The notes below the pieces were generated by a model, which saw nothing but the letters and a program-made list of their open reading frames with translations, was not told the DNA's origin and searched no databases. The translations under genes were made by a program, and so were the position numbers. 64,000 nt of DNA from Bacteroidales bacterium. Lineage in GTDB: Bacteria > Bacteroidota > Bacteroidia > Bacteroidales > UBA932. This document shows, piece by piece, positions 1-64,000 of this stretch. The first letter of the stretch is position 1. Each line of letters starts with the position of its first letter. The stretch covers positions 62,001 to 126,000 of the forward strand of contig JAFURF010000070.1 in the NCBI GenBank assembly GCA_017471965.1. Direction: 5' to 3'.

Positions 1-131
1 GGTATGTCCATATCGCGTCATGCATAGACAACCTGGTGAAGGGTGCTGCGGGACAGGCGGTGCAGAACATGAACCTTATGTTCGGACTGCCGGAAGACAC
101 CGGCCTTCGCCTCAAACCATCTGCTTTTTAG
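1..131 (+). CDS. argC: N-acyl-gamma-glutamyl-phosphate reductase, 3' end only
   Basis: The window opens inside a reading frame (first full codon at base 3) that ends with a TAG at 129-131. The visible C-terminus contains [20 protein letters not shown], which is the typical C-terminal signature of ArgC, the NADPH-dependent reductase that makes N-acylglutamate semialdehyde, the third step of arginine synthesis. It lies directly upstream of argD and argF on the same strand, which supports the call. The catalytic cysteine region lies outside the window. A different-frame ORF at 20-250 overlaps it and is judged spurious. Confidence 0.85.
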
Positions 132-139
132 GTAGTCCG

Positions 140-253
140 GTATCAGCGGGAGGTGGCTTGAAAACTGAATCCCTCCCACTGCTTCGCAGCGGGCCCCTCC
201 CGCTCACGAGGGCTGCGGGCGGCCACGGTTTTCAAATCACCTCCCGCTGATAC
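140..253. repeat. nested inverted-repeat element between argC and argD
   Basis: Arms at 140-165 and 228-253 are reverse complements over 26 bp with two mismatches. The 62-bp centre is GC-rich and contains CCCTCCC, GCTTCGCAGC and CCCTCCCGC blocks. The centre resembles the cores of two other elements in this window (4692-4784, 10376-10480), whereas the arms are unrelated to theirs. The whole could fold into one long cruciform or act as a transcription-terminating structure after argC. Confidence 0.7.
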
Positions 254-302
254 ACCAAAGGACAAAGGCAGAATCCATTCAGGCGAAGAACTTTGATCTG
301 CA

Positions 303-407
303 CTGTGACGAGTTTCGGGACTCTGGCGTCACAGTAGTGGTCAAAAGCATTCCTTTTTAACGATTTATGGCATCACTGTGACGAGTTCTGACGATTTCGC
401 GACACAG
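303..407. repeat. two-stem-loop dispersed element, copy 1
   Basis: It holds CTGTGAC (303-309), an 18-nt loop and GTCACAG (328-334), followed 41 nt later by CTGTGAC (376-382), 18 nt and GACACAG (401-407). A second copy at 21623-21727 has exactly the same spacings (25, 48 and 25 bases between half-site starts), although the loops differ. It fills most of the untranslated stretch before argD together with the 140-253 element. Confidence 0.7.
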
Positions 408-458
408 TGCTGCAAAGTGAAATAAGAAACACGCCACATACCTGATTGATAGAAGATT

Positions 459-1583
459 ATGGATTTATTTGAAGTATATAAATTGTGGGACATCGAGCCG
501 GTACGAGGGCTCGATACCACTTTGTGGGATAAGGATGGCGAGGTGTATACTGACCTTTATGGCGGGCACGCCGTGATTTCTGTGGGACATTGCCATCCTC
601 ATTATGTGAAGACTCTCTCCGAGCAGATCGGAAAGTTGGGGTTCTATTCGAATGCTGTGCAGAATCCCTTGCAAAAGGAACTCGCTTCCCGCCTGGGTAA
701 GGTCTGCGGATACGATGATTATTCCCTGTTCCTTTGCAACAGTGGGGCTGAGGCTAATGAGAATGCTCTCAAAGTGGCATCGTTCCATACCGGCAAGGCC
801 AAGGTGCTGGCATTCAGGAAGGCATTCCACGGAAGAACTTCCGGTGCGGTAGCAGCAACTGACAATCCTAAGATACAGGCTCCGTTCAATGCGACACAAA
901 ACATAGTTTTCGCACCTCTGAACGACCTGGAGGCGGTTGATGCGGAACTTTCGGGAGGCGGCTTTGCTGCAGTCATCATCGAGGGTATCCAGGGAGTGGC
1001 CGGGATCTATGAGCCTACAGCAGAGTTCATGCACGGATTGCGTGCCCTATGCGACAGATACGGCTGTGTCCTGATTCTGGACGAGATTCAGTCCGGCTAC
1101 GGACGCACCGGAAAATTCTTTGCACATCAGCACCACGGGGTATGTGCTGACATCATCACCACAGCCAAGGGAATGGGCAACGGCTTCCCTATCGGAGGTG
1201 TCCTGATTAGCCCTTCCATCAAGGCATCGTATGGTATGCTTGGAACGACATTCGGAGGCAACCATCTTGCCTGCACTGCAGCACTTGCCGTACTGGATAT
1301 CATTGAGAATGAACACCTTGTAGAGAATGCCGCAAAGATAGGAAAGTACTTCGCAGAAGCATTTGCCGCAGACAAGGCCATCAAGGAATACAGGGGCAAG
1401 GGACTGATGATCGGTATGGAACTGAAAGATGAATACGTCGGGCTCCGCGACAGGCTTCTATTCGAAAGGCATTTCTTCACAGGAGCGGCAGGTGCCCAGG
1501 TCATCCGCCTCCTCCCTTCACTCACCATCTCGCAGGAGACTGCAGAGTCATTCGTTAACGCATGGAAGGAACTGACATTATGA
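459..1583 (+). CDS. argD: N-acyl-ornithine aminotransferase (ArgD, class III PLP transaminase)
   Basis: This 374-residue cytosolic PLP enzyme transfers the amino group of glutamate to N-acyl-glutamate semialdehyde, giving N-acyl-ornithine. Visible landmarks are the NSGAEANENALK substrate/PLP segment (about residues 94-105), the ILDEIQSGYGRTG loop with Asp208, and the PLP lysine Lys237 in TTAKGMGNGFP. Length is normal for ArgD (about 375-405). Its stop overlaps the start of argF' as ATGA, so the two are probably translationally coupled. In this pathway the acyl group is most likely succinyl rather than acetyl, judged from the downstream ArgF'. The start follows a repeat-rich leader with no clear Shine-Dalgarno, as is common in Bacteroidota. 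Confidence 0.93.
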   Translation: MDLFEVYKLWDIEPVRGLDTTLWDKDGEVYTDLYGGHAVISVGHCHPHYVKTLSEQIGKLGFYSNAVQNPLQKELASRLGKVCGYDDYSLFLCNSGAEANENALKVASFHTGKAKVLAFRKAFHGRTSGAVAATDNPKIQAPFNATQNIVFAPLNDLEAVDAELSGGGFAAVIIEGIQGVAGIYEPTAEFMHGLRALCDRYGCVLILDEIQSGYGRTGKFFAHQHHGVCADIITTAKGMGNGFPIGGVLISPSIKASYGMLGTTFGGNHLACTAALAVLDIIENEHLVENAAKIGKYFAEAFAADKAIKEYRGKGLMIGMELKDEYVGLRDRLLFERHFFTGAAGAQVIRLLPSLTISQETAESFVNAWKELTL

Positions 1584-2533
1584 GACATTTCACATCAATA
1601 AAGCAATTAGGCAACCTGCAGGACGCACTTGCTGCAGCAAAATATGTAAAGGAGCATCCGTTCGCCGACCAGGACCTCGGCAGGAACAGGACTCTCCTGA
1701 TGATTTTCTTCAATTCGAGTCTGCGTACAAGACTGAGCACACAGAAGGCTGCAATGAATCTCGGAATGAATGTCATCGTGCTTGATGTCAACCAGGGAGC
1801 ATGGAAACTCGAGACCGAACGCGGAGTCATCATGAACAGCGACAAGCCGGAACATCTTCTGGAGGCAATCCCAGTGATGGGATGCTATTGCGATGTGATC
1901 GGAGTACGTGCCTTCGCCAAGTTCGAAAGCAAGGAAGATGATTATAACGAAGTGATCGTCAATCAGTTCATCAGATATTCCGGCAAGCCGGTGTTCAGCA
2001 TGGAGGCTGCAACAAGGCACCCCCTCCAGACCTTTGCAGACCTGATAACCATCGAAGAATACAAGAAGACAGAGAAGCCGAAGATCGTGATGACCTGGGC
2101 ACCTCATCCGAAAGCGCTTCCGCAGGCAGTGCCGAACTCATTTGCCGAAGGTATCAACATGACCGGCTATGAATTCGTCATCACCCATCCGCACGGCTAC
2201 GAACTTGATCCGGCATTCGTCGGAAGAGCACATATCGAATACGACCAGCGCAAGGCCTTCGAGGGCGCAGACTTCATCTACGCGAAGAACTGGTCTGCAT
2301 ATACCGGTGACAATTACGGCAAAGTCCTATGCACGGACCGAGACTGGACTGTGGATGCGGAGAAGATGGCGTTGACAAACAACGCATACTTCATGCATTG
2401 TCTCCCTGTGCGCAGGAACATGATCGTGACTGACGATGTGATCGAAAGTCCTCAGTCGATCGTGATTCCGGAGGCCGCCAACCGTGTCGTATCGGCACAG
2501 ACGGTCTTGAAGGAGATTCTGCGTGACCTATAA
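1580..2533 (+). CDS. argF': N-succinyl-L-ornithine carbamoyltransferase (ArgF')
   Basis: This 317-residue transcarbamylase closely resembles the Bacteroides fragilis succinylornithine enzyme as I remember it. Carbamoyl-phosphate binding is seen in FFNSSLRTR (residues 43-51) and the ornithine side in HCLPVRR near residue 270. The residue that separates succinyl- from acetyl-ornithine enzymes in published work is Pro90 (DKPEHLLEA) here, which points to succinyl substrates. I chose ATG at 1580, overlapping the argD stop, rather than the in-frame ATG at 1562, because family members begin only a few residues before the conserved GNL segment. It acts in the cytosol in the acylated branch of arginine synthesis. 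Confidence 0.92.
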   Translation: MRHFTSIKQLGNLQDALAAAKYVKEHPFADQDLGRNRTLLMIFFNSSLRTRLSTQKAAMNLGMNVIVLDVNQGAWKLETERGVIMNSDKPEHLLEAIPVMGCYCDVIGVRAFAKFESKEDDYNEVIVNQFIRYSGKPVFSMEAATRHPLQTFADLITIEEYKKTEKPKIVMTWAPHPKALPQAVPNSFAEGINMTGYEFVITHPHGYELDPAFVGRAHIEYDQRKAFEGADFIYAKNWSAYTGDNYGKVLCTDRDWTVDAEKMALTNNAYFMHCLPVRRNMIVTDDVIESPQSIVIPEAANRVVSAQTVLKEILRDL

Positions 2534-2548
2534 ATCATTATCGATCAA

Positions 2549-2588
2549 GCACTTGCTTAAAGTGCGTGCCGCCAAAGGGGTGCACGCA
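2549..2588 (+). other. two mutually exclusive hairpins in the argF'-argB gap
   Basis: GCACTT (2549-2554) pairs with AAGTGC (2560-2565), and TGCGTGC (2563-2569) pairs with GCACGCA (2582-2588). The two stems share bases 2563-2565, so only one can form at a time. There is no following T tract. This could be a regulatory or RNA-processing element before argB, or chance. The remaining bases of the roughly 100-bp gap show nothing recognised. Confidence 0.35.
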
Positions 2589-2633
2589 GATTGCATAAGA
2601 TACTGAAAATCAACAGAGTACAAAACACAACAA

Positions 2634-3554
2634 ATGATCAAGGTAGTCAAGATAGGAGGAAATGTGGTAGACAATCCCGAACTTCTGAGGCAGTTCGTCA
2701 AGGATTTCGCCGCCATGCCGGGAATGAAGATCCTTGTACATGGAGGAGGAGTGATGGCGAGTCAGATGCAGAAGTCAATGGGCATGACGCCGCTGATGGT
2801 GGAAGGAAGGAGGGTGACCGACGAGGAGACACTGAAAGTCGTGACCATGGTATATGCCGGATGGTGCAACAAGAACATCACTGCACTCCTGCAGGGCGAG
2901 GGATGCAATGCAATAGGCCTGAGCGGTGCAGACGGTAATGTCATCAAGGCACAGAAAAGGCCTCCGGTAGAAGTAGCAATGAGCAGAGAGGCGGCAGAAG
3001 CATTGATGGACAAGACCTCGGTGACTGAAAAAGAAGAGGGTAAATGGATGGTGGATTACGGATTTGTCGGAGATGTAAATGCAGAAAGCGTCAACGCCGG
3101 ATTCATATATTCGCTTCTTGAAAGAGGAATCGTACCGGTATTCAATGCCATCAACCATGACGGAAACGGCTATCTTCTGAACACCAATGCCGACACGATA
3201 GCATCATCAGTAGCAGTCGCAATGGCCGGATACAGATACCGTTCACCCAAAGACGTGTGCTGCAGATGCGAAGAATGCACTCATTGCAGTGATGATGGAA
3301 GACTTACACATGAAACAGAACTGATCTACTGCTTTGAGAAGGACGGGGTCCTTTATGACAAGGATGACGACTCAAGCGTGATACCGGAAATCGGACGCGA
3401 TCTCTTTGCATCACTCCGGGAAGAAGGAAGAGTGGCGGATGGTATGATTCCGAAACTGACCAACTCATTCAAGGCTATCGACAGCGGAGTTGCAAGAGTG
3501 ATCATCAAGCATGCCCGCAACCTGCTCAACAGTAAAGGAACCATTCTTATATGA
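2634..3554 (+). CDS. argB: acetyl/succinyl-glutamate kinase with Cys-rich insertion
   Basis: This 306-residue amino-acid kinase phosphorylates N-acyl-glutamate. The N-terminal KIGGN and LVHGGGV loops (residues 6-10 and 34-40), the LSGADGN segment (96-102) and the C-terminal GMIPKL lysine loop are intact. It is about 50 residues longer than typical ArgB (about 257). One insertion lies around residues 117-140, and a second around 200-228 carries Cys209, Cys210, Cys212, Cys215 and Cys218, a CxxCxxC pattern suggestive of metal binding. The reading frame runs through both inserts without disruption. Its stop overlaps argE as ATGA. The catalytic fold is well supported; the role of the inserts is unknown. 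Confidence 0.9.
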   Translation: MIKVVKIGGNVVDNPELLRQFVKDFAAMPGMKILVHGGGVMASQMQKSMGMTPLMVEGRRVTDEETLKVVTMVYAGWCNKNITALLQGEGCNAIGLSGADGNVIKAQKRPPVEVAMSREAAEALMDKTSVTEKEEGKWMVDYGFVGDVNAESVNAGFIYSLLERGIVPVFNAINHDGNGYLLNTNADTIASSVAVAMAGYRYRSPKDVCCRCEECTHCSDDGRLTHETELIYCFEKDGVLYDKDDDSSVIPEIGRDLFASLREEGRVADGMIPKLTNSFKAIDSGVARVIIKHARNLLNSKGTILI

Positions 3555-4696
3555 CAGAAAAGGAATACATACAGAGTCTGACTGACGAATCAGTGGCATT
3601 GCTGAAGGAAATGATTGCTGTCCCATCCCCGTCCTTCAGCGAGGATGCCGTATGCACCCTTATATGCAACTGGCTCACAGACAAGCAGATCAATCACGAA
3701 AGAATCGGCAATAACATCATCGCCGAGCACATTGCCGACCCGGCAAGACCGACACTTATGCTATGTGCCCATATCGATACGGTAGCGCCATGCGAAGGAT
3801 ATGGTTTCAATCCATATACGCCGGACTACGAGATTGCGGCAAAGGTAATCGGAGAAGGACTCGGAAGGCATTGCAGGCCTGATGAAATCGTTGCAGGACT
3901 CGGCAGCAATGACGACGGAGCGTCAGCAGTAGCGATGATCGCCGCACACCGTTACTTCTGCGGCCTGCGCCCATTCAGGGGCAGGGGTCATGGATGCAAT
4001 CTGACATTGGTACTTACATGCGAGGAAGAGAGATCCGGCAAAGACGGAATGACCAGTTTATGGCCAATGCGATTAAGTCAGATTGATTATGCGATAGTAG
4101 GAGAACCCACAGGAATGAAGGCAGCAACATCGGAAAGAGGCCTGCTTGTCATAGATGCAACAGCACACGGAATCAGCGGTCACGCTGCAAGAAACGAAGG
4201 CAAGAATGCAATATACATTGCTCTAGAGGACATCGAAAAGATCAGAAACCACAAGTTCTCCAAGGTATCCCCGAGAATGGGAGAGGTCAACATCAACGTC
4301 ACACAGATCAATGCAGGAACGGCTCACAACGTCATTCCTGACAGATGCGACTTCGTCATCGACATACGCCCGACAGAGCAATACACAAACGAAGAGATAC
4401 TTCAGGAACTTCAGAGCATCTGCAAGAGCGAACTAAAGCCCAGGAATCTCACAAACCGCTCAAGCGCGACCTTTGCCGATTCCCCTCTCCAGAAGGCAGC
4501 GGAATCACTTGGCATCGGGACATTCTCTTCGCCTACGACTTCGGACTGGATGAGGATAACATGCGATGCGGTCAAGATGGGACCGGGAGACTCGTCCCGG
4601 TCACACCGCAGGAACGAATTCGTCCTCGTTTCTGAAATCCGTAATGCCATAGAAACCTATATTGATTACATAAACAACATTTATATTATGTCATAG
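3551..4696 (+). CDS. argE: M20 family N-acyl-ornithine/citrulline deacylase (ArgE-like)
   Basis: This 381-residue dinuclear-zinc amidohydrolase removes the acyl group from the arginine-pathway intermediate. Metal and catalytic signatures are CAHIDTVAP (His74, Asp76), GLGSNDDGAS (about 117-125), TCEEERSGKDG (catalytic Glu near 158-160), VGEPTG, and a C-terminal GPGDSSRSHRRNEF carrying the last His ligand. It starts with the ATGA overlap at 3551, coupling it to argB. Residues about 94-115 and 139-149 appear as extra loops relative to remembered Bacteroides homologs. Because the upstream transcarbamylase is the succinyl type, the probable substrate is N-succinyl-citrulline. DapE-like specificity is a less likely alternative given the operon. 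Confidence 0.87.
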   Translation: MTEKEYIQSLTDESVALLKEMIAVPSPSFSEDAVCTLICNWLTDKQINHERIGNNIIAEHIADPARPTLMLCAHIDTVAPCEGYGFNPYTPDYEIAAKVIGEGLGRHCRPDEIVAGLGSNDDGASAVAMIAAHRYFCGLRPFRGRGHGCNLTLVLTCEEERSGKDGMTSLWPMRLSQIDYAIVGEPTGMKAATSERGLLVIDATAHGISGHAARNEGKNAIYIALEDIEKIRNHKFSKVSPRMGEVNINVTQINAGTAHNVIPDRCDFVIDIRPTEQYTNEEILQELQSICKSELKPRNLTNRSSATFADSPLQKAAESLGIGTFSSPTTSDWMRITCDAVKMGPGDSSRSHRRNEFVLVSEIRNAIETYIDYINNIYIMS

Positions 4697-4784
4697 ATGC
4701 GTATGATATGGAAGTGACATGCCACCCCCGGCTAGGGGGGTGCCACGAAGTGGCGGGGGTCACGGAATATCATATGCATCTATG
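4692..4784. repeat. nested inverted-repeat element between argE and argH
   Basis: Arms of 18 bp at 4692-4709 and 4767-4784 are reverse complements with one mismatch. The left arm includes the argE stop codon. The GC-rich centre holds GCCACCCCCG, GGGGGGTGCCACGAAGTGGC and GGGGGTCAC, and its reverse complement resembles the centres at 140-253 and 10376-10480. An in-frame ATG at 4708 would read through this element into argH, but the product would be an unnatural leader, so it is not used. Confidence 0.7.
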
Positions 4785-4800
4785 GCAAAGAAGAAAAATC

Positions 4801-6132
4801 ATGAGCACACTTTGGAGCAAAGGAACACAGGCAACAGACCTGGTTGAAGATTTCACAGTAGGAAACGACCGCATACTTGACATGCGTCTGGCCAGATATG
4901 ACGTCATCGGATCGAAGGCCCACATCAGGATGCTTGAATCGATCGGATTGCTTACGACGGAAGAACTTGAAGTCCTCACTCAGGCTCTCGATCAGATATT
5001 GAATGAAATCGAAGCAGGAGAATTTATCCTGGAAGACGACGTGGAAGACATCCACTCGCAGGTGGAACTTCTGCTGACAAGACGACTGGGAGACATAGGA
5101 AAGAAGATACACTCAGGTCGCTCGCGCAACGACCAGGTACTGGTGGACGTTAAACTATTCCTCAAGGATGAAGTCCTCAGACTCAGAGAAGAAGTGCTAA
5201 CACTTTTCGACACCCTGCAGAGCCTCAGTGAAAAGCATAAGAACATCCTCCTTCCCGGCTACACGCACGGGCAGGTGGCGATGCCGTCTTCGTTCGGCCT
5301 ATGGTTCGGCGCATATGCAGAGGCATTTGCGGACGACATGTACATGATCCGTGGAGCATATGGAGTTGCAGACCAGAACCCTCTCGGCTCGGCAGCAGGA
5401 TACGGAAGTTCCTTCCCTCTGGACCGTCAGATGACCACAGATCTTCTCGGGTTCGGCAGCCTCGACTATAATGTAGTGGCGGCTCAGATAAGCAGAGGGA
5501 AATCCGAGCGCGCAGTAGCATCCGCAATGGGAGCGATAGCACTCACACTCAACAAGTTCGCCTCCGACTGCTGCATGTATATGAGCCCGAACTACGGATT
5601 CATAAAGTTCCCAGACGAACTGACCACCGGCTCCAGCATCATGCCTCACAAGAAGAATCCTGACGTATGGGAGATCATGCGCGGCAACTGCAACCGCATC
5701 ATGTCGGCAGAAACCCAGATATCGATGCTATGCAGCAACATGCCTCACGGCTACCATCGTGAGTTTCAACTCCTCAAGGACATTCTCTTCCCTGCCCTCG
5801 AACTGATGCACAGATGTCTCGTGATGGCAGACTACATGCTCAAGCATATAGAGGTGAAGGAAGGCATTCTTGATGCTCCGATATATGACTACCTTTTCAC
5901 CGTAGAGGAAGTCAACCGCCGCACACTCGAAGGCACACCGTTCCGCGACGCCTACAGAGAGGTAGGAATCGAGGTCAACGAAGGCAGATTCATCTATCAG
6001 GGAGCATCGGGAAAACCAAACGGCCGACTGACAGCAGAAGACCTCAGGCACACCTCGGCTGGAAGCCTCGGCAACCTCTGCACAAGGCAGATACGCGAAA
6101 AGATGTACAAGACTGCGGATTTCCAGAAATAA
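4801..6132 (+). CDS. argH: argininosuccinate lyase
   Basis: This 443-residue member of the aspartase/fumarase superfamily splits argininosuccinate into arginine and fumarate, the last step of the pathway. The signature GSSIMPHKKNPD (about residues 278-289), the early HSGRSRNDQ motif and the GYTHGQVAMP segment are all present. I chose ATG 4801 (MSTLWSKGTQ), which matches the usual N-terminus. A longer in-frame start at 4708 would encode a peptide from the inverted repeat. It closes the argC-argH cluster. The next gene starts 24 bp downstream, so transcription may continue into the esterase. Confidence 0.94.
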   Translation: MSTLWSKGTQATDLVEDFTVGNDRILDMRLARYDVIGSKAHIRMLESIGLLTTEELEVLTQALDQILNEIEAGEFILEDDVEDIHSQVELLLTRRLGDIGKKIHSGRSRNDQVLVDVKLFLKDEVLRLREEVLTLFDTLQSLSEKHKNILLPGYTHGQVAMPSSFGLWFGAYAEAFADDMYMIRGAYGVADQNPLGSAAGYGSSFPLDRQMTTDLLGFGSLDYNVVAAQISRGKSERAVASAMGAIALTLNKFASDCCMYMSPNYGFIKFPDELTTGSSIMPHKKNPDVWEIMRGNCNRIMSAETQISMLCSNMPHGYHREFQLLKDILFPALELMHRCLVMADYMLKHIEVKEGILDAPIYDYLFTVEEVNRRTLEGTPFRDAYREVGIEVNEGRFIYQGASGKPNGRLTAEDLRHTSAGSLGNLCTRQIREKMYKTADFQK

Positions 6133-6156
6133 AAGAGTATATTTACACCAAAACAC

Positions 6157-7332
6157 ATGAACATGAAAAACATATTTACAATTCTTGCCTTGATGGTGGC
6201 ATCAGTCACCGCATCGGCACAGCAGGCCCTCTGGAGCGGCTCAAGGATAGTATCTCCGGAGATCAATCCGGACAACACAGTCACCTTCCGCCTTCATGCT
6301 CCGAAAGCAGTGAAGGTACAGGTCACAGGAGACTTTCTGCCGTCACAGGGTTGGGTTCCTGGATATGCTGACCTGACTGAGAAGGATGGAATATGGGAAT
6401 ACACCACATATCCACTCGCTCCTGAACTGTACAGTTACTCTTTCATTGTCGACGGATTCGTGACCAGAGACCCTTCAAACGTATACATGATCCGCGATGT
6501 GGCATCAGTAATGAATGTATTCATCATAGGAGGCGGACGGGCAGATCTCTATAAGGTCAACGACGTACCGCATGGCACTGTTTCCAAAGTATGGTACCAC
6601 AGTCCAACGCTCGGGACAGACAGAAGGATGACGGTCTACACACCCGCAGGATACGAAAAGAACCGCAAGCAGAAGTATCCTGTATTCTATCTTCTGCATG
6701 GCGCAGGTGGAGACGAAGAGGCCTGGATGGACCTGGGACGCACGTCACAGATACTTGACAACCTCATCGCACAGGGCAAGGCAGAGCCTATGATAGTGGT
6801 GATGACAAACGGTAATGCAGGAGAAGTTGCTGCTCCGGGACAGTGCCCCGAAGGCTATGAGCGCATACCAGGCATGCAGCAGCGCGGAATGATGGAAGGT
6901 TCATTCGAACTGCATTTCCCTGACGTGGTGAAATATATCGAAGACAACTACAGGGTATATAAGGACAAGAAGCACAGGGCCATCGCAGGCCTGTCAATGG
7001 GAGGATACCATTCTCTCCACATCTCCAAATATTATCCTGACATGTTCGACTACGTGGGACTCTTCTCAGCAGCCGCAAGATTCCACGAGAACTCGGAATG
7101 TCCTGTATATCAGAACGAAAAGTCTCAGATAGACACCCAGTTCGCAAAGAAGCCTGCCCTGTACTGGATCGCCATCGGAAACACCGATTTCCTTTACGAT
7201 GAAAATGTGAAACTGAGGCAGTATCTGGACGAAAAGGAATACACTTACGAATATATGGAATCCGACGAAGGACATATCTGGAAGAACTGGAGGATATACC
7301 TTACCGAGTTCGTTCCGAAACTTTTCAAGTAG
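6157..7332 (+). CDS. secreted CE1-family esterase with N-terminal CBM48/E-set domain
   Basis: This 391-residue alpha/beta hydrolase starts with a Sec signal peptide ending near ASAQQ (about residue 22). Residues about 30-115 form an E-set/CBM48-like module (TFRLHAPKAVKVQVTGDF), followed by an esterase-D-type catalytic domain with the oxyanion segment LLHGAGG, nucleophile Ser280 in GLSMGG, and a C-terminal His in DEGHIWKNWR. This architecture is common among Bacteroidota feruloyl/acetyl-xylan esterases that act on plant polysaccharide esters. The exact substrate cannot be read from the sequence. A second ATG at 6163 (MKN) is an equally good start. It is unrelated in function to the upstream arginine genes. 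Confidence 0.82.
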   Translation: MNMKNIFTILALMVASVTASAQQALWSGSRIVSPEINPDNTVTFRLHAPKAVKVQVTGDFLPSQGWVPGYADLTEKDGIWEYTTYPLAPELYSYSFIVDGFVTRDPSNVYMIRDVASVMNVFIIGGGRADLYKVNDVPHGTVSKVWYHSPTLGTDRRMTVYTPAGYEKNRKQKYPVFYLLHGAGGDEEAWMDLGRTSQILDNLIAQGKAEPMIVVMTNGNAGEVAAPGQCPEGYERIPGMQQRGMMEGSFELHFPDVVKYIEDNYRVYKDKKHRAIAGLSMGGYHSLHISKYYPDMFDYVGLFSAAARFHENSECPVYQNEKSQIDTQFAKKPALYWIAIGNTDFLYDENVKLRQYLDEKEYTYEYMESDEGHIWKNWRIYLTEFVPKLFK

Positions 7333-7345
7333 TCCCTTCACCGAC

Positions 7346-8395
7346 TTATTCTTCTACCTCTTCCAACCCGATTTCGGGAGGAAGAGGTTTTTTAGGGTTC
7401 TTCGGTATGCCGTAACTGATCAGTTTATTGGCCGCACCGACAATGCTCTGTCCCCTTTCGCGTATCTTCCTGTCGCAGGCCTCATACTGTTCCATGGCCT
7501 CTTCAAGTCTGCGCCCCATCTTGGCATGTGCCGCACATAGGTCCGAGACTCTTGCAATGACAGTCTCTGCCGCTGCTATGATCTGCTGCTGATTGGCAAC
7601 CTGCTCGTGGCTGGTCCACGCAATCCTTATCATACGGAGGAAAGGCATGAGGGTCTCTTCCGTCGTGATGAGGACTCCCTGCGAATAGGCATCATGCCAG
7701 AGATGCCTGTCAGATTCGGTGGCTAGACGGAGGGCAGAGTATACCGGGACAAACATGATGACATAGTCGAGCATCCTGTGCCCGGGCTTGAGGTATCTGC
7801 CGTAGTCCTTTCTGGCCAGTTTTCTGACCTGTTCCCGCATGGAAGCGACATGACGGTCGAGAGCATCTGCCTTAAGAGCCTCATCATCAGTGGAATAATA
7901 GTCATACATGGCGGTCAGGACGACTTTGGAATCGACAACGATATCATTCCCGTCAGGGTAATGCAGAATGAAGTCCGGCCTCATCAGTCGGGATGTATCC
8001 TCATTACGGAGAAGTATTCCGTTTTCATCGCGAAGGGTTTCCTCCTTGTCATAGTCACGCCCCTCACGCAGTCCCTCGGCAGTAAAGAGATTGTCAAGAA
8101 TGACCTCGCCCCAATTGCCCTGTGTCTTGTTGCGGCCCCTGAGTGCATCGGCAAGATTGTCCGCCTTGTCACCGATTGAGGCGGTCTGTTCGCGAAGGCT
8201 CTTCACGGCATTGTCCAGATTGGCACGGAGATGTTGAGATGCCTCTGCATGAGTCATGCGGTTCTTCTCGAAAGCATCCTTCATGTCCTTTATCTCCTTG
8301 TCAAGACTGCCCGCAAGGGATTCGAACATGGCTTTTGCCCTTTTGTCAAGGTCTTCTTCACGCGCTTTCAAGGCCTTTTCGCTGTCTGCCGCCAA
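7346..8395 (-). CDS. rmuC: RmuC-family DNA recombination protein, C-terminal main body
   Basis: This 349-codon frame encodes the coiled-coil and nuclease-like body of RmuC, a protein implicated in limiting inversions and recombination. Diagnostic segments are KTQGNWGEVILDNLF, RPDFILHYPDG, VVDSKVVLTAMYDY and MLDYVIMFVPVYSA. Residues about 1-90 are predicted coiled coil. It begins with a TTG immediately after an in-frame TAG (8396-8398). The missing membrane anchor is encoded in the same frame just upstream (8396-8536), so the gene looks split by one stop codon. Either a nonsense mutation or sequence error has occurred, or two polypeptides are made. Translation from TTG would give a soluble form without the transmembrane helix. 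Confidence 0.85.
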   Translation of the reverse strand: MAADSEKALKAREEDLDKRAKAMFESLAGSLDKEIKDMKDAFEKNRMTHAEASQHLRANLDNAVKSLREQTASIGDKADNLADALRGRNKTQGNWGEVILDNLFTAEGLREGRDYDKEETLRDENGILLRNEDTSRLMRPDFILHYPDGNDIVVDSKVVLTAMYDYYSTDDEALKADALDRHVASMREQVRKLARKDYGRYLKPGHRMLDYVIMFVPVYSALRLATESDRHLWHDAYSQGVLITTEETLMPFLRMIRIAWTSHEQVANQQQIIAAAETVIARVSDLCAAHAKMGRRLEEAMEQYEACDRKIRERGQSIVGAANKLISYGIPKNPKKPLPPEIGLEEVEE

Positions 8396-8536
8396 CTAGG
8401 CCTTGAGGGCCTCCATCAGCATCAATGTATCCGTTCTGTCTTTCCTTGCAGCGATAAGCGATACTATAAGCAAAGTAAACAGTGCGGTAAAGAGCACCGC
8501 CGCTGCCATGATAATTATATTCGTACCTGTCAACAT
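8396..8536 (-). pseudogene. rmuC: N-terminal membrane anchor of rmuC cut off by an amber codon
   Basis: This 46-codon ORF (ATG at 8536, TAG at 8396-8398) is in frame with the RmuC body downstream. It encodes one hydrophobic helix (MAAAVLFTALFTLLIVSLIA) followed by positive residues, exactly the anchor expected at the RmuC N-terminus. A -7-like TATATTTG (8542-8549) with CTTG 20 bp further upstream ends only five bases before this ATG, so a transcript could be nearly leaderless. Joined through the TAG, the protein would be about 396 residues, in the RmuC size range. Confidence 0.7.
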
Positions 8537-8578
8537 AGGTACAAATATATAGATATTCAAAACGGAAAGCAAGAAAGA

Positions 8579-8794
8579 CTACGCAACAGTCCTGGAGTAG
8601 TCCGCACGATGAAGGTCGTCAGCAGATGTGCTGAATATGATTTCCTGATAGAGGCGGAACTCCCCTGTAGCAAGTTCCCTGTAGATCATCTCATCATCAA
8701 TGGCATCAAACCGGTCTGTACCGGAAACTTTCTGAACTGCAGAGGCTATCGCCTGTGAAGGATTGTCCAGATACTCTTCAATGAAATTATGCAT
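8579..8794 (-). CDS. small hypothetical protein (71 aa)
   Basis: This acidic, helix-rich protein of 71 residues has no signal peptide or membrane segment and no recognised family. ATG at 8794 is used and a TAG-type stop follows the SRTVA end. It sits between rmuC and the thioredoxin-fold gene on the same strand, about 40 bp upstream of the rmuC anchor segment. Segments such as DEMIYRELATGEFRLYQEIIF suggest a compact helical protein. It may be a real gene because the frame fills the gap and matches the direction of its neighbours, but no function is proposed. Confidence 0.5.
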   Translation of the reverse strand: MHNFIEEYLDNPSQAIASAVQKVSGTDRFDAIDDEMIYRELATGEFRLYQEIIFSTSADDLHRADYSRTVA

Positions 8795-8878
8795 GACTCT
8801 CTGATTTAGGTAGATTATCGATCTTTAAATCTGCCTGAAAACAAAGGGCACGCCAAACTACACAATTTTTGTATATTT

Positions 8879-10366
8879 TTATTCAGAAATTGTAATATAC
8901 CGTCTCAGGATCCTTCCTTTCCTATCGGTTTCCAGAATGAAAGGCAAGGTGGAAAGGTCGAAGGAATCGAACACACGCCCGGCAAGAGACGGAGATGACG
9001 ACAGGACTTCATCCACATTGACCATCAGGACCTTCACCTTCGGTTCCCGCGCCACCAATTCACTCGCAGAAGCCTTTTCTGCTGCACAGACATTGCATCC
9101 GTCGGTATAGAAAAGCACTATATTTCTATTACCCCGCAATTTGCGGAGGCTGAAGGTCCCGTCCTTGACCTTACGGGAGGTCATGAGCCGGCCAGGAAGT
9201 TTCAGGTCCGGCACCATCCGTCCTGGTTCAGACCTGGAAAGGAGGTCATCCGTCATCTGCGCAAAACCGATTACCTTAAGAGAATCATCAGCAGAGCGCC
9301 AGATGTCACTACGGGAAAGGATGTGCCTGTCGATAAGATGTGCAAGTCCTTCCTTGAACCCATCCCCTCTTTGCACCGAGAGGTAATACAGCAGATCACC
9401 TGTCATCTGTCTGAACATCACAGTATCTCCTTTTGCCAGCGTGACTGATGAAATATAGTCAGCAATATCGGTCACTTCTCCGGCAGATGGCGTTCCACCG
9501 GCAAAAAGGCCGTCAAACATAGTCATCGACTCTTCCGAGCCATATGTCAGTTCCTTTACATCGAATATGGCATGAAGCATCTGGGAAAGGGCCTGGGCGT
9601 CAAGACCGCGCCCTATAATAGTGCGGTCTGGGGCAATCAGGAAAAGACGAGGGGTCTGGACTACGCCATATTTCCGCTGAAAATCAGACTCAAGTTCCGG
9701 ATCCCATAAATGGGTGACCGCGGTCCTGGCTCCGTTGAAAGACAATCTGTCCCCGACATATTTTTTCCATTGTTCATGATTATCGGAAGAGTATACAGCC
9801 ACAAAATCCACCGGAAAGTCATTGTCTTCTAAAAGATTGCGCAAGAGGATCGACTGCACCTTGCAGGTAGCGCAGGATGTGTCATAGAAATACAGGACCG
9901 TATATCTGTTTCCGGGCCTGTCAAAAAGTTCCACCGGAGCATCCGACATATCCTTAAGGGTCAAAGACGGAGCCTTCTGTCCGATCTGGGACTGTCTGTT
10001 GAACTCGGCAAACACCTTGGCACCAAGAAGTTCCATCTCATCCCTCATCTTGACCACACCCGTCAGAAACCATCTGTCCACAACATGAAGGGCAACTGCC
10101 TCTGCACCCATGATGTCAGAGTCTATATAATGGTCATATATGCTCAAGGCCACATGCTGTCTGACAAGAGAATCAGTGCAGGTCTCTATCATGAAGTCAC
10201 ATTCTTCCTTCTGCACGTCAATGCTCTCATATTTCAATGCATCGAAATATTCCGTCATCTTAGCATTGAGTGCACTGATGCGGACAGAGTCAAGTTGAGC
10301 CATGGCATCTGCACAGAAGCATAATGCCACGGCCATGGCCGTCATATATCTTTTCATCCGGGACAT
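8879..10366 (-). CDS. secreted protein with two thioredoxin-like domains (DUF5106/TlpA type)
   Basis: From ATG 10366 this is a 495-residue exported protein with a signal peptide ending near DAMAQ. An N-terminal helical region is followed by a thioredoxin fold with FYDTSCATCK (Cys165, Cys168), and a second thioredoxin fold near the C-terminus has FYTDGCNVCAAE (Cys424, Cys427). A DUF5106-like linker region lies between. Such Bacteroidota periplasmic proteins are thiol-disulfide oxidoreductases of the TlpA/ResA type. Partner and substrate are unknown. The frame stays open to 10528, but the extra 54 codons run into the inverted repeat at 10376-10480 and lack signal-peptide character, so the shorter start (10366 or 10357) is preferred. 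Confidence 0.8.
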   Translation of the reverse strand: MSRMKRYMTAMAVALCFCADAMAQLDSVRISALNAKMTEYFDALKYESIDVQKEECDFMIETCTDSLVRQHVALSIYDHYIDSDIMGAEAVALHVVDRWFLTGVVKMRDEMELLGAKVFAEFNRQSQIGQKAPSLTLKDMSDAPVELFDRPGNRYTVLYFYDTSCATCKVQSILLRNLLEDNDFPVDFVAVYSSDNHEQWKKYVGDRLSFNGARTAVTHLWDPELESDFQRKYGVVQTPRLFLIAPDRTIIGRGLDAQALSQMLHAIFDVKELTYGSEESMTMFDGLFAGGTPSAGEVTDIADYISSVTLAKGDTVMFRQMTGDLLYYLSVQRGDGFKEGLAHLIDRHILSRSDIWRSADDSLKVIGFAQMTDDLLSRSEPGRMVPDLKLPGRLMTSRKVKDGTFSLRKLRGNRNIVLFYTDGCNVCAAEKASASELVAREPKVKVLMVNVDEVLSSSPSLAGRVFDSFDLSTLPFILETDRKGRILRRYITISE

Positions 10367-10375
10367 TACATTAAA

Positions 10376-10480
10376 TTTTCCGAAAAGGAAAATACGCCAT
10401 CGATTCCTCCCGCTTCGTAGGTCCCTCCCCAAGCAGGGGCTGGCAAAATGTCGATTCCGTATAAATTTCCATTCGGAACA
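10376..10480. repeat. nested inverted-repeat element between the thioredoxin gene and coaD
   Basis: Imperfect arms at 10376-10403 and 10451-10480 share TCGAT, CGTAT, TTTCC and CGGAA blocks in inverted order with short indels. The centre contains CCTCCCGCTTCGTAGG, CCCTCCCC and GCAGGGGCTGGC, matching the core of the 140-253 element and, in reverse, 4692-4784. It lies between the coaD stop and the downstream gene start. Confidence 0.6.
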
Positions 10481-10487
10481 GGACAAT

Positions 10488-10946
10488 CTATAGTTCAACA
10501 CCGTCAGGGACAAAGAGTGATGTGTCACCGCCGTGTTTCAGGAGGTCACGGACTGCTGTAGAGGAGATGTGTGCAAACTCCTGAGCAGTAGGAATTATGA
10601 TGGTCTCGATATCCGGCGCCAGTTTCCTGTTTGCATCCGCGATGGATCTTTCGGTCTCAAAGTCTATCATGTTCCTTACGCCTCGCACTATATGGTGTAT
10701 GCCAAGTTCACGACATTTGTCAATCGTCAGGTTATCATACTGGATGACACTGACCCCATCCAGACCGGCAGTAGCCTGACGGATTATCTCTATCCTCTTC
10801 TCATTAGGGAAGAAGCCTCTCTTGTCGATATTTACGCCTACCGCAACCACGACTTCATCGAACATGGTCAGAGCCCTCTTCAAGATATTGAGATGGCCCG
10901 CAGTAAAAGGATCGAAAGATCCTGGAAACATCGCTTTCCTTTTCAT
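10488..10946 (-). CDS. coaD: phosphopantetheine adenylyltransferase
   Basis: This is a cytosolic nucleotidyltransferase of about 152 residues that converts 4'-phosphopantetheine and ATP to dephospho-CoA. It carries the N-terminal MFPGSFDPFTAGHLNIL motif (T/HxGH class), an IVRGVRNMIDFETE segment and the C-terminal ISSTAVRDL signature. Length agrees with CoaD (about 155-165). The frame is open to 10964 (GTG) with ATGs at 10958 and 10946. The latter places the start six residues before the conserved GSFDPF, as in most homologs. It is preceded by about 170 bp without recognisable features. Confidence 0.92.
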   Translation of the reverse strand: MKRKAMFPGSFDPFTAGHLNILKRALTMFDEVVVAVGVNIDKRGFFPNEKRIEIIRQATAGLDGVSVIQYDNLTIDKCRELGIHHIVRGVRNMIDFETERSIADANRKLAPDIETIIIPTAQEFAHISSTAVRDLLKHGGDTSLFVPDGVEL

Positions 10947-11120
10947 ATTTCCCGACATTATCACATTATTCTATATAAGTCAACTTATCTCAATTTTTCT
11001 CTGCCGCACTCAATCCGTGACACCCAAACACCTAAACACCAACAACTTAGCATACTTGTCCCGACATCTCTAGCAGGCAGGATGAACTATTCAACTCACT
11101 GCGAATCAACGGATTACAGA

Positions 11121-11789
11121 TCATAGAATCCAGTCGATAGGGGTACGTCCTTGCGAAGTCAGGAGGGCATTGGTCTTAGAAAAATGCCGGCATCCGAAGA
11201 AAGCGCCTCGTGCAAGGGGCGACGGATGGGCAGCCTCCAGCACATGATGTCTTGACCTGTCGATCAGAGCACTCTTGCTTCGTGCGAAATTGCCCCACAG
11301 AAGGAAGACCACTCCCTCACAATTATCTGATATATATCGTATTACCGCATCCGTAAACTCTTCCCATCCCTTTCTGCTGTGAGAGGCAGGAGCACCTGAA
11401 CGGACAGTCAGGACCGCATTCAGAAGAAGGACTCCCTGACGTGCCCATTTCTCAAGGTTGGGCCGGCCGCTCATCCTGATCCCCAGATCCGTCTCTATCT
11501 CACGGAAGATGTTCTTCAACGACGGAGGGGCAGGCACACCATCAGGCACGGAAAACGACAGTCCGTGAGCCTGGCCAAATCCATGATACGGATCCTGACC
11601 CAGAATCACCACCTTCAGTTCCGACACCGGCGTCAGGTCAAAGGCCTTGAATATCTGACTTCCGGGAGGGAAGATCCTCTGGCCGGCAGCCTTCTCTTCA
11701 TGAAGAAAACGCACCAGTTGAGCGAAATACGGTTTCCCGAATTCGTCCGCCAGCGCGTTCTTCCAACTCTGTTCTATGCGTACATTCAT
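11121..11789 (-). CDS. ung: uracil-DNA glycosylase, family 1
   Basis: This 222-residue enzyme excises uracil from DNA to start base-excision repair. Motif A, ILGQDPYHGFGQAHGLSFSV, contains the catalytic Asp, and the C-terminal motif HPSPLARGAFFGCRHF contains the catalytic His. Ung homologs are about 220 residues. ATG 11789 (MNVRIEQSW) is used; the frame extends two codons to a TTG, which I reject. The lon stop is only 2 bp upstream of this start, so ung is very probably co-transcribed with lon. Confidence 0.95.
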   Translation of the reverse strand: MNVRIEQSWKNALADEFGKPYFAQLVRFLHEEKAAGQRIFPPGSQIFKAFDLTPVSELKVVILGQDPYHGFGQAHGLSFSVPDGVPAPPSLKNIFREIETDLGIRMSGRPNLEKWARQGVLLLNAVLTVRSGAPASHSRKGWEEFTDAVIRYISDNCEGVVFLLWGNFARSKSALIDRSRHHVLEAAHPSPLARGAFFGCRHFSKTNALLTSQGRTPIDWIL

Positions 11790-11791
11790 AA

Positions 11792-14194
11792 TCAATTGAA
11801 TATGTATTCAATCACTTCCTGAATATTGTTGACATAGACAAAGGTAAGACCTTTTATGTAAATTTCCTTTATATCCTCGACATCTTTTCTGTTTTCCTCG
11901 GAAATAACTATGGTGTGGATTCCAGACCTCTTGGCAGCAAGAATCTTCTCCTTGATGCCTCCTACAGGAAGGACACGTCCGCGAAGAGTCATCTCACCCG
12001 TCATGGCAATGCCGCTCTTCACCTTCTGCTGACGATAGGCAGAGACCATCGAACTCACCATCGTGATACCTGCCGAAGGTCCGTCCTTAGGGACCGCTCC
12101 TTCAGGGACATGCACATGAATGTCCTTTTCGATGAATTCCTCATATGTAAGGCCTGTGAGTTCCGGATGAGCCTTGATGTACTGGAATGCGATCTGGGCT
12201 GATTCCTTCATCACGTCACCGAGGTTACCGGTCATGGAGAGGACTCCCTTGCCCTTGCTTACGGAACTCTCGATAAAGAGGATCTCGCCTCCCATCGAGG
12301 TCCATGCCAGGCCGGTCACCACTCCCGGAGCCTCATTGCCCTTCTGCACATCGTGAGAATTGGTCGGCAGGCCGAGGTATTCCTTCAGATGGTTCGGTTT
12401 CAGCACCTTAGGATACTTCTCTCCGAGGGCGATCTTCTTCGCTGTGACGCGGGCAGCCTTTGCTATCTGCTTTTCCAGACCGCGCACTCCCGATTCGCGG
12501 GTATACTCATCAATGATCTTTGCAAGAGCATCTCCGCTGAACTTCAACTGTCCCTTCTCGAGTCCGTGCTCAGTCATCTGCTTAGGCACAAGGTAGTTCT
12601 TCGCGATCTCCATCTTTTCCTCAGCAAGGTAACCGCTGACATTGATCATCTCCATACGGTCCTTGAGGGCCGGCTGGATGGTCTCGATATTGTTCGCTGT
12701 CGTGATGAACAACACATTCGACAGATCATAGTCAATATCGAGGTAGTTGTCATGGAAGGCCGTATTCTGCTCAGGATCAAGGGCCTCAAGGAGAGCAGAA
12801 GACGGATCGCCCTTGAAGTCGCTGCTGAGTTTGTCCACCTCGTCAAGGACTATCACAGGGTTGGATGTACCCGCACGGTTGATGCCGTTCAGGATACGTC
12901 CCGGAAGTGCTCCGACATAGGTCTTCCTGTGTCCGCGGATCTCCGACTCGTCATGCACTCCACCGAGTGCGATACGTACATACTTACGCCCCAGAGCACG
13001 TGCAATGGATTTGCCGAGACTCGTCTTACCCACACCCGGAGGGCCGTAGAGGCAGAGTATCGGCGACTTCATGTCGCCCTTGAGTTTGAGGACGGCAAGA
13101 TACTCTATAATTCTTTCCTTGACCTTCTCAAGACCGTAATGATCATCGTCGAGGACCTTCTGAGCGTTCTTCAGGTCAAGGTTGTCGTTTGACATCTCAC
13201 CCCACGGAAGGTCCAGCATGAACTGGATGTAGTTGTACTGAATGCTGTAGTCCGGCGAACTCGGATTGTATCTCTCGAGTTTGGCCATTTCCTTGTCGAA
13301 GATCTCCTGGACCGAAGCAGGCCATAACTTCTCTTCTGCACGGGCACGAAGTTGTGCGAACTCCTCCACGTCATCCATTCCGAGTTCTTCCTGGATGGTC
13401 TTGAGTTGGTTGTTCAGATAATATTCCCTCTGCTGCTGGTCAATCTCAGTCTTCACCTTCTGGTTGATCTCCTGCTTGATCTTCTGAAGTTCCACCTGGG
13501 TATCAAGCACTGACAGGAGTTTCATCGCCCTTACGGCAAGTTCACCATGCTGGAGAAGTTCCACCTTATCCATGAAATTCTCAACTTCGATGGTGGTAGC
13601 AATGAAGTTGACAAGGAACTCAAAGTTATCGATACCCTTCAAAGCACTTGCGGCCTCACGCGGCACGAAGGTAGAAGTCCGGATGATCTGAGTGGCTTTT
13701 TCTTTCAGAGATTCTGCCATCATGCGCGTAGGTGCATCATTTTCAGGCACGATATCGTCAAGATAGCGGACCCTTCCTATCATATAAGGCTCATAATCGT
13801 ATATGCTCTCGACCTCAAACCTTTTGTAGCCCTGGAGGATGGCGGTGATGGTGCCGTCCGGCATCTCGAGAGTCTTCACTATCTTGGCCACGGTACCAAA
13901 CGTATAGAGGTCATCCTTGCGAGGATCCTCGACTGAAAGGTCGTTCTGAGGAACCGCCCCGATGAATGTGTTGTGCTTTTCCGCATCCTCGATAAGACGG
14001 ATGGACTTTTCCCTTCCGATGGTGATGGGATATACCGTACCCGGGAAGAGGACGGCATTGCGGAGAGCAAGAATCGGCAGTGAATCCGGCAGTTGCGACT
14101 CATCTATCTTCATCACCCCCTCTCCCTGCATCACCGGGATGATGCTCACTTCGGTGCCTGCTGCGGACATTATGTCGTTAAATAAATCTCTCAT
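11792..14194 (-). CDS. lon: ATP-dependent Lon protease
   Basis: This 800-residue cytosolic AAA+ serine protease degrades misfolded and regulatory proteins. An N-terminal LON substrate-binding domain is followed by a coiled-coil region. The ATPase has Walker [14 protein letters not shown] and Walker [11 protein letters not shown], and the protease domain has the catalytic Ser in [11 protein letters not shown] and the lysine further on in [14 protein letters not shown]. It is full length and undisrupted. Its start codon abuts copy 1 of an 85-bp direct repeat (14196-14280), so its leader appears to have been duplicated. It overlaps functionally with ung downstream as a two-gene unit. Confidence 0.96.
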
Positions 14195-14195
14195 A

Positions 14196-14436
14196 TTTCT
14201 TCAACTAATTACTCTAATTCCAAATCACTTAACTTAACTCTTACTTCAAGGTCCTGCATGAAAATGAAAGATTTTTCATCCACGTTACCTCTCCCCTAAA
14301 TCCCCTCTCTCGGAGAGGGGACTTACTTTCACTTCGTTCAAAACCTATCTTTTTTCTTCAACTTATTACTCTAATTCCAAATCACTTAACTTAACTCTTA
14401 CTTCAAGGTCCTGCATGAAAATGAAAGATATTTCAA
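14196..14436. repeat. 85-bp direct duplication flanking a GC-rich hairpin, upstream of lon
   Basis: Bases 14196-14280 and 14353-14436 are nearly identical (both begin TTTCTTCAAC and end near TGCATGAAAATGAAAGAT), offset by 157 bp. The roughly 72-bp insert between them contains CCCCTCTCTCGGAGAGGGG, a strong hairpin, and CACTTCGTTC. Copy 1 touches the lon start codon and so contains the lon untranslated leader. The arrangement looks like insertion of a palindromic element with duplication of its flank. The rest of the gap to 14615 holds only a short operator-like palindrome. Confidence 0.85.
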
Positions 14437-14551
14437 TCTACCAAGGCCCTGCACAAGGTGTCACTACTGACAAAATGGCAGAGTTATCCCATTTTATCAG
14501 GTTGCAATATATATGGTCAATCTCCATGCCACAACCGATTTGCATCAAAAG

Positions 14552-14568
14552 TGTCATGAATTATGACA
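14552..14568. promoter_or_regulatory. operator-like palindrome between lon and the HU gene
   Basis: TGTCAT (14552-14557) and ATGACA (14563-14568) form a perfect six-base inverted repeat around a 5-bp centre, about 50 bp upstream of the HU promoter. The form fits a dimeric regulator site. No regulator can be named and it may be chance. Confidence 0.3.
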
Positions 14569-14615
14569 AAATCATCACTCTTATACGTTTTTAAGGCAGA
14601 TTTTTAGAGATGTGA

Positions 14616-14647
14616 TTTGGTTAATTGAAAAATTCGCTCTACCTTTG
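14616..14647 (+). promoter_or_regulatory. Bacteroidota housekeeping promoter for the HU gene
   Basis: TTTG (14616-14619), exactly 20 bp, then TACCTTTG (14640-14647) match the -33/-7 consensus of the Bacteroidota primary sigma factor. The predicted start near 14652 gives a leader of about 40 nt before the HU ATG at 14693. Confidence 0.8.
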
Positions 14648-14692
14648 CGGGATATACCGAAAAATAGTTTTTGAATTAAATTTAAATAAGTT

Positions 14693-14965
14693 ATGACAAA
14701 GGCAGAGATCGTAAATGAGGTTGCAAAGGCAACCGGCATTGAGAAAGCAACAGTACAGATCGTTGTTGAATCTTTCATGGAGAGTGTCAAGAACTCACTC
14801 GCAAAGGGCAACCCTGTATACCTTCGTGGTTTCGGCAGCTTCATCATCAAGCACAGGGCTGAGAAGGCTGCTAGAAACATCACCAAGAATACCACAATGA
14901 CTATTCCGGCTCACAACATTCCGGCATTCAAGCCTGCCAAGGTATTCGTTAACGTAGTAAAGTAA
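14693..14965 (+). CDS. HU/IHF-family nucleoid DNA-binding protein
   Basis: This 90-residue basic dimeric DNA-bending protein has the N-terminal MTKAEIVNEVAKATGIEK helices and the core LRGFGSFIIKHR, followed by the beta-arm region ending in IPAFKPAKVFVNVVK. The canonical arm proline is within TIPAHNIPAF. Length equals the HU standard (about 90). It is preceded by a consensus promoter and followed 32 bp later by a tiny basic ORF, then a terminator, so the two probably share a transcript. It is presumably the main HU-type chromatin protein or one of several. Confidence 0.93.
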   Translation: MTKAEIVNEVAKATGIEKATVQIVVESFMESVKNSLAKGNPVYLRGFGSFIIKHRAEKAARNITKNTTMTIPAHNIPAFKPAKVFVNVVK

Positions 14966-14997
14966 TCTTAAACATCATAAATTAAACCTTATTAACT

Positions 14998-15090
14998 ATG
15001 CCAAACGGAAAGAAGCATAAAAGGCATAAGATGGCTACGCACAAGCGCAAGAAGCGCCTGCGCAAGAACAGACACAAGAAGAGAAAGTAG
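14998..15090 (+). CDS. 30-residue AURKAIP1/COX24-domain (mS38-like) basic protein
   Basis: The ORF encodes a 30-residue, Lys/Arg/His-rich peptide starting MPNGKKHKRHKMATHKRKKR and ending NRHKKRK. This matches the small AURKAIP1/COX24-type proteins annotated across Bacteroidota, which are homologous to mitochondrial ribosomal protein mS38 and thought to bind the ribosome. It lies 32 bp downstream of the HU gene and just before a Rho-independent terminator, so it ends the HU transcript. Composition and position strongly favour a real gene despite its size. Confidence 0.85.
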   Translation: MPNGKKHKRHKMATHKRKKRLRKNRHKKRK

Positions 15091-15131
15091 TTTTCTTTCA
15101 GTGTCTGCCATTTTAGCAGTCCGCTAAAGAA

Positions 15132-15161
15132 GGCCGACCAGGATGGTCGGTCTCTTTTTTT
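15132..15161 (+). terminator. Rho-independent terminator after the HU/COX24 unit
   Basis: GGCCGACC (15132-15139) pairs with GGTCGGTC (15145-15152) around a 5-nt loop and is followed by seven T residues (15155-15161). Confidence 0.85.
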
Positions 15162-15188
15162 AAAATTCTCTTATCACTGAAATTCCTG

Positions 15189-16745
15189 ATGGAGTCTGTA
15201 AAAGATCTTATCGTTGATGTCAATTCAACTGAAGTCTCGATAGCACTGATGGAAAACCACAGGCTGATCGAGTTGAACAAAGAGTCCAGCGAGGGCCATA
15301 GTTTTTCCGTAGGAGACGTATACCTCGGAAAAGTAAAGAAGATTCTTCCGGCCCTCAACGCTGCCTTTGTCGACATCGGAGACGAGAAGGAGGCATTTGT
15401 CCATTATCTTGACCTGGGACTTTACTTTCAAGCATTCGACGAATTCGTCAAGAGAGTAAATCCTAACTCAGACAACAAAGGCATATACAAGCACATCAAG
15501 CCTGACCACATCCTGGAAAAGGAAGGCAGGATCGAGAACGTGCTTACGCCCGGACAGATGATCATAGTCCAGATTGTAAAGGAGCCGATTTCGACAAAAG
15601 GTTCAAGACTGACTGCAGAAATTTCATTGGCAGGACGAAACATTGTACTGCTCCCCTTCGCCGAGAAGGTGAGCGTATCCCAGAAGATTTCTTCCAAAGA
15701 GGAGAAAAGAAGGCTGGAGACACTTGTAAGGAGCATTCTTCCAAAGAATTACGGAGCGATCATCCGTACCGCCGCAGAAGGCAAGAACGCTGCGGTCCTG
15801 GATGCGGAACTGATGTCGCTCGTGGAGAAATGGGAGAACTCCTGGAAAAAACTTGCAAGATCAAAAGGGGTGCAGCTGCTCTTCACGGAGTACAGCAAGA
15901 CGACCACCATCCTCAGAGACCTTCTCAACGATTCATTCACAAACATCTATGTGAACGACGAGAACATATATGAGGAGACCCGCAAGTACATCTCTCTGAT
16001 CTCACCGGAGCAGGAGAAGATCGTGAAGTTTTACAAGGACAAGACACCGATCTTTGACCACTTCGAAGTAACGAGACAGATCAAGAGTTCTTTCGGAAAG
16101 GTCGTACCTATCAAACAGGGGGCATACCTGGTGATCGAGCACACTGAAGCACTGCATGTGATCGACGTCAACAGCGGCATCCGCTCGAAGAACAAGGAGC
16201 AGGAGCAGAACACCTTCGACGTCAACTGCTATGCAGCCGAGGAAATCGCCAGACAACTCAGACTTCGCGACATGGGCGGAATAGTGATAGTGGACTTCAT
16301 CGACATGGAGTCGAACGAACACAGGAACGCTCTCTTCAAGAAGATGCAGGAACTGATGGAATCCGACAGAGCCAAGCACAACGTGCTGCCTCTGACCAAA
16401 TTCGGCCTGATGCAGATCACAAGACAGAGGGTCCGTCCGGCAACCGAGATCAATACCCAGGAGGTTTGTCCGGTGTGCAACGGTACCGGAAAGATATCTT
16501 CAAGTGTCGTAATCGATGAGGCCATCGAAAGAAGACTGTCCTACTATGTGGGCGAAAAGAAGATCACGAATCTGACCCTGAAGGTCAATCCGATCCTCGG
16601 AGCCTACCTTACAAGAGGACTCTTCACCTCTATCGTCGGAAGATGGAAGAAGAAGTACAGATGCAAGATCGAAGTTGTGGAAACAACCGACTTCACTGTC
16701 CTGCAGAATGAATTTTACAATGAAAAAGGAGAGAAACTCGATTGA
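15189..16745 (+). CDS. rng: ribonuclease G/E
   Basis: This 518-residue single-strand-specific endoribonuclease is involved in 16S rRNA 5' maturation and mRNA decay. Residues about 38-125 form the S1 domain (FSVGDVYLGKVKKILPALNAAFVDIG). The RNase E/G catalytic region includes IDVNSGIRSK and IVIVDFIDM with the metal-binding Asp residues, and the CPVCNGTGK Zn-link cysteines lie near residue 424. It lacks a long C-terminal degradosome scaffold, so it is RNase G-sized. Its neighbour cas13b is convergent and separated by a shared bidirectional terminator, so I see no functional link beyond position. Confidence 0.95.
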   Translation: MESVKDLIVDVNSTEVSIALMENHRLIELNKESSEGHSFSVGDVYLGKVKKILPALNAAFVDIGDEKEAFVHYLDLGLYFQAFDEFVKRVNPNSDNKGIYKHIKPDHILEKEGRIENVLTPGQMIIVQIVKEPISTKGSRLTAEISLAGRNIVLLPFAEKVSVSQKISSKEEKRRLETLVRSILPKNYGAIIRTAAEGKNAAVLDAELMSLVEKWENSWKKLARSKGVQLLFTEYSKTTTILRDLLNDSFTNIYVNDENIYEETRKYISLISPEQEKIVKFYKDKTPIFDHFEVTRQIKSSFGKVVPIKQGAYLVIEHTEALHVIDVNSGIRSKNKEQEQNTFDVNCYAAEEIARQLRLRDMGGIVIVDFIDMESNEHRNALFKKMQELMESDRAKHNVLPLTKFGLMQITRQRVRPATEINTQEVCPVCNGTGKISSSVVIDEAIERRLSYYVGEKKITNLTLKVNPILGAYLTRGLFTSIVGRWKKKYRCKIEVVETTDFTVLQNEFYNEKGEKLD

Positions 16746-16763
16746 GTTTCTCTCCTTTTTCAT
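16720..16763. terminator. bidirectional terminator between rng and cas13b
   Basis: A perfect 20-bp inverted repeat (16720-16739 and 16744-16763) with a 4-nt loop carries A-rich and T-rich outer ends, so it can stop transcription from both sides. It overlaps the last codons of rng and ends 15 bp before the cas13b stop codon. Confidence 0.85.
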
Positions 16764-16778
16764 CTGCATGCAGTCCCG

Positions 16779-19700
16779 TTACCTGACTCTGTTGTTTCCC
16801 GTATCGGAAAAAATCCTCAACAGGTCTTCCGTCAGTTTAGGAAGGGCCATCACATTCACCTTCACATCCGTGCCCTTGGCCGGGTATTTATTGTGGTTAT
16901 ATGCATTTCGGATGGCTGACAGGATCCTTGCATCCTCATCATTCAGCAGGCTCCTGCCGGTCAGGGCATCGAGCGCAGCCTTGAAATCCACCCTTCCGTC
17001 TAGTCCGAATCTCTTTATTGAAGCGGCCTCGAAGCGAAGGATGATCTCACAGATTTCATGACGACGTAAGTCATAATTCATAAGGTCTTCATCAAACAGC
17101 GACTTGTCTATGATGACCTTATTATCCTTCACAGTGATACGGTCACCTGTAATGTTTTCAGATAAGGCTGAATCATATATATGAGGGAGAAGGGTCTTCA
17201 CTCTGTCGTCATGCAGAAGTCGGAACATTCTTCCATAGTTCTTTATGACCACATCATTCTCCTTTATGGATGCTGAATGCGTCACCTTTGCCGCACCTTC
17301 TTTTTCCGTCCATACCACGTCTACCGAGAACTCGTCAATGGCAGATGACAGAATATTCTTGTTGCCTTCAGAAAGACTGAGGTTCTTAAGTCTGAACACC
17401 TTGTCCTTAGGAAGGTTCAGAGTCTCTCGCGCAGCAAGGAAAAGGACGATATCCTGCACCTTCAGGCGTCTGAGAGCCCTTTCGCAATCGTCATATTCCT
17501 TTCTGGCACTTAACAGACGTGAATAGAAGACACCGTCCTTCATCTTGAGACGGGCCTCACCGGATGCATCCTTCAGGCTGTTCCACATAGCATGCTCCGC
17601 CTCCACAATCTTAAGTTTTTCCCTCCAGTCAACTGCAGTCCTTTTACTTTCATATCCTTTATAGAACTTCTTCAGGCCTTTATAATATTCACCCATCCTG
17701 TTCCAGAATATGTTGCGCTTGGCAAGTCCATACTTGCCTGCCTTATCGGACCGTTCATTCAATCTCCAATATTTCGGTTCATCGGTGAACTCCAGAAGAT
17801 CGAACACACGATAATTTCGCTTGAGTCTGTACAGAGGCTGCTCGCTGTCATGCTCCACCTTTTCAAAATACTGTGCAATCAGATAACTTGCATTTACCTT
17901 GTCATTTTCCAGCACAGGTTTCATGACATCAATCTTGGCAAGTTGATCCTTCAGCATATCCGTAAATATGCCTGTCGGCAGATATATAGGGCAGTTCCTG
18001 TAGGATTCAGCAAGCCTCCTTGCATAGTCTGCCTGATCCACCGCATACTTCTGACGTCCGGACTTAAGGAACGGAAGATTCCTGAGTCCTGACTTGTTCG
18101 CGCCTTTCAATGCATTCTCAAGATATGCCTTCCTATATTCCAGATAATGTCTGTACAAGGCCAGGACAGATGACGGTTTCTTCTTGGTGAGAAGTTCTTC
18201 CAGAAACGGATGAGAGCCGTCCTTCACTCCGATGATCCTGGCATCTCGGAACACACCGGTCAACGCTTCGAGTCCTCCCTCGGAAGGCTTATATGTCGCA
18301 ATAGCCTTCTGCACAATGTTGTAATTCAAGCCGGTCGGCTTATTGCGGCCGTTATCAGACACTGGCATAAGACGCACGATGTCCCTGGCAAGGAAAGTTG
18401 CAAGAGAACCGGCACGTATGTCCACAAATCTGTCTTTTCCCTGTTTGTTTGCCTTGAGGTCACGAGCCGATGCGAGTTCCCTGTCAAACTTCTCCAACTG
18501 ATTTTCCGTCCTCTGAAGCATTCTGGTCAGAGCCTCTCGGGCCAAAGTCTCAAAAGACTTCTTCTCCTCAAAATCGCGGTCACCGCCCAGAAGCGGCATC
18601 TTACGTCTGATCTTCATCGGAACATCATACCATCTGAGGGTATATCTTACCGTTCCCTCTCCTGCACAGTAGTCCGATACATTCTTTTCTCCCTCCCACT
18701 TTCCTTTTGCAAGATCATCAAACAGTTTCATGTAGGCAGCCTTGCAGTTGGCCAGAAGTTTCTCCACAGCGGAAGAATTCTTTCCGAGGAGCCATGTCAG
18801 GAAGAGCATTGCAGGAATATCATATACACTCAGATAGAAATCAGGAACACCGGCATGCTTCCCCCACTCCTTTCTGGAATGGATATCCCCTATGCCTGGC
18901 ATATATTCACTCATACTGATGCCGATCTTATCACGATTGAAAAGATATTGAGTCCTGAAATCTGTTATATAAGGTTCCTTCTGCACCTCATCGGTCACCA
19001 CTTCTTCAAACTTCCTGATCAGTCCGGTCCCGTCCCAGCCCGGTTCAAGTCCGGTCCTCTTCCTTTCCACCGTCTGAATACGCCCGAAGCCGTTCAATTC
19101 CTTCTGTAGCCACCTTGGACGGACTATTCCGTCAGCACACTTCTTATCCTGACAGAAAAGCCACCTGTACTTTCCGAAAGTGACATGAAAACGCAGATTA
19201 GCGAACTTCTCGTTCTCATCAAGCCACTTCAACGCCAACTGAGGAAACCTGTCCGAACTTCTTTTCATCAACACCCCTTCTTCGTTCTTGAAGGACTCCC
19301 TGTCCTCCGGAGAAAGATGCTCAAAAAGTTCTTCCGGGCACTTTCCAAGTTCATTCAGAATGTCCAGAGCAAGCGCCATATCACTCCTTGTACTTTCAAG
19401 GCGTTCCTTCGGTATGCGCACCCGATATACGCTATAGGCCTCACGCAATGCCATGCGCTGCTTCTGCACCTGCTTCTGGGCCTCATCCCCCGTATACATA
19501 GGAACCATCTTACGCTCATACTTCGTACCAACGTTGACCATCGGTATGGCATCCGCTATTCCATAGAACCTTGCACCATTGCTATGCTTGTCAAGGGCGT
19601 CAAAGAACATTGACGCATACTGCTTCTCGATGAACTGACAGCATAGAAGCACAAGTCCCATCAATGTGAGCCTATAGTCTTCTGTACGGACCGCATGAGC

Positions 19701-20372
19701 AAATCCCGCATTCAACAGAGGCTTTCTGTTCACCATCATATATCTGTTCCGGTTATAGAAATCAAGATCTGAAACAGCGAGAGAAAACCTGTCCTTGACG
19801 ATACGTAACGATACGGTCATCATGTAATTCAGACACTCGGCCACCTTCTTTTCCTTTGAAGCGAACTCAGCAGAAACAGTACGGTCATCATTGAACACGA
19901 CATGAGAGGCCATGTCCCTATAGTATGACAACACATCCAGAAGGTCCCGCAGCATTTCTGACACGTCTTCCGACGTAATGACGATCCTGGCATAATCATC
20001 CTTTTCCTTGTCGACCGCCTTCCTATATCTTATCATCGGGTCGAGCATAGGAAATGCCGAGAGCAGACGACCTCTTATAAGGTCGCTGACCTCCTTCTTA
20101 GGACTAAGAAGTCCGTTCTGCCCGAGAAGAGGGGACGACGTAAGCGTGGTATCCTTGACAGAAGATGCCTTGAATCCGAGAGACTGGGAAAGGTGGCCCA
20201 GGATGATGCAGCAGTTCTGACGGGCCATATTGAGATATGCCGTAAAATGGCTCTGGAATGCCAGGTCGTCAGGTCTGAGGTTCTCGACAGGACGCACATA
20301 CTTAGGGCGTTTAGGCCATGAATGGTTCTGGATCTGGACACGCCTGATGAAAGAGTCTATAAATGTATTCAT
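16779..20372 (-). CDS. cas13b: Cas13b, type VI-B CRISPR RNA-guided RNase
   Basis: This single 1197-residue protein adjoins a CRISPR array. HEPN1 shows RDMASH (Arg152, His157) after a helical N-terminus (SHFTAYLNMARQN). HEPN2 at the extreme C-terminus shows RNAYNH in AIRNAYNHNKYP (Arg1155, His1160). Terminal placement of both RxxxxH motifs, size (Cas13b about 1100-1200) and repeats with GTTGT/ACAAC ends identify subtype VI-B. The known activity is crRNA-guided cleavage of target RNA with collateral RNase activity and self-processing of pre-crRNA. Both catalytic pairs are intact and the frame is uninterrupted, so it is probably functional. No csx27, csx28, cas1 or cas2 lies nearby. The start at 20372 is supported by a promoter 27-58 bp upstream. 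Confidence 0.93.
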   Translation of the reverse strand: MNTFIDSFIRRVQIQNHSWPKRPKYVRPVENLRPDDLAFQSHFTAYLNMARQNCCIILGHLSQSLGFKASSVKDTTLTSSPLLGQNGLLSPKKEVSDLIRGRLLSAFPMLDPMIRYRKAVDKEKDDYARIVITSEDVSEMLRDLLDVLSYYRDMASHVVFNDDRTVSAEFASKEKKVAECLNYMMTVSLRIVKDRFSLAVSDLDFYNRNRYMMVNRKPLLNAGFAHAVRTEDYRLTLMGLVLLCCQFIEKQYASMFFDALDKHSNGARFYGIADAIPMVNVGTKYERKMVPMYTGDEAQKQVQKQRMALREAYSVYRVRIPKERLESTRSDMALALDILNELGKCPEELFEHLSPEDRESFKNEEGVLMKRSSDRFPQLALKWLDENEKFANLRFHVTFGKYRWLFCQDKKCADGIVRPRWLQKELNGFGRIQTVERKRTGLEPGWDGTGLIRKFEEVVTDEVQKEPYITDFRTQYLFNRDKIGISMSEYMPGIGDIHSRKEWGKHAGVPDFYLSVYDIPAMLFLTWLLGKNSSAVEKLLANCKAAYMKLFDDLAKGKWEGEKNVSDYCAGEGTVRYTLRWYDVPMKIRRKMPLLGGDRDFEEKKSFETLAREALTRMLQRTENQLEKFDRELASARDLKANKQGKDRFVDIRAGSLATFLARDIVRLMPVSDNGRNKPTGLNYNIVQKAIATYKPSEGGLEALTGVFRDARIIGVKDGSHPFLEELLTKKKPSSVLALYRHYLEYRKAYLENALKGANKSGLRNLPFLKSGRQKYAVDQADYARRLAESYRNCPIYLPTGIFTDMLKDQLAKIDVMKPVLENDKVNASYLIAQYFEKVEHDSEQPLYRLKRNYRVFDLLEFTDEPKYWRLNERSDKAGKYGLAKRNIFWNRMGEYYKGLKKFYKGYESKRTAVDWREKLKIVEAEHAMWNSLKDASGEARLKMKDGVFYSRLLSARKEYDDCERALRRLKVQDIVLFLAARETLNLPKDKVFRLKNLSLSEGNKNILSSAIDEFSVDVVWTEKEGAAKVTHSASIKENDVVIKNYGRMFRLLHDDRVKTLLPHIYDSALSENITGDRITVKDNKVIIDKSLFDEDLMNYDLRRHEICEIILRFEAASIKRFGLDGRVDFKAALDALTGRSLLNDEDARILSAIRNAYNHNKYPAKGTDVKVNVMALPKLTEDLLRIFSDTGNNRVR

Positions 20373-20398
20373 ATCAACAAGGTAACTGTTTATCCTGT

Positions 20399-20430
20399 TA
20401 AAGTTACCCTATTTCTCCCAAACCCCCAAA
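20399..20430 (-). promoter_or_regulatory. probable cas13b promoter
   Basis: On the minus strand, TTTG (20427-20430), 20 bp, then TAACTTTA (20399-20406, one mismatch to TAnnTTTG) gives a predicted start about 20 nt before the cas13b ATG. It lies between the effector and array 1, so cas13b need not depend on array transcription. Confidence 0.6.
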
Positions 20431-20445
20431 ACAAATCTTAAAAAT

Positions 20446-20895
20446 GTTGTCATACCCGTTCAAATACAGGCTTCTACAACTTGAGCGTCATGTAAGAACC
20501 AACGGATATGCAAGTTGTTGTCATACCTGCTCAAATACAGGCTTCTACAACACAACCGATGCTTTTCCTGAGATGAAGTGGACAAGTTGTCATACCTGCT
20601 CAAATACAAGCTTCTACAACAAAGTAGGAGAAACCTATACCGCCACAGAAACCGTTGTCATACCTGCTCAAATACAGGCTTCTACAACTGCAGGTAGTGC
20701 AGAATATGCCGACAGAGGTTGAAGTTGTCATACCCGTTCAAATGCAGGCTTCTACAACGGAGAGCGAGTTCTCTACGCAAACCGTACAGTTAGTTGTCAT
20801 ACCTGCTCAAATACAGGCTTCTACAACCTTGCAATGGAACAAGCAATCAAGGATATGCGTGTTGTCATACCTGCTCAAATACAGGCTTCTACAAC
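20446..20895 (-). CRISPR. CRISPR array 1, type VI-B (7 repeats, 6 spacers)
   Basis: The 35-bp repeats start at 20446, 20517, 20586, 20654, 20724, 20793 and 20861, with spacers of 36, 34, 33, 35, 34 and 33 bp. Read on the plus strand the repeat begins GTTGTCATACC and ends CTTCTACAAC. The minus-strand form (GTTGTAGAAGCCTG, then TTTGAGCAGG, then GACAAC) resembles published Cas13b repeats as I remember them, so the minus strand is taken as the transcribed strand. Variation is limited to CCTGCT/CCCGTT and ATACAGG/ATGCAGG, plus one AAG in repeat 3. The array starts 74 bp from the cas13b start codon. Confidence 0.95.
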
Positions 20896-21000
20896 TTCCT
20901 GATTCTCAACAGTAATCACATTCTTTAAAATTGATGACTTTTTGAACATTTTGTAAATCATAACATTAAGGATTTAGTGATTTTCTTCGCAAATATAACG
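20896..21000 (-). promoter_or_regulatory. candidate AT-rich leader of array 1 (minus-strand transcription)
   Basis: Immediately outside the last repeat lies about 100 bp of AT-rich sequence ending at a minus-strand TATATTTG (20990-20997), a good -7 element. No well-spaced TTTG is found; the nearest, at 21023-21026, is 25 bp away. Transcription from here would run through array 1 towards cas13b. Confidence 0.4.
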
Positions 21001-21096
21001 ATTTTTATGTTTCTGAAAACCACAAAAAACAACTGAACGAAACCCATTTCCCTTTTACAGAGGTGCTGATATGTAAGTTTACACAATTGTCCAACC

Positions 21097-21210
21097 AGAA
21101 TCAAAAAATCCTACTGTTTTTTGATTCTAAACGAAAAAGGGTCAAAGAAAACCACTTTTATCACACAAAACAGACATCAGAATCAAAAAAACGCCCGATT
21201 TTTTGATTCT
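21097..21210. repeat. pair of identical-arm hairpins with different loops
   Basis: AGAATCAAAAAA and TTTTTTGATTCT form 12-bp perfect arms twice, at 21097-21128 (loop TCCTACTG) and 21179-21210 (loop ACGCCCGA), with centres 82 bp apart. Both loops are 8 nt. The base around them is AT-rich and non-coding. Confidence 0.85.
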
Positions 21211-21391
21211 GACCTGAAAACTGCTCCTCACCAGGGATTTAAACTATCGAATTCGAGAGGTTTGAAAAAAAGATATTGCTCAAATGACGTGTTATGAACG
21301 CATGAAAGGTAAAACTGCCTCCGTCTTACCTTTTAATATCCGTTTTACAGAATACCATCGACACTCCTTTACACTTTTGAGTGTTCGAGGG

Positions 21392-21485
21392 GCAGAAACG
21401 GCGAAGGTTTATCCGAACCACAACCCTGCTGATATGGACAGGATTTATAAGAATTAAGGAGCAGAAACGGAGAAGGTGTAGCCGA
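21392..21485. repeat. 25-bp direct repeats 69 bp apart in the inter-array region
   Basis: GCAGAAACGG-N-GAAGGT-N-TA-N-CCGA occurs at 21392-21416 and 21461-21485 with three mismatches. The 69-bp period equals one repeat-plus-spacer unit of the adjacent arrays, although the repeated sequence itself is unlike the CRISPR repeat. Confidence 0.5.
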
Positions 21486-21534
21486 CAATGTCAACTATGA
21501 AGTAATGTTGACCCCGATTTCTGTTCAATGACGA

Positions 21535-21561
21535 GTGTATCATACCTGTTTAATATATCTG
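21535..21561 (-). repeat. possible degenerate CRISPR repeat relic
   Basis: TCATACCTGTT (21539-21549) matches the repeat interior over 11 bases and is flanked by further partial matches (TGTA before, AATATATCTG after). It lies midway between the arrays and could be a decayed repeat from a once continuous array, or chance. Confidence 0.3.
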
Positions 21562-21622
21562 AGAAAACACTACCTGCGGTCCATCGAAAACAGGTCGCAC
21601 ATTGGGCGCTAGAGAAAGAGTG

Positions 21623-21727
21623 CTGTGACGTGTTTTGGCTGAAAAGTGTCACAGTGGTGGATGAAATCGAGGAATTTGTATGAAAATCGGAAGGGCTGTG
21701 TCACGAATCGGGCAAAAAGCGATACAG
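21623..21727. repeat. two-stem-loop dispersed element, copy 2
   Basis: CTGTGAC (21623-21629)/GTCACAG (21648-21654) and CTGTGTC (21696-21702)/GATACAG (21721-21727) reproduce the half-site spacing of the copy at 303-407 exactly. The bases after the first stem (TRGTGG) are also shared. Confidence 0.7.
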
Positions 21728-21755
21728 TTATCATTAAAAGTTTTTTCGGTCACCT

Positions 21756-21812
21756 GGACACTTGGGGTGATAATTGAGTGCCCAAACTCAAGGGTGGACA
21801 TTTCGGGTGATA
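21756..21812. repeat. 17-bp direct repeats, possible insertion-sequence end
   Basis: GGACACTTGGGGTGATA (21756-21772) and GGACATTTCGGGTGATA (21796-21812) differ at three positions and are 40 bp apart. Between them is TGAGT/ACTCA. Multiple short direct repeats are typical of the termini of some IS families. No intact transposase is present. Confidence 0.4.
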
Positions 21813-21820
21813 GAAAGGCA

Positions 21821-21905
21821 ACAGATCAAGCGTGAGGACGGCCCTTGGGCCGAGCCGCACGCAGCGCTTGATCTGTAGTCGCCGGAGGTCGTATATTCCG
21901 GCGAC
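21821..21905. repeat. cluster of perfect hairpins
   Basis: ACAGATCAAGCG (21821-21832) pairs with CGCTTGATCTGT (21865-21876), enclosing CGGCCC TT GGGCCG (21839-21852). Immediately after, GTCGCCGGA (21878-21886) pairs with TCCGGCGAC (21897-21905). The stretch is GC-richer than its surroundings and sits just downstream of the transposase relic. Confidence 0.7.
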
Positions 21906-21916
21906 GGTGCCGCGGG

Positions 21917-22090
21917 TCAGTAGTGCCGTTTGATATTTTCATCCGACAGTTTCTTTCTATGTTCTTTGCTGATCTCACTGTGAACTCTATTAGATTTCTG
22001 GTCTGAGAACAAGCCTCCCAGCGTATTATTGGTGTCTGGAAGTCCTGTTCCCGGATAATCATAGAATCTAAAACGACCGGGAACAGACAT
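21917..22090 (-). pseudogene. C-terminal relic of an IS transposase (57 codons)
   Basis: The frame from ATG 22090 to TGA 21917 encodes a 57-residue fragment containing PDTNNTLGGLFSDQKSNR and HSEISKEHRKKLSDENIKRH. This resembles the C-terminal end of DDE-type transposases with a TNN-LEG-F-LK pattern followed by an RVHxGxxxxxRKK segment. The expected glutamate is glycine here and the N-terminal catalytic domain is absent. The overlapping 78-codon ORF at 21826-22062 is in another frame and less protein-like. It suggests an insertion sequence once landed in the CRISPR region and decayed. Confidence 0.45.
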
Positions 22091-22304
22091 TTCTCATAGC
22101 ACTGTTACAAAAGATTGACAATCAGGTAATTGCAAATACTCTTATTTTATACCCTACTACATATTAACCACTTGCAAAAAGACCCTGTTGCCGGTCGCCG
22201 TAAAGCAGGCGCATAGTTCGCACCCACGATTTCAGAAACTTCAACCATTCTTCAGAAAACCGTCTGCACACCGACAACTCATCTCTTTACCCGATAAAAA
22301 ACCT
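22091..22304. other. non-coding stretch before array 2, nothing recognised
   Basis: About 210 bp with no convincing ORF, promoter pair or terminator. Short frames are broken by stops. Confidence 0.5.
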
Positions 22305-23093
22305 GTTGTCATACCCGTTCAAATACAGGATTCTACAACTTCTTTCAAGAGCAAGTCTTTGCCACACAAAAAGGTTGTCATACCCGTTCAAATGCAGGCT
22401 TCTACAACGGAGAGCGAGTTCTCTACGCAAACCGTACAGTTAGTTGTCATACCTGCTCAAATACAGGCTTCTACAACTCTACGCAATCGTTGCGATTGCT
22501 ATCCTTGTCGTGTTGTCATACCTGCTCAAATACAGGCTTCTACAACACACCATTGACGCAGACGAGACATTTACAGTAAGTAAGTTGTCATACCCGTTCA
22601 AATGCAGGCTTCTACAACACAACAGAAGCCGAAAAAAGAATTGAAACCAGCCTGTTGTCATACCTGTTCAAATACAGGCTTCTACAACCATTCAACTGGT
22701 CCAAAGGCAAAATCGCTATTGTTGTTGTCATACCTGCTCAAATACAGGCTTCTACAACGTACTTTCTGTACCGTTGACTGTTGGTTGCTGAAGTTGTCAT
22801 ACCCGTTCAAATACAGGCTTCTACAACAGGTTTGATAAGATAAAAATTAATCAGAAACAGTTGTCATACCCGATCAAATACAGGCTTCTACAACAAAAAC
22901 TGACCTTCTCTACTATGTTCAAGAGAAGTTGTCATACCCGTTCAAATACAGGCTTCTACAACAGTGGGGTTGGGCTTGTGAGAAGAAACGTGAGGGTTGT
23001 CATACCTGTTCAAATACAGGATTCTACAGCCATACGATCCTTGCCCGCACTGCAACCATTAACAAAAGTTGTCATACCCGCTAAAATGCAGGC
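22305..23093 (-). CRISPR. CRISPR array 2, type VI-B (11 full repeats plus one truncated, 11 spacers)
   Basis: Repeats start at 22305, 22374, 22443, 22512, 22584, 22654, 22724, 22793, 22860, 22928, 22996 and 23068. Spacers are 34, 34, 34, 37, 35, 35, 34, 32, 33, 33 and 37 bp. The repeat is the same 35-mer as array 1, with more variants; repeats 1 and 11 have ATTC in place of CTTC, and repeat 11 ends ACAGC. The last repeat stops after 26 bp at 23093, 8 bp from the rluD stop codon. Bases 22374-22477 are identical to 20724-20827 in array 1. No leader is visible on the rluD side. Confidence 0.95.
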
Positions 23094-23101
23094 ATGTATG
23101 T

Positions 23102-24211
23102 CTATTCCTCTTCCAGAAACTGGGTCATGTTCTCGGAGTATTTGCGCCATTTGTCTATCAGGGACTGCATGTCGGCAGGAAGTTCAGAGTCGAATCTGAC
23201 CATCTGCCTTGTCTTAGGATGGACGAAGCCGAGAGTCTTGGCATGCAGGGCCTGCCTTGGCAGCAGCCTGAAGCAGTTCTCGATGAACTGACGGTACTTG
23301 GCATAGATTGTACCCTTGCGGATCTCCGAGCCGTCATAACGCCCGTCATTGAAGAGAGGATGGCCGATCCAGTTGAAATGGACACGGATCTGATGGGTAC
23401 GTCCTGTCTCCAGGCGGCACTTGACCACTGTCACATACCCGAATCGCTCGAGGACTCTGTAATGGGTCACCGCATGCTTTCCATGATCTCCCTCCGGGAA
23501 CACCTTGAACCTCATCCTGTCGTTAGGGTCGCGGCCTATGTTCCCGATGATGGTGCCTTCGTCATCCTTAAGGTTGCCCCATACGATGGCCACATAACGA
23601 CGCTCGATCGAATGGACGAAAAACTGCTTTGCAAGGTCGAGTTGAGCCTCGTCATTCTTGGCGACGACAAGAAGTCCGGAAGTATCCTTATCAATACGAT
23701 GCACAAGCACACCCATCCTTTCGTCATCTGCATCAGGGCCTTGAGAGATGCCCAGATGGTGGGCAAGGGCATTCACAAGAGTACCGCTGAAGTGTCCGTG
23801 TCCCGGATGGACCACCATGCCGGCCTCCTTGTTGAGCACCAGCACATCGTCATCCTCATATATAATGTTCAAAGGAATCGCCTCAGGAAGAATCTCCAGT
23901 CCGCGGCGCTGATAAGGCATGACGAACTTCACCACATCACCGGGACGGACCACATAATTGGCCTTTACAATCTTGTCATTGACACGGATATACTCTGCCT
24001 TTATCGCAAGTTGGATGCGGTGACGTGAGGTGTACTCCATATGTGTCGCAAGATACTTGTCCACACGCATAGGCACCTGACCGGCGGAAATGTCGAACCT
24101 GTAATGCTCGAACATCTCCTGCTGTTCGTCCTCAAAGGCAACCTCGTCACCTGCCGAGTCTACATCAATATCCTCTACCGGATCCTCTTCAAAATCGAAA
24201 TATGTGCTCAT
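23102..24211 (-). CDS. rluD: RluA/RluD-family rRNA pseudouridine synthase
   Basis: This 369-residue enzyme isomerises uridines in 23S rRNA. It has an acidic N-terminal extension (residues 1-35), an S4 RNA-binding domain (about 48-105) and the catalytic HRIDKDTSGL motif with Asp174. The Bacteroidota form is usually this long. Its start is 1 bp after the PASTA gene stop, so it is the last gene of a four-gene unit (lysE-like, DUF362, PASTA, rluD). CRISPR array 2 begins 8 bp after its TAG on the same strand, so read-through could carry array 2. Confidence 0.93.
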   Translation of the reverse strand: MSTYFDFEEDPVEDIDVDSAGDEVAFEDEQQEMFEHYRFDISAGQVPMRVDKYLATHMEYTSRHRIQLAIKAEYIRVNDKIVKANYVVRPGDVVKFVMPYQRRGLEILPEAIPLNIIYEDDDVLVLNKEAGMVVHPGHGHFSGTLVNALAHHLGISQGPDADDERMGVLVHRIDKDTSGLLVVAKNDEAQLDLAKQFFVHSIERRYVAIVWGNLKDDEGTIIGNIGRDPNDRMRFKVFPEGDHGKHAVTHYRVLERFGYVTVVKCRLETGRTHQIRVHFNWIGHPLFNDGRYDGSEIRKGTIYAKYRQFIENCFRLLPRQALHAKTLGFVHPKTRQMVRFDSELPADMQSLIDKWRKYSENMTQFLEEE

Positions 24212-24212
24212 C

Positions 24213-25028
24213 CTACTTCTCCTTCTTTACAGGTACACGTGCCTGATCGACGGTAAGATACAGCACCACTTCATCTCCCATGTTCACTTTCACAGAATCA
24301 GAAGGAGCGGGCTCCTGACGGTAAACCATCGCATTCAGACTATCGTCATAGTCCTTGACAGTAGTATCAAACTTCAATGTCTTGACATTCAGGGAATGAT
24401 CCTGTATGGCCTCGACGGCACTGAGGTTCTTCAGACCGGAAACGTCCGGTACATAAGTGACATTGTCCATCGAATTCAGACCGACCACCAGGTCGATGGC
24501 AGATTCGCTCTCGATCATGGTGCCGGGCTCTATCTCCCTGTTGCCACGCAACTGTCGCAGGACATTGTTGGTCGCCAGGTCCTGAACATAGATAAGACGG
24601 TTCAGCACAAGACCGCGTGACATAAGTTCCGCCTTTGCCTGACGCATAGACAGGCCGACAAGGTCAGGCATGGTCACCTTCTTGGCATTGACCGCATTGA
24701 TGGTCAACACGATACGACGTCCTTCCTTCACCTTGGACCCTGCAGGAGGATTCTGTCTGTATACCGCTCCCCTCTTCATCCTCTTCACGAAGACAGAGTC
24801 TGTCACCTCCAGTCTGACACCAGCGTGTGATGCCGCAGTTTCCGCCTCCGAGAGGGTCATGTTCGAGAAATCAGGGACACTGATCTCCTTGTTATGCTGC
24901 GTGACCACATTCAGGAATATCATCGCCCCCACTACAAGCACCGCCACAATAAGTACTGCAAGAAGCAGATTACGGACGATCCAGTTGCTGAAAAAGCCTT
25001 TCTTCTGAGTCTTCTCTGCCATCACCAT
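24213..25028 (-). CDS. membrane-anchored PASTA-domain protein
   Basis: This 271-residue protein has a short cytoplasmic tail, one transmembrane helix (about residues 19-41, NLLLAVLIVAVLVVGAMIFL) and three extracytoplasmic PASTA repeats (about 48-110, 115-188, 190-262). PASTA modules bind peptidoglycan precursors. Bacteroidota carry such kinase-less PASTA proteins, usually near D-Ala-D-Ala ligase and rluD. Its ATG overlaps the stop of the upstream DUF362 gene by one base. It likely acts in cell-envelope synthesis or sensing; the exact role is unknown. Confidence 0.88.
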   Translation of the reverse strand: MVMAEKTQKKGFFSNWIVRNLLLAVLIVAVLVVGAMIFLNVVTQHNKEISVPDFSNMTLSEAETAASHAGVRLEVTDSVFVKRMKRGAVYRQNPPAGSKVKEGRRIVLTINAVNAKKVTMPDLVGLSMRQAKAELMSRGLVLNRLIYVQDLATNNVLRQLRGNREIEPGTMIESESAIDLVVGLNSMDNVTYVPDVSGLKNLSAVEAIQDHSLNVKTLKFDTTVKDYDDSLNAMVYRQEPAPSDSVKVNMGDEVVLYLTVDQARVPVKKEK

Positions 25029-26167
25029 CAGATCTTGACAAGTTCATAATCACGGCTTCCGAGACCGATCTTCTCGCCGTATTCCACACCGGCTTCCCAG
25101 TTGGTATCAGGATGTACGATACGGAACTTGTCCTCACCGCTGTGGTGGTGATGGTGTCCGCATCCGCAGTTCTCACCATGGTCTTTGTCTGTCACCGCAT
25201 TGCCCATCAGGGACGGAGCAGCCTTCACAAGGTCAGCACATGCGCAGTCGAGTGCAACAGGATCGAATGACGCAGCAATTCCGAGGTCCGGAATGATGGC
25301 GGCATCATTATGGTTCCAGCAGTCGCAGTTAGGCGACACGTTCATGATGAAACTTATATGGAAAGACGGCTTGCCATGCACGACAGCATAGGCATATTCC
25401 GCAATCTTGCTGTTGAGGACTTCAGATGTGTCATAGTCCTTCACCACTGCCGCTGCCTTCTGGCACACAGCGACACACTGTCCGCAACCCACGCACTTGG
25501 TGTAATCGATGACAGCCTTCCTGTCAACCACCTTCACTGCATCATGACGGCAGTATTTCTCGCAGATATGGCATCCGATGCAGTTGTCAAGGTCGATCAT
25601 AGGCTGGGACGAAGAATGCAGTTCGAGTTTTCCTCCGACACTTGCCGAACCCATTCCGAGATTCTTGAGCGCACCGCCGAATCCGCTCTGCTCATGTCCC
25701 TTGAAATGGTTCATGGAAATGACGATGTCGGCATCTGCGATCGCAGCACCGATCTTAGGAGACGGGCAATAGGTGCCGCCGCATGAAACTTCCTTATAGT
25801 CAGTACCCTTCAGACCATCAGCAATGATGACGTCCGCATGGGCTCCGATCCTGTTGAATCCGTTTTCCATCGCCGCATTGAGGTGGTCCACCGCATTTGA
25901 ACGGCCTCCGGAATACAGAGTATTCGAGTCTGTGAGGAAAGGCTTTCCGCCGAGAGAACGGATGACATCGATCACCCTTGCCGCATAATTCGGACGGATA
26001 TACGCCATGTTGCCCGGCTCGCCGAAATGGATCTTTACTGCAGTGAACTTTCCTTCAAAGTCTATTTCACCGATGCCGGCTCTCCTGATGAGTCTTTCAA
26101 GTTTGGTAAGAAGGTCGTTTCCCGGAACCGTCCTGAGGTCCGTGAAGAATACTTTTGATTTTTCCAT
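25028..26167 (-). CDS. DUF362 protein with two [4Fe-4S] ferredoxin clusters
   Basis: This 379-residue protein has a DUF362 domain (about residues 5-185) followed by a bacterial ferredoxin module. One cluster is ligated by Cys196, Cys199, Cys202 and Cys206, the other by Cys225, Cys228, Cys231 and Cys235. The C-terminal part has a metal-binding GENCGCGHHHHHSG stretch. Such proteins are common in anaerobes and presumed redox-active, with unknown substrates. It lies between lysE-like and PASTA genes with overlaps or gaps of a few bases, so it is part of the same transcript. Confidence 0.87.
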   Translation of the reverse strand: MEKSKVFFTDLRTVPGNDLLTKLERLIRRAGIGEIDFEGKFTAVKIHFGEPGNMAYIRPNYAARVIDVIRSLGGKPFLTDSNTLYSGGRSNAVDHLNAAMENGFNRIGAHADVIIADGLKGTDYKEVSCGGTYCPSPKIGAAIADADIVISMNHFKGHEQSGFGGALKNLGMGSASVGGKLELHSSSQPMIDLDNCIGCHICEKYCRHDAVKVVDRKAVIDYTKCVGCGQCVAVCQKAAAVVKDYDTSEVLNSKIAEYAYAVVHGKPSFHISFIMNVSPNCDCWNHNDAAIIPDLGIAASFDPVALDCACADLVKAAPSLMGNAVTDKDHGENCGCGHHHHHSGEDKFRIVHPDTNWEAGVEYGEKIGLGSRDYELVKI

Positions 26168-26171
26168 AATC

Positions 26172-26819
26172 CTAAATTATTGATTCTCCCTGGAAGATGA
26201 CATTGAAGAGTCCCTGTCCAAGAAGTGCTATACCTATGATGACTATTATCGCTCCCGTTATCCTGCTGATCCAAAGGATTGTCCTCATCCTGAACGTCTT
26301 ACGGAAACGGCTCAGGAGCCATGAGATGCTGAACCAGTATGAAACGGAACCGAGACTGACGGAAAGGATGATAGGAGTCACGCTCCAGTTGTGCGGCGCC
26401 TCATCTGCAAGTCCGAAGAAGGCGAAGAGGGTGAACATCACGAATATGGCCATCGGATTGGAAAGCCCCATCGCCACAGCCTGACCGAAATCCTTCGGCG
26501 AGACTCCCGGTTCTTCATTGGACTTCATCTTTCGGAACGGATCCGAAAAGGCCATTGACACGCCTACCAGCACCAATACCGCACCTCCTGCAAGCAGGAT
26601 CACATTATGATGGTCCTCTATGAACTTCTGGGCAAAGGCCAATGCAAAGATAGCGATGGACGCATAGAGGGTATCCACCACACTTGCTCCCAAGCCGGAA
26701 ACAAATCCCGACTTATGCCCGTTGCTCAGGGATTTCTGCACAACGAGAATGGCTATCGGACCTATCGGAGCCGACGCGCACACCCCCACGAGAAAACCTT
26801 TGAGCATATCAACCAGCAT
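26172..26819 (-). CDS. LysE/RhtB-family amino-acid exporter
   Basis: This 215-residue integral membrane protein has about six hydrophobic segments. The N-terminal GFLVGVCASAPIGPIAILVVQ is the family hallmark (conserved Gly-Pro-Ile-Gly-Pro region). Length fits LysE (about 205-215). It heads the unit lysE-DUF362-PASTA-rluD. A minus-strand TACCTTTG (26863-26870) lies 44-51 bp upstream and is the likely -7 element. Substrate cannot be assigned. Confidence 0.85.
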   Translation of the reverse strand: MLVDMLKGFLVGVCASAPIGPIAILVVQKSLSNGHKSGFVSGLGASVVDTLYASIAIFALAFAQKFIEDHHNVILLAGGAVLVLVGVSMAFSDPFRKMKSNEEPGVSPKDFGQAVAMGLSNPMAIFVMFTLFAFFGLADEAPHNWSVTPIILSVSLGSVSYWFSISWLLSRFRKTFRMRTILWISRITGAIIVIIGIALLGQGLFNVIFQGESII

Positions 26820-26862
26820 GACGCACCAATCTTTATCTTTCTACATCAAATCACTAAACAGA

Positions 26863-26891
26863 CAAAGGTAGTAAAATTATTCATATCTTTG
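26863..26891. promoter_or_regulatory. divergent -7 elements between lysE-like and lnt
   Basis: TACCTTTG on the minus strand (26863-26870) and TATCTTTG on the plus strand (26884-26891) both fit the Bacteroidota -7 consensus, facing away from each other. Clear TTTG -33 boxes at the right distance are absent for both. Confidence 0.5.
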
Positions 26892-26915
26892 CCTGAAGTT
26901 CACTTATCACTGACA

Positions 26916-28541
26916 ATGAAAAAGGAAAATATATTGCTATGGGGACTGACCGTACTTTCTGCGGTCATGATGTCGATTCCGTTTCTTGTTCCGCATACCG
27001 GCCTTCTGGCTCTGTTCGGCCTCGTGCCTCTTCTCTGCATGGAGAGGATCGCGACCATGCTTGAGAAGAAACTGATATGGATATATCACTACTCATGCTT
27101 CGTGCTCTGGAACGCCATCACCACCTTCTGGGTATGCAACGCCACAGTAGGAGGAGGGCTCTTCGCGATATTCGCAAACGCCCTTCAGATGTCTCTGGTA
27201 TTCGGCCTCTTCCGTCTCAGTAAAAGGAAATTCAAGGGTGCCCTGCCGTATATTTTCCTCATGGTCACATGGATAGCATGGGAGAGATTCTATTTTGATG
27301 CCGAGATATCATGGCCATGGCTTGTCCTTGGCAATTCATTCGCCCGCACCACATGGGCCATACAATGGTATGAGGTCACAGGCACTCTCGGAGGTTCTCT
27401 CTGGATATGGGCCTGCAATCTTCTGCTCTTCGGACTGATGACGAGCCTGTCGGACGGAAGGTGGCAGACTTTCAATGCAAAGGCCAGAGCGGCTTATCCT
27501 GCCGGTTACATTCTCCTTGTCCTCCTGCCTATAGCGGCATCTGCAGTCATCGGCAGGCAGTATGACGACGCCATGGACTCAGACGACAGTCTTCCGGTGG
27601 CAATCATACAGCCGAACATAGACCCGTACAACAAGTTCCAGGCACTGACCCAGGCCCAGCAGAACGGCATTCTTCTCTCGCAGGCAGAGAAAGTCCTTGC
27701 CTATCGCAGAAACGACTCCACCGCTGGTCCCCTCCTGCTTCTGGCGCCTGAGACATTCACCAACGACATCACATGCGGAGACTACGCCAGAAGCCGTACA
27801 TGGAACGGCTTCACCACCTTCCTCAAGGACTATCCGGGAGTCAATCTCCTGTTCGGCGCCTCTTCATACGAATACATATATTCGAAAGAAGCCCCATCAT
27901 ACACAGCGCGTAAGATTCAGGACGGGCTCTGGTATGAGTCTCACAATTCAGCACTTGTCACAGACGGCACGCAAAGGACCGAAATCTTCCATAAGAGCAA
28001 ACTGGTAGTGGCCGTCGAGCACACACCATATCCGAGGATATTCTGCCCGATAGATGACCTTCTGGGAGGAGTGATGGGAAGATGCGTAGGACAGGACGGA
28101 ATCAGTCTTCTGCATATACAGGACGGCACCACAGTGATCCCTGTCGGCTGCGCCGTATGCTATGAATCGGTCTACGGAGAATATTATACCGGCTATATCC
28201 GCAAGGGGGCACGTGCAATGACCATCATCACCAACGACGCATGGTGGGGCAACACCCCGGGATACAGGCAGCATCTGAGTTATGCTTCACTTAGAGCCAT
28301 CGAGACCCGCAGAGCGATAGCAAGATGCGCAAACACCGGCATCAGCGCCATAATATGTCCGTCCGGTAAAATAACAGAGCGGACTCCCTGGTGGGAGCCC
28401 GCCGTAATCGAGAGTCAGATCCCTTTGAGGGATGACATCACTTTCTATGTAAGCCATGGGGACATCACAGGCCGCGTCTGCACGTTCATATTCATTCTTC
28501 TCCTTCTGGCCCTTCTTGTCCGATTCCTTAAAGGAGCCTAG
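26916..28541 (+). CDS. lnt: apolipoprotein N-acyltransferase
   Basis: This 541-residue inner-membrane enzyme adds the third acyl chain to lipoproteins. An N-terminal membrane region with several helices (about 1-215) is followed by a periplasmic nitrilase-type domain with the triad Glu279 (LAPETF), Lys362 (FHKSKLV) and Cys415 (AVCYESVYGEY), then a C-terminal helix. I start at ATG 26916 (MKKENILLWG); the open frame extends to 26607, but that part is antisense to lysE. The many lipoproteins at 49-64 kb are its potential substrates. The stop overlaps the convergent outer-membrane gene by four bases. Confidence 0.93.
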   Translation: MKKENILLWGLTVLSAVMMSIPFLVPHTGLLALFGLVPLLCMERIATMLEKKLIWIYHYSCFVLWNAITTFWVCNATVGGGLFAIFANALQMSLVFGLFRLSKRKFKGALPYIFLMVTWIAWERFYFDAEISWPWLVLGNSFARTTWAIQWYEVTGTLGGSLWIWACNLLLFGLMTSLSDGRWQTFNAKARAAYPAGYILLVLLPIAASAVIGRQYDDAMDSDDSLPVAIIQPNIDPYNKFQALTQAQQNGILLSQAEKVLAYRRNDSTAGPLLLLAPETFTNDITCGDYARSRTWNGFTTFLKDYPGVNLLFGASSYEYIYSKEAPSYTARKIQDGLWYESHNSALVTDGTQRTEIFHKSKLVVAVEHTPYPRIFCPIDDLLGGVMGRCVGQDGISLLHIQDGTTVIPVGCAVCYESVYGEYYTGYIRKGARAMTIITNDAWWGNTPGYRQHLSYASLRAIETRRAIARCANTGISAIICPSGKITERTPWWEPAVIESQIPLRDDITFYVSHGDITGRVCTFIFILLLLALLVRFLKGA

Positions 28542-31492
28542 CGTCTAGGAGGTCCCATCGGGCCGCCCGGACCACCCGGACCACGACCGCCTCCGCGGTT
28601 GAAGTTACCGAAACGATAAGTCAGGGACAGGATGACATACCTTCCGAGCGTATTGTTACGTGTCTCAATGTGGTAGTTGGCAGAATCCGATACTGAAAGG
28701 TTCTTGGACTGTCCCAGGATGTCATATGCCTTCAGAGCAAGAGTGAACTTATTCTTGAAAAGAAGTTTTGTAATCTCCGCATTGAGCACGATCTCATCCT
28801 CCTGAGGAGTGGTATAGCCGTTGTACCAGTTGTAGTCCAGGTCAGCGATGAGGTTGATTCCTCCAGGAATGGTCCAGTTCATGGATGCATCCACCTGATT
28901 GCTCCAGGTAGCCTTGAGATTGGAATTCTCCATGGTATACCATGACTTGTTCATCCTCGTACGTCCTCCTGCGGTAAGTTCCACAAAGTCGTTCCTGTAG
29001 GTCAGGCGCAATCTCTGGGTAAAACTCATCGTCTGGGTCTTGTTATTCACAAACAGGTCGCTCTCGCTCAGGTCTGGGAAGTCATGATGGAAGAGTCCGT
29101 AGTCGAAACTTGCCTCTTCCGCATTATAATATTTGTCAGACTCCAGATTTCCCTTTCCGATATATGACGTAGACTGGTTGTAACGTGCAAATGTCATGGA
29201 GAAGATAGAGAATCCTGACTGGCCGAATGGAGAATTGACCATTATGCGCAAATCTGCAGAACCTGTTCCCGGACCGTTTACAGGGATAGAATACTGCACA
29301 CCTGCAGGGTCGTACCACTGCGCATTGGTGATGGCATCCTGAACAAGACTCGCTCCGAAACGCGCATGCACCGATGTGAATGTCTTCCTGTTGGTATATC
29401 CGAACATTCCCCTGACGTTGTGGTTGAAGTACGGATCGAGATTAGGGTTACCGAGAGAGATGCTCAACGGATTTGAGTTGTCAGGCACCGGAAGAAGTTG
29501 TGAGGTAGACGGCTGCGCCGACCTTCCGAAATAGAAGAACCTTATGTGCGAGTTGTCATTGAACTCATAATTGAGCATCGCCTGCGGAGACCAGTTGTGC
29601 GTAACCTGATGGTATGGATCATATCCGGTCGTCTTGTTGTCTGTGACCGTCGGATTGTACGACGCACCGAGTTGGGCACGGAACTTCTCCTTCTGGTAAC
29701 TGATGTTGGCTCCTACCCTATGGTTCTGTGAACGGTTGTCGATCTCATTCGAATACCTTGGATCGATGACAGCACCTTCAGGATTGTAAATAAGGAAGCC
29801 ATCCTCAGTCATATCATTGGTAAGGCTGCTGAATGTATTCTTGACAGAACTGTTCTTGTTCCAACTGTATTCATAGTTTGCCTCCAGAAAGAAGTCATGT
29901 CCGAGAGGTTCGGTATATACTACCCTTCCGCTGAGTGATGCACTTTTCGAATTCTGATCGAAACGCTGGTTCACAAGAGAGTCAGACCACTGTGCAGTCT
30001 GCACATCCTTGATGGAAGTCACTGACTGGTTCAGTCCGTCAAGGTTGTTGTCACTGAAACGGTAACGGATGTTCGCTGAAATCGTCCTTCCGGGTTTTCC
30101 CAATCTCTGTCTGAAGAGGAAGAAGCCGTTTGCAGACCAGTTCCTGTTGTCACCGAGGTTGGATGTATAACCTACATTTGTAGAATCGCGAAGGTTGTCG
30201 CGCTCCGTATATGTCTGGAAATCTGACAGTTCATTGAATGAGCCATGGCCGAAGTTGAACTGAGGCTCGAAAAGGATTGAAGTATTCTCGGAGAACTCAT
30301 GTTCGAGACGGATACCGAATCTATGACCCTGACTCATGGTATTGCTCACTCCGTTCTGGTCATTAAGAAGGCGCGTGCCGTCATCCAGATATGTAATCTT
30401 TGAACTTTCCTCGATTACATCTCTTGAAGAACCGTTGTAGAGGTAGTTTCCGGCCAGATCCATGTCACCGTCAAATAGAGTGAATGCTCCGTTAAGACCG
30501 CCCATCCATGAAGTGGCTATACCGTTTCCACGGCCCCAGCCGCCCATTCCCATGCCCATTCCGCCTCCGCCTCTCATTCCCTGCATCATGCTTCCTGCCA
30601 TGTCGTTGAATCCACGGTTATTGGTATTGTTGGCGTTGAGGATGACACTTATCTGACTGTCTTCTGTAAAACGGCCCACCATTCCTGCACCTTGAAAACG
30701 CATGTCGTTCATATCAGAACCTGCTCCTGGCACATCGTGACCGCCACCCGCCATGACGTTTCCGAACCATCCCTGCATCATTCCGGGACGGAGCGACAAG
30801 TCAATGACTGTCTCTTCCTCGCCATCGTCAATACCAGTGAACATAGCCTGATCCGACTTCTTCTCTACCACCTTCACCTTCTCGATTATCTTTGCCGGAA
30901 TGTTCTTGGAGGCCAGTTGAGGGTCATCCAGGAAGAAGGTCTTGCCGTCGATTGTTATCTTCTTGATGGTCTCACCGTTTGCAGTGATCGATCCGTCAGC
31001 CTCGACCTCGACTCCAGGAAGTTTCTTGAGGAGTTCCTCGAGCATGTCATTGTCTGAAGTCTTGAAGGATGATGCCGAATATTCGATAGTGTCCTTCTTT
31101 ACGACTATCGGGTTGCCGACTGCAGATACGCTTGCCGCATCCAACTGCTCTACATCCTCAAACATCTTGATGTCTCCCAAGTCAAGGCTCTTCGCCACGA
31201 CGATCTCCTGAGTATGGGTCTTGTATCCCATCAGTTCAGCCTTAAGCACATAAGTACCCTTGCCGACCTTTGTAATGGAGCCTTTTCCTTCCTCATCAGT
31301 AAGAACATATTTAGTGGCCTGCTCTGCACCCTTTGGGGTGAGTGATGCAGTGGCAAAGCCCACCGGCTGGGAAGTCTTGTCGTCTATGAGTCTGAGTTTT
31401 ACCGTATATGAGCCCTGCGCAAAGGCAACAGACGCAACGAGCATTGCAGCACAGATCAGTAGAAGTCTTGATAGAAAAGACACTGTTTTCAT
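28538..31492 (-). CDS. outer-membrane beta-barrel protein with CarboxypepD_reg-like N-domain
   Basis: This 984-residue exported protein has a signal peptide ending ASVAFAQ (about residue 25). A carboxypeptidase-regulatory-like Ig domain (about 28-115) and a plug-like region (LKKLPGVEVEADGSITANGE) are followed by a long TonB-dependent-receptor-type barrel. A Gly/Met-rich loop (MRGGGGMGMGMGGWGRG, about residue 300) and a low-complexity Gly/Pro/Arg tail (GPGGPGGPMGPPRR) are unusual. It lacks an obvious TonB box and no SusD partner is adjacent, so it belongs to the outer-membrane beta-barrel family common in Bacteroidota rather than a classical SusC. Substrate is unknown. Confidence 0.85.
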   Translation of the reverse strand: MKTVSFLSRLLLICAAMLVASVAFAQGSYTVKLRLIDDKTSQPVGFATASLTPKGAEQATKYVLTDEEGKGSITKVGKGTYVLKAELMGYKTHTQEIVVAKSLDLGDIKMFEDVEQLDAASVSAVGNPIVVKKDTIEYSASSFKTSDNDMLEELLKKLPGVEVEADGSITANGETIKKITIDGKTFFLDDPQLASKNIPAKIIEKVKVVEKKSDQAMFTGIDDGEEETVIDLSLRPGMMQGWFGNVMAGGGHDVPGAGSDMNDMRFQGAGMVGRFTEDSQISVILNANNTNNRGFNDMAGSMMQGMRGGGGMGMGMGGWGRGNGIATSWMGGLNGAFTLFDGDMDLAGNYLYNGSSRDVIEESSKITYLDDGTRLLNDQNGVSNTMSQGHRFGIRLEHEFSENTSILFEPQFNFGHGSFNELSDFQTYTERDNLRDSTNVGYTSNLGDNRNWSANGFFLFRQRLGKPGRTISANIRYRFSDNNLDGLNQSVTSIKDVQTAQWSDSLVNQRFDQNSKSASLSGRVVYTEPLGHDFFLEANYEYSWNKNSSVKNTFSSLTNDMTEDGFLIYNPEGAVIDPRYSNEIDNRSQNHRVGANISYQKEKFRAQLGASYNPTVTDNKTTGYDPYHQVTHNWSPQAMLNYEFNDNSHIRFFYFGRSAQPSTSQLLPVPDNSNPLSISLGNPNLDPYFNHNVRGMFGYTNRKTFTSVHARFGASLVQDAITNAQWYDPAGVQYSIPVNGPGTGSADLRIMVNSPFGQSGFSIFSMTFARYNQSTSYIGKGNLESDKYYNAEEASFDYGLFHHDFPDLSESDLFVNNKTQTMSFTQRLRLTYRNDFVELTAGGRTRMNKSWYTMENSNLKATWSNQVDASMNWTIPGGINLIADLDYNWYNGYTTPQEDEIVLNAEITKLLFKNKFTLALKAYDILGQSKNLSVSDSANYHIETRNNTLGRYVILSLTYRFGNFNRGGGRGPGGPGGPMGPPRR

Positions 31493-31602
31493 AGTTAATT
31501 CGTTTCAAATACTTTATCAATCACACAAAAGCGGGGACTTGCTACTCCCAGCAATGAACAAAACATTTAGACGGAATTTGCCGTCAAAGGTTTAAAGAAA
31601 TG

Positions 31603-32160
31603 TCATTTTTTTATCCTGTCAGGATTGTTTTCCAGAAACTTCTTCCAGTCGGATTTTCCTCCTACCCCTGCAAGCGGATTAGACTGCTGATAATGATGGC
31701 ATAGTGCTATTGCAAGTGCATCTGTCGCATCAAGATATTTAGGGTCCAGTTCCACATTCAGAGTCTTCTGGATCATCATGGCCACCTGCTCCTTGGAGGC
31801 GGCGCCATTGCCGCATATGGCAATCTTGGCCTTTCTCGGGGCATATTCGGCAACGGGGATACCGTGCATGATGGCAGCGGTAATTGCCGCACCCTGAGCC
31901 CTGCCCAACTTAAGTATCACCTGAGCATTCTTTCCATAGAAAGGAGACTCCACAGCGAGTTCGTCAGGCCTGAGTTCCTCGATTATTTCGTTGACGCCGG
32001 AGAATATGTTCGCAAGTTTCTCGAACGGGTCCTTGATCTTACGCAGATCAAACACACCCATATCCACATAATGCGGCCCCTTGGAATCAATGGAAATGAC
32101 CCCGTAACCTAAAATATTGGTTCCAGGGTCAATTCCTAATATGATCTTATCCTTAGTCAA
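31603..32160 (-). CDS. ruvC: Holliday junction resolvase RuvC
   Basis: This 185-residue endonuclease resolves Holliday junctions with RuvAB. Catalytic acidic residues are seen in ILGIDPGTN, AVESPFYGKN and YLDATDALAIALCHH. The conserved protein begins right after the serS stop region. The only suitable start is TTG at 32158-32160, which overlaps the end of serS by 8 bp. Longer in-frame starts lie deep inside serS and would add an unnatural leader. Translational coupling to serS is likely. Confidence 0.9.
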   Translation of the reverse strand: MTKDKIILGIDPGTNILGYGVISIDSKGPHYVDMGVFDLRKIKDPFEKLANIFSGVNEIIEELRPDELAVESPFYGKNAQVILKLGRAQGAAITAAIMHGIPVAEYAPRKAKIAICGNGAASKEQVAMMIQKTLNVELDPKYLDATDALAIALCHHYQQSNPLAGVGGKSDWKKFLENNPDRIKK

Positions 32161-33424
32161 TATAGTCGAATCCTGTGTACGGACGGAGAACTTCAGGAAT
32201 CTCGATCCTGCCGTCCTTCTGGTTATTCTCAAGAAGAGCAGCCACCACACGCGGAAGTGCAAGAGAACTTCCGTTCAGGGTATGTGCCAACTGAGTCTTA
32301 CCTTCAGCATCCTTATACCTGAGTTTCAGACGGTTTGCCTGATATGACTCGAAGTTTGATACAGATGATATCTCAAGCCATCTTCCCTGTGCGGCAGAGT
32401 ACACCTCGAAATCGTATGTGATCGCTGAAGTGAAACTCATGTCACCACCACAGAGACGGAGTATACGATATGGAAGACCAAGTGACTTCACGATATTCTC
32501 GACATGCACAAGCATCTCATCCAGAGCGGCATAAGATTCCTCAGGCTTTTCCACGCGGACGATCTCGACCTTGTCGAACTGATGCAGGCGGTTGAGTCCG
32601 CGCACATCCTTTCCGTATGAGCCGGCCTCGCGACGGAAACATGGAGTATATGCCGTCATCTTTACAGGGAATTCGTTGTTTCCGAGGATAACGTCTCTGA
32701 AGATGTTTGTCACAGGTACTTCTGCTGTAGGAACGAGGTAGAAGTTGTCAGCAACTGCATGGTACATCTGTCCTTCCTTGTCAGGAAGCTGTCCTGTACC
32801 GAAACCTGACGCCTCATTGACCAATATCGGAGGTTCCACTTCCAGATATCCTGCTTCAGTATTGCAGTCCAGGAAGAAGTTGATGAGAGCCCTCTGAAGC
32901 CTTGCTCCCTTGCCCTTGTAGACAGGGAATCCCGCCCCTGTCAGTTTGACTCCAAGGTCGAAGTCTATGATGTCATACTTCTTTGCGAGTTCCCAGTGAG
33001 GAAGGCTGTTCTCGCCGAGTTCAGGGATATCATTGCCCGTCTTCACAACGACATTGTCCTCTGCACCCTTGCCCTCTGGAACCTGATCACATGGAATGTT
33101 AGGCAGAAGGACCAGGAGAGAATTGAGTTCCTTATTGTTTTCCTCAGACTTCTCTTCAATCTCTGCAGAACGTGTCTTCAGTCCGGCAACTTCAGCCTTC
33201 ACAGCATCAGCCTCATCCCTCTTGCCTTCCTTCATAAGGCCTCCGATCAAGGCAGCCTTCTTCTTCTGCTCTGCAAGACATGCATCAAGTTCTGTCTGAA
33301 GAGCCCTTCTGTTCTGGTCAAGGGCATTGATCTTCTCTACGATCTCCCTTGCATCGAAATTCTTGACTGCTAGTTTTGCTATCACGAATTCCGGATTTTC
33401 ACGAAGCAGTTTTAATGTCAGCAT
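32153..33424 (-). CDS. serS: seryl-tRNA synthetase
   Basis: This 423-residue class II aminoacyl-tRNA synthetase has an N-terminal coiled-coil tRNA-binding arm (about residues 30-105) and catalytic motifs 2 (TPCFRREAGSYGKDVRGLNRLHQF) and 3 (LNGSSLALPRVVAALLEN). Length and ends are normal. It is followed by ruvC with overlap. Upstream it is separated from rpmA by a terminator and a short palindromic repeat, so it should have its own promoter, which I did not identify with confidence. Confidence 0.96.
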   Translation of the reverse strand: MLTLKLLRENPEFVIAKLAVKNFDAREIVEKINALDQNRRALQTELDACLAEQKKKAALIGGLMKEGKRDEADAVKAEVAGLKTRSAEIEEKSEENNKELNSLLVLLPNIPCDQVPEGKGAEDNVVVKTGNDIPELGENSLPHWELAKKYDIIDFDLGVKLTGAGFPVYKGKGARLQRALINFFLDCNTEAGYLEVEPPILVNEASGFGTGQLPDKEGQMYHAVADNFYLVPTAEVPVTNIFRDVILGNNEFPVKMTAYTPCFRREAGSYGKDVRGLNRLHQFDKVEIVRVEKPEESYAALDEMLVHVENIVKSLGLPYRILRLCGGDMSFTSAITYDFEVYSAAQGRWLEISSVSNFESYQANRLKLRYKDAEGKTQLAHTLNGSSLALPRVVAALLENNQKDGRIEIPEVLRPYTGFDYID

Positions 33425-33449
33425 ATTATTATTGAATAAATTGTTTATA

Positions 33450-33485
33450 GATCCTCACGTCGGCCTTCAGCCTCCTCAGGATGAC
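33450..33485. repeat. short intergenic palindromic repeat of the GTCATCCTGAG class
   Basis: On the minus strand the 36-bp sequence starts GTCATCCTGAGGAGGC and ends CGTGAGGATC, resembling a widespread bacterial intergenic palindrome family. It is the only copy I noticed in the window. Confidence 0.4.
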
Positions 33486-33488
33486 ATC

Positions 33489-33527
33489 AAAAAAAGGACC
33501 GTATACCACCCGGGTCTACAGTCCTTT
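33489..33527 (-). terminator. Rho-independent terminator after rpmA
   Basis: AAAGGAC (33493-33499) and GTCCTTT (33521-33527) form the base of a hairpin with an inner ACCCGGGT palindrome. On the minus strand it is followed by a run of T residues through 33489. Confidence 0.8.
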
Positions 33528-33554
33528 CATTCCTTTATCATCAATCCCCGAGTC

Positions 33555-33815
33555 TTAGTTCTCAAAAGGGACTACCGAGACGTAAGATTTGTTATCAGCC
33601 TTCTTGCGGAAGCTGACCTTACCGTCGATCAGTGCGTAAAGCGTATGATCCTTACCCATTCCTACATTCAGACCTGGGTTGTGAACAGTACCTCTCTGAC
33701 GAACGAGGATGTTACCAGCCTTTACTACCTGATCACCGAATTTCTTGATACCGAGTCGTTTGCTATGTGACTCACGACCGTTCTTAGAACTACCGACGCC
33801 TTTTTTATGTGCCAT
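33555..33815 (-). CDS. rpmA: 50S ribosomal protein bL27
   Basis: This 86-residue basic protein starts [20 protein letters not shown], the mature-type bL27 N-terminus that reaches towards the peptidyl-transferase centre. No N-terminal pre-sequence of the Firmicutes type is present. It lies 21 bp downstream of rplU on the same strand, the usual rplU-rpmA pair, and is followed by a strong terminator. Confidence 0.97.
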
Positions 33816-33836
33816 ATTCTGTTCCTCCTCAATTAA

Positions 33837-34169
33837 TTAAGCGATCGCATTGATCTGAAGTTTTGAAAAATACTGACGGTGTCCGTTGAGTTTCTGGTAA
33901 CCCTTGCGACGCTTCTTCTTGAATACGAGGACCTTGTCGCCCTTCATTCCGTCATTGACGCCTCTCTCGGCTCTTCCGAGAACTGTTGCTGTTACCTTGA
34001 CACCATCTACGTAAGGTGCACCTACCTTTACTGTGCCATCTGCGTCAACGAGGAGTACCTTTGCGAACTCTACAGTCTCGCCTACCTCTGCCGCAAGGCG
34101 GTGTACGAAGATTTCCATACCAGCCTCTACCTTGAACTGCTGGCCTGCAATTTCTACGATTGCGTACAT
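33837..34169 (-). CDS. rplU: 50S ribosomal protein bL21
   Basis: This 110-residue protein starts [20 protein letters not shown] and has the conserved [16 protein letters not shown]-terminal RNA-binding region. It is paired with rpmA. The 100-bp stretch upstream contains a GTTGT-N5-ACAAC inverted repeat but no clear promoter. It may be read from the rpsU promoter. Confidence 0.97.
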
Positions 34170-34269
34170 AAAAAACTTAAAATATTAAAAGTTTTAGACA
34201 GCAAGCGGTTGTTCGCGACAACTCTTTTCCATTGCTTGACAATCTCTGAATAATAATCTTCTTTTCTAA

Positions 34270-34464
34270 TTACTGCTCGTCCTGGAGCTGAAGATGCTGA
34301 ACGTAGATAGCCTTCTGCATCTGCATTCTCTTCTTAACTGACGGCTTAACGAAGTTCTTTCTTGCGCGGAGTTCACGGATTGCACCTGTCTTCTCGAACT
34401 TTCTCTTGAACTTCTTAAGAGCCTTCTCAATGCTCTCGCCATCCTTTACTGGAACTATAATCAT
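34270..34464 (-). CDS. rpsU: 30S ribosomal protein bS21
   Basis: This 64-residue basic protein starts MIIVPVKDGESIEKALKKFK, the canonical bS21 N-terminus. In Bacteroidota, bS21 helps occlude the 16S anti-Shine-Dalgarno, which is why most genes lack Shine-Dalgarno sequences. Its own mRNA here carries a very strong one (34472-34481), consistent with published autoregulation by bS21-deficient ribosomes. It is encoded directly upstream of rplU-rpmA. Confidence 0.97.
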   Translation of the reverse strand: MIIVPVKDGESIEKALKKFKRKFEKTGAIRELRARKNFVKPSVKKRMQMQKAIYVQHLQLQDEQ

Positions 34465-34471
34465 GTCTAAA

Positions 34472-34504
34472 TCACCTCCTTTTCATTATAGGGCTGCAAA
34501 GATA
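34472..34504 (-). promoter_or_regulatory. rpsU -7 element and exceptional Shine-Dalgarno
   Basis: On the minus strand TATCTTTG (34497-34504) is the -7 box, with CTTG 19 bp upstream. It is followed by AAGGAGGTGA (34472-34481), fully complementary to the 16S 3' end, 7 nt before the ATG. Its strength stands out against the other starts in this window. Confidence 0.8.
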
Positions 34505-34531
34505 GGCATAATATTTTAATTTCCAAGACTC

Positions 34532-35245
34532 CTATTTCGAATTTATCATATTTTTAAAGGTTTCCATCCCTTTGGTAGCCACATCCTTGATATGAGTCAG
34601 GCGGCTGTCGCGGACAGGCACGTCCTTAGGGTCAATAATATATATAGGGGTACCCGTTCTGGCATACCTGTAAAGTCCCGCTGCAGGATAGACCTGGAGG
34701 GAAGTGCCGACTATGAGAAGTACGTCGGCAGCCTCCACAGCATCGATTGCGGCATCGATCTTAGGGACAGCCTCACCGAACCATACTATATGAGGACGGA
34801 GCTGGGCCCCGTTCGGAGCAAGGTCTCCCACCTCCACCGAGCCGTTTCCTATATCGAATACGGTTTCCTCCGAGAATCCGTCCATCTCATTGCAGCAGTT
34901 CTCCGGACGCACCTTCGTGAGTTCTCCGTGGAGATGGATGATCCTAGTGCTTCCTGCCCTCTCATGAAGATTGTCCACATTCTGTGTCACGACCGTCACA
35001 TCGTATTCATCTTCCAGAGAGGCGATCGCAAGATGGGCCGCATTGGGCTTCACCTGCGCCAGCTGTGCCCTGCGGGCATTGTAGAAATCAAGGACCAGAG
35101 CCCTGTTCCTGTACCATCCTTCTATCGAGGCGACATCCTCTACATTATGATTCTCCCACAGTCCGTCGCTGTCACGGAACGTCGTGATTCCGCTCTCGGC
35201 ACTCACACCGGCGCCGGTCAGAACAGTTATCTTCCTCCTTGCCAT
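34532..35245 (-). CDS. Sir2-family NAD-dependent protein deacylase (sirtuin)
   Basis: This 237-residue enzyme has Rossmann motif GAGVSAESGITTFRD, QNVDNLH with the NAD/base-binding residues, and catalytic His in HLHGEL. The region that normally carries four zinc cysteines shows only adjacent cysteines (ENCCNEM) and no second pair before LRPHIVWFGE, so the zinc module seems incomplete. This may be normal for the Bacteroidota subgroup. The ATG at 35245 overlaps the ATPase stop by one base; a GTG one codon earlier is not needed. It likely deacylates lysines in cytosolic proteins. Confidence 0.9.
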   Translation of the reverse strand: MARRKITVLTGAGVSAESGITTFRDSDGLWENHNVEDVASIEGWYRNRALVLDFYNARRAQLAQVKPNAAHLAIASLEDEYDVTVVTQNVDNLHERAGSTRIIHLHGELTKVRPENCCNEMDGFSEETVFDIGNGSVEVGDLAPNGAQLRPHIVWFGEAVPKIDAAIDAVEAADVLLIVGTSLQVYPAAGLYRYARTGTPIYIIDPKDVPVRDSRLTHIKDVATKGMETFKNMINSK

Positions 35246-36399
35246 CACTGCTGAATTTCAAAATAATACTTGCTGATCCAATATTCAAAGAGCGGGTCGA
35301 GAATGACCGGCTCGTCCTTGTCGTTGAAGGTGATGATTTCCTTCTTGCGAAGGGCATCCTTCACTCTGCGGACATTCGCTGACGAATTAAGGCGATACCT
35401 CTCTATGACATCCGACGCACTGAACTTGACCACTCCGTCCAGAATCGCACGCATCAGGCTCAACTGATGGTCGGTAAGATCATTCACGAGCACATTGAAT
35501 CTGGGCTCATGCACCGCAATCACGGCATTCAGGGCATCTACCAGTATGGCCTCGTTGATGAAACCCTTGGACATGGAGTCACATACCGCAAAGAACTGGT
35601 TAAGATACCACATATGGGACCTGAAAAGTTTGCAGGCCCCGAGGGCAAGATCCCTCTCGATCACTTTTCCGCTGGAACGGAATCCTCTGATCACATGCTC
35701 TATGGCATCACGGTCATCTATCTGCTGAAGAGGCAGGTGGTTGACCTGGCGATAGAAGTACTTCTTCTCAGCGAAAATATATTTCATGGCATTGACCATG
35801 GAACCTGTGAATATGAAAGCCGATTTCGGAAGAGCCATCCTGTCCCTGTCCGCAAAAGCCTTCTCCATCGCGCCGAATATATCCTCAAAGGCATCGGCCA
35901 TCATGACATTCTGGAAATCCTTGACTATCACATAAAAAGGCATCCCCTTCTCCTGCGTTATCTGCTGCGGCAGATGCATCATCCTATATACGTCGTTGAA
36001 ATCCGGGTCCCAGTTCATGCACACGATGTCCTCCTTTGATGCGAACATGGCGTCATCAAAGACGAAGTGCGTGCCTTCAAGATGACGCTGTATCGCCGAC
36101 GCATAATCATATGGGGTTGAATATGCCGATCTCAGGACAGCACCGCCGAACTTCTTGAGGAAGTCTCTTCCGGTCCTCACATTGAAGACATTCACATATG
36201 CAACCATAAATGGCTTTCCGGCCGCCCTCATATTGAAAAGAGTCTGCTGTATGAGCGACAGTTTTCCTGTCTTCGGAGCATCATACAGGCAGACATGCTC
36301 ACCCGCATCCAGGAGATTCGCAAGAACTGAGCATTCTGTCTTCCTGCCGACGAAATTCTTACCGGTCACAGGATTGTCATAAACGAAAGGAGCATCCAT
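35245..36399 (-). CDS. AAA+ ATPase of the archaeal-ATPase-like family with C-terminal winged helix
   Basis: This 384-residue protein begins NPVTGKNFVGRKTE, the conserved lead into the P-loop of this family. The P-loop reads YDAPKTGKLSLIQ, where Leu follows the lysine instead of Ser/Thr, a departure from GxxxxGK[ST]. Walker B-like and sensor regions (FYVIVKDFQNV, SAFIFTGSM) follow. A C-terminal winged helix (FSASDVIERYRLNSSANVRRVKDAL) ends before the PD-(D/E)XK-less tail. Function of these Bacteroidota ATPases is not established. It is coupled to the sirtuin gene. Confidence 0.75.
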   Translation of the reverse strand: MDAPFVYDNPVTGKNFVGRKTECSVLANLLDAGEHVCLYDAPKTGKLSLIQQTLFNMRAAGKPFMVAYVNVFNVRTGRDFLKKFGGAVLRSAYSTPYDYASAIQRHLEGTHFVFDDAMFASKEDIVCMNWDPDFNDVYRMMHLPQQITQEKGMPFYVIVKDFQNVMMADAFEDIFGAMEKAFADRDRMALPKSAFIFTGSMVNAMKYIFAEKKYFYRQVNHLPLQQIDDRDAIEHVIRGFRSSGKVIERDLALGACKLFRSHMWYLNQFFAVCDSMSKGFINEAILVDALNAVIAVHEPRFNVLVNDLTDHQLSLMRAILDGVVKFSASDVIERYRLNSSANVRRVKDALRKKEIITFNDKDEPVILDPLFEYWISKYYFEIQQ

Positions 36400-36514
36400 A
36401 TCTTATCATCATTATTACAGCACAAAAATAGCATTATTCCTCATTTTATGGAAGAATTTGTGCAACAAAAATGTTAATGGACAAAGATTGAAGTTTTTTA
36501 TGTAAGTTTGTAAA

Positions 36515-39500
36515 ATGAATCCTGCATTACGAAGGCTTATAAGAATCCTATTATGGATAGCGGGGATCTGGGCCGCCCTGATCATTCTCATGGAAATTGT
36601 CCTGTCATCATCATTCATGACGGAGACCGTGCAGCGCATCGCTACGGAACATATCGACGGCGACCTTGATTTCGAAAGGATCTCGCTTTCAATGTTCAGA
36701 AAGTTTCCCGATGCCACACTGACCCTTGATGACTTCAGTCTGACTTACCCCGCCAAAAGATTCGACAGCATCGAGAAGGTGGGGCCTCAAGGGCATCTGC
36801 TTTACAGCGGCTGCGGAAGCGATGCGGATACTCTGGCATCTTTCAGGCATTTCTCTGCAAGTGTGAACATATGGGCGCTCCTGGCAGGCAAGATCAGCAT
36901 AACAGACGTAGAACTTGCAGGTCCGAGAATATTCGCACACATGTACTCTGACGGCAGGGCCAACTGGGACATATTCTCAAATACGGCAGATACCGCTATG
37001 CAGGAGGACACATCCGCTGCCGGTCTGCCGAAGATCGACATCGGCAGGATCAGACTGACGGACAGGCCGCACATCGTGTATACAGACAGCAGGGACACCA
37101 TATTCGCGATGATCGGTATCAGAAAGGCAGGCTTTGACGGCAGACTGACTACAGGGAAAGCATCCAGGAACCGTATCGGTCTGACTGTAGACAGCATGTT
37201 CGTTGCCGGCAGGATGGCCGCCGACACCATAGCGCTCGGACTTGACATGCTCCATATCCATGAGCACCGCAACCATATCGACTTCAACGCCACTGCAAAG
37301 GCACTCGCAGCGACCAGGCATTTCGGAAGAATAAACGTCCCTATCGGCCTCAGCGGCACCTTACACTTCCCGAAAGACTCCGTTCCGGCACTTGCAGTCC
37401 ATGGATTCAATGCAGTGATCGCAGCCATTCCGTTCAAAGGAGAGGCTGCTCTGCGTTTTCACCAGGGAAGGACCGAAATCGACGGGACTCTCTCCGTAAC
37501 AGAATGCAAGGTGGACGACCTTATCGGAAAGTTCATCAGAAACTTCATCCCTGAGGCGGAAAAGATCAGTACAGATGCAGTCATAGGCATGGAAGCGACC
37601 TGCAAAGGCGACTTCATACATGAGACAGGAAAACTCCCTGCATTCAGAGTGGACATTTCACTTCCCGAATCCAGGATAACCCACAAGGAAATCGGAGAGG
37701 ATATCCGTCTGGCTCTGGACGCCTCTCTCTCCAACACCAGGAGAGGAGCATTCAACATTACGGTAAACGACGTGGCGGTCAGGACGACAGGTCTGAGATT
37801 CAGTGCGTTCGGAGGATTCATGGACATGCTGTCCGACGATCCGCAGATCAACCTTGACGGTACCATATCGGCATCCCTCGACTCATTGATGCGCTTTCTG
37901 CCGGACAGCACCGACCTTATCGCCCAAGGGCGGCTGGATGCGGGAATAAGCGGCTCGGCAAGACTGTCCCAACTCAGCATATACACATTCTCGCAGTCAA
38001 GCCTCAAGGGCAATGCCGTCAGCGACAGCATCATAATCAGGTCACCTGGAGACAGTCTGGACATATCCATAAAAGCCCTTGAACTAGGGCTTGGGCCGGA
38101 AACGGCAGTTTCCAGAATAGACTCCACACAGTCGTTCCGCCTCATGGGCATAAGCGGTTCCATCGGCAGCATTGATGCAGAATACAGGAAAAGCCTGGCA
38201 ATCAAAGGAGAGAAACTGCATCTTTCTGCCAAAAACTCCTCTGCGGGGACGGACAAAGGCAAGATCAACAGGCTGGGAGGAAGGATAAGTGCAGACAAAC
38301 TTGCCATAACGGACGCTTCCGGAACAAGCATAAGCATCGACCAGACACAGAACGGATTCCAGATGATACCGAAAAGGGACAACCCTAAGGTTCCCGTCCT
38401 GTCATTGACCAGCGGCAACAAACGCATCACTCTGGCGACAGATGTGAACAGAGCGATTCTTACCGATGCTTCTGTAAAGGCCAGCGCGGCAATGAATTCC
38501 ATCGAACGCATGCAGATGCGCAAAGAACGTCTGGACTCTCTCCAAAGAGTTTATCCTGACATACCACGCGACTCTCTGATGAGACACGCCATGCGGAACA
38601 GACCGGCAAGAGAGGTACAGGAATGGATGAAGGAGGAGGACTTCCGGAAGAGGGACATCAACATCACTCTGGACCAGAGCATTGCGAAATATTTCCGGGA
38701 ATGGGATATGAACGGGTCCGTGAATATACGTACAGGCATCATAATGACTCCTTATTTCCCTCTCAGAAACATTCTCAGAGGATGCGCGGTCACATTCGAC
38801 AACGACAGGATAGGCATAGACAGCATCAAGGTACTCACTGGTAATTCCAGCGTCATGGCCAAAGGAGAACTCACAGGACTGAGAAGAGCCCTTACGGCAA
38901 GGAACGCTTCTTCAGCGGTGATGAATCTGAAGATAGGCCTCAGCACAGACAAAATGAATGCAAACGAAATACTGACGGCATACAGTGCAGGCTCAAACTT
39001 CAACCCTGATGACTCACGCGAAGAAATGTCCGGTGCGACCAACGCCGAATTCCTGCAGATGGTGGTAAGTGACACATCTGATGTCGACGAAAACATCCGG
39101 CTCCTGGTCATACCGGCAAACCTCAATGCCGACATATCGGTACAAGGCAAGGAGATCAGATACTCAGACCTCCTGATTTCCGACCTGAATGCAGCCCTGA
39201 AGATGAAGGAAAGATGCGTACAGATCACAAATACATCTGCCATATCCAACATAGGCGACGTCAGTTTCGAAGGCTTCTATGCAACGCGCTCGAAAAAGGA
39301 CATCCGCGCAGGATTCAACTTTGACTTCAAGGACATAACGGCAGAAAAGGCAATAGACCTCATGCCGGATGTGGACACGATAATGCCTCTGCTAAAATCC
39401 TTCGCCGGCCAGTTGAACTGCAACATAGCGGCTACAGCGAGTCTGGACACCAACATGAACATCATCACCCCATCCATAAACGGAGTATTGAGGATAAGCG

Positions 39501-40102
39501 GCGACGACCTTACGATAAGGAACAGCGACATGTTCACCTCTCTGGCGAAGAAACTCCACTTCAGCGACAGCAAGGTCGGCAAGATAAAGCAGATGACCGT
39601 AGAAGGAGTGATCATGGATAATGTGCTGGAGGTGTTCCCGTTCGTCCTCAAGATGGACAGATACACACTTGCCCTCAGCGGAAAGCAAAACCTCGACCTT
39701 TCATACAGATACCATGCGTCATTGATCAGGTCTCCGATGCTTGTCAAGGTAGGAGTAGACATCTACGGTCAGGATTTCGACAACATGAAGTTCAAGATCG
39801 GAAAGCCGAAATACAGGAATGAGAATGTGCCTGTATTCACAACTGTCATCGACGAGACAAGAATAAACCTCGCCGAATCCATCAGGAACATATTTGCCAA
39901 AGGCGTGGAAGCTGCCGTAAATGAAAACGAACGTCAGGAAGCCATCACCGGACTCAAGCAGGAGATCGGATATGTAAATGCCGTAGACCAGGATCTTGAA
40001 GAACTGAGTTCGGAAGAGCAGAAACTCATTGAAGAATCACAGGAAACAGATATCAACGAATCATCAAACACCCAACAGGATGAACAGTCAGGAATATATT
40101 GA
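36515..40102 (+). CDS. AsmA-family envelope protein
   Basis: This 1195-residue protein has an N-terminal membrane helix (residues about 8-30, LIRILLWIAGIWAALIILME) and a long periplasmic region rich in beta strands. AsmA-like N- and C-terminal domains (FRKFPDATLTLDDFSL near residue 60; DDLTIRNSDMFTSLAKKLHF near residue 1000) fit bridge-like lipid-transfer proteins between inner and outer membrane. A coiled, acidic C-terminus follows. A TAAGTTTG just before the ATG could be a -7 box with an almost leaderless transcript. The last 23 bp overlap prmA. Confidence 0.85.
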   Translation: MNPALRRLIRILLWIAGIWAALIILMEIVLSSSFMTETVQRIATEHIDGDLDFERISLSMFRKFPDATLTLDDFSLTYPAKRFDSIEKVGPQGHLLYSGCGSDADTLASFRHFSASVNIWALLAGKISITDVELAGPRIFAHMYSDGRANWDIFSNTADTAMQEDTSAAGLPKIDIGRIRLTDRPHIVYTDSRDTIFAMIGIRKAGFDGRLTTGKASRNRIGLTVDSMFVAGRMAADTIALGLDMLHIHEHRNHIDFNATAKALAATRHFGRINVPIGLSGTLHFPKDSVPALAVHGFNAVIAAIPFKGEAALRFHQGRTEIDGTLSVTECKVDDLIGKFIRNFIPEAEKISTDAVIGMEATCKGDFIHETGKLPAFRVDISLPESRITHKEIGEDIRLALDASLSNTRRGAFNITVNDVAVRTTGLRFSAFGGFMDMLSDDPQINLDGTISASLDSLMRFLPDSTDLIAQGRLDAGISGSARLSQLSIYTFSQSSLKGNAVSDSIIIRSPGDSLDISIKALELGLGPETAVSRIDSTQSFRLMGISGSIGSIDAEYRKSLAIKGEKLHLSAKNSSAGTDKGKINRLGGRISADKLAITDASGTSISIDQTQNGFQMIPKRDNPKVPVLSLTSGNKRITLATDVNRAILTDASVKASAAMNSIERMQMRKERLDSLQRVYPDIPRDSLMRHAMRNRPAREVQEWMKEEDFRKRDINITLDQSIAKYFREWDMNGSVNIRTGIIMTPYFPLRNILRGCAVTFDNDRIGIDSIKVLTGNSSVMAKGELTGLRRALTARNASSAVMNLKIGLSTDKMNANEILTAYSAGSNFNPDDSREEMSGATNAEFLQMVVSDTSDVDENIRLLVIPANLNADISVQGKEIRYSDLLISDLNAALKMKERCVQITNTSAISNIGDVSFEGFYATRSKKDIRAGFNFDFKDITAEKAIDLMPDVDTIMPLLKSFAGQLNCNIAATASLDTNMNIITPSINGVLRISGDDLTIRNSDMFTSLAKKLHFSDSKVGKIKQMTVEGVIMDNVLEVFPFVLKMDRYTLALSGKQNLDLSYRYHASLIRSPMLVKVGVDIYGQDFDNMKFKIGKPKYRNENVPVFTTVIDETRINLAESIRNIFAKGVEAAVNENERQEAITGLKQEIGYVNAVDQDLEELSSEEQKLIEESQETDINESSNTQQDEQSGIY

Positions 40103-40934
40103 AGTCGCTGTAAAGATAACGCCCTACAGCGAAGAAAATGCAGAAATAGTGACTGCAGAAGTCAGCGAACTCCCGTTTGAATCATTCAGCAGCGAAGATC
40201 CCTTTCTCAAATGCTACATTCAGAAGGACCTCTATGATGCACACGCACTCAAGATCGTGCTGAGCGGACTTGAAGGAATGGGATTCGATGTCGAATTCAA
40301 CGCCACCCTCGTCCCGCCTGTCAATTGGAATGCAGTATGGGAAAGCCAGTTCCCTCCTATAGTAGTCGACGACAGGTGCACCATCAAGGCATCTTTCCAC
40401 GAAGCGCTCAAACGTACAAGATTCAACATCACCATCGACCCTAAGATGGCCTTCGGCACAGGTCACCATCAGACCACATACATGATGTGCCGCGCCCTCC
40501 TTCAGAACGAAGAGGCAGTAAAGGGGAAAGTCGTCATGGATATGGGATGCGGGACAGCGGTCCTCGCCATACTTGCGGCAAAGATGAAGGCAGCAAAGGT
40601 CTATGGCATCGACATAGATGCGATAGCGGCAATATCGGCATATGACAACGCCCGCCTCAACAAGGTCGGCACCCGTATCGAGACATACTGCGGCGACGCC
40701 TCACTCCTTCAGAGAAACACCTACGACGTGCTTCTGGCCAACATCAACCGGAACATCCTCCTTCAGGACATACCGACCTATGCGCTTTCGCTCCACAAAG
40801 GCGGACTCCTGTTCGTGAGCGGATTCTATGTGGAAGACATGCCTATGATCATCGGAATGGCCCAGAACTCAGGCCTCACCTACGTGAGTCACGACTCCAT
40901 CGACAACTGGTGCTGCATCAAATTCTCACGCTGA
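40080..40934 (+). CDS. prmA: ribosomal protein L11 methyltransferase
   Basis: This 284-residue SAM-dependent enzyme methylates ribosomal protein uL11. The SAM motif VMDMGCGTAVLAILAAKM and the family signature MAFGTGHHQTTYMM are present, with LLANINRNILLQD as motif IV. I start at ATG 40080 (MNSQEYIEV) inside the asmA-like gene's end; the earlier in-frame ATG at 40029 lies deeper in that gene and adds a non-conserved leader. Confidence 0.93.
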   Translation: MNSQEYIEVAVKITPYSEENAEIVTAEVSELPFESFSSEDPFLKCYIQKDLYDAHALKIVLSGLEGMGFDVEFNATLVPPVNWNAVWESQFPPIVVDDRCTIKASFHEALKRTRFNITIDPKMAFGTGHHQTTYMMCRALLQNEEAVKGKVVMDMGCGTAVLAILAAKMKAAKVYGIDIDAIAAISAYDNARLNKVGTRIETYCGDASLLQRNTYDVLLANINRNILLQDIPTYALSLHKGGLLFVSGFYVEDMPMIIGMAQNSGLTYVSHDSIDNWCCIKFSR

Positions 40935-40982
40935 CATTACCCTCAGAAACTTCATCCCCGCGTTCAGCGATGGGACTATATA

Positions 40983-41052
40983 AAACGGTTTACGGTATTC
41001 TCCTGAAGCATTTCCCTTGTTTTCTGCTTCATGAGAATACCGTAAACCGTTT
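40983..41052. terminator. very long hairpin between convergent prmA and infB
   Basis: Arms 40983-41002 and 41033-41052 are perfect 20-bp complements. After one mismatch the stem continues with GAAGCA/TGCTTC (7 bp in all), and the loop is 14 nt. It probably terminates both genes, but flanking T runs are short and the stem is much longer than usual. Confidence 0.75.
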
Positions 41053-41064
41053 ACTCAAAAGGTC

Positions 41065-43881
41065 CTAGAGCGTCCTTTTGATCTCTTCAATAGTATAAGC
41101 CTCGACTACATCACCCACCTTGATGTCATTGTAGCCCTGGATGTTAAGACCGCAGTCCATACCAGTCAGAACCTCCTTGACATCATCCTTGAACCTCTTC
41201 AGAGATCCGAGTTCACCGGTATAGACAACGATACCGTCGCGGATCACGCGCACCTTCGCGCTCCTCTGAAGTTTACCCTCACGGACAATACATCCTGCAA
41301 TGGTACCCACCTTGGAGATCTTGAATGTCTCCTGAACCTCAGCAGTTGCGGTGACAACCTCCTTCTGCTCAGGCTCAAGCATACCTTCGATACCGCTCTT
41401 GAGTTCGTTGATACAGTCGTAGATGACAGAGTAGAGACGGATCTCGATCTCTTCCTTCTCAGCAAGTTTACGCGCAGAAGGCATAGGACGCACCTGGAAG
41501 CCGATGATGATGGCATCCGAAGCAGCCGCCAGAAGGATATCCGACTCCGAAATGGCTCCCACAGCCTTGTGGATCACATTCACGCGAACCTCCTCTGTAG
41601 AGAGTTTGATGATAGAATCCGAAAGCGCCTCGACAGAACCGTCCACGTCTCCCTTGACGATGACATTGAGTTCCTTGAAGTTTCCGATGGCGATACGACG
41701 TCCTATCTCCTCGAGAGTCATGTGCTTCTGGGTCTTGATGCCCTGGATACGGATAAGTTGCTCACGCTTGTTGGCGATATCCTTGGCCTCCTTCTCGTCA
41801 GCCATGACAACGAAGGTCTCACCGGCGGTAGGAGCACCGTTCAGACCGAGAACAGACACAGGTGTAGAAGGGCCGGCCTCGTTCACCTTCTGTCCACGCT
41901 CGTTGAACATAGCCTTTACCTTGCCTGTATAGCATCCTGAAAGCATCACATCTCCGACACGGAGAGTTCCGTTCTGAACGAGAATGGTAGCAAGGTAACC
42001 CCTTCCCTTGTCAAGAGAAGACTCGATCACAGCACCGGAAGCCCTCTTGTTAGGGTTGGCCTTGAGTTCGAGCATCTCGGCCTCGAGAAGAACCTTCTCA
42101 AGAAGAAGTTCAACATTTATACCCTTCTTGGCGGATATCTCCTGACACTGGAACTTTCCTCCCCAGTCCTCTACGAGGATATTCATGTTGGAAAGTTGCT
42201 CGCGGATCTTGTCCGGGTTTGCGCCCGGCTTGTCAATCTTGTTGATAGCAAACACCATAGGAACACCGGCTGCCTGAGCGTGATTGATAGCCTCGACCGT
42301 CTGCGGCATTATCGCATCGTCGGCTGCAACTATGATGATGGCGAGGTCGGTCATCTTCGCTCCACGGGCACGCATGGCCGTAAACGCCTCGTGGCCAGGA
42401 GTATCAAGGAAGGTGATACGCTGTCCGTCAGGAAGTTTCACATTATATGCACCGATGTGCTGAGTGATACCTCCCGCCTCACCTGCGATCACATTGGCCT
42501 TACGTATATGGTCGAGCAGGGATGTCTTACCATGATCGACATGTCCCATCACGGTGATTACCGGCGGACGTGGGAGAAGATCTTCCTCCGTATCCTCAGA
42601 CTCACCCTGTGCAATGGCATCGGTGAGGTTGGCTGTAACGAATTCCACCTCATAGCCGAACTCCTCTGCAACAAGGACGAGAGTCTCGGCATCAAGACGC
42701 TGGTTGATGGACACCATCATTCCAAGGCTCATGCAGGCTCCGATGACCTTTGTAACCGGAGTATTGTTCATAAGGGTCGCAAGATCGTTTACAGTCACGA
42801 ACTCGGTCACCTTGAGCACCTTCTGCTCCATTTCCTGCATCTCCATCTCCTCCTGCATCCTCTGCGATGCGAGTTCCCTCTTCTCCTTTCTATGCTTTGC
42901 TCCGAAATTACCCTTCTTGTTCTCGTTCATGCGGGCGTAAGTCTCCTTGATCTGCTTCTGGATCTCCTTCTGCATCTCTTCCTGCTCCGCCTCGGTCATA
43001 GGCTTGAACTTGTCGCCACCGCGGTCACGACGGCTCTTCTTATCCTTCTTACCGGCATTCTGCGCAGGAACATTTCCTGCAGCCTTGCCGCCGTTGTTCT
43101 TGTTCTTGTCCTTCTTGCTGGCATTGTTTGAGGCATCGACCTTGGTAACATCCACCTTCTGGCTCGCACCCTTCTCGATCCTGTCTCTCTTCTTCTTTTT
43201 CTTCTTCTTGTCAAACTGCGAGAGATCGATCTTGTCCACGACCTTAGGTCCCGCCAGTCTCTCCACTTCTATCTTCACCTCACGTGGCTCAGAAGGTCTT
43301 GCCGGCTCTTCCGCTGGGGTCGGGGCGGGAGCAGGCTTCTCCTCCACGATAGGGGCAGGAGCCTTCACAGGCTCTTCTTCCGGTACAGGGACCGGCTCCG
43401 GCTCATTCTCCTGCGCTGGCGCAGGTACAGGTTCCGGTGCTGGAGCAGCAACCGGTGCTGAAGCCTTCTTCTCGAACTTCGAGAGGTCGATCTTGTCTAT
43501 CACCTTAGGACCGGCTGTCTGTACAGGTTCTTCCTTAGGTTCAGGTTTAACCTCAGCAGGACGCTCTTCCTTGGCAGGCTCGACATTGAGCACATTGCTC
43601 TTTATGACGACCTCCCTTTCAGGAGCCTCCTCTTCCTGACCCGGCTTCTTCTTGGAGCCCATCTCGATGATTTCCTTCAACTTGATGGTCACCTTTTCCG
43701 AGTCCTTCTTAAGTTTCTGGTCTTCACCGAACTTTGCCTCGATAGCCGGCAGATATTCATCCGATATCTTTGCATTCGGATTCATATCCACATTGGCTCC
43801 CTTCTCGTTGAGGAAATCAACAAGTCTGGCAAGTCCGATGCTGAATTGCTTTGTAAGTTTACTTAATCTTATTTCTGCCAT
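41065..43881 (-). CDS. infB: translation initiation factor IF-2
   Basis: This 938-residue GTPase positions initiator tRNA. An N-terminal IF2-N domain (residues 1-60) is followed by a long Pro/Ala/Glu- and Lys-rich linker (about 70-320), in which a [19 protein letters not shown] motif occurs twice. The G domain starts near residue 445 ([15 protein letters not shown], with DTPGHEAF and NKID), and C-terminal domains II-IV follow. It is full length. It is the third gene of rimP-nusA-infB and lies 18 bp after nusA. Confidence 0.97.
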
Positions 43882-43899
43882 ATATTACCCCCTTAAATA

Positions 43900-45159
43900 T
43901 TACTCTTCGTCTTCAAATTCAGCGCGCAGGATATCAAGCACCTCTGCCACAGTCTCATCCTCGAGGTCTGCCCTCTTGGCTATGTCTGCAGGAGAAAGTG
44001 CAAGGACACTCTTGGCGGTATCACATCCGATAGCCTGAAGTTTCCCGATGATCCAGTCCTCGATAACATCATTGAAATCCACGAGGAGAACATCCTCCTC
44101 ATCGTCATCGATGTCAGTCTGCGGAAGTTCCCTCCAAACCTCGATCTCCTTTCCTACGAGCATGCTGGCGAGCCTGATGTTGCATCCGCCCTTACCGATA
44201 CCCTTCTTCACTTCGTCAGGAAGCATATACACCTTGATCTTCTCTTCCTCAGGTCCGCCAAGTACGATTGAAGAGATCTTTGCCGGATTGAGCGCCCTCT
44301 GGATAAGGAGTTGGGTATTGTTTGTCCACTGGAGGACGTCGATGTTCTCATTGCGGAGTTCGCGTACGATACCGATGATACGCGCACCCTTCACACCGAT
44401 ACATGCTCCGATAGGATCGATCCTCTCGTCATAAGACTCCACTGCGACCTTTGCTCGCTCGCCCGGTACACGGACAACCTTCTTGATAGTGATGAGTCCG
44501 TCGTAGATCTCAGGAACCTCCTGCTCGAAGAGTTTCTCAAGGAACTCCGGAGTCGTACGCGAAAGGACGATATACGGAGTGGTGTTGTTCTTCATCTCCA
44601 CACTCTTGATGATTGCGCGTACGGTATCGTTCTTCTTGAAGTGCTCGCCAGGGATCTGCTCCGACTTAGGAAGTCTGAGTTCGTTTCCGTCCTCATCAAG
44701 GATAAGGACTTCCTTGGCCCAGGTCTGATATACCTCTCCTGTGAAGATCTCACCGATCTTTCCTACATATTTGTTATAAAGATTCGCCTTCTCGATATCC
44801 ATGATGCGTCCCTGAAGGTTCTGACGGATATTCAGGATACCGCGACGGCCGAAATCCTTGAGTTCCACCTTCTTTGCGAAGGTCTCACCTATCTCGTAGT
44901 CATCTCCGTCCGCATTCACCTCCTCAAGGGAAATCTCCGTGTTAGTGTCTTCCACTTCCTCTACAACCTCCCTGTTCCAGTAAATCTCGCAGTCTCCCTT
45001 GTCGATATTGATGATGATATCGAAATTGTCCGCAGATCCGTAGGTCTTGGTTATCTGAGTCCTGAACACATCCTCAAGCACACCCATCATGGTAGGTCTG
45101 TCAATGTTCTTCTGGTTCTTGAACTCTGCAAAAGCGTCTTTAAGTTCTATCTTTTCCAT
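43900..45159 (-). CDS. nusA: transcription elongation/antitermination factor NusA
   Basis: This 419-residue protein has the N-terminal RNA polymerase-binding domain (about 1-130), S1 domain (about 140-205) and two KH domains (GACIGVKGARI and GKGGCNIRLASMLVG). An acidic C-terminus rich in Asp/Glu ends DDEE-like. It is the middle gene of the rimP-nusA-infB operon. The hairpin before rimP may be a target of NusA-dependent control. Confidence 0.96.
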   Translation of the reverse strand: MEKIELKDAFAEFKNQKNIDRPTMMGVLEDVFRTQITKTYGSADNFDIIINIDKGDCEIYWNREVVEEVEDTNTEISLEEVNADGDDYEIGETFAKKVELKDFGRRGILNIRQNLQGRIMDIEKANLYNKYVGKIGEIFTGEVYQTWAKEVLILDEDGNELRLPKSEQIPGEHFKKNDTVRAIIKSVEMKNNTTPYIVLSRTTPEFLEKLFEQEVPEIYDGLITIKKVVRVPGERAKVAVESYDERIDPIGACIGVKGARIIGIVRELRNENIDVLQWTNNTQLLIQRALNPAKISSIVLGGPEEEKIKVYMLPDEVKKGIGKGGCNIRLASMLVGKEIEVWRELPQTDIDDDEEDVLLVDFNDVIEDWIIGKLQAIGCDTAKSVLALSPADIAKRADLEDETVAEVLDILRAEFEDEE

Positions 45160-45174
45160 TTGTGTCTATATGTT

Positions 45175-45642
45175 TTAATTGAATTCAATATATGGACGGA
45201 CAGCGTTGACCTGATCCATCGCGTATGTCTCGGTATGCTCCACCAGTTCCTTCTTCTTCTTTCCTTCCACGGCTTCCTTGACCGAATATCTCAAGGTCAC
45301 GCCGTCTGCATCCGCATCAACCAGTTCGGCAATCATCTTGCGGCCACCCTTCAGAGACACCTCCACCTTGGTACCGACAGCCTTCCGGAACTGCTTCAGC
45401 ACCTTGAAAGGCTGATCCAGTCCCGCAGAAGTCACCGTCAGAGAATAATCCTCCACTTCCCTGTCGAACTTCGTTTCAAAGAAACGGCTGATGGAAACAC
45501 AGTCTTCCAGTTCGACAATCCCCTCTTCCGACTCGATAGTCAGAATAATATCATTATCTTTGCTGACAGAAACGTCAACAAGGAAGAAACCGCGTGCAAC
45601 GATTTCCCCTTCAATTGCATCTTTAATAACTGATACGTTCAT
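45175..45642 (-). CDS. rimP: ribosome maturation factor RimP
   Basis: This 155-residue factor is needed for 30S assembly. The N-terminal domain contains GFFLVDVSVSKDNDIILTI and the segment VEDYSLTVTSAGLDQPF, which corresponds to the conserved LEVSSPGLDRPL region of the family. It is first in the operon with nusA and infB, 15 bp upstream of nusA. Confidence 0.93.
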   Translation of the reverse strand: MNVSVIKDAIEGEIVARGFFLVDVSVSKDNDIILTIESEEGIVELEDCVSISRFFETKFDREVEDYSLTVTSAGLDQPFKVLKQFRKAVGTKVEVSLKGGRKMIAELVDADADGVTLRYSVKEAVEGKKKKELVEHTETYAMDQVNAVRPYIEFN

Positions 45643-45668
45643 TCTGCTTCCGTTAAATGCATAAAATA

Positions 45669-45687
45669 AGGGGGCCTCCAGCCCCCT
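45669..45687 (-). terminator. GC-rich leader hairpin before rimP, attenuator-like
   Basis: AGGGGGC and GCCCCCT form a 7-bp stem around a 5-nt loop. On the minus strand it is followed by TTATTTTATG. It lies inside the predicted rimP transcript leader, between promoter and start codon, so it could stop transcription early. Confidence 0.6.
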
Positions 45688-45704
45688 GAATCATTCTCAC
45701 GGTG

Positions 45705-45735
45705 CAAATGTACGAATAAAATCAGAATAAACAAA
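45705..45735 (-). promoter_or_regulatory. promoter of the rimP-nusA-infB operon
   Basis: On the minus strand TTTG (45732-45735), 19 bp, then TACATTTG (45705-45712) match the Bacteroidota consensus. The predicted start near 45700 gives a leader of about 58 nt. Confidence 0.8.
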
Positions 45736-45760
45736 TATTTGTACCTGAACCTTCAAGATC

Positions 45761-46750
45761 ATGGAATTCAAAGCAAAAGAGATTGCAGAGATCCTCGGCG
45801 GCACGGTCGACGGCAACCCTGAAGCGACCGTCACCACTTTCGCCCGCATCGAAAGCGGCAAGCCCGGAAGCATATGCTTCTTCGCAAATCCCAAATATGA
45901 GCACTACGTCTACACCTGCAAGGCAGACATCATAATAGTAAACAGGACATTCGAGCCTAAGGAACCGGTATCGGCGACCATGGTCCGCGTAGATGACGCA
46001 TACTCGTCTGTGGCAGCCCTTCTGGAATATGTCACTGCGAAAAAACGCTCATACAGGCGTCACAGAGGCTTCAGGAGCAAAGTAAGGTGGAGCGCCAGAC
46101 TCGGAAAGAAGGTCTATGTAGGAGACTTCGCATATGTCGGAAAGAACGCCGTGGTCGGCGACTGCACAAAAATATATGAAGGCGTCTACATCGGTGACGA
46201 CGTGAAGATCGGTTCATTCTGCACCATCTATCCGGGAGCAAAGATATATCCTGGCATGGTCATCGGAGACAGGGTGATCATCCATGCAAACGCTGTGATC
46301 GGAGCGGACGGTTTCGGTTTCGCACCACTTGAGGACGGCACATGGAAGAAGATAGAGCACACCGGCAACGTCATCATCGAAGATGACGTGGAAATAGGAG
46401 CAAACACCTGTATCGACAAATCACAGATGGGATCTACGATTGTCAGGAAAGGTGCAAAGATCGATGACCTCTGCATGATAGCACACAATGTCGAGGTCGG
46501 CCCGAACACAGTAATGGCAGCCATGTCCGGCATAGCGGGTTCGACAAAGATCGGCGAACACTGCATCCTTGGAGGCCAGGTCGGCATCGCAGGTCATCTC
46601 ACTGTCGCCGACAACACATCATTCGGAGCACAGACCGGGCTGCAGTCCAACGTGAAGGTGCCAGGGCAGTCTTTCTTCGGTACTCCTGCCCTTCCATACA
46701 TGGACTACATGAGAAGTTATGCAATGTTCAAGAAGGCAGGTAAAAAATAA
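45761..46750 (+). CDS. lpxD: UDP-3-O-acyl-glucosamine N-acyltransferase
   Basis: This 329-residue trimeric left-handed beta-helix enzyme performs the third step of lipid A synthesis. An N-terminal uridine-binding domain (about 1-100) leads into hexapeptide repeats; the segment IIHANAVIGADGFGF holds the catalytic His region. A C-terminal helix ends AMFKKAGKK. It begins the lpxD-lpxC-lpxA cluster and is divergent from rimP. Confidence 0.95.
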   Translation: MEFKAKEIAEILGGTVDGNPEATVTTFARIESGKPGSICFFANPKYEHYVYTCKADIIIVNRTFEPKEPVSATMVRVDDAYSSVAALLEYVTAKKRSYRRHRGFRSKVRWSARLGKKVYVGDFAYVGKNAVVGDCTKIYEGVYIGDDVKIGSFCTIYPGAKIYPGMVIGDRVIIHANAVIGADGFGFAPLEDGTWKKIEHTGNVIIEDDVEIGANTCIDKSQMGSTIVRKGAKIDDLCMIAHNVEVGPNTVMAAMSGIAGSTKIGEHCILGGQVGIAGHLTVADNTSFGAQTGLQSNVKVPGQSFFGTPALPYMDYMRSYAMFKKAGKK

Positions 46751-46775
46751 AATAGGGATATAGGATATTTTTACC

Positions 46776-46783
46776 TATCTTTG
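46776..46783 (+). promoter_or_regulatory. -7 element before lpxC
   Basis: TATCTTTG lies 22 bp before the lpxC ATG; no TTTG is found at the right upstream distance. Confidence 0.45.
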
Positions 46784-46805
46784 CGGGCTATTTATTAAGA
46801 AAGAC

Positions 46806-47708
46806 ATGCAATTCCAACAGACTGTCAGAAAAACATATTCATTTGAAGGGAAGGGACTTCACACCGGAAAGGTCGCCAAGATGACAATCACACCTGCTCC
46901 GGCAGATACCGGCATCCGTTTCAGAAGAACGGATATCGGAGAGGATGCATACATAGATGCATTGGCAGAGAACGTATCGAGCACAGCCAGAAGCACCACA
47001 ATATCACAGGGAGAGGCATCGGTATCAACCATCGAGCACGTAATGTCCGCACTTACGGGAATGGGCGTCGACAACGCTATCATTGATATAGACAACATCG
47101 AGGTCCCTATTCTTGACGGAAGCGCAAAGCCATACATAGACGCCATCTGGGCAGACGGATTCCAGGAACAGGATGCGCCAAGGAAGTTCATCGAAATCAA
47201 GGAGACCATCGAGGTCACGAACGACAAGGGATCAGTGGTAAGGATAGAGCCTGCCGAGGAATTCAGTTACGACATAAAGATAGACTTCAACTCAAGAGTC
47301 CTCGGAGTGCAGCACGCGATCTGGGACTCTTCTGTGCTTTATCCTGAGCAGATAGGAACATGCAGGACTTTCGTCTTCTTCCATGAAATCGAATTCCTTT
47401 TCAACAACGGACTGGTAAAAGGAGGCGATGTAGACAACGCGATAGTCATTGTGGAGCATCCGGTAAGTGACGATCAGGTACAGAACATGTCGAGACTTTT
47501 CAATGTTCCTGCACTGAAAGTACGTGAGGACGGCTATCTCAGCAACCTCGTGCTCCGTTTCCCTAACGAATGCGCAAGACACAAACTTCTCGACCTGATC
47601 GGAGACCTCAGGCTTGCAGGAGGCTTCCTCAAGGCCAGGATCACGGCAGAAAAGGCAGGACACGGAATCAACACCACAGCAGCAAAGAAGATAAGACAGA
47701 CACTTTAA
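46806..47708 (+). CDS. lpxC: UDP-3-O-acyl-N-acetylglucosamine deacetylase, LpxC only
   Basis: This 300-residue zinc enzyme catalyses the committed step of lipid A synthesis. Zn-binding His is in STIEHVMSAL and further ligands are in CARHKLLDLIGD; the catalytic GGDVDNAIV segment is also present. Most Bacteroidota encode LpxC fused to FabZ (about 460 residues) in this position. Here the frame stops right after the deacetylase domain (AAKKIRQTL) and no FabZ motif follows before lpxA, so fabZ must be elsewhere. Confidence 0.94.
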   Translation: MQFQQTVRKTYSFEGKGLHTGKVAKMTITPAPADTGIRFRRTDIGEDAYIDALAENVSSTARSTTISQGEASVSTIEHVMSALTGMGVDNAIIDIDNIEVPILDGSAKPYIDAIWADGFQEQDAPRKFIEIKETIEVTNDKGSVVRIEPAEEFSYDIKIDFNSRVLGVQHAIWDSSVLYPEQIGTCRTFVFFHEIEFLFNNGLVKGGDVDNAIVIVEHPVSDDQVQNMSRLFNVPALKVREDGYLSNLVLRFPNECARHKLLDLIGDLRLAGGFLKARITAEKAGHGINTTAAKKIRQTL

Positions 47709-47722
47709 TAAAAACTACAATT

Positions 47723-48535
47723 ATGGCAAATATTCATCCGCTTGCGACAGTACATCCGAACGCAAAACTCGGAGAGAACGTAGAAGTAGGACCATACGCA
47801 TATATCGAGGAACACGTTGAGATCGGAGACGGCTGCAAGATCCTTCCGCATGCCACCATCTTCAACTATGTCAAGATGGGAAAGAACTGCACCGTATTCC
47901 CTGGTGCAGTCATAGGAGCCATCCCTCAGGACCTCAAGTTTGACGGAGAGGTGACATATGTGGAGATCGGTGACAACGTGAACATCCGCGAATGTGCCAC
48001 CATCAACCGCGGCACAAAGGCCAGCGGCAGAGGCGTGACAAAGATCGGAAACAATGTGCTCCTGATGTCATACACACATGTCGCCCACGACTGTACTGTC
48101 GGAAACAACTGCATCCTCGTAAGTTACGTCGGCATCGCAGGAGAGACCGATGTGGATGACTGGGCTACGATCGGAGGAAGTTCCGTTGCACACCAGTTCT
48201 CAAGAATAGGCAAGCACGCATTCATCGGCGGCGGCTGCAAGATCAACAAGGACGTACCTCCATACGTCCTCTGCGGACGCGACCCACTCACCTACGCCGG
48301 AGTCAACATCGTGGGACTTAGAAGAAGGGGCTTCACTTCAGACCAGATCCGCAGCATCAAGGACATGTACGACATCATCTACAACAACGGTACGAATGTG
48401 TCAGATGCACTTGCAAAGATCGAACTCGGCTTCCCTGAATCTGAGGAAAGGGATACCATCATCGAGTTCATCCGCAACTCCAAGAGGGGTATAATCAGAG
48501 GCATGGGCAACGACGTGAAAGGCAACATCGACTAA
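47723..48535 (+). CDS. lpxA: UDP-N-acetylglucosamine acyltransferase
   Basis: This 270-residue left-handed beta-helix enzyme catalyses the first step of lipid A synthesis. Hexapeptide repeats and the catalytic HVAHDC motif (second His) are clear, and the C-terminal helical part includes GLRRRGFTSDQI. ATG 47723 (MANIHPLATVHPNAK) is used rather than upstream in-frame codons inside lpxC. The start is 14 bp after the lpxC stop. Confidence 0.95.
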   Translation: MANIHPLATVHPNAKLGENVEVGPYAYIEEHVEIGDGCKILPHATIFNYVKMGKNCTVFPGAVIGAIPQDLKFDGEVTYVEIGDNVNIRECATINRGTKASGRGVTKIGNNVLLMSYTHVAHDCTVGNNCILVSYVGIAGETDVDDWATIGGSSVAHQFSRIGKHAFIGGGCKINKDVPPYVLCGRDPLTYAGVNIVGLRRRGFTSDQIRSIKDMYDIIYNNGTNVSDALAKIELGFPESEERDTIIEFIRNSKRGIIRGMGNDVKGNID

Positions 48536-48536
48536 A

Positions 48537-49250
48537 GTGCCCGTACTACTCTCAACAGCATACTTCCCGCCCGTTTCCTACTTTGCCGCAATGGCAGAGG
48601 AAATGGAAGGACTGAGCAATAGACGAGACGGAGGCAGTTCACTGGAACTGTCGCCGTCCGTCGTTTATATAGAGGCCTGCGAGAACTATCAGAAGCAGTC
48701 CTACCGCAACAGATGCCGCTTCTATGCAGCAGACGGCGTACAGACCCTTTCATTCCCCATAGTCCATGAAGGAGGCACACATAAACTGCCTATATCCGAA
48801 ATCAAGGTCGACTGGTCCAAGCCTTGGCTCCAGCAGCATAAAAGAGCCATCGTATCAGCCTACAGGACATCTGCATATTTCGAATACTATCAGGACGAAC
48901 TCTTCGACATCCTGGACAGAAGACAGGAAACTCTATTCGACCTGAACATGGACCTGATACGGTTCTTCATCGAAAAGACAGGACTGGCAGTGGACCTGCG
49001 CATCACCACGGACTATTCACGCGAGGGCTTGATTACTGAGTCTGACGGGACCATTTCATCCTGCCGCGACCTTCGCGACACGATCCATCCCAAACGCCAG
49101 TCAGACATCCTGTCCGGTCTGAATCTGGAAAAGCCGTATTTCCAGGTATTTTCCCGGAAACACGGCTTCCAATCCGACCTGTCCGTCATGGACCTTCTGT
49201 TCAACGAAGGCCCTGACAGCATCCTATATCTCAAATCTATCGGTAGATGA
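48537..49250 (+). CDS. WbqC-family protein
   Basis: This 237-residue protein starts at GTG 48537, one base after the lpxA stop region. The conserved beginning LLSTAYFPPVSYFAAM, ACENYQKQSYRNRC and WLQQHKRAIVSAYRTSAYFEYY identify the WbqC family, found near surface polysaccharide and lipid A genes, with proposed roles in sugar modification. No catalytic mechanism is established. Its last 14 bp overlap the convergent S41 protease gene. Confidence 0.85.
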   Translation: MPVLLSTAYFPPVSYFAAMAEEMEGLSNRRDGGSSLELSPSVVYIEACENYQKQSYRNRCRFYAADGVQTLSFPIVHEGGTHKLPISEIKVDWSKPWLQQHKRAIVSAYRTSAYFEYYQDELFDILDRRQETLFDLNMDLIRFFIEKTGLAVDLRITTDYSREGLITESDGTISSCRDLRDTIHPKRQSDILSGLNLEKPYFQVFSRKHGFQSDLSVMDLLFNEGPDSILYLKSIGR

Positions 49251-51048
49251 CATTGCCGAAACGTCCGTAAACCATTTCGACACCCGTATCGTCCATAGGG
49301 ATGAAGTTACGGGCCATCTCCTTGGAAGGAGCAGACGCACGCCCGATGCCGGAGTCACTCCCGACAATATCCTTATACGCATGATAAAGAGCCTTGTTGA
49401 ACCCCATGTCTCCCCAGTCTCCGAATGAATAAGGAAAGACATTATCTATGTCATCCGAATAACTGTCATTCTGATTATTTATCAGCACATCCGGCTCGAA
49501 CCCGTCAGGATAATCACCGAAACCCTTTGCATTAGACACCCTGAATGTTATCGGAGAGAACATATAATTCCGACCTTTGTATGACGTCTGTGTAGTGGTC
49601 ATGCCGACATTCTTGCCCTCTGTCCTTCCACCGTAAAGATAAACAGGGAAATCAATGCCTCTGAGCGAATTGATGACAAGTTCCGATGCAGAAGCAGTAC
49701 CATACGAACCTATCACATAGAGCCTGTCGAGACCAAGATCGGTCGCTATTCCGAGATTGTCCTGATCGTTCGGGCCACCTCTGAACTTCCAGGCCTGAGT
49801 CTTTCCGTCACGGAACTCGACATTCACGAAGACATCGTCCAGATGGGCGGAACCTGCAATGGCTGAGGTCAGATAGCGGCTCTGAGCCACTGCGCCACCC
49901 GGATTGAAACGGAGGTCAAGAATCAGATCCGTTATATTCTGCCCTGCAAACTGGTCTATTATATCCACAACGAATTCCTGACAACCGAGATCGAAATTCT
50001 CCAGTACAAGATAGCCGATCACATGCTCATCCTCCTTCATGACAGCCGAATACAGTACCGGATTATACACATAACTTGCGACTGCAACTTCCACCGAAAA
50101 CGCTGACTCGAAATCAGCATCCCTGATGAATTCCAACTTATAGGATCCCGATGGGCTGTAGTACAACTGATTCATGTAAGTCTGATAATTGGAAGACGTG
50201 AGAGAAATACCGTTGACCTTATATATGGTGTCTCCCCTCTTCATCCCTGCATTATACGCAGGAGAACCCTGATGCACATATGCGACAGAAAGTCCCATCA
50301 GACCGTCCGGAGTTATCTGAGAGGCGAAAATAGGACCGAAGCCGAGGCCGCCTGTTTCATACGCCCTTGTAGATACCGGCACCTCCTGAATGTTTGAATA
50401 GACGAAGCGTGCTCCCTTATTGAAACGGTCATGACCTCCATCCTCGATATTGACATCTCCTAGCCTGGTCAGATGCTCATGGAGAAACTTCGTATAGTCC
50501 ATTTCCAGATCCACATCCAGTTCGGAATATTCGTCTGCCCACAAGTATTCTTCAAGCAGGATTTCATGCATATATGTATTCAGCGCTACATTCTGCTTCA
50601 CAGCATCGGACATGCCGTCTGCACTTTGCGTAAACTTCGCAACAGAGACTTTTGAATTATCCTTGACCTGGACGAACAGTTCCGCCTGACGCTCCGAGTC
50701 AGAGTCGTTAGGGTCAAAAACTATTCTGATATTATTCCTTCCAGCTTCACCTGTCTGGCCTTTGACTAAAGAAGCCCAGTCCCCTGAACCGGACAAAAGC
50801 ACAAGTTCAGCCTCGTATGGCCCCGTCGCCTCGAGCACGCAAGTCAAGGTCTCACCATTGAATGAGATGCTACGCTCCGCTGCCGGGTTGGTGAACAACT
50901 CTATGCCATCCTTGGGAGTTTCCTCAGGCTTCTCAGGGACCTCAGGATCGATCATATCATCACCTTCACACGACACGCCGCAAGAAAGGGCAAAGACTAA
51001 AGCGGTAACTGTGAATGCCCTGGTAATAATTCTGCTGTTTAATCTCAT
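49237..51048 (-). CDS. S41-family lipoprotein protease with PDZ domain (I)
   Basis: This protein of about 603 residues has a lipoprotein signal (lipid-attached Cys in SCGVSCEGDD). A BACON/Ig-like domain (about 50-125), a helical linker, a PDZ domain (about 205-280) and the C-terminal processing peptidase domain follow. Catalytic Ser is in GTASASELVINSLRG and the Lys lies about 25 residues on (GKNVGMT). Start ATG 51048 is preferred to the TTG three codons earlier. It has its own promoter (51073-51104). It probably cleaves periplasmic or surface polypeptides; target unknown. It is related to the gene at 51326. Confidence 0.88.
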   Translation of the reverse strand: MRLNSRIITRAFTVTALVFALSCGVSCEGDDMIDPEVPEKPEETPKDGIELFTNPAAERSISFNGETLTCVLEATGPYEAELVLLSGSGDWASLVKGQTGEAGRNNIRIVFDPNDSDSERQAELFVQVKDNSKVSVAKFTQSADGMSDAVKQNVALNTYMHEILLEEYLWADEYSELDVDLEMDYTKFLHEHLTRLGDVNIEDGGHDRFNKGARFVYSNIQEVPVSTRAYETGGLGFGPIFASQITPDGLMGLSVAYVHQGSPAYNAGMKRGDTIYKVNGISLTSSNYQTYMNQLYYSPSGSYKLEFIRDADFESAFSVEVAVASYVYNPVLYSAVMKEDEHVIGYLVLENFDLGCQEFVVDIIDQFAGQNITDLILDLRFNPGGAVAQSRYLTSAIAGSAHLDDVFVNVEFRDGKTQAWKFRGGPNDQDNLGIATDLGLDRLYVIGSYGTASASELVINSLRGIDFPVYLYGGRTEGKNVGMTTTQTSYKGRNYMFSPITFRVSNAKGFGDYPDGFEPDVLINNQNDSYSDDIDNVFPYSFGDWGDMGFNKALYHAYKDIVGSDSGIGRASAPSKEMARNFIPMDDTGVEMVYGRFGNVIYR

Positions 51049-51072
51049 ATTTTTCAAATGATTATAATTCGG

Positions 51073-51104
51073 TAAAGATAATAAGAATTATCTCTCCAAG
51101 CAAA
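51073..51104 (-). promoter_or_regulatory. promoter of the first S41 protease gene
   Basis: On the minus strand TTTG (51101-51104), 20 bp and TATCTTTA (51073-51080) give a start about 20 nt before the ATG. The rest of the 280-bp gap holds only the terminator at 51261-51286. Confidence 0.6.
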
Positions 51105-51260
51105 CCAGTCCTCTCACAAAAGCAGAAAAGTCCTCCAGCGCGCAGTCCAAAATTCTGATTAACAAAGACAACCCCATGTTCAAGTCACTCATCTGTGATG
51201 ATATATCACCCATTGAGCGGAAAGAGGAGATATAACATCGACATGCATCAGATATGAAAC

Positions 51261-51286
51261 GGGGAGTGACCGGACGGCCACTCCCC
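51261..51286 (-). terminator. hairpin terminator after the second S41 protease gene
   Basis: GGGGAGTG (51261-51268) and CACTCCCC (51279-51286) form an 8-bp stem with a 10-nt loop. The T tract on the minus strand is weak (GTTTC). Confidence 0.6.
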
Positions 51287-51325
51287 TTATATCATTAGGA
51301 TTCCCCATATCGATGGGGCTGCTGA

Positions 51326-53086
51326 CTATCTGTACAATACAAGACTGCCGCCCTGCTTGCTTTCAATCATGAAAGGTGCAGGAGCATATGACACTTGCAC
51401 AGAAGACGAAGAAGGCTTCATCGGGTTCTTTCCTGTCCTGATCCAGCCATATGCGGCATTACACAGGAAATCCTGATTGGATCCGAAGTCTCCACCCGGG
51501 AAGTAGCCTGAATCATCCAGATACAGATCCGGCTCAAAGCCATCCGGATAGTCACGGAAACCTACAGCATTCTCAATATAGAATGTAACAGGATAAAGGA
51601 GGAAGTCATAATTCCTGTAACTTGTAGAATAGCCCTCCATACCTACATTCTTGCCGCTTGTCCGTGTACCGATCAGATTGACTTCGATACCAAGACCTCT
51701 CAAGCCGTTAATGATGATCTCACTGGCAGAAGCAGTGTAACCTGAAGTTATGACAAACACCCTGTCAAGATCCAACGAATGTGACAATGCATCCTCGATG
51801 AGCGCATAGCCATCAGGATACTCCTTCGTTTCAGGAACGCCTATCTTATATGAGGCAGTCTCTCCGGCTGCTGTTCTTGCAGCATTGAATGTAAGTTTCG
51901 CAAGAACCTCACCCTTATGCTTCTGTCCGGCAATCATTGTCGCCATCACTGTACTTGATATGATTTCACCTCCATTATTATAGCGGAAATCAAGTACCAG
52001 ATCCTCAATGCCGTCAGCCTTGAACTTATCAAATGCCTCAATCAACTGCTCGTCGTAATCGGTATGGAAACCCATATAAAGAAGATATCCCACCTTCTTG
52101 CCATTGCTCAACTCCACAGTCTCAGCCTTATAGATCGCCGGATCCACAAAGTTCTCAGGATGCAGATCTATCGTCGAAACCGGAGTGACTACAGCCTTGT
52201 CATTATTGGCACCCTGCCACTCTACAGTATTTACAAGCACAGATAAAGGATCGGTATAAATCTTTGTAGTCACACTCTTATAATTAGCCATAGTGATCTC
52301 CACACCATTGACTTCAGTGATGAAGTGGCCTCGGCATATGCCGGCCCTGTCAGCGGGACCGCCTGGAATGACAGCATCCACCACAACACCAAGCGCTGTC
52401 CCGAGATCCACAGGGCGAAGCCTATAGAAACCGTTTCCATACTCCTGCTGTCCTGTGACCTTGGTTATCGGAGCAGCACTGATTATCTGACTGTAATATT
52501 CTGTGCGAAGTTCCTGATTGTATGCACCGTCATCATGATTGACATCATCATGCTTTGCCACTCCATCAAGAATAGATTTCAGGAAAGACTGGTAATCAAG
52601 ACTATAATCCAACGGCAATTCCGGAATAGGCTCATTCCAAAGATAATTATCCACCATCCTTCTGTATACCCATTCATTGACCTCACGATATCTTCCGTCT
52701 CCCTTCTCAGTCACACCTTCCGACTGGGAAATTTCAATAGTCACAGATTCGGGATAGCCCTCGACCGAAACGATTATCGATGCTCTCCTAGACACCGGAT
52801 TCACATTGACGCCCACCTCTATCCTCATAGCAGAAGGGCCTGCAACACCTGTAGGAGTAAGCACCTTGCACCATGACGGTTCGGAAGACTCTGCACTCCA
52901 TTTGCCATCCGCATTGAACGTCAAAGAGATGACCTCGCCTTCCTCATCGGCAGAAACAGTCCCTGCCCATGACATTTCAGAGATACCGGCACCTTCCGGA
53001 ATCTTAGGCTCCTCTTCCTTGCCGCATCCTGTCAATGCAGCAAGGAAAAGAGTCGCCATAAATATCTTTCTCAACAGATTGTTCAT
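51326..53086 (-). CDS. S41-family lipoprotein protease with PDZ domain (II)
   Basis: This 586-residue lipoprotein has signal peptide and lipobox LAALTGCGKEEE, a BACON-type domain (about 35-125, ending VTIEISQSEG), a PDZ-like domain (about 225-300) and an S41 catalytic domain with Ser in YTASASEIIINGLRG and Lys in TSGKNVGME. It is a diverged paralog of the gene at 49237. It starts 1 bp after the stop of the FN3-like lipoprotein gene (TAGTATG), so the two are co-transcribed and may work together at the cell surface. Confidence 0.88.
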   Translation of the reverse strand: MNNLLRKIFMATLFLAALTGCGKEEEPKIPEGAGISEMSWAGTVSADEEGEVISLTFNADGKWSAESSEPSWCKVLTPTGVAGPSAMRIEVGVNVNPVSRRASIIVSVEGYPESVTIEISQSEGVTEKGDGRYREVNEWVYRRMVDNYLWNEPIPELPLDYSLDYQSFLKSILDGVAKHDDVNHDDGAYNQELRTEYYSQIISAAPITKVTGQQEYGNGFYRLRPVDLGTALGVVVDAVIPGGPADRAGICRGHFITEVNGVEITMANYKSVTTKIYTDPLSVLVNTVEWQGANNDKAVVTPVSTIDLHPENFVDPAIYKAETVELSNGKKVGYLLYMGFHTDYDEQLIEAFDKFKADGIEDLVLDFRYNNGGEIISSTVMATMIAGQKHKGEVLAKLTFNAARTAAGETASYKIGVPETKEYPDGYALIEDALSHSLDLDRVFVITSGYTASASEIIINGLRGLGIEVNLIGTRTSGKNVGMEGYSTSYRNYDFLLYPVTFYIENAVGFRDYPDGFEPDLYLDDSGYFPGGDFGSNQDFLCNAAYGWIRTGKNPMKPSSSSVQVSYAPAPFMIESKQGGSLVLYR

Positions 53087-53087
53087 A

Positions 53088-55337
53088 CTATCTTCCTCTA
53101 TGAATTACAGGTCTTACTTCACGAAGATCCAGAACCTTCATCTGCGGAATCTCCACTACATCATAAGGCTTTACTGACATTGCGGACATGGCAGTCTTCT
53201 GTTTTGGAGTAAGCACCAGGGCACTGTTGCCGCAGAAGATGACTTCATTGGAAGCACCTGACCACGAACGTCCGGATTCAACTCCAGGATATTCCGTCAC
53301 CAGTTCACCCTTGGCAGACCAACTCTTGTAATGGGTCACAGGATTGACTGTAATGACACCTGTCTCTTCATTGAAGTCCACATCATGGATAAGCGTCGTA
53401 GCCATCGCTATATCCTCACGGTTAGGATTTGTAAAGTCTCTCCAGAACGTACCCTTGAACCAGATGGTCCTTCCGTCGAATGAAGCCATAGGATCCTCAC
53501 CATCAGCAGAATAATTCACGAGTTCGACATTATTCACAGGATCAAACGATGAACTTGACACAGCATGCTTGTATGTCGTGATGTTGTTGTCCTGATCGAC
53601 CTCAAGGAACCACTTAGGTCCATAATTCCTGTTAGCCTCCTCCTCAGTAGAAGCCCACTTCTTGTCCAGAAGGTCCTGAGGCGAGTGATACTTGATGCCG
53701 CATGCATCAAAGCCAAGGCAAACCAGAAGGTTCTCCGCCGCATAAGCCTCTCTGGTAGCATCATTCACTCCATCAGCGACAGTCACATCGAAAGAGTGCT
53801 CCTTTCCATCAAGGTCAGTTATCGTTGCGACATACTCACCCATCAGTTTCTCGAACAGAGTGGATTCAACGACCGGTTCCGCACCTGTCCTGAACTCGTA
53901 TACATGGTACTTCGACACATGCTCCGAATTGGTCGCCATCACTCCAAAGATATAGTCAGTATTTGCGCTCAGGCCATCGAAGGCAAGTTTACAGCCTTCT
54001 TCCGACATGGCAGCAGCCAACACGTCCTTACTTATAGGGTCACCGTTATTCTTGATGACTGTCTCAATAGTTATATCCTCATTTCCAGGAGCATTCAGAA
54101 CCTCATCCAGCACATATTTCGTACGGAGCATCATCACGCCGCTGACAGCATTCTGCATCTTAAGGTTCACTGCTGCAGAATTCCATGGTTCTTCCACCTC
54201 AATAGCATCGACAACAATCTCAGGAGCCGGTCCCGAAGGCTCTGCAGTGTCAAAAGTCTCCTCTATATAAAGTTCGCGCATATCCTTATCGAACACCACC
54301 ATGCAGACATAATATCTGGTATTCGGCATAAGGCCGGTCAAAGTAAGTTCAGCCTTATCCTTATACTCAGTGGAAGTATCATCCCAATAGCCGATAACGG
54401 CCCTGCGGACCATCTCTTCACCTTCAAACAGGAAAGTCTCATAATCGGTCTCAGACATTACGAATGCACGATATCTGTCCACTCCCTCTTCAGGAGTAAG
54501 AGTGACCTTGGCGGTAAGAGAAGTGATGTCAGACACTTCAACCGCCACCTCATATGGACAGATCTCAGCCTTAGGCGTAGTGAATTCAAGGACCTTGACA
54601 TCCTCGGCAGTAACAGCATCCTCCAGGGTCACACCTGCAGACTTGCCTGCAAGAACAAGATATTTTGTATCCGAATATATGTATGTAGGAAAATTGTCCC
54701 AAGCGTCATACTGCACCCATTCGCAATCGAATGTCTCGCTCTTGTCAGATCCATGACCGAATGCACTCAGATAAGAACTGTGAGTTGCTCCCACCAATGC
54801 CTGGATATACACAAAATCATTATAATCAACCAGCATGTGACGGTACGCCACAGCATCCTCAGGCATCTCGATATGATATGATACGGCTGTAGTGGTCACC
54901 TTTTCCAAAGTGATCATATCCGTATATGCCTGCTCTGTCACCAGATCTTCAGACAGCAGTTCGCTATAGACATAAGGATTGATCTTTCTGACTGCCACAT
55001 AGAGTTTGTACTTGTTTCCTCCTTCAAGTTCATTATAAGTGACAGATTCCGATTTTGACGAATTGAACATATCTGTCTTTCCTGTCTTGAAGAGAGACTC
55101 GGCATCAGACACGGATTCAGATGCAGGGACTATCTTCCATGCGAAATCTCCCGGAGAATCCGACTTGATGGTAAAGGTCACAGAGGTACGCGTGAGTTCT
55201 CCCACCTCAACACTCGCTACAGGAGCGACAACCTCAGGCTCTTCCTCCTTCTGCACCGGACCATCCGGCTTATTGCAGGCAACGGCAAGCATTGACATTG
55301 CCGCAAACACACTAATAATACGAAAAATGTTCTTCAT
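53088..55337 (-). CDS. surface lipoprotein with FN3-like repeats
   Basis: From ATG 55337 this is a 749-residue lipoprotein with lipobox MLAVACNKPDG. Repeated beta-sandwich modules of FN3 type follow (for example SVEVGELTRTSVTFTIKSD and ALVEVSDITSLTAKVTLTPEE-like segments; LTGLMPNTRYYVCMVVFDKD). A distinct C-terminal domain (about 520-749) with GPKWFLEVDQDNNITTYK is unrecognised. The longer frame to 55424 lacks signal-peptide logic. It heads a two-gene unit with the S41 protease at 51326 under a consensus promoter. Confidence 0.75.
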   Translation of the reverse strand: MKNIFRIISVFAAMSMLAVACNKPDGPVQKEEEPEVVAPVASVEVGELTRTSVTFTIKSDSPGDFAWKIVPASESVSDAESLFKTGKTDMFNSSKSESVTYNELEGGNKYKLYVAVRKINPYVYSELLSEDLVTEQAYTDMITLEKVTTTAVSYHIEMPEDAVAYRHMLVDYNDFVYIQALVGATHSSYLSAFGHGSDKSETFDCEWVQYDAWDNFPTYIYSDTKYLVLAGKSAGVTLEDAVTAEDVKVLEFTTPKAEICPYEVAVEVSDITSLTAKVTLTPEEGVDRYRAFVMSETDYETFLFEGEEMVRRAVIGYWDDTSTEYKDKAELTLTGLMPNTRYYVCMVVFDKDMRELYIEETFDTAEPSGPAPEIVVDAIEVEEPWNSAAVNLKMQNAVSGVMMLRTKYVLDEVLNAPGNEDITIETVIKNNGDPISKDVLAAAMSEEGCKLAFDGLSANTDYIFGVMATNSEHVSKYHVYEFRTGAEPVVESTLFEKLMGEYVATITDLDGKEHSFDVTVADGVNDATREAYAAENLLVCLGFDACGIKYHSPQDLLDKKWASTEEEANRNYGPKWFLEVDQDNNITTYKHAVSSSSFDPVNNVELVNYSADGEDPMASFDGRTIWFKGTFWRDFTNPNREDIAMATTLIHDVDFNEETGVITVNPVTHYKSWSAKGELVTEYPGVESGRSWSGASNEVIFCGNSALVLTPKQKTAMSAMSVKPYDVVEIPQMKVLDLREVRPVIHRGR

Positions 55338-55370
55338 AAGATTGAATTTAAAACTACTTACCAATGAACG

Positions 55371-55401
55371 CAAATATATAGAAAAAACAAATAACGTCAA
55401 A
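55371..55401 (-). promoter_or_regulatory. promoter of the FN3-lipoprotein/S41 unit
   Basis: On the minus strand TTTG (55398-55401), 19 bp and TATATTTG (55371-55378) match the consensus, with a leader of about 28 nt. Confidence 0.75.
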
Positions 55402-55424
55402 CACTTCGCGGACGTCCAGGTCAT

Positions 55425-55453
55425 AAAAAAGGGCCGACTTCGAAAAGTCAGCC
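55425..55453 (-). terminator. Rho-independent terminator after the PL29-N-like gene
   Basis: GGGC-GACTT/AAGTC-GCCC stem (55431-55453) is followed on the minus strand by six T residues (55425-55430). It separates the upstream lipoprotein cluster from the next promoter. Confidence 0.8.
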
Positions 55454-55495
55454 CAAAATCGCTATAACTTGTGATTTATATCGCTCAGTTCCGGA

Positions 55496-58321
55496 TTATA
55501 CACCGAAACCGCCGGTAATGTCAAGTTTCTCTACATATGTCTCATAGTAGTTGCCCTCAGCATCGCAGATTACAGTATAGATATTGTAACCCTTTGATGC
55601 CCATGGCTGGCTATATGTCTCTCCTGCTACTACGTCAAACGTGTCGATATATGGATAAGTAAGAACGAAAGTGACGATATCCTTCGCTGTCGGATAAGAG
55701 TCCAGATAGTCCTCAGAGAAACAAGCGGTCTTTGCTGTGAATCCCTCCTTTACCTCAACAGACCAGGTCACTGTTGTAAAGTCACCTACCTGCTCGATAT
55801 CATATGTAACTACTGGCTTAGCGGCTACCCACGCAGCATTCTCAGCACCGTTGTCGTCTGTTGCGTATACGAAAGCATCACCGAGATCCATCTCAGGAGT
55901 GAACTCCAGAACAGTCGCCTTAGTAAACGAACCATCTTTAAGTTTTGCTGATACTACGAATACAGATGGAGAGCCAATAGTGAGTTCTGTGATTTCAATA
56001 CCCTCAGCAGGGACTTCAGCAGCAGAAACACTTGAAATGAGCCAACTATAATTTGCTGCACTCATTGCAAAAAACGCACTCACTGATTCTACTGTTCCAC
56101 CCATATAATATGAACTGGTCCAGTATCCATCATCTGCTGTGCCTGCCCAGTAGTAATACATATCTACATCTGCATCACAGGAAATCTTTACGCGACCTGT
56201 CTGTGCAGGAGTTCCCTGAATTTCGGCAGTCACTACTGCAGAAGCAAATTCCATAGCCTTTGTAGAATACTCCTTTACAAATACATCACCATAGCAGCCG
56301 TTCTGGTCCACTGCCATAGCAAACAAAGTCATAGTGGTCCCTGGAGACATATTATACTGGCTTGCAGTAACAGCACCACCTTCGCGCATTGCTCCGTTCT
56401 CAAGCAGATAAGCAGCCTTGTCAGTAATAGTAGACACCATCTCAGGATCTACAAACTTATAGTAGATATAGACAGCACCCTCTGCAGTAAGAGGAACAGA
56501 TACTGACTTGTATTCTACTGTAACGTCACCAGGAGTTACAGAGAGTGTTCCGCCTGATACAAGGGCTTCAGTAGTCCACTCGTAGTAGTACATGTCTGCC
56601 ACAGAATACTTTGTCTTACCCTCTACATATGGAATTATATAGAGATAGTAAGTTCCATCTGGCATGATCGACTGCCATCCGTTAACCAAAGTATTAGGGT
56701 CACCTGCATATACACCGTCAGTCATTCCCTGAACATCTTCAACAAAGATAGGCATTGGAGCGCCCCATGAATCATTCAGACTTGAGTTGAATTCAGAAAC
56801 AAGGCCGCTTCTGATATCCTCATCGTTATACTTCATTTGGAAGGCACCATAGAATGCAGTCACACCCTCAAACTTGGCGCTGATCTGGATGTCGTTGAAA
56901 GAAAGTTTTGTTGTCTCAAGTTCAATTGAAACATTATTATAAGTTACTGTAGAGATCGAGCCTGCTGAATAGCCGAAATCATATCCTTGGGACCACTGAT
57001 TGACAGCAAGTGCCCAAACGACATATTGCTCACCGAGAACCATCTCAGGAAGAGACATAAGGTCATCAACAGGATAGTCTGTAATTGAATATTCAAAGTA
57101 ATCATATTCAGTATTATTGCCTGGCCAATCAGGATATGATCCCCATGGGCTCTCCACGATAGCCTCAATCAGCGGTTTCAACTCTGATACGATAGCATCC
57201 GGATCATAGTCTGAGAGAGATGATACTCCGACAACATATCCACCAAGTCCATTGTTCATCTGAACTGTAAGAGCACCTTGTCCTGCAGAGAACTCCTTGA
57301 AAGCCTTTGTCGTAAGTTTCAATGATGCGGAAACATTCTTTCCACCTTCTGCAACGGCAAGCACCTTGAGATATCCTTCTGCAACAGCCGAACCTGAAAG
57401 CACCTGTTCTTCTGTAGGAGCAGTAACACGGAAAGATGCACCTCCATACTGAGCGTTTTCTACATCAATCTCTTCAACCTTCCAACCTGCTGGAACTTCC
57501 TTGATCCAATCGATAATGTTGGTTGTCATGAAACCTATGTCAGTTGTAGCACCACATGATACATATTGTGTACCGGAGATAAGTCCACCCATATGGCCTC
57601 CGAACATGAAAGATGCGACACCGTCAATGGTGACAGAGATTGTGCTGCCGTCAGGAAGAGTGAGGACAACATACATAGGAGTCTCCTCTCCCCAACCCTT
57701 TTCCACTTCTTCGTCAGTCCAGTTATCTGTATATACAACCTCTGCACCTTCGAACACACAAGGCTCGTTGTAACCTATTGCAATCCACTCAACGCCACCG
57801 TCGAAAGAGATCTCTACAAGGGCAGTCTCCTGGTCTACGCGCACCTGAGGTACAACGTCAACTACAGGGATAAGGTTGTCATTCGCATCCTTTGCAGGTG
57901 CTGCAACGCCATCCTCGCCATATACGGCCCAGTAAAGGACGCCGTCAATCTCAACTGTAGTCACAAGACCGGTATAGTCCTGCTCGAACTTAGGGAACAC
58001 GGTGAACTTTGTGTCATCTGAAAGAGTGATGGTCACAGAACCGTCCTTGTTCTCTTCCACTTCCTTTACAGTCACCAGACCGTCAACCTTTCCTTCGAGG
58101 GCACTGATCTTTCCTTCGAGGAGAGTCTGGAGCGCCTGAAGATCTGTGTTGAGTTTCGCCTCAAGAGCAGCGAGTTTCTGCTCGAGAGTAGCCACATCAC
58201 CATGGATACCGTCGATCTCATCCCAGAGAGCGGCATCGTTGTAACATGATGTGAACATTGGACATGCCATCGCCACTACCAGCGCGGCATTTCTGAAAAA
58301 TTGTCCGATTTTCATAAGCAT
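55496..58321 (-). CDS. surface lipoprotein with PL29-N/DUF4988-like coiled-coil start
   Basis: This 941-residue lipoprotein has a signal peptide and lipobox near CPMFTSCYNDAALWDEI. The region about 25-80 is a heptad-repeat coiled coil (VATLEQKLAALEAKLNTD), followed by a beta domain typical of the DUF4988/PL29 N-terminal family (DGSVTITLSDDTKF). The remainder comprises repeated Ig/FN3-like modules ending in an unassigned domain. No lyase catalytic domain is recognised. It belongs to the same transcript as the genes upstream to 64000. Confidence 0.7.
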   Translation of the reverse strand: MLMKIGQFFRNAALVVAMACPMFTSCYNDAALWDEIDGIHGDVATLEQKLAALEAKLNTDLQALQTLLEGKISALEGKVDGLVTVKEVEENKDGSVTITLSDDTKFTVFPKFEQDYTGLVTTVEIDGVLYWAVYGEDGVAAPAKDANDNLIPVVDVVPQVRVDQETALVEISFDGGVEWIAIGYNEPCVFEGAEVVYTDNWTDEEVEKGWGEETPMYVVLTLPDGSTISVTIDGVASFMFGGHMGGLISGTQYVSCGATTDIGFMTTNIIDWIKEVPAGWKVEEIDVENAQYGGASFRVTAPTEEQVLSGSAVAEGYLKVLAVAEGGKNVSASLKLTTKAFKEFSAGQGALTVQMNNGLGGYVVGVSSLSDYDPDAIVSELKPLIEAIVESPWGSYPDWPGNNTEYDYFEYSITDYPVDDLMSLPEMVLGEQYVVWALAVNQWSQGYDFGYSAGSISTVTYNNVSIELETTKLSFNDIQISAKFEGVTAFYGAFQMKYNDEDIRSGLVSEFNSSLNDSWGAPMPIFVEDVQGMTDGVYAGDPNTLVNGWQSIMPDGTYYLYIIPYVEGKTKYSVADMYYYEWTTEALVSGGTLSVTPGDVTVEYKSVSVPLTAEGAVYIYYKFVDPEMVSTITDKAAYLLENGAMREGGAVTASQYNMSPGTTMTLFAMAVDQNGCYGDVFVKEYSTKAMEFASAVVTAEIQGTPAQTGRVKISCDADVDMYYYWAGTADDGYWTSSYYMGGTVESVSAFFAMSAANYSWLISSVSAAEVPAEGIEITELTIGSPSVFVVSAKLKDGSFTKATVLEFTPEMDLGDAFVYATDDNGAENAAWVAAKPVVTYDIEQVGDFTTVTWSVEVKEGFTAKTACFSEDYLDSYPTAKDIVTFVLTYPYIDTFDVVAGETYSQPWASKGYNIYTVICDAEGNYYETYVEKLDITGGFGV

Positions 58322-58360
58322 GAAATTTTGGGGTTAATAATGAATATAAGTTATAGTGAA

Positions 58361-60637
58361 TTATTTCTCAGTATAGTTCGGATAGTAGTCGCTGATCTTC
58401 TTCTGCTGACCGTCCTTTGTGAGGATTACATACTGAAGTTTGCTGATGACCTCATCTCCGTTCTCGTCCCTTCCGAATCCTACTGCAAGGGCCACGCAGT
58501 CCTTGCCGGCTACTGAAGTCTCAGTAACTGTCTGATAATTCGTCTCAAGGCCGAGCGAACCGACGAAATTGTCCCAATGATTATAGAATTCAAACGCCCT
58601 CATCTGATCGGTTCCCAAACGGTTCAGATACATGCCGTCATCATCATTAAGAGTGTACTTCATCTTAGAACAGTCCTTGACCATACTGAACTGGACAGTC
58701 CAGGTCTGAGATTCGGCATCCCATACCGGAGAGATGGAAACCTCAGGGTCCGGTCCCGGCTGAAGTTCCTTCATGGTCACAGATGCAAACTTGACCTCAG
58801 AAAGGACTCCATCCATATCCTCCGCACAGTATGCATATGTGACTGTGATGCCCGGGTCAATACCTGCAAGAGTATAATGGTCATGACCTGACATCGACCT
58901 TGGCCAGATATTCATGAACTCGGTGGCGCTCATTGCCTTGAAGAAAGCGAGCCACTCATCATTCGATGCTCCGGAAGCAGGCGCCGGCACGGCATAACTC
59001 TGTTCCATGTCGCCATATTTGGTGCAGATGAAACTGATTGAAGCGGTGTTCTGAGGATCGTAGTCGAAATTGATTGTAAATGAAGTGGTAAACACATCTG
59101 TATATGTCAGCACACATTCCGACTTGTTGTCCTGTGGCCTGTCTGTAACAAGCGGCTTGGTACGGAAAGTCTCCGAGAACTTAAGTTCAGACAAGTCATT
59201 ATATGCATTCTTGCCGCAGTATGCTATGATATACTCTGTATCAGGATCGAGGTTGTATTCCACCCACCTGCTGGTGAATGCCTGGCCTGTAGCCTCATTA
59301 TTATCGAAATCGAAACTGAAGTTCTCGTTCTTTATTCCGTAACCGTAAAGTCCGATATGGGTTCTGAGAGCCTCCCTGACGTCGTCCCCGCCTTCAAGAT
59401 ATGTACGTCCCGAAGAAAGATATCCGTCATAATTGCCTGCATCCATCCTGAGGACAAGATGGAAACCTGAGCGGCACTCCTTATCGAGCACAACATCCAG
59501 TTCCGCATAGGTCGCTGAGTAATTGTCCTCATCAAGAGAATAACTCATCGTAGCATCATCTGTCTCAGGGATTTCCAGAAGATGGAAGTCGCGACGCCTG
59601 ATATTCTTTGAAGGAGTTCCGTTGGCATCTACACCGATTGCAAGAGCGGTAATCATGAGTGTAGGGTCCGGATTCTCCCATGGGCCGATCTGATACCAGA
59701 GATTGTCGGCATCATTTACAGATACCGGAGTATTAGGTACATAATAGTGGCGCATGAAGTCACGCAGCATCCTGTCTCCGAAAGCATCCACATAATCATC
59801 GATCATATCCATGTTGGTCGCGAAGTAGTAGATTCCGGCACAGTCCGCATTCGGCTTGTTGGTAATGATCGCGCCCTTGTACTGTGCATTGACCTCAATA
59901 TCCACATCAGGATTGCCGGCAAGAGGCTTGCTCTTGGTATGGACATATACAAGGGTCAGTTCTGTCATGGCCGCTTCTGAGGCACTGTCATCGTAACATG
60001 CACCTACGGCTATGATGTACTGGGCATCAGGGACAGGTTGAAGTTGTGCATAAGTGGAGTTTGCCCAGTCTATGGTAAACTCGGCATAGTCTTCACCGAG
60101 ATTGTCCGGACTGAATGCGTAGCCACCGTTGCCTTCTGCATTGAACAGGTGGGCAAGAATGGTCTCCTCGACCTCCCTTTCAGTCTTTCCAAGTCCGCAC
60201 TCGTCAAGTATGAAGTTGTAGAGTATGCAGAGAGGATAGACATCCAGTCTGTATGACGCCACGTCCTTTCCCGGACGGAGAGTGAATGAGAAATTGTTCT
60301 CTGTGATGTCGAAAGCCTCCACTGAGACTCCTGCATCTGAAGCGACACACTTGGTGTCATATATCTTCATCGGAATCTGCGGATGCGGAACAGGATTCTC
60401 ACCTTCTATCTCAATGATGTCCGGCTCGGATATCTCTTCCCCGCCAGGGGTGTTTCCACCATCAGGAGGCGTAACAGGAGTTTCCGTTCCAGGCTGGTCG
60501 GTATTTTCATTACCTGAATCATCCGGGTCAACCAGTCCTGAATCTCCACAGGACACTGCCATCAGACCTGCAGTCAAAACGGCGGCAGCAAAGAACAGAA
60601 TTTTCTTGGCGTAGTCAATTTTCATAGTATCATTCAT
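58361..60637 (-). CDS. surface lipoprotein, repeated beta-sandwich modules
   Basis: This 758-residue lipoprotein has lipobox LMAVSCGDSG and a Pro/Gly/Thr-rich linker (residues about 30-75, TPVTPPDGGNTPGGEE), followed by four or so beta-sandwich modules with repeated YIIAYCGKN/YIIAVGACY-type strands. The function is not recognised. The first ATG (60637) overlaps the upstream Omp28 gene by 8 bp; ATG 60625 (MKIDYAKK) is an alternative start. Confidence 0.7.
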   Translation of the reverse strand: MNDTMKIDYAKKILFFAAAVLTAGLMAVSCGDSGLVDPDDSGNENTDQPGTETPVTPPDGGNTPGGEEISEPDIIEIEGENPVPHPQIPMKIYDTKCVASDAGVSVEAFDITENNFSFTLRPGKDVASYRLDVYPLCILYNFILDECGLGKTEREVEETILAHLFNAEGNGGYAFSPDNLGEDYAEFTIDWANSTYAQLQPVPDAQYIIAVGACYDDSASEAAMTELTLVYVHTKSKPLAGNPDVDIEVNAQYKGAIITNKPNADCAGIYYFATNMDMIDDYVDAFGDRMLRDFMRHYYVPNTPVSVNDADNLWYQIGPWENPDPTLMITALAIGVDANGTPSKNIRRRDFHLLEIPETDDATMSYSLDEDNYSATYAELDVVLDKECRSGFHLVLRMDAGNYDGYLSSGRTYLEGGDDVREALRTHIGLYGYGIKNENFSFDFDNNEATGQAFTSRWVEYNLDPDTEYIIAYCGKNAYNDLSELKFSETFRTKPLVTDRPQDNKSECVLTYTDVFTTSFTINFDYDPQNTASISFICTKYGDMEQSYAVPAPASGASNDEWLAFFKAMSATEFMNIWPRSMSGHDHYTLAGIDPGITVTYAYCAEDMDGVLSEVKFASVTMKELQPGPDPEVSISPVWDAESQTWTVQFSMVKDCSKMKYTLNDDDGMYLNRLGTDQMRAFEFYNHWDNFVGSLGLETNYQTVTETSVAGKDCVALAVGFGRDENGDEVISKLQYVILTKDGQQKKISDYYPNYTEK

Positions 60638-62492
60638 TTAAATAATCATAATCGGCATTTTCGCCCGCCTTGCAGAAATTCATATTGTTTATATGGCCGT
60701 CTGCATTGATTGCAAGCGCATAAATATATGTTTCATCAAGATTCCATGATGAATCTATATCGATTTCATAGGTCCTGGATGCTTCCGAACCCGCAGCGAT
60801 TTCCCTAAGGGCATCACCCATGTATGTGGATGACACGACCTTACGCACGACATGGCGATGATTATACTCGTCGTGAGTGAGGGTACCGTCCTTCTGATAA
60901 TACTTCACGCGGTCTTCCACCACAAACACGGCAATCCTGTATGTAGAAGACAGTCCGGACGCCACCTTCGCCGTAACATTGATCTTTGAATCCGTCAGTT
61001 CTGATGAGACTGCGACTCCACAATGCGCAGTATATTCATTGAAAGCCTGCTCCAGACTGCTGCGGAAAGCGGTCGCATCCACCAGACCGCCAGAAGTACG
61101 GAGTTCGGTCAAGAACGAAGGAAAGCCTTCGCTGATATTGTAGTCCATCATGATCCGGTCGGTGAGATTGTCCGGAAGAGCCAGTATGTCCTTGCCAGAA
61201 TAATCGGAATGAAAGGCCATAAGATGCACATTCTCCTTGTAGGCATCGTTGCGGCTTATGACAAAGTTCATGTTGGAATATCCTGAAGGACAGTTTGTGC
61301 ACCATGCTCCAGTAAACTCCCATACGGCAACATGTTTCCGGAATGCGGCCTGCTCGGTACCGTCTTCTTCTCCCTTCATCGCATAGCCGACTGATCCGCC
61401 CACCTTGCATTCATTGGCATTGCTGCATGTCCATGTCGTGCCACCGTCAAGGGTAGTCAGTGCCGCTACCACAACCCTCATGTTTTCTGCTTTCCAACTG
61501 TCATCCAGAGTGACAGACCTTTCAGCCGTCACTTCAACACCTGGAGTGAAAGGGTTGCGCGAATTGATGTCAAGGCCTGTTGTGGCAGGAGCAACCATGA
61601 TCCTGACAACATTGTCATGGATATAAGATCTGTTTGCACCCATCTGGTCATAGCCTGTGATTCCGTCCTCCACAAGGAAGATATGATACTTATGTCTTAC
61701 CGCTACGTTCGAAGTGATCTTCGCGGTTATGTCCAGCCTGCGTGACGACGCATCATATCTGGTATCGATGGCCACGCCGCATGTGGTAGGATTACTCTTC
61801 AGTTCGTCGCCAATCGCGTCAATGATTGAGGAAGCGTTGGCATTCACTCCGCCTGACTTGTGGAAGTTGAGATTGAAGTACGGCAGTCCCTGAAAGCCAT
61901 AATAATTATAGAACGCCCTTGTAGTGTCTATCGTCATAGGGTCAGCAACCCCGCTGAAATCCATATGGAAAGAGACAGGGATAAGTACTCCCGGCATGGC
62001 CGCCTGCACCTCCTTGATGGCAGTGCTGAGTCCGGGACAACTCTGGCATCCCAAAGATGTGAACTGCTCGCCTATGACCTTCTGGACATACGGCACCGCA
62101 GACTCCACCTCAGCCGCGGTCACAGTCACCTGATTGTCAGACACATACTCACCACCTGAATAAAGGTATGCAGAGAACTTGTATGTGCCCGGCGCCGTGG
62201 TGCTGAAGACATTGACTCCGTTGACGAGATTCTCGGTCTTGCCATCGAACTCCTTCACTATATGCATGGTCTTCTTTGTGCTGACGTCCTCTGAGCCGAA
62301 CATGACCTTGAATGTGACGGACTCGCTTCCGTCAGCCTTGATCTCCGACTTGTCCGCAAAGATCCTGAGGACTCCTTCAGGGACCACGTCATCCTTTCCG
62401 GATTCATCGGGCTCCGCTGACGGAGAACATGATGCCGACATCGCAAGAACGGCAAAGGAAAGTATGTATGTGAAAATATTCTTCATGACCAT
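60630..62492 (-). CDS. Omp28-related lipoprotein with two thioredoxin-like domains
   Basis: This 620-residue lipoprotein has lipobox MSASCSPSA, a short Ig-like domain (about 40-130) and two tandem Omp28/thioredoxin-fold domains. The first has SLGCQSCPG and the second GAWCTNCPSGYSN, both with CxxC in the redox position. Omp28 family proteins are surface antigens of Bacteroidota with probable thiol activity. Its start shares bases with the stop of the neighbouring 62492 gene. It is a longer relative of that protein. Confidence 0.78.
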   Translation of the reverse strand: MVMKNIFTYILSFAVLAMSASCSPSAEPDESGKDDVVPEGVLRIFADKSEIKADGSESVTFKVMFGSEDVSTKKTMHIVKEFDGKTENLVNGVNVFSTTAPGTYKFSAYLYSGGEYVSDNQVTVTAAEVESAVPYVQKVIGEQFTSLGCQSCPGLSTAIKEVQAAMPGVLIPVSFHMDFSGVADPMTIDTTRAFYNYYGFQGLPYFNLNFHKSGGVNANASSIIDAIGDELKSNPTTCGVAIDTRYDASSRRLDITAKITSNVAVRHKYHIFLVEDGITGYDQMGANRSYIHDNVVRIMVAPATTGLDINSRNPFTPGVEVTAERSVTLDDSWKAENMRVVVAALTTLDGGTTWTCSNANECKVGGSVGYAMKGEEDGTEQAAFRKHVAVWEFTGAWCTNCPSGYSNMNFVISRNDAYKENVHLMAFHSDYSGKDILALPDNLTDRIMMDYNISEGFPSFLTELRTSGGLVDATAFRSSLEQAFNEYTAHCGVAVSSELTDSKINVTAKVASGLSSTYRIAVFVVEDRVKYYQKDGTLTHDEYNHRHVVRKVVSSTYMGDALREIAAGSEASRTYEIDIDSSWNLDETYIYALAINADGHINNMNFCKAGENADYDYLNE

Positions 62493-63637
62493 TACTCATT
62501 ATACACATAACCGGCAGCAGAGCCATAAGCACAGTGCGCAGAATTGTCCACTATGGTCTTTCCTGACGCATCCTTCTTCAGCGAGAGCACAACCGCACTG
62601 AGATTCTCAAGCATGTCTGCAGCAGGGACTTTGTCTCCGAACGGGAACACGAATTCACGTGTATATTCCTCATCCGCCAGGAGACGGAACCTGGTTTCAT
62701 TCTTCATGTTCATGAAATTGGTCTGGTCGATGGCAATCACCATATGATGGTACAGTCCGTCTTTTGAACCCTGGCCTCCGGCATTGACATTATCGGCCAG
62801 AACAGCACAGGTCAGGTCATAATCACCCGCCTTCGAAGCCTTCACTGAAGCGGTGACCTTGAGGTCTGAACCATCCATGACAACAGACGATATGCTGATA
62901 CCTGTCGTTGCAGGACAGTCGATGCGGCGCTGCATGATCTCCTTTGTGACCCCGGACACTGTCCTTACGTCACTATGGACTGCAAGGTCGTAGACGTTTG
63001 AAGGCGCTCCGAGCACATCAAGTTCAGGATTGACGTGCAGAGCAGCAGATGCTCCCAGATCAAGGCTTGTCTCACCGTAGACGACACTGTACTTCCCGTC
63101 GTTCCAATGACATGCAAGAACGATGGAATGTTCGTCTGCGTCTTCACCGAGGGCATCAAGCGTAGTGGTCATCGACGGACAGTTAGGGCACCATGTGCCT
63201 GTAATCTTGAATATGGCCACATTCTTGTGGAACACCTCGTACTTGGCGCGGTTCTGTACCTTGACCTTCACAGTATTGAGCGTCTTCACATTGTTGTAAA
63301 GAGCGGCAAATTCATATTCACCGTCAACAATGGATGTAAGGCCGGTGGAATATGCATCAAGACGTGTGTCATCAGCGACATTTACATACCAGATCTTTCT
63401 GGTCCCGATATTGTCTTCAGTAGACACGACATTTCCTTCGTGGTCCTTGACCGTGAAGGTGGCGATGTCCTTTCCATCTGCCTCTATCGTGGCCTTGTCC
63501 ACATAGATATAATAGCCTTCCTTCAGAGCGTCACCTCCCTCTTCTCCTGTCGCAGGAGGAGTCACGGGATCTGCTGTACCTACACCGCTGCATGAGCACA
63601 GGAAAGCGATAGGGGCCAGATATAGTAGTCTTTTCAT
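62492..63637 (-). CDS. Omp28-related lipoprotein with one thioredoxin-like domain
   Basis: From ATG 63637 this is a 381-residue lipoprotein with lipobox AFLCSCSGVG, an Ig-like segment (about 40-125) and an Omp28-type domain with GTWCPNCPS, followed by a beta-rich C-terminal part. The frame is open to 63703, but the extra residues lack signal-peptide features. It begins 8 bp after the barrel gene and overlaps the next gene by one base, so all belong to one operon. Confidence 0.8.
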   Translation of the reverse strand: MKRLLYLAPIAFLCSCSGVGTADPVTPPATGEEGGDALKEGYYIYVDKATIEADGKDIATFTVKDHEGNVVSTEDNIGTRKIWYVNVADDTRLDAYSTGLTSIVDGEYEFAALYNNVKTLNTVKVKVQNRAKYEVFHKNVAIFKITGTWCPNCPSMTTTLDALGEDADEHSIVLACHWNDGKYSVVYGETSLDLGASAALHVNPELDVLGAPSNVYDLAVHSDVRTVSGVTKEIMQRRIDCPATTGISISSVVMDGSDLKVTASVKASKAGDYDLTCAVLADNVNAGGQGSKDGLYHHMVIAIDQTNFMNMKNETRFRLLADEEYTREFVFPFGDKVPAADMLENLSAVVLSLKKDASGKTIVDNSAHCAYGSAAGYVYNE

Positions 63638-63645
63638 ATATGAGT

Positions 63646-64000
63646 CTAGAATGATGTTGTTATGGAAAGGTTGGCACCGGTGTAGGCAGGAACCACACGG
63701 CATACACCGCCGGAGCAGATGTATCCGGCCTTGTAACGTCCATAGCCGAGTGCGACTCTGGTGCGTGACTTGGCATAACTTACACCGAAGTTGTAGTAAT
63801 GGATCTTTGAACTTCCATGGTTGTACATGTCGCTTCCGAAGATGCTCCAGTGAGGTGCAAAACTAACCTCCAGCAACGCTGCCATCCAATCCTTCTTGTC
63901 CTCCTTGGTCTGGAGGTACTGAAGTTCAAGTCTGGTCGAGAATGTAGAGGTCCATTTGTAGAGAAGGTCTGCAACCGCTATGTTCTGGGTCATGTATTCC
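63646..64000 (-). CDS. C-terminal part of a DUF6029-like outer-membrane barrel (truncated by window end)
   Basis: About 118 codons are visible; the gene continues beyond the window. Alternating beta strands and the ending GYICSGGVCRVVPAYTG with terminal TTSF resemble DUF6029-family proteins that usually precede Omp28-related genes. It is the most upstream visible gene of the surface-lipoprotein operon. Confidence 0.6.
   Translation of the reverse strand, partial: EYMTQNIAVADLLYKWTSTFSTRLELQYLQTKEDKKDWMAALLEVSFAPHWSIFGSDMYNHGSSKIHYYNFGVSYAKSRTRVALGYGRYKAGYICSGGVCRVVPAYTGANLSITTSF

Follow-up and report, generated by a model that had tools for sequence, protein, structure and literature searches.

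What kind of CRISPR locus does this contig of a gut Bacteroidales bacterium carry, and which machinery wrote its spacers? We consider it very probable that the 64,000-nucleotide stretch of DNA analyzed here (the window) holds a type VI-B system, in which Cas13b and two arrays would carry out crRNA-guided cutting of phage RNA. A first-pass annotation had described a complete-looking VI-B locus. The Cas13b gene and its repeats stand, but the repeats form two arrays, and no csx27, csx28, or adaptation genes were found at the locus. That annotation mentions neither the split into two arrays, nor where the block is inserted, nor how long the spacers are.

Table 1. Features of the VI-B locus and its surroundings, in window coordinates.
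Feature	Position	Strand	Basis or remarks
Terminator-like hairpin left of insert	16726..16757	. (unassigned)	Window fold −22.1 kcal/mol
cas13b, 1197 aa	16779..20372	minus	NCBIfam NF038190, PADLOC Cas13b, PspCas13b sequence and fold
Bacteroidota-type promoter match (predicted) upstream of cas13b	20399..20430	minus	TTTG-N20-TAACTTTA
Array 1 (6 spacers, 33-36 nt, between 7 repeats of 35 nt)	20446..20895	minus	
Array 1 leader, ~130 bp	20896..21025	minus	Conserved in L007 and L008
Inter-array segment	21026..22304	. (unassigned)	Inverted repeats and decayed piece of a dispersed element
Array 2 (11 spacers, 32-37 nt, between 12 repeats; no visible leader)	22305..23102	minus	

By profile homology and structure prediction, the 1197-residue product is Cas13b, the type VI-B effector. 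It scores 549.2 bits against NF038190, the NCBIfam Cas13b equivalog (cutoff of 150), and matches the PADLOC Cas13b model at 2.4 × 10−143. RxxxxH HEPN motifs lie near both ends of the protein (R152-H157 and R1155-H1160), as first annotated. Both catalytic motifs had been called intact, which conservation bears out: In a 44-row alignment (the window protein with 43 of 60 homologs), R152 and H157 are invariant, and R1155, N1156, and H1160 are each kept in at least 90% of rows. The predicted structure (pLDDT of 84.5) agrees with solved Cas13b structures. Foldseek matched it to PspCas13b (PDB 8wf8; E = 6.3 × 10−51, TM scores of 0.75/0.84), and all eight matches with E ≤ 0.001 are Cas13b or Cas13bt3. 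The fold likeness to PspCas13b extends across nearly the entire length, although identity in the structure alignment is 27% and the PDB chain has 1094 residues against 1197. A pair of RxxxxH motifs is weak evidence by itself, and a Pfam search returned nothing above cutoff, as might suit a different HEPN protein, for instance a toxin or an RNase. Against such an identity stand the two Cas13b models, the PspCas13b fold, and the neighboring arrays; the chance of it is negligible, with the NF038190 score and the fold match ruling it out. The profile and structure checks proposed with the first-pass annotation both pointed to Cas13b, the best profile match being to that family and not to a HEPN protein outside Cas13. 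RNA cleavage is the predicted activity.

Together, the arrays hold 19 repeats and 17 spacers, of which 16 are distinct because one repeat-spacer-repeat unit is duplicated, with 100% identity, between them (20724-20827 and 22374-22477). The original count of 17 spacers was correct, although these had been placed in one array rather than two of 6 and 11, which lie 1.4 kb apart. The array does adjoin the gene, its closest repeat beginning 73 bp (not 74 bp) from the cas13b start codon. Eighteen of the 19 repeats differ from a GTTGT...ACAAC hairpin pattern at two positions or fewer, and the four repeat alleles have identical or near-identical predicted hairpins. The outermost repeat of array 2 (23068-23102) is degenerate, with seven differences, and overlaps the end of an RluD-like gene by 1 base. 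We took the crRNA strand of array 1 to be minus, as for cas13b.

The Bacteroidota-type promoter consensus has five matches in the window (0.97 expected; five or more in 0 of 100 shuffles). Sigma-70–type sites occur in the region about as often as chance predicts (12 found versus 10.1 expected). One of the five matches, TTTG-N20-TAACTTTA, precedes cas13b, where a consensus-like promoter had been annotated. In a related locus, L008, a sequence resembling this match comes after the last repeat, as judged by eye. The array 1 leader is identical to the window at 125 of 130 positions in L007, a 97%-identical relative, and at 106 of 130 in L008, where identity drops to 23 of the next 70 bases past the leader. 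A promoter-like TATATTTG box can be seen by eye within it. Two other candidate features of the leader were rejected. In the window, L007, and L008, a 28-codon frame (20875-20961, minus strand) spans the junction of the leader with the first repeat; only 2 of the 14 differences between the window and L008 are in synonymous codons, and there is no sign of coding. A leader-repeat hairpin of the kind described in the sections of PMC13187072 used here was not supported either: The expected 7.4 pairs were attained by 37 of 300 shuffled window leaders, and the corresponding values in relatives were reached by 91 (L007), 141 (L008), 197 (L058), and 137 (L056) of 300.

The whole locus sits in a 6.36-kb block between an RNase E/G gene and the RluD-like gene. 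For 29 genus relatives, the fetched flank of the RluD-like locus was checked for the RNase E/G gene; 7 have it there, and in these the site is empty, with 20 to 39 bp between the matches to the two proteins. A hairpin similar to that left of the insert lies between the two genes at all seven empty sites (by eye). Inverted repeats occupy 21096-21211 of the inter-array segment, and a dispersed element is represented there by a decayed piece (21741-22066). Of 300 genus genomes, 57 (the window genome included) match a 1398-bp inter-array query, mostly in that piece. A fuller copy of the element has an open reading frame that looks transposase-like by eye.

This arrangement suggests how the locus may be expressed. 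The leader would promote minus-strand transcription of array 1; for cas13b, a promoter of its own is likely. The leaderless array 2 is likely transcribed by read-through from the RluD-like gene, which would now have its terminator beyond the inserted block. Spacer-repeat crRNAs would then be released from the transcript by Cas13b, whose composite HEPN nuclease would become active once a target is bound. Because no Csx27- or Csx28-like partner was found adjacent, the effector would work either by itself or with a partner encoded elsewhere: PADLOC returned neither among eight flanking and inter-array ORFs, and the same library detected Csx27 in L057 and Csx28 in L059.

Could the locus instead be decaying, with cas13b still open, arrays that gain no spacers, and array 2 a dead remnant? 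We think this improbable. Adaptation genes were not found, array 2 has a degenerate outer repeat and no visible leader, a decayed mobile-element piece separates the arrays, and the searches made found no spacer targets, all of which would suit decay. With the whole array region as query, blastn found nothing in phages, and its single plasmid match (E = 0.8) falls outside the spacers. Exact cores of 5 of the 16 distinct spacers had no target in the viral contigs scanned, and 2 of the 16, scanned in 200 genus genomes, matched only the window's own arrays. One further spacer, searched as a codon-degenerate pattern, matched two viral contigs; both were rejected because the full spacer differs at 8 of 33 and 7 of 33 positions. 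In separate searches, Cas13b had no tblastn match at 1 × 10−5 in plasmid or phage collections, none of three pattern matches in viral contigs was confirmed as Cas13b, and the exact repeat pattern was absent from viral contigs. Against decay, the 1197-residue frame is intact with conserved catalytic residues, and the leader is conserved in both relatives. Furthermore, array 1 has its cas13b-proximal spacer in common with L007 but differs from the L007 array toward the leader; spacers were therefore likely added to array 1 at the leader end.

We found no cas1 beside this locus or in the window genome, which is 64% complete. Among VI-B systems, the locus of Flavobacterium columnare likewise lacks its own cas1, and according to the portions of PMC8092290 used here, its array is filled in trans by a type II-C Cas1, with new spacers in both loci measuring 28 to 32 bp, most of them 30. 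The window spacers are of another length (n = 17; 32 to 37 nt, mean of 34.3, SD of 1.4), and the array does not show the ~30-nt spacers that filling by a II-C type Cas1 would predict. VI-B1 with csx27 (L057, in genome G132) and VI-B2 with csx28 (L059, in G329) share with the window a Cas13b above the NF038190 cutoff and an adjoining array, but have 36-nt rather than 35-nt repeats and shorter spacers (23 spacers, 29 to 30 nt; Mann-Whitney test against the window, P = 1.5 × 10−8), close in length to those that the II-C Cas1 supplies in F. columnare. Adding L061, a weak Cas13-like match (27 bits, below the NF038190 cutoff), and omitting one L057 spacer that the 23-spacer comparison includes gives 54 spacers of 29 to 31 nt (P = 4.5 × 10−14). 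These counts leave out L060, whose array is too degenerate, and one L116 interval of 156 nt. The VI-B1 and II-C arrays of G132 both have spacers of 29 to 30 nt. A tree puts the five loose-spacer rows in a 29-row group that excludes those with csx27 and csx28, but long branches weaken this placement, and we do not accept a clade of loose-spacer loci from it.

The loose lengths suggest a Cas1-Cas2 unlike that of type II-C. Thus, the window spacers were likely written by a memory-making machine other than that of the near-rigid 30-nt arrays, possibly one able to copy RNA. The best candidate would be an RT-Cas1/Cas2 resembling that found in cis at L058, a related Cas13b locus in genome G078. Its RT-Cas1 matches PF00078 and PF01867 above cutoff and has a YADD motif. 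The 12 L058 spacers (31 to 37 nt) do not differ from those of the window (P = 0.19), but do differ from those of a II-C array in the same genome (29 to 31 nt, with 65 of its 66 intervals counted; P = 1.3 × 10−10). In the survey of PMC6753606 that covers RT-Cas1–linked type VI-A systems, as far as the portion used here goes, 236 of 346 Cas13 homologs were Cas13b and the RT link was solely with Cas13a; L058 likewise joins RT-Cas1 to an RNA-targeting CRISPR system, but with Cas13b. On metagenome contigs paired by equal size, Cas13b and RT-Cas1 coincided in no case among the matches listed (120 of 754 RT-Cas1 matches compared with 60 Cas13b matches), so the link in cis rests on one locus. Nor did we find Cas1 in G518, G673, G095, G329, or the genomes that carry L007 and L008. 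The loose loci other than L058 therefore have no known Cas1, and neither does the rigid G329.

Loose lengths could also come from a type I or III Cas1-Cas2 without reverse transcriptase, acting in trans and taking spacers from DNA only, to which we give somewhat less than an even chance. In G173, an array with a type I-like Cas1 has 34- to 37-nt spacers, so looseness alone does not indicate RT-Cas1, and RT-Cas1 in cis is seen at one locus only. The Cas13-like array of G173 is rigid, yet the sole Cas1 found there is type I-like. Set against a type I or III source, the machine adjoining the G078 VI-B locus is an RT-Cas1 with the YADD motif, the G078 repeat has the length, first 11, and last 12 bases of the window AACGGG allele, and all four measurable arrays among five fetched plasmid loci with RT-linked Cas1 are loose.

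We therefore propose that the VI-B branch of the window is stocked by an RT-Cas1–like or other non–type II machine. More specifically, and only tentatively, RT-Cas1/Cas2 may stock a VI-B branch with 35-nt repeats and loose 31- to 37-nt spacers, acting in cis in G078 but in trans for the window lineage; the RNA-cutting effector would then both read RNA and have its memory written from it, with a CorA-like membrane protein pair replacing Csx27/Csx28 in some members. L008 has such a CorA-like pair, and a BLASTP comparison of the 520–amino acid CorA-like ORF of L058 with the L008 accessory protein gave no significant match.

Spacer length is a cheap first diagnostic of the adaptation source that can be applied to any genome. 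A site downstream of a housekeeping gene would offer a simple expression route for a leaderless array. If this VI-B branch does use RT-Cas1, its spacers could be derived from transcripts and would thus match what the effector can cut.

This is a sound member of type VI-B, with an ordinary effector and no accessory gene found. The 1197-aa ORF scored 549.2 bits against the NCBIfam type VI-B Cas13b profile NF038190 (cut-off 150) and matched two PADLOC Cas13b models, leaving Cas13b its best-supported identity, as the first-pass annotation had proposed; a Pfam search of the ORF returned nothing over cut-off. Three distinct chains were matched in a PDB sequence search: PspCas13b in two constructs (1.9e-107, 1e-106) and an 1127-aa chain (2.5e-33) whose entry, 6dtd, is Prevotella buccae Cas13b. 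The RxxxxH motifs noted earlier at R152/H157 and R1155/H1160 are well conserved. In an alignment of 44 rows (the window protein and 43 of 60 homologs), R152 and H157 were present in every row, and R1155, N1156 and H1160 were kept in at least 90%. The AlphaFold2 model (pLDDT 84.5, pTM 0.74) matched PspCas13b 8wf8 (E 6.3e-51; TM 0.75 by query, 0.84 by target), and all eight structure matches at E ≤ 0.001 were Cas13b or Cas13bt3. By PADLOC, no Csx27, Csx28 or Cas1 was found among eight flanking and inter-array ORFs.

Features of the type VI-B locus, its relatives and the plasmid controls
Feature	Position	Strand	Remarks
6.36-kb block	16746-23101		between stop codons of RNase E/G and RluD-like genes
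cas13b ORF	16779-20372	minus	1197 aa
Array 1	20446-20895	crRNA strand taken as minus	7 repeats
Near-palindromic elements	21096-21220		two
Most inter-array matches	21741-22066		query 238-563
Array 2	22305-23102	crRNA strand taken as minus	12 repeats
IF-2-matching ORF	41065-43881	minus	
tRNA-Arg call	43313-43404	opposite to IF-2-matching ORF	ARAGORN
RT-Cas1 fusion and Cas2	L058 745-3310		beside VI-B array and Cas13b
Two-gene module	L008 6143-7986		between array and cas13b
Divergent Cas13b locus	L056 5631-10010		
Plasmid control L117			5 spacers, 35-41 nt
Plasmid control L118			5 spacers, 34-41 nt
Plasmid control L120			20 spacers, 36-46 nt
Plasmid control L121			28 spacers, 32-43 nt

The first-pass annotation described a single array with 17 spacers. 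The spacer count stands, but the 19 repeats of 35 nt are split over two arrays, which have one repeat-spacer-repeat unit in common (100% over 104 nt). We took the crRNA strand as minus, the cas13b strand, because this puts the conserved leader upstream and gives repeats of the form GTTGTAGAAGC...GTATGACAAC. Counted by eye, the inner-stem alleles are AGCAGG (8), AACGGG (7), AACAGG (2) and ATCGGG (1), plus one degenerate copy; on folding, the hairpin was the same or nearly the same across the four main repeat alleles.

Cas13b is rare near the window genome (matches in 4 of 101 relatives searched), and the repeat is present in 3 of 300 genus genomes, own genome included in both counts. Named genomes yielded two relatives: L007, from a sheep caecum MAG (Cas13b 97% to the window protein), and L008, from a water buffalo caecum MAG (73%). 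The 130-bp leader preceding array 1 is identical at 125 of 130 positions in L007 and at 106 in L008, where 23 of 70 further bases match beyond it. The cas13b-proximal spacer of the window is common to L007, which has one more towards cas13b; five other window spacers lie on its leader side. This pattern fits the prediction of leader-end acquisition, and loss in L007 is possible too. L008 also carries a module of two genes, one CorA-like (436 aa) and the other its 186-aa partner; homologs of both occur as a pair in genomes that gave no Cas13b match (L099-L102).

In 7 of 29 relatives the retrieved flank of the RluD-like gene includes an RNase E/G gene; at the other 22 loci none is seen in the flank, through either a different neighbour or a contig end. 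In those seven the two genes are convergent, their protein matches 20-39 bp apart, and, by eye, a terminator-like inverted repeat lies between the genes in each. A hairpin of -22.1 kcal/mol still adjoins the RNase E/G gene in the window, and the junction on the RNase E/G side is the same in L007. We infer that the 6.36-kb block arrived by insertion. Because the block lies between the stop codons, the RluD-like gene, followed in the crRNA sense, leads directly into array 2, and transcription would read through from one into the other. RNase E/G subfamily and RluA family matches are over cut-off; RluD itself is below its own.

Of 300 genus genomes, 57 gave matches to the 1398-bp inter-array query, the window's own among them. 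A fuller copy (L037) has an ORF that, by eye, resembles a transposase; against Pfam it gave weak matches alone, below cut-off. The near-palindromic elements, with TTTTTTGATTCT arms, also occur in L007 and as a second copy in the window's own genome (contig C52). Elsewhere in the window, a tRNA-Arg call overlaps, on the opposite strand, an ORF matching translation initiation factor IF-2; the call is probably a false positive.

Array geometry separates the window from L057 (Csx27; 19 spacers) and L059 (Csx28; 4 spacers), the two VI-B loci with an accessory gene that we measured; both are rigid, with 36-nt repeats and spacers of 29-30 nt. Also rigid is L061 from genome G173 (32 spacers, 30-31 nt), which only weakly matches Cas13b. 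Loose arrays with 35-nt repeats are those of the window (17 spacers, 32-37 nt), L056 (12, 31-36 nt) and L058 (12, 31-37 nt), and the spacers of L007 (36 and 33 nt) and L008 (35 nt) are consistent with this set. Window spacer lengths differ from those of L057 and L059 (p 1.5e-8) and from those two with L061 added (54 counted spacers; p 4.5e-14); L060, its array too degenerate, was excluded. They do not differ from those of L058 (p 0.19), whose repeat equals the window AACGGG allele in length and is identical over the first 11 and last 12 bases. L056, from the window's genus (G518), has a divergent Cas13b (29%), repeats that read in the opposite direction and, by eye, a hairpin resembling a terminator beyond the final repeat. 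The geometry also separates the window from F. columnare, the one species with VI-B adaptation worked out: there VI-B is reported to use II-C Cas1 in trans, and new spacers at the VI-B and II-C loci alike are 28-32 bp long, mostly 30 (PMC8092290).

Cas1 was found in three of ten genome entries searched (G078, G132, G173) and not in the window's own (G000, 64% complete), G518, G673, G095, G329, G731 (L007) or G732 (L008); G732 is possibly the same genome as G673. L058, a 10.8-kb contig of G078, encodes RT-Cas1, Cas2, an array, a 520-aa ORF (weak CorA match in PADLOC, 4.7e-7) and Cas13b (850 bits to NF038190). Its 756-aa RT-Cas1 exceeds the cut-offs of PF00078 and PF01867 and has a YADD motif. 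A second Cas1 in G078 adjoins an apparent II-C locus (by eye; Cas9-like ORF, 47-nt repeats). The 65 spacers counted there, with one interval left out, measure 29-31 nt, against 31-37 nt in the VI-B array of G078 (p 1.3e-10). One genome therefore holds two length-setting rulers, the loose one beside RT-Cas1. Five plasmid controls (H2, H3, H6, H7, H8) were fetched among 25 RT-Cas1 plasmid rows listed, and in four of them an array next to cas2 could be measured; no array was found in L119. These four arrays are loose, with spacers on the whole longer than those of the window.

G173 has a loose type I-like array (34-37 nt) and a rigid Cas13-like one, and the G329 array is rigid, yet no Cas1 was found in G329. 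Looseness is therefore stronger as evidence against a II-C ruler than as proof of RT-Cas1. The loose type I-like array favours service of the window lineage by another non-type-II Cas1, to which we give a little under an even chance. One survey counts 236 Cas13b among 346 Cas13 homologs, its RT-linked type VI systems all being Cas13a (PMC6753606), and no report of RT-Cas1 linked with Cas13b was found among the papers listed in the literature searched, largely titles and abstracts with few subscription papers. RT-Cas1, to which one relative (L058) points, is a candidate writer; that it serves the window lineage we hold possible, though less likely than not.
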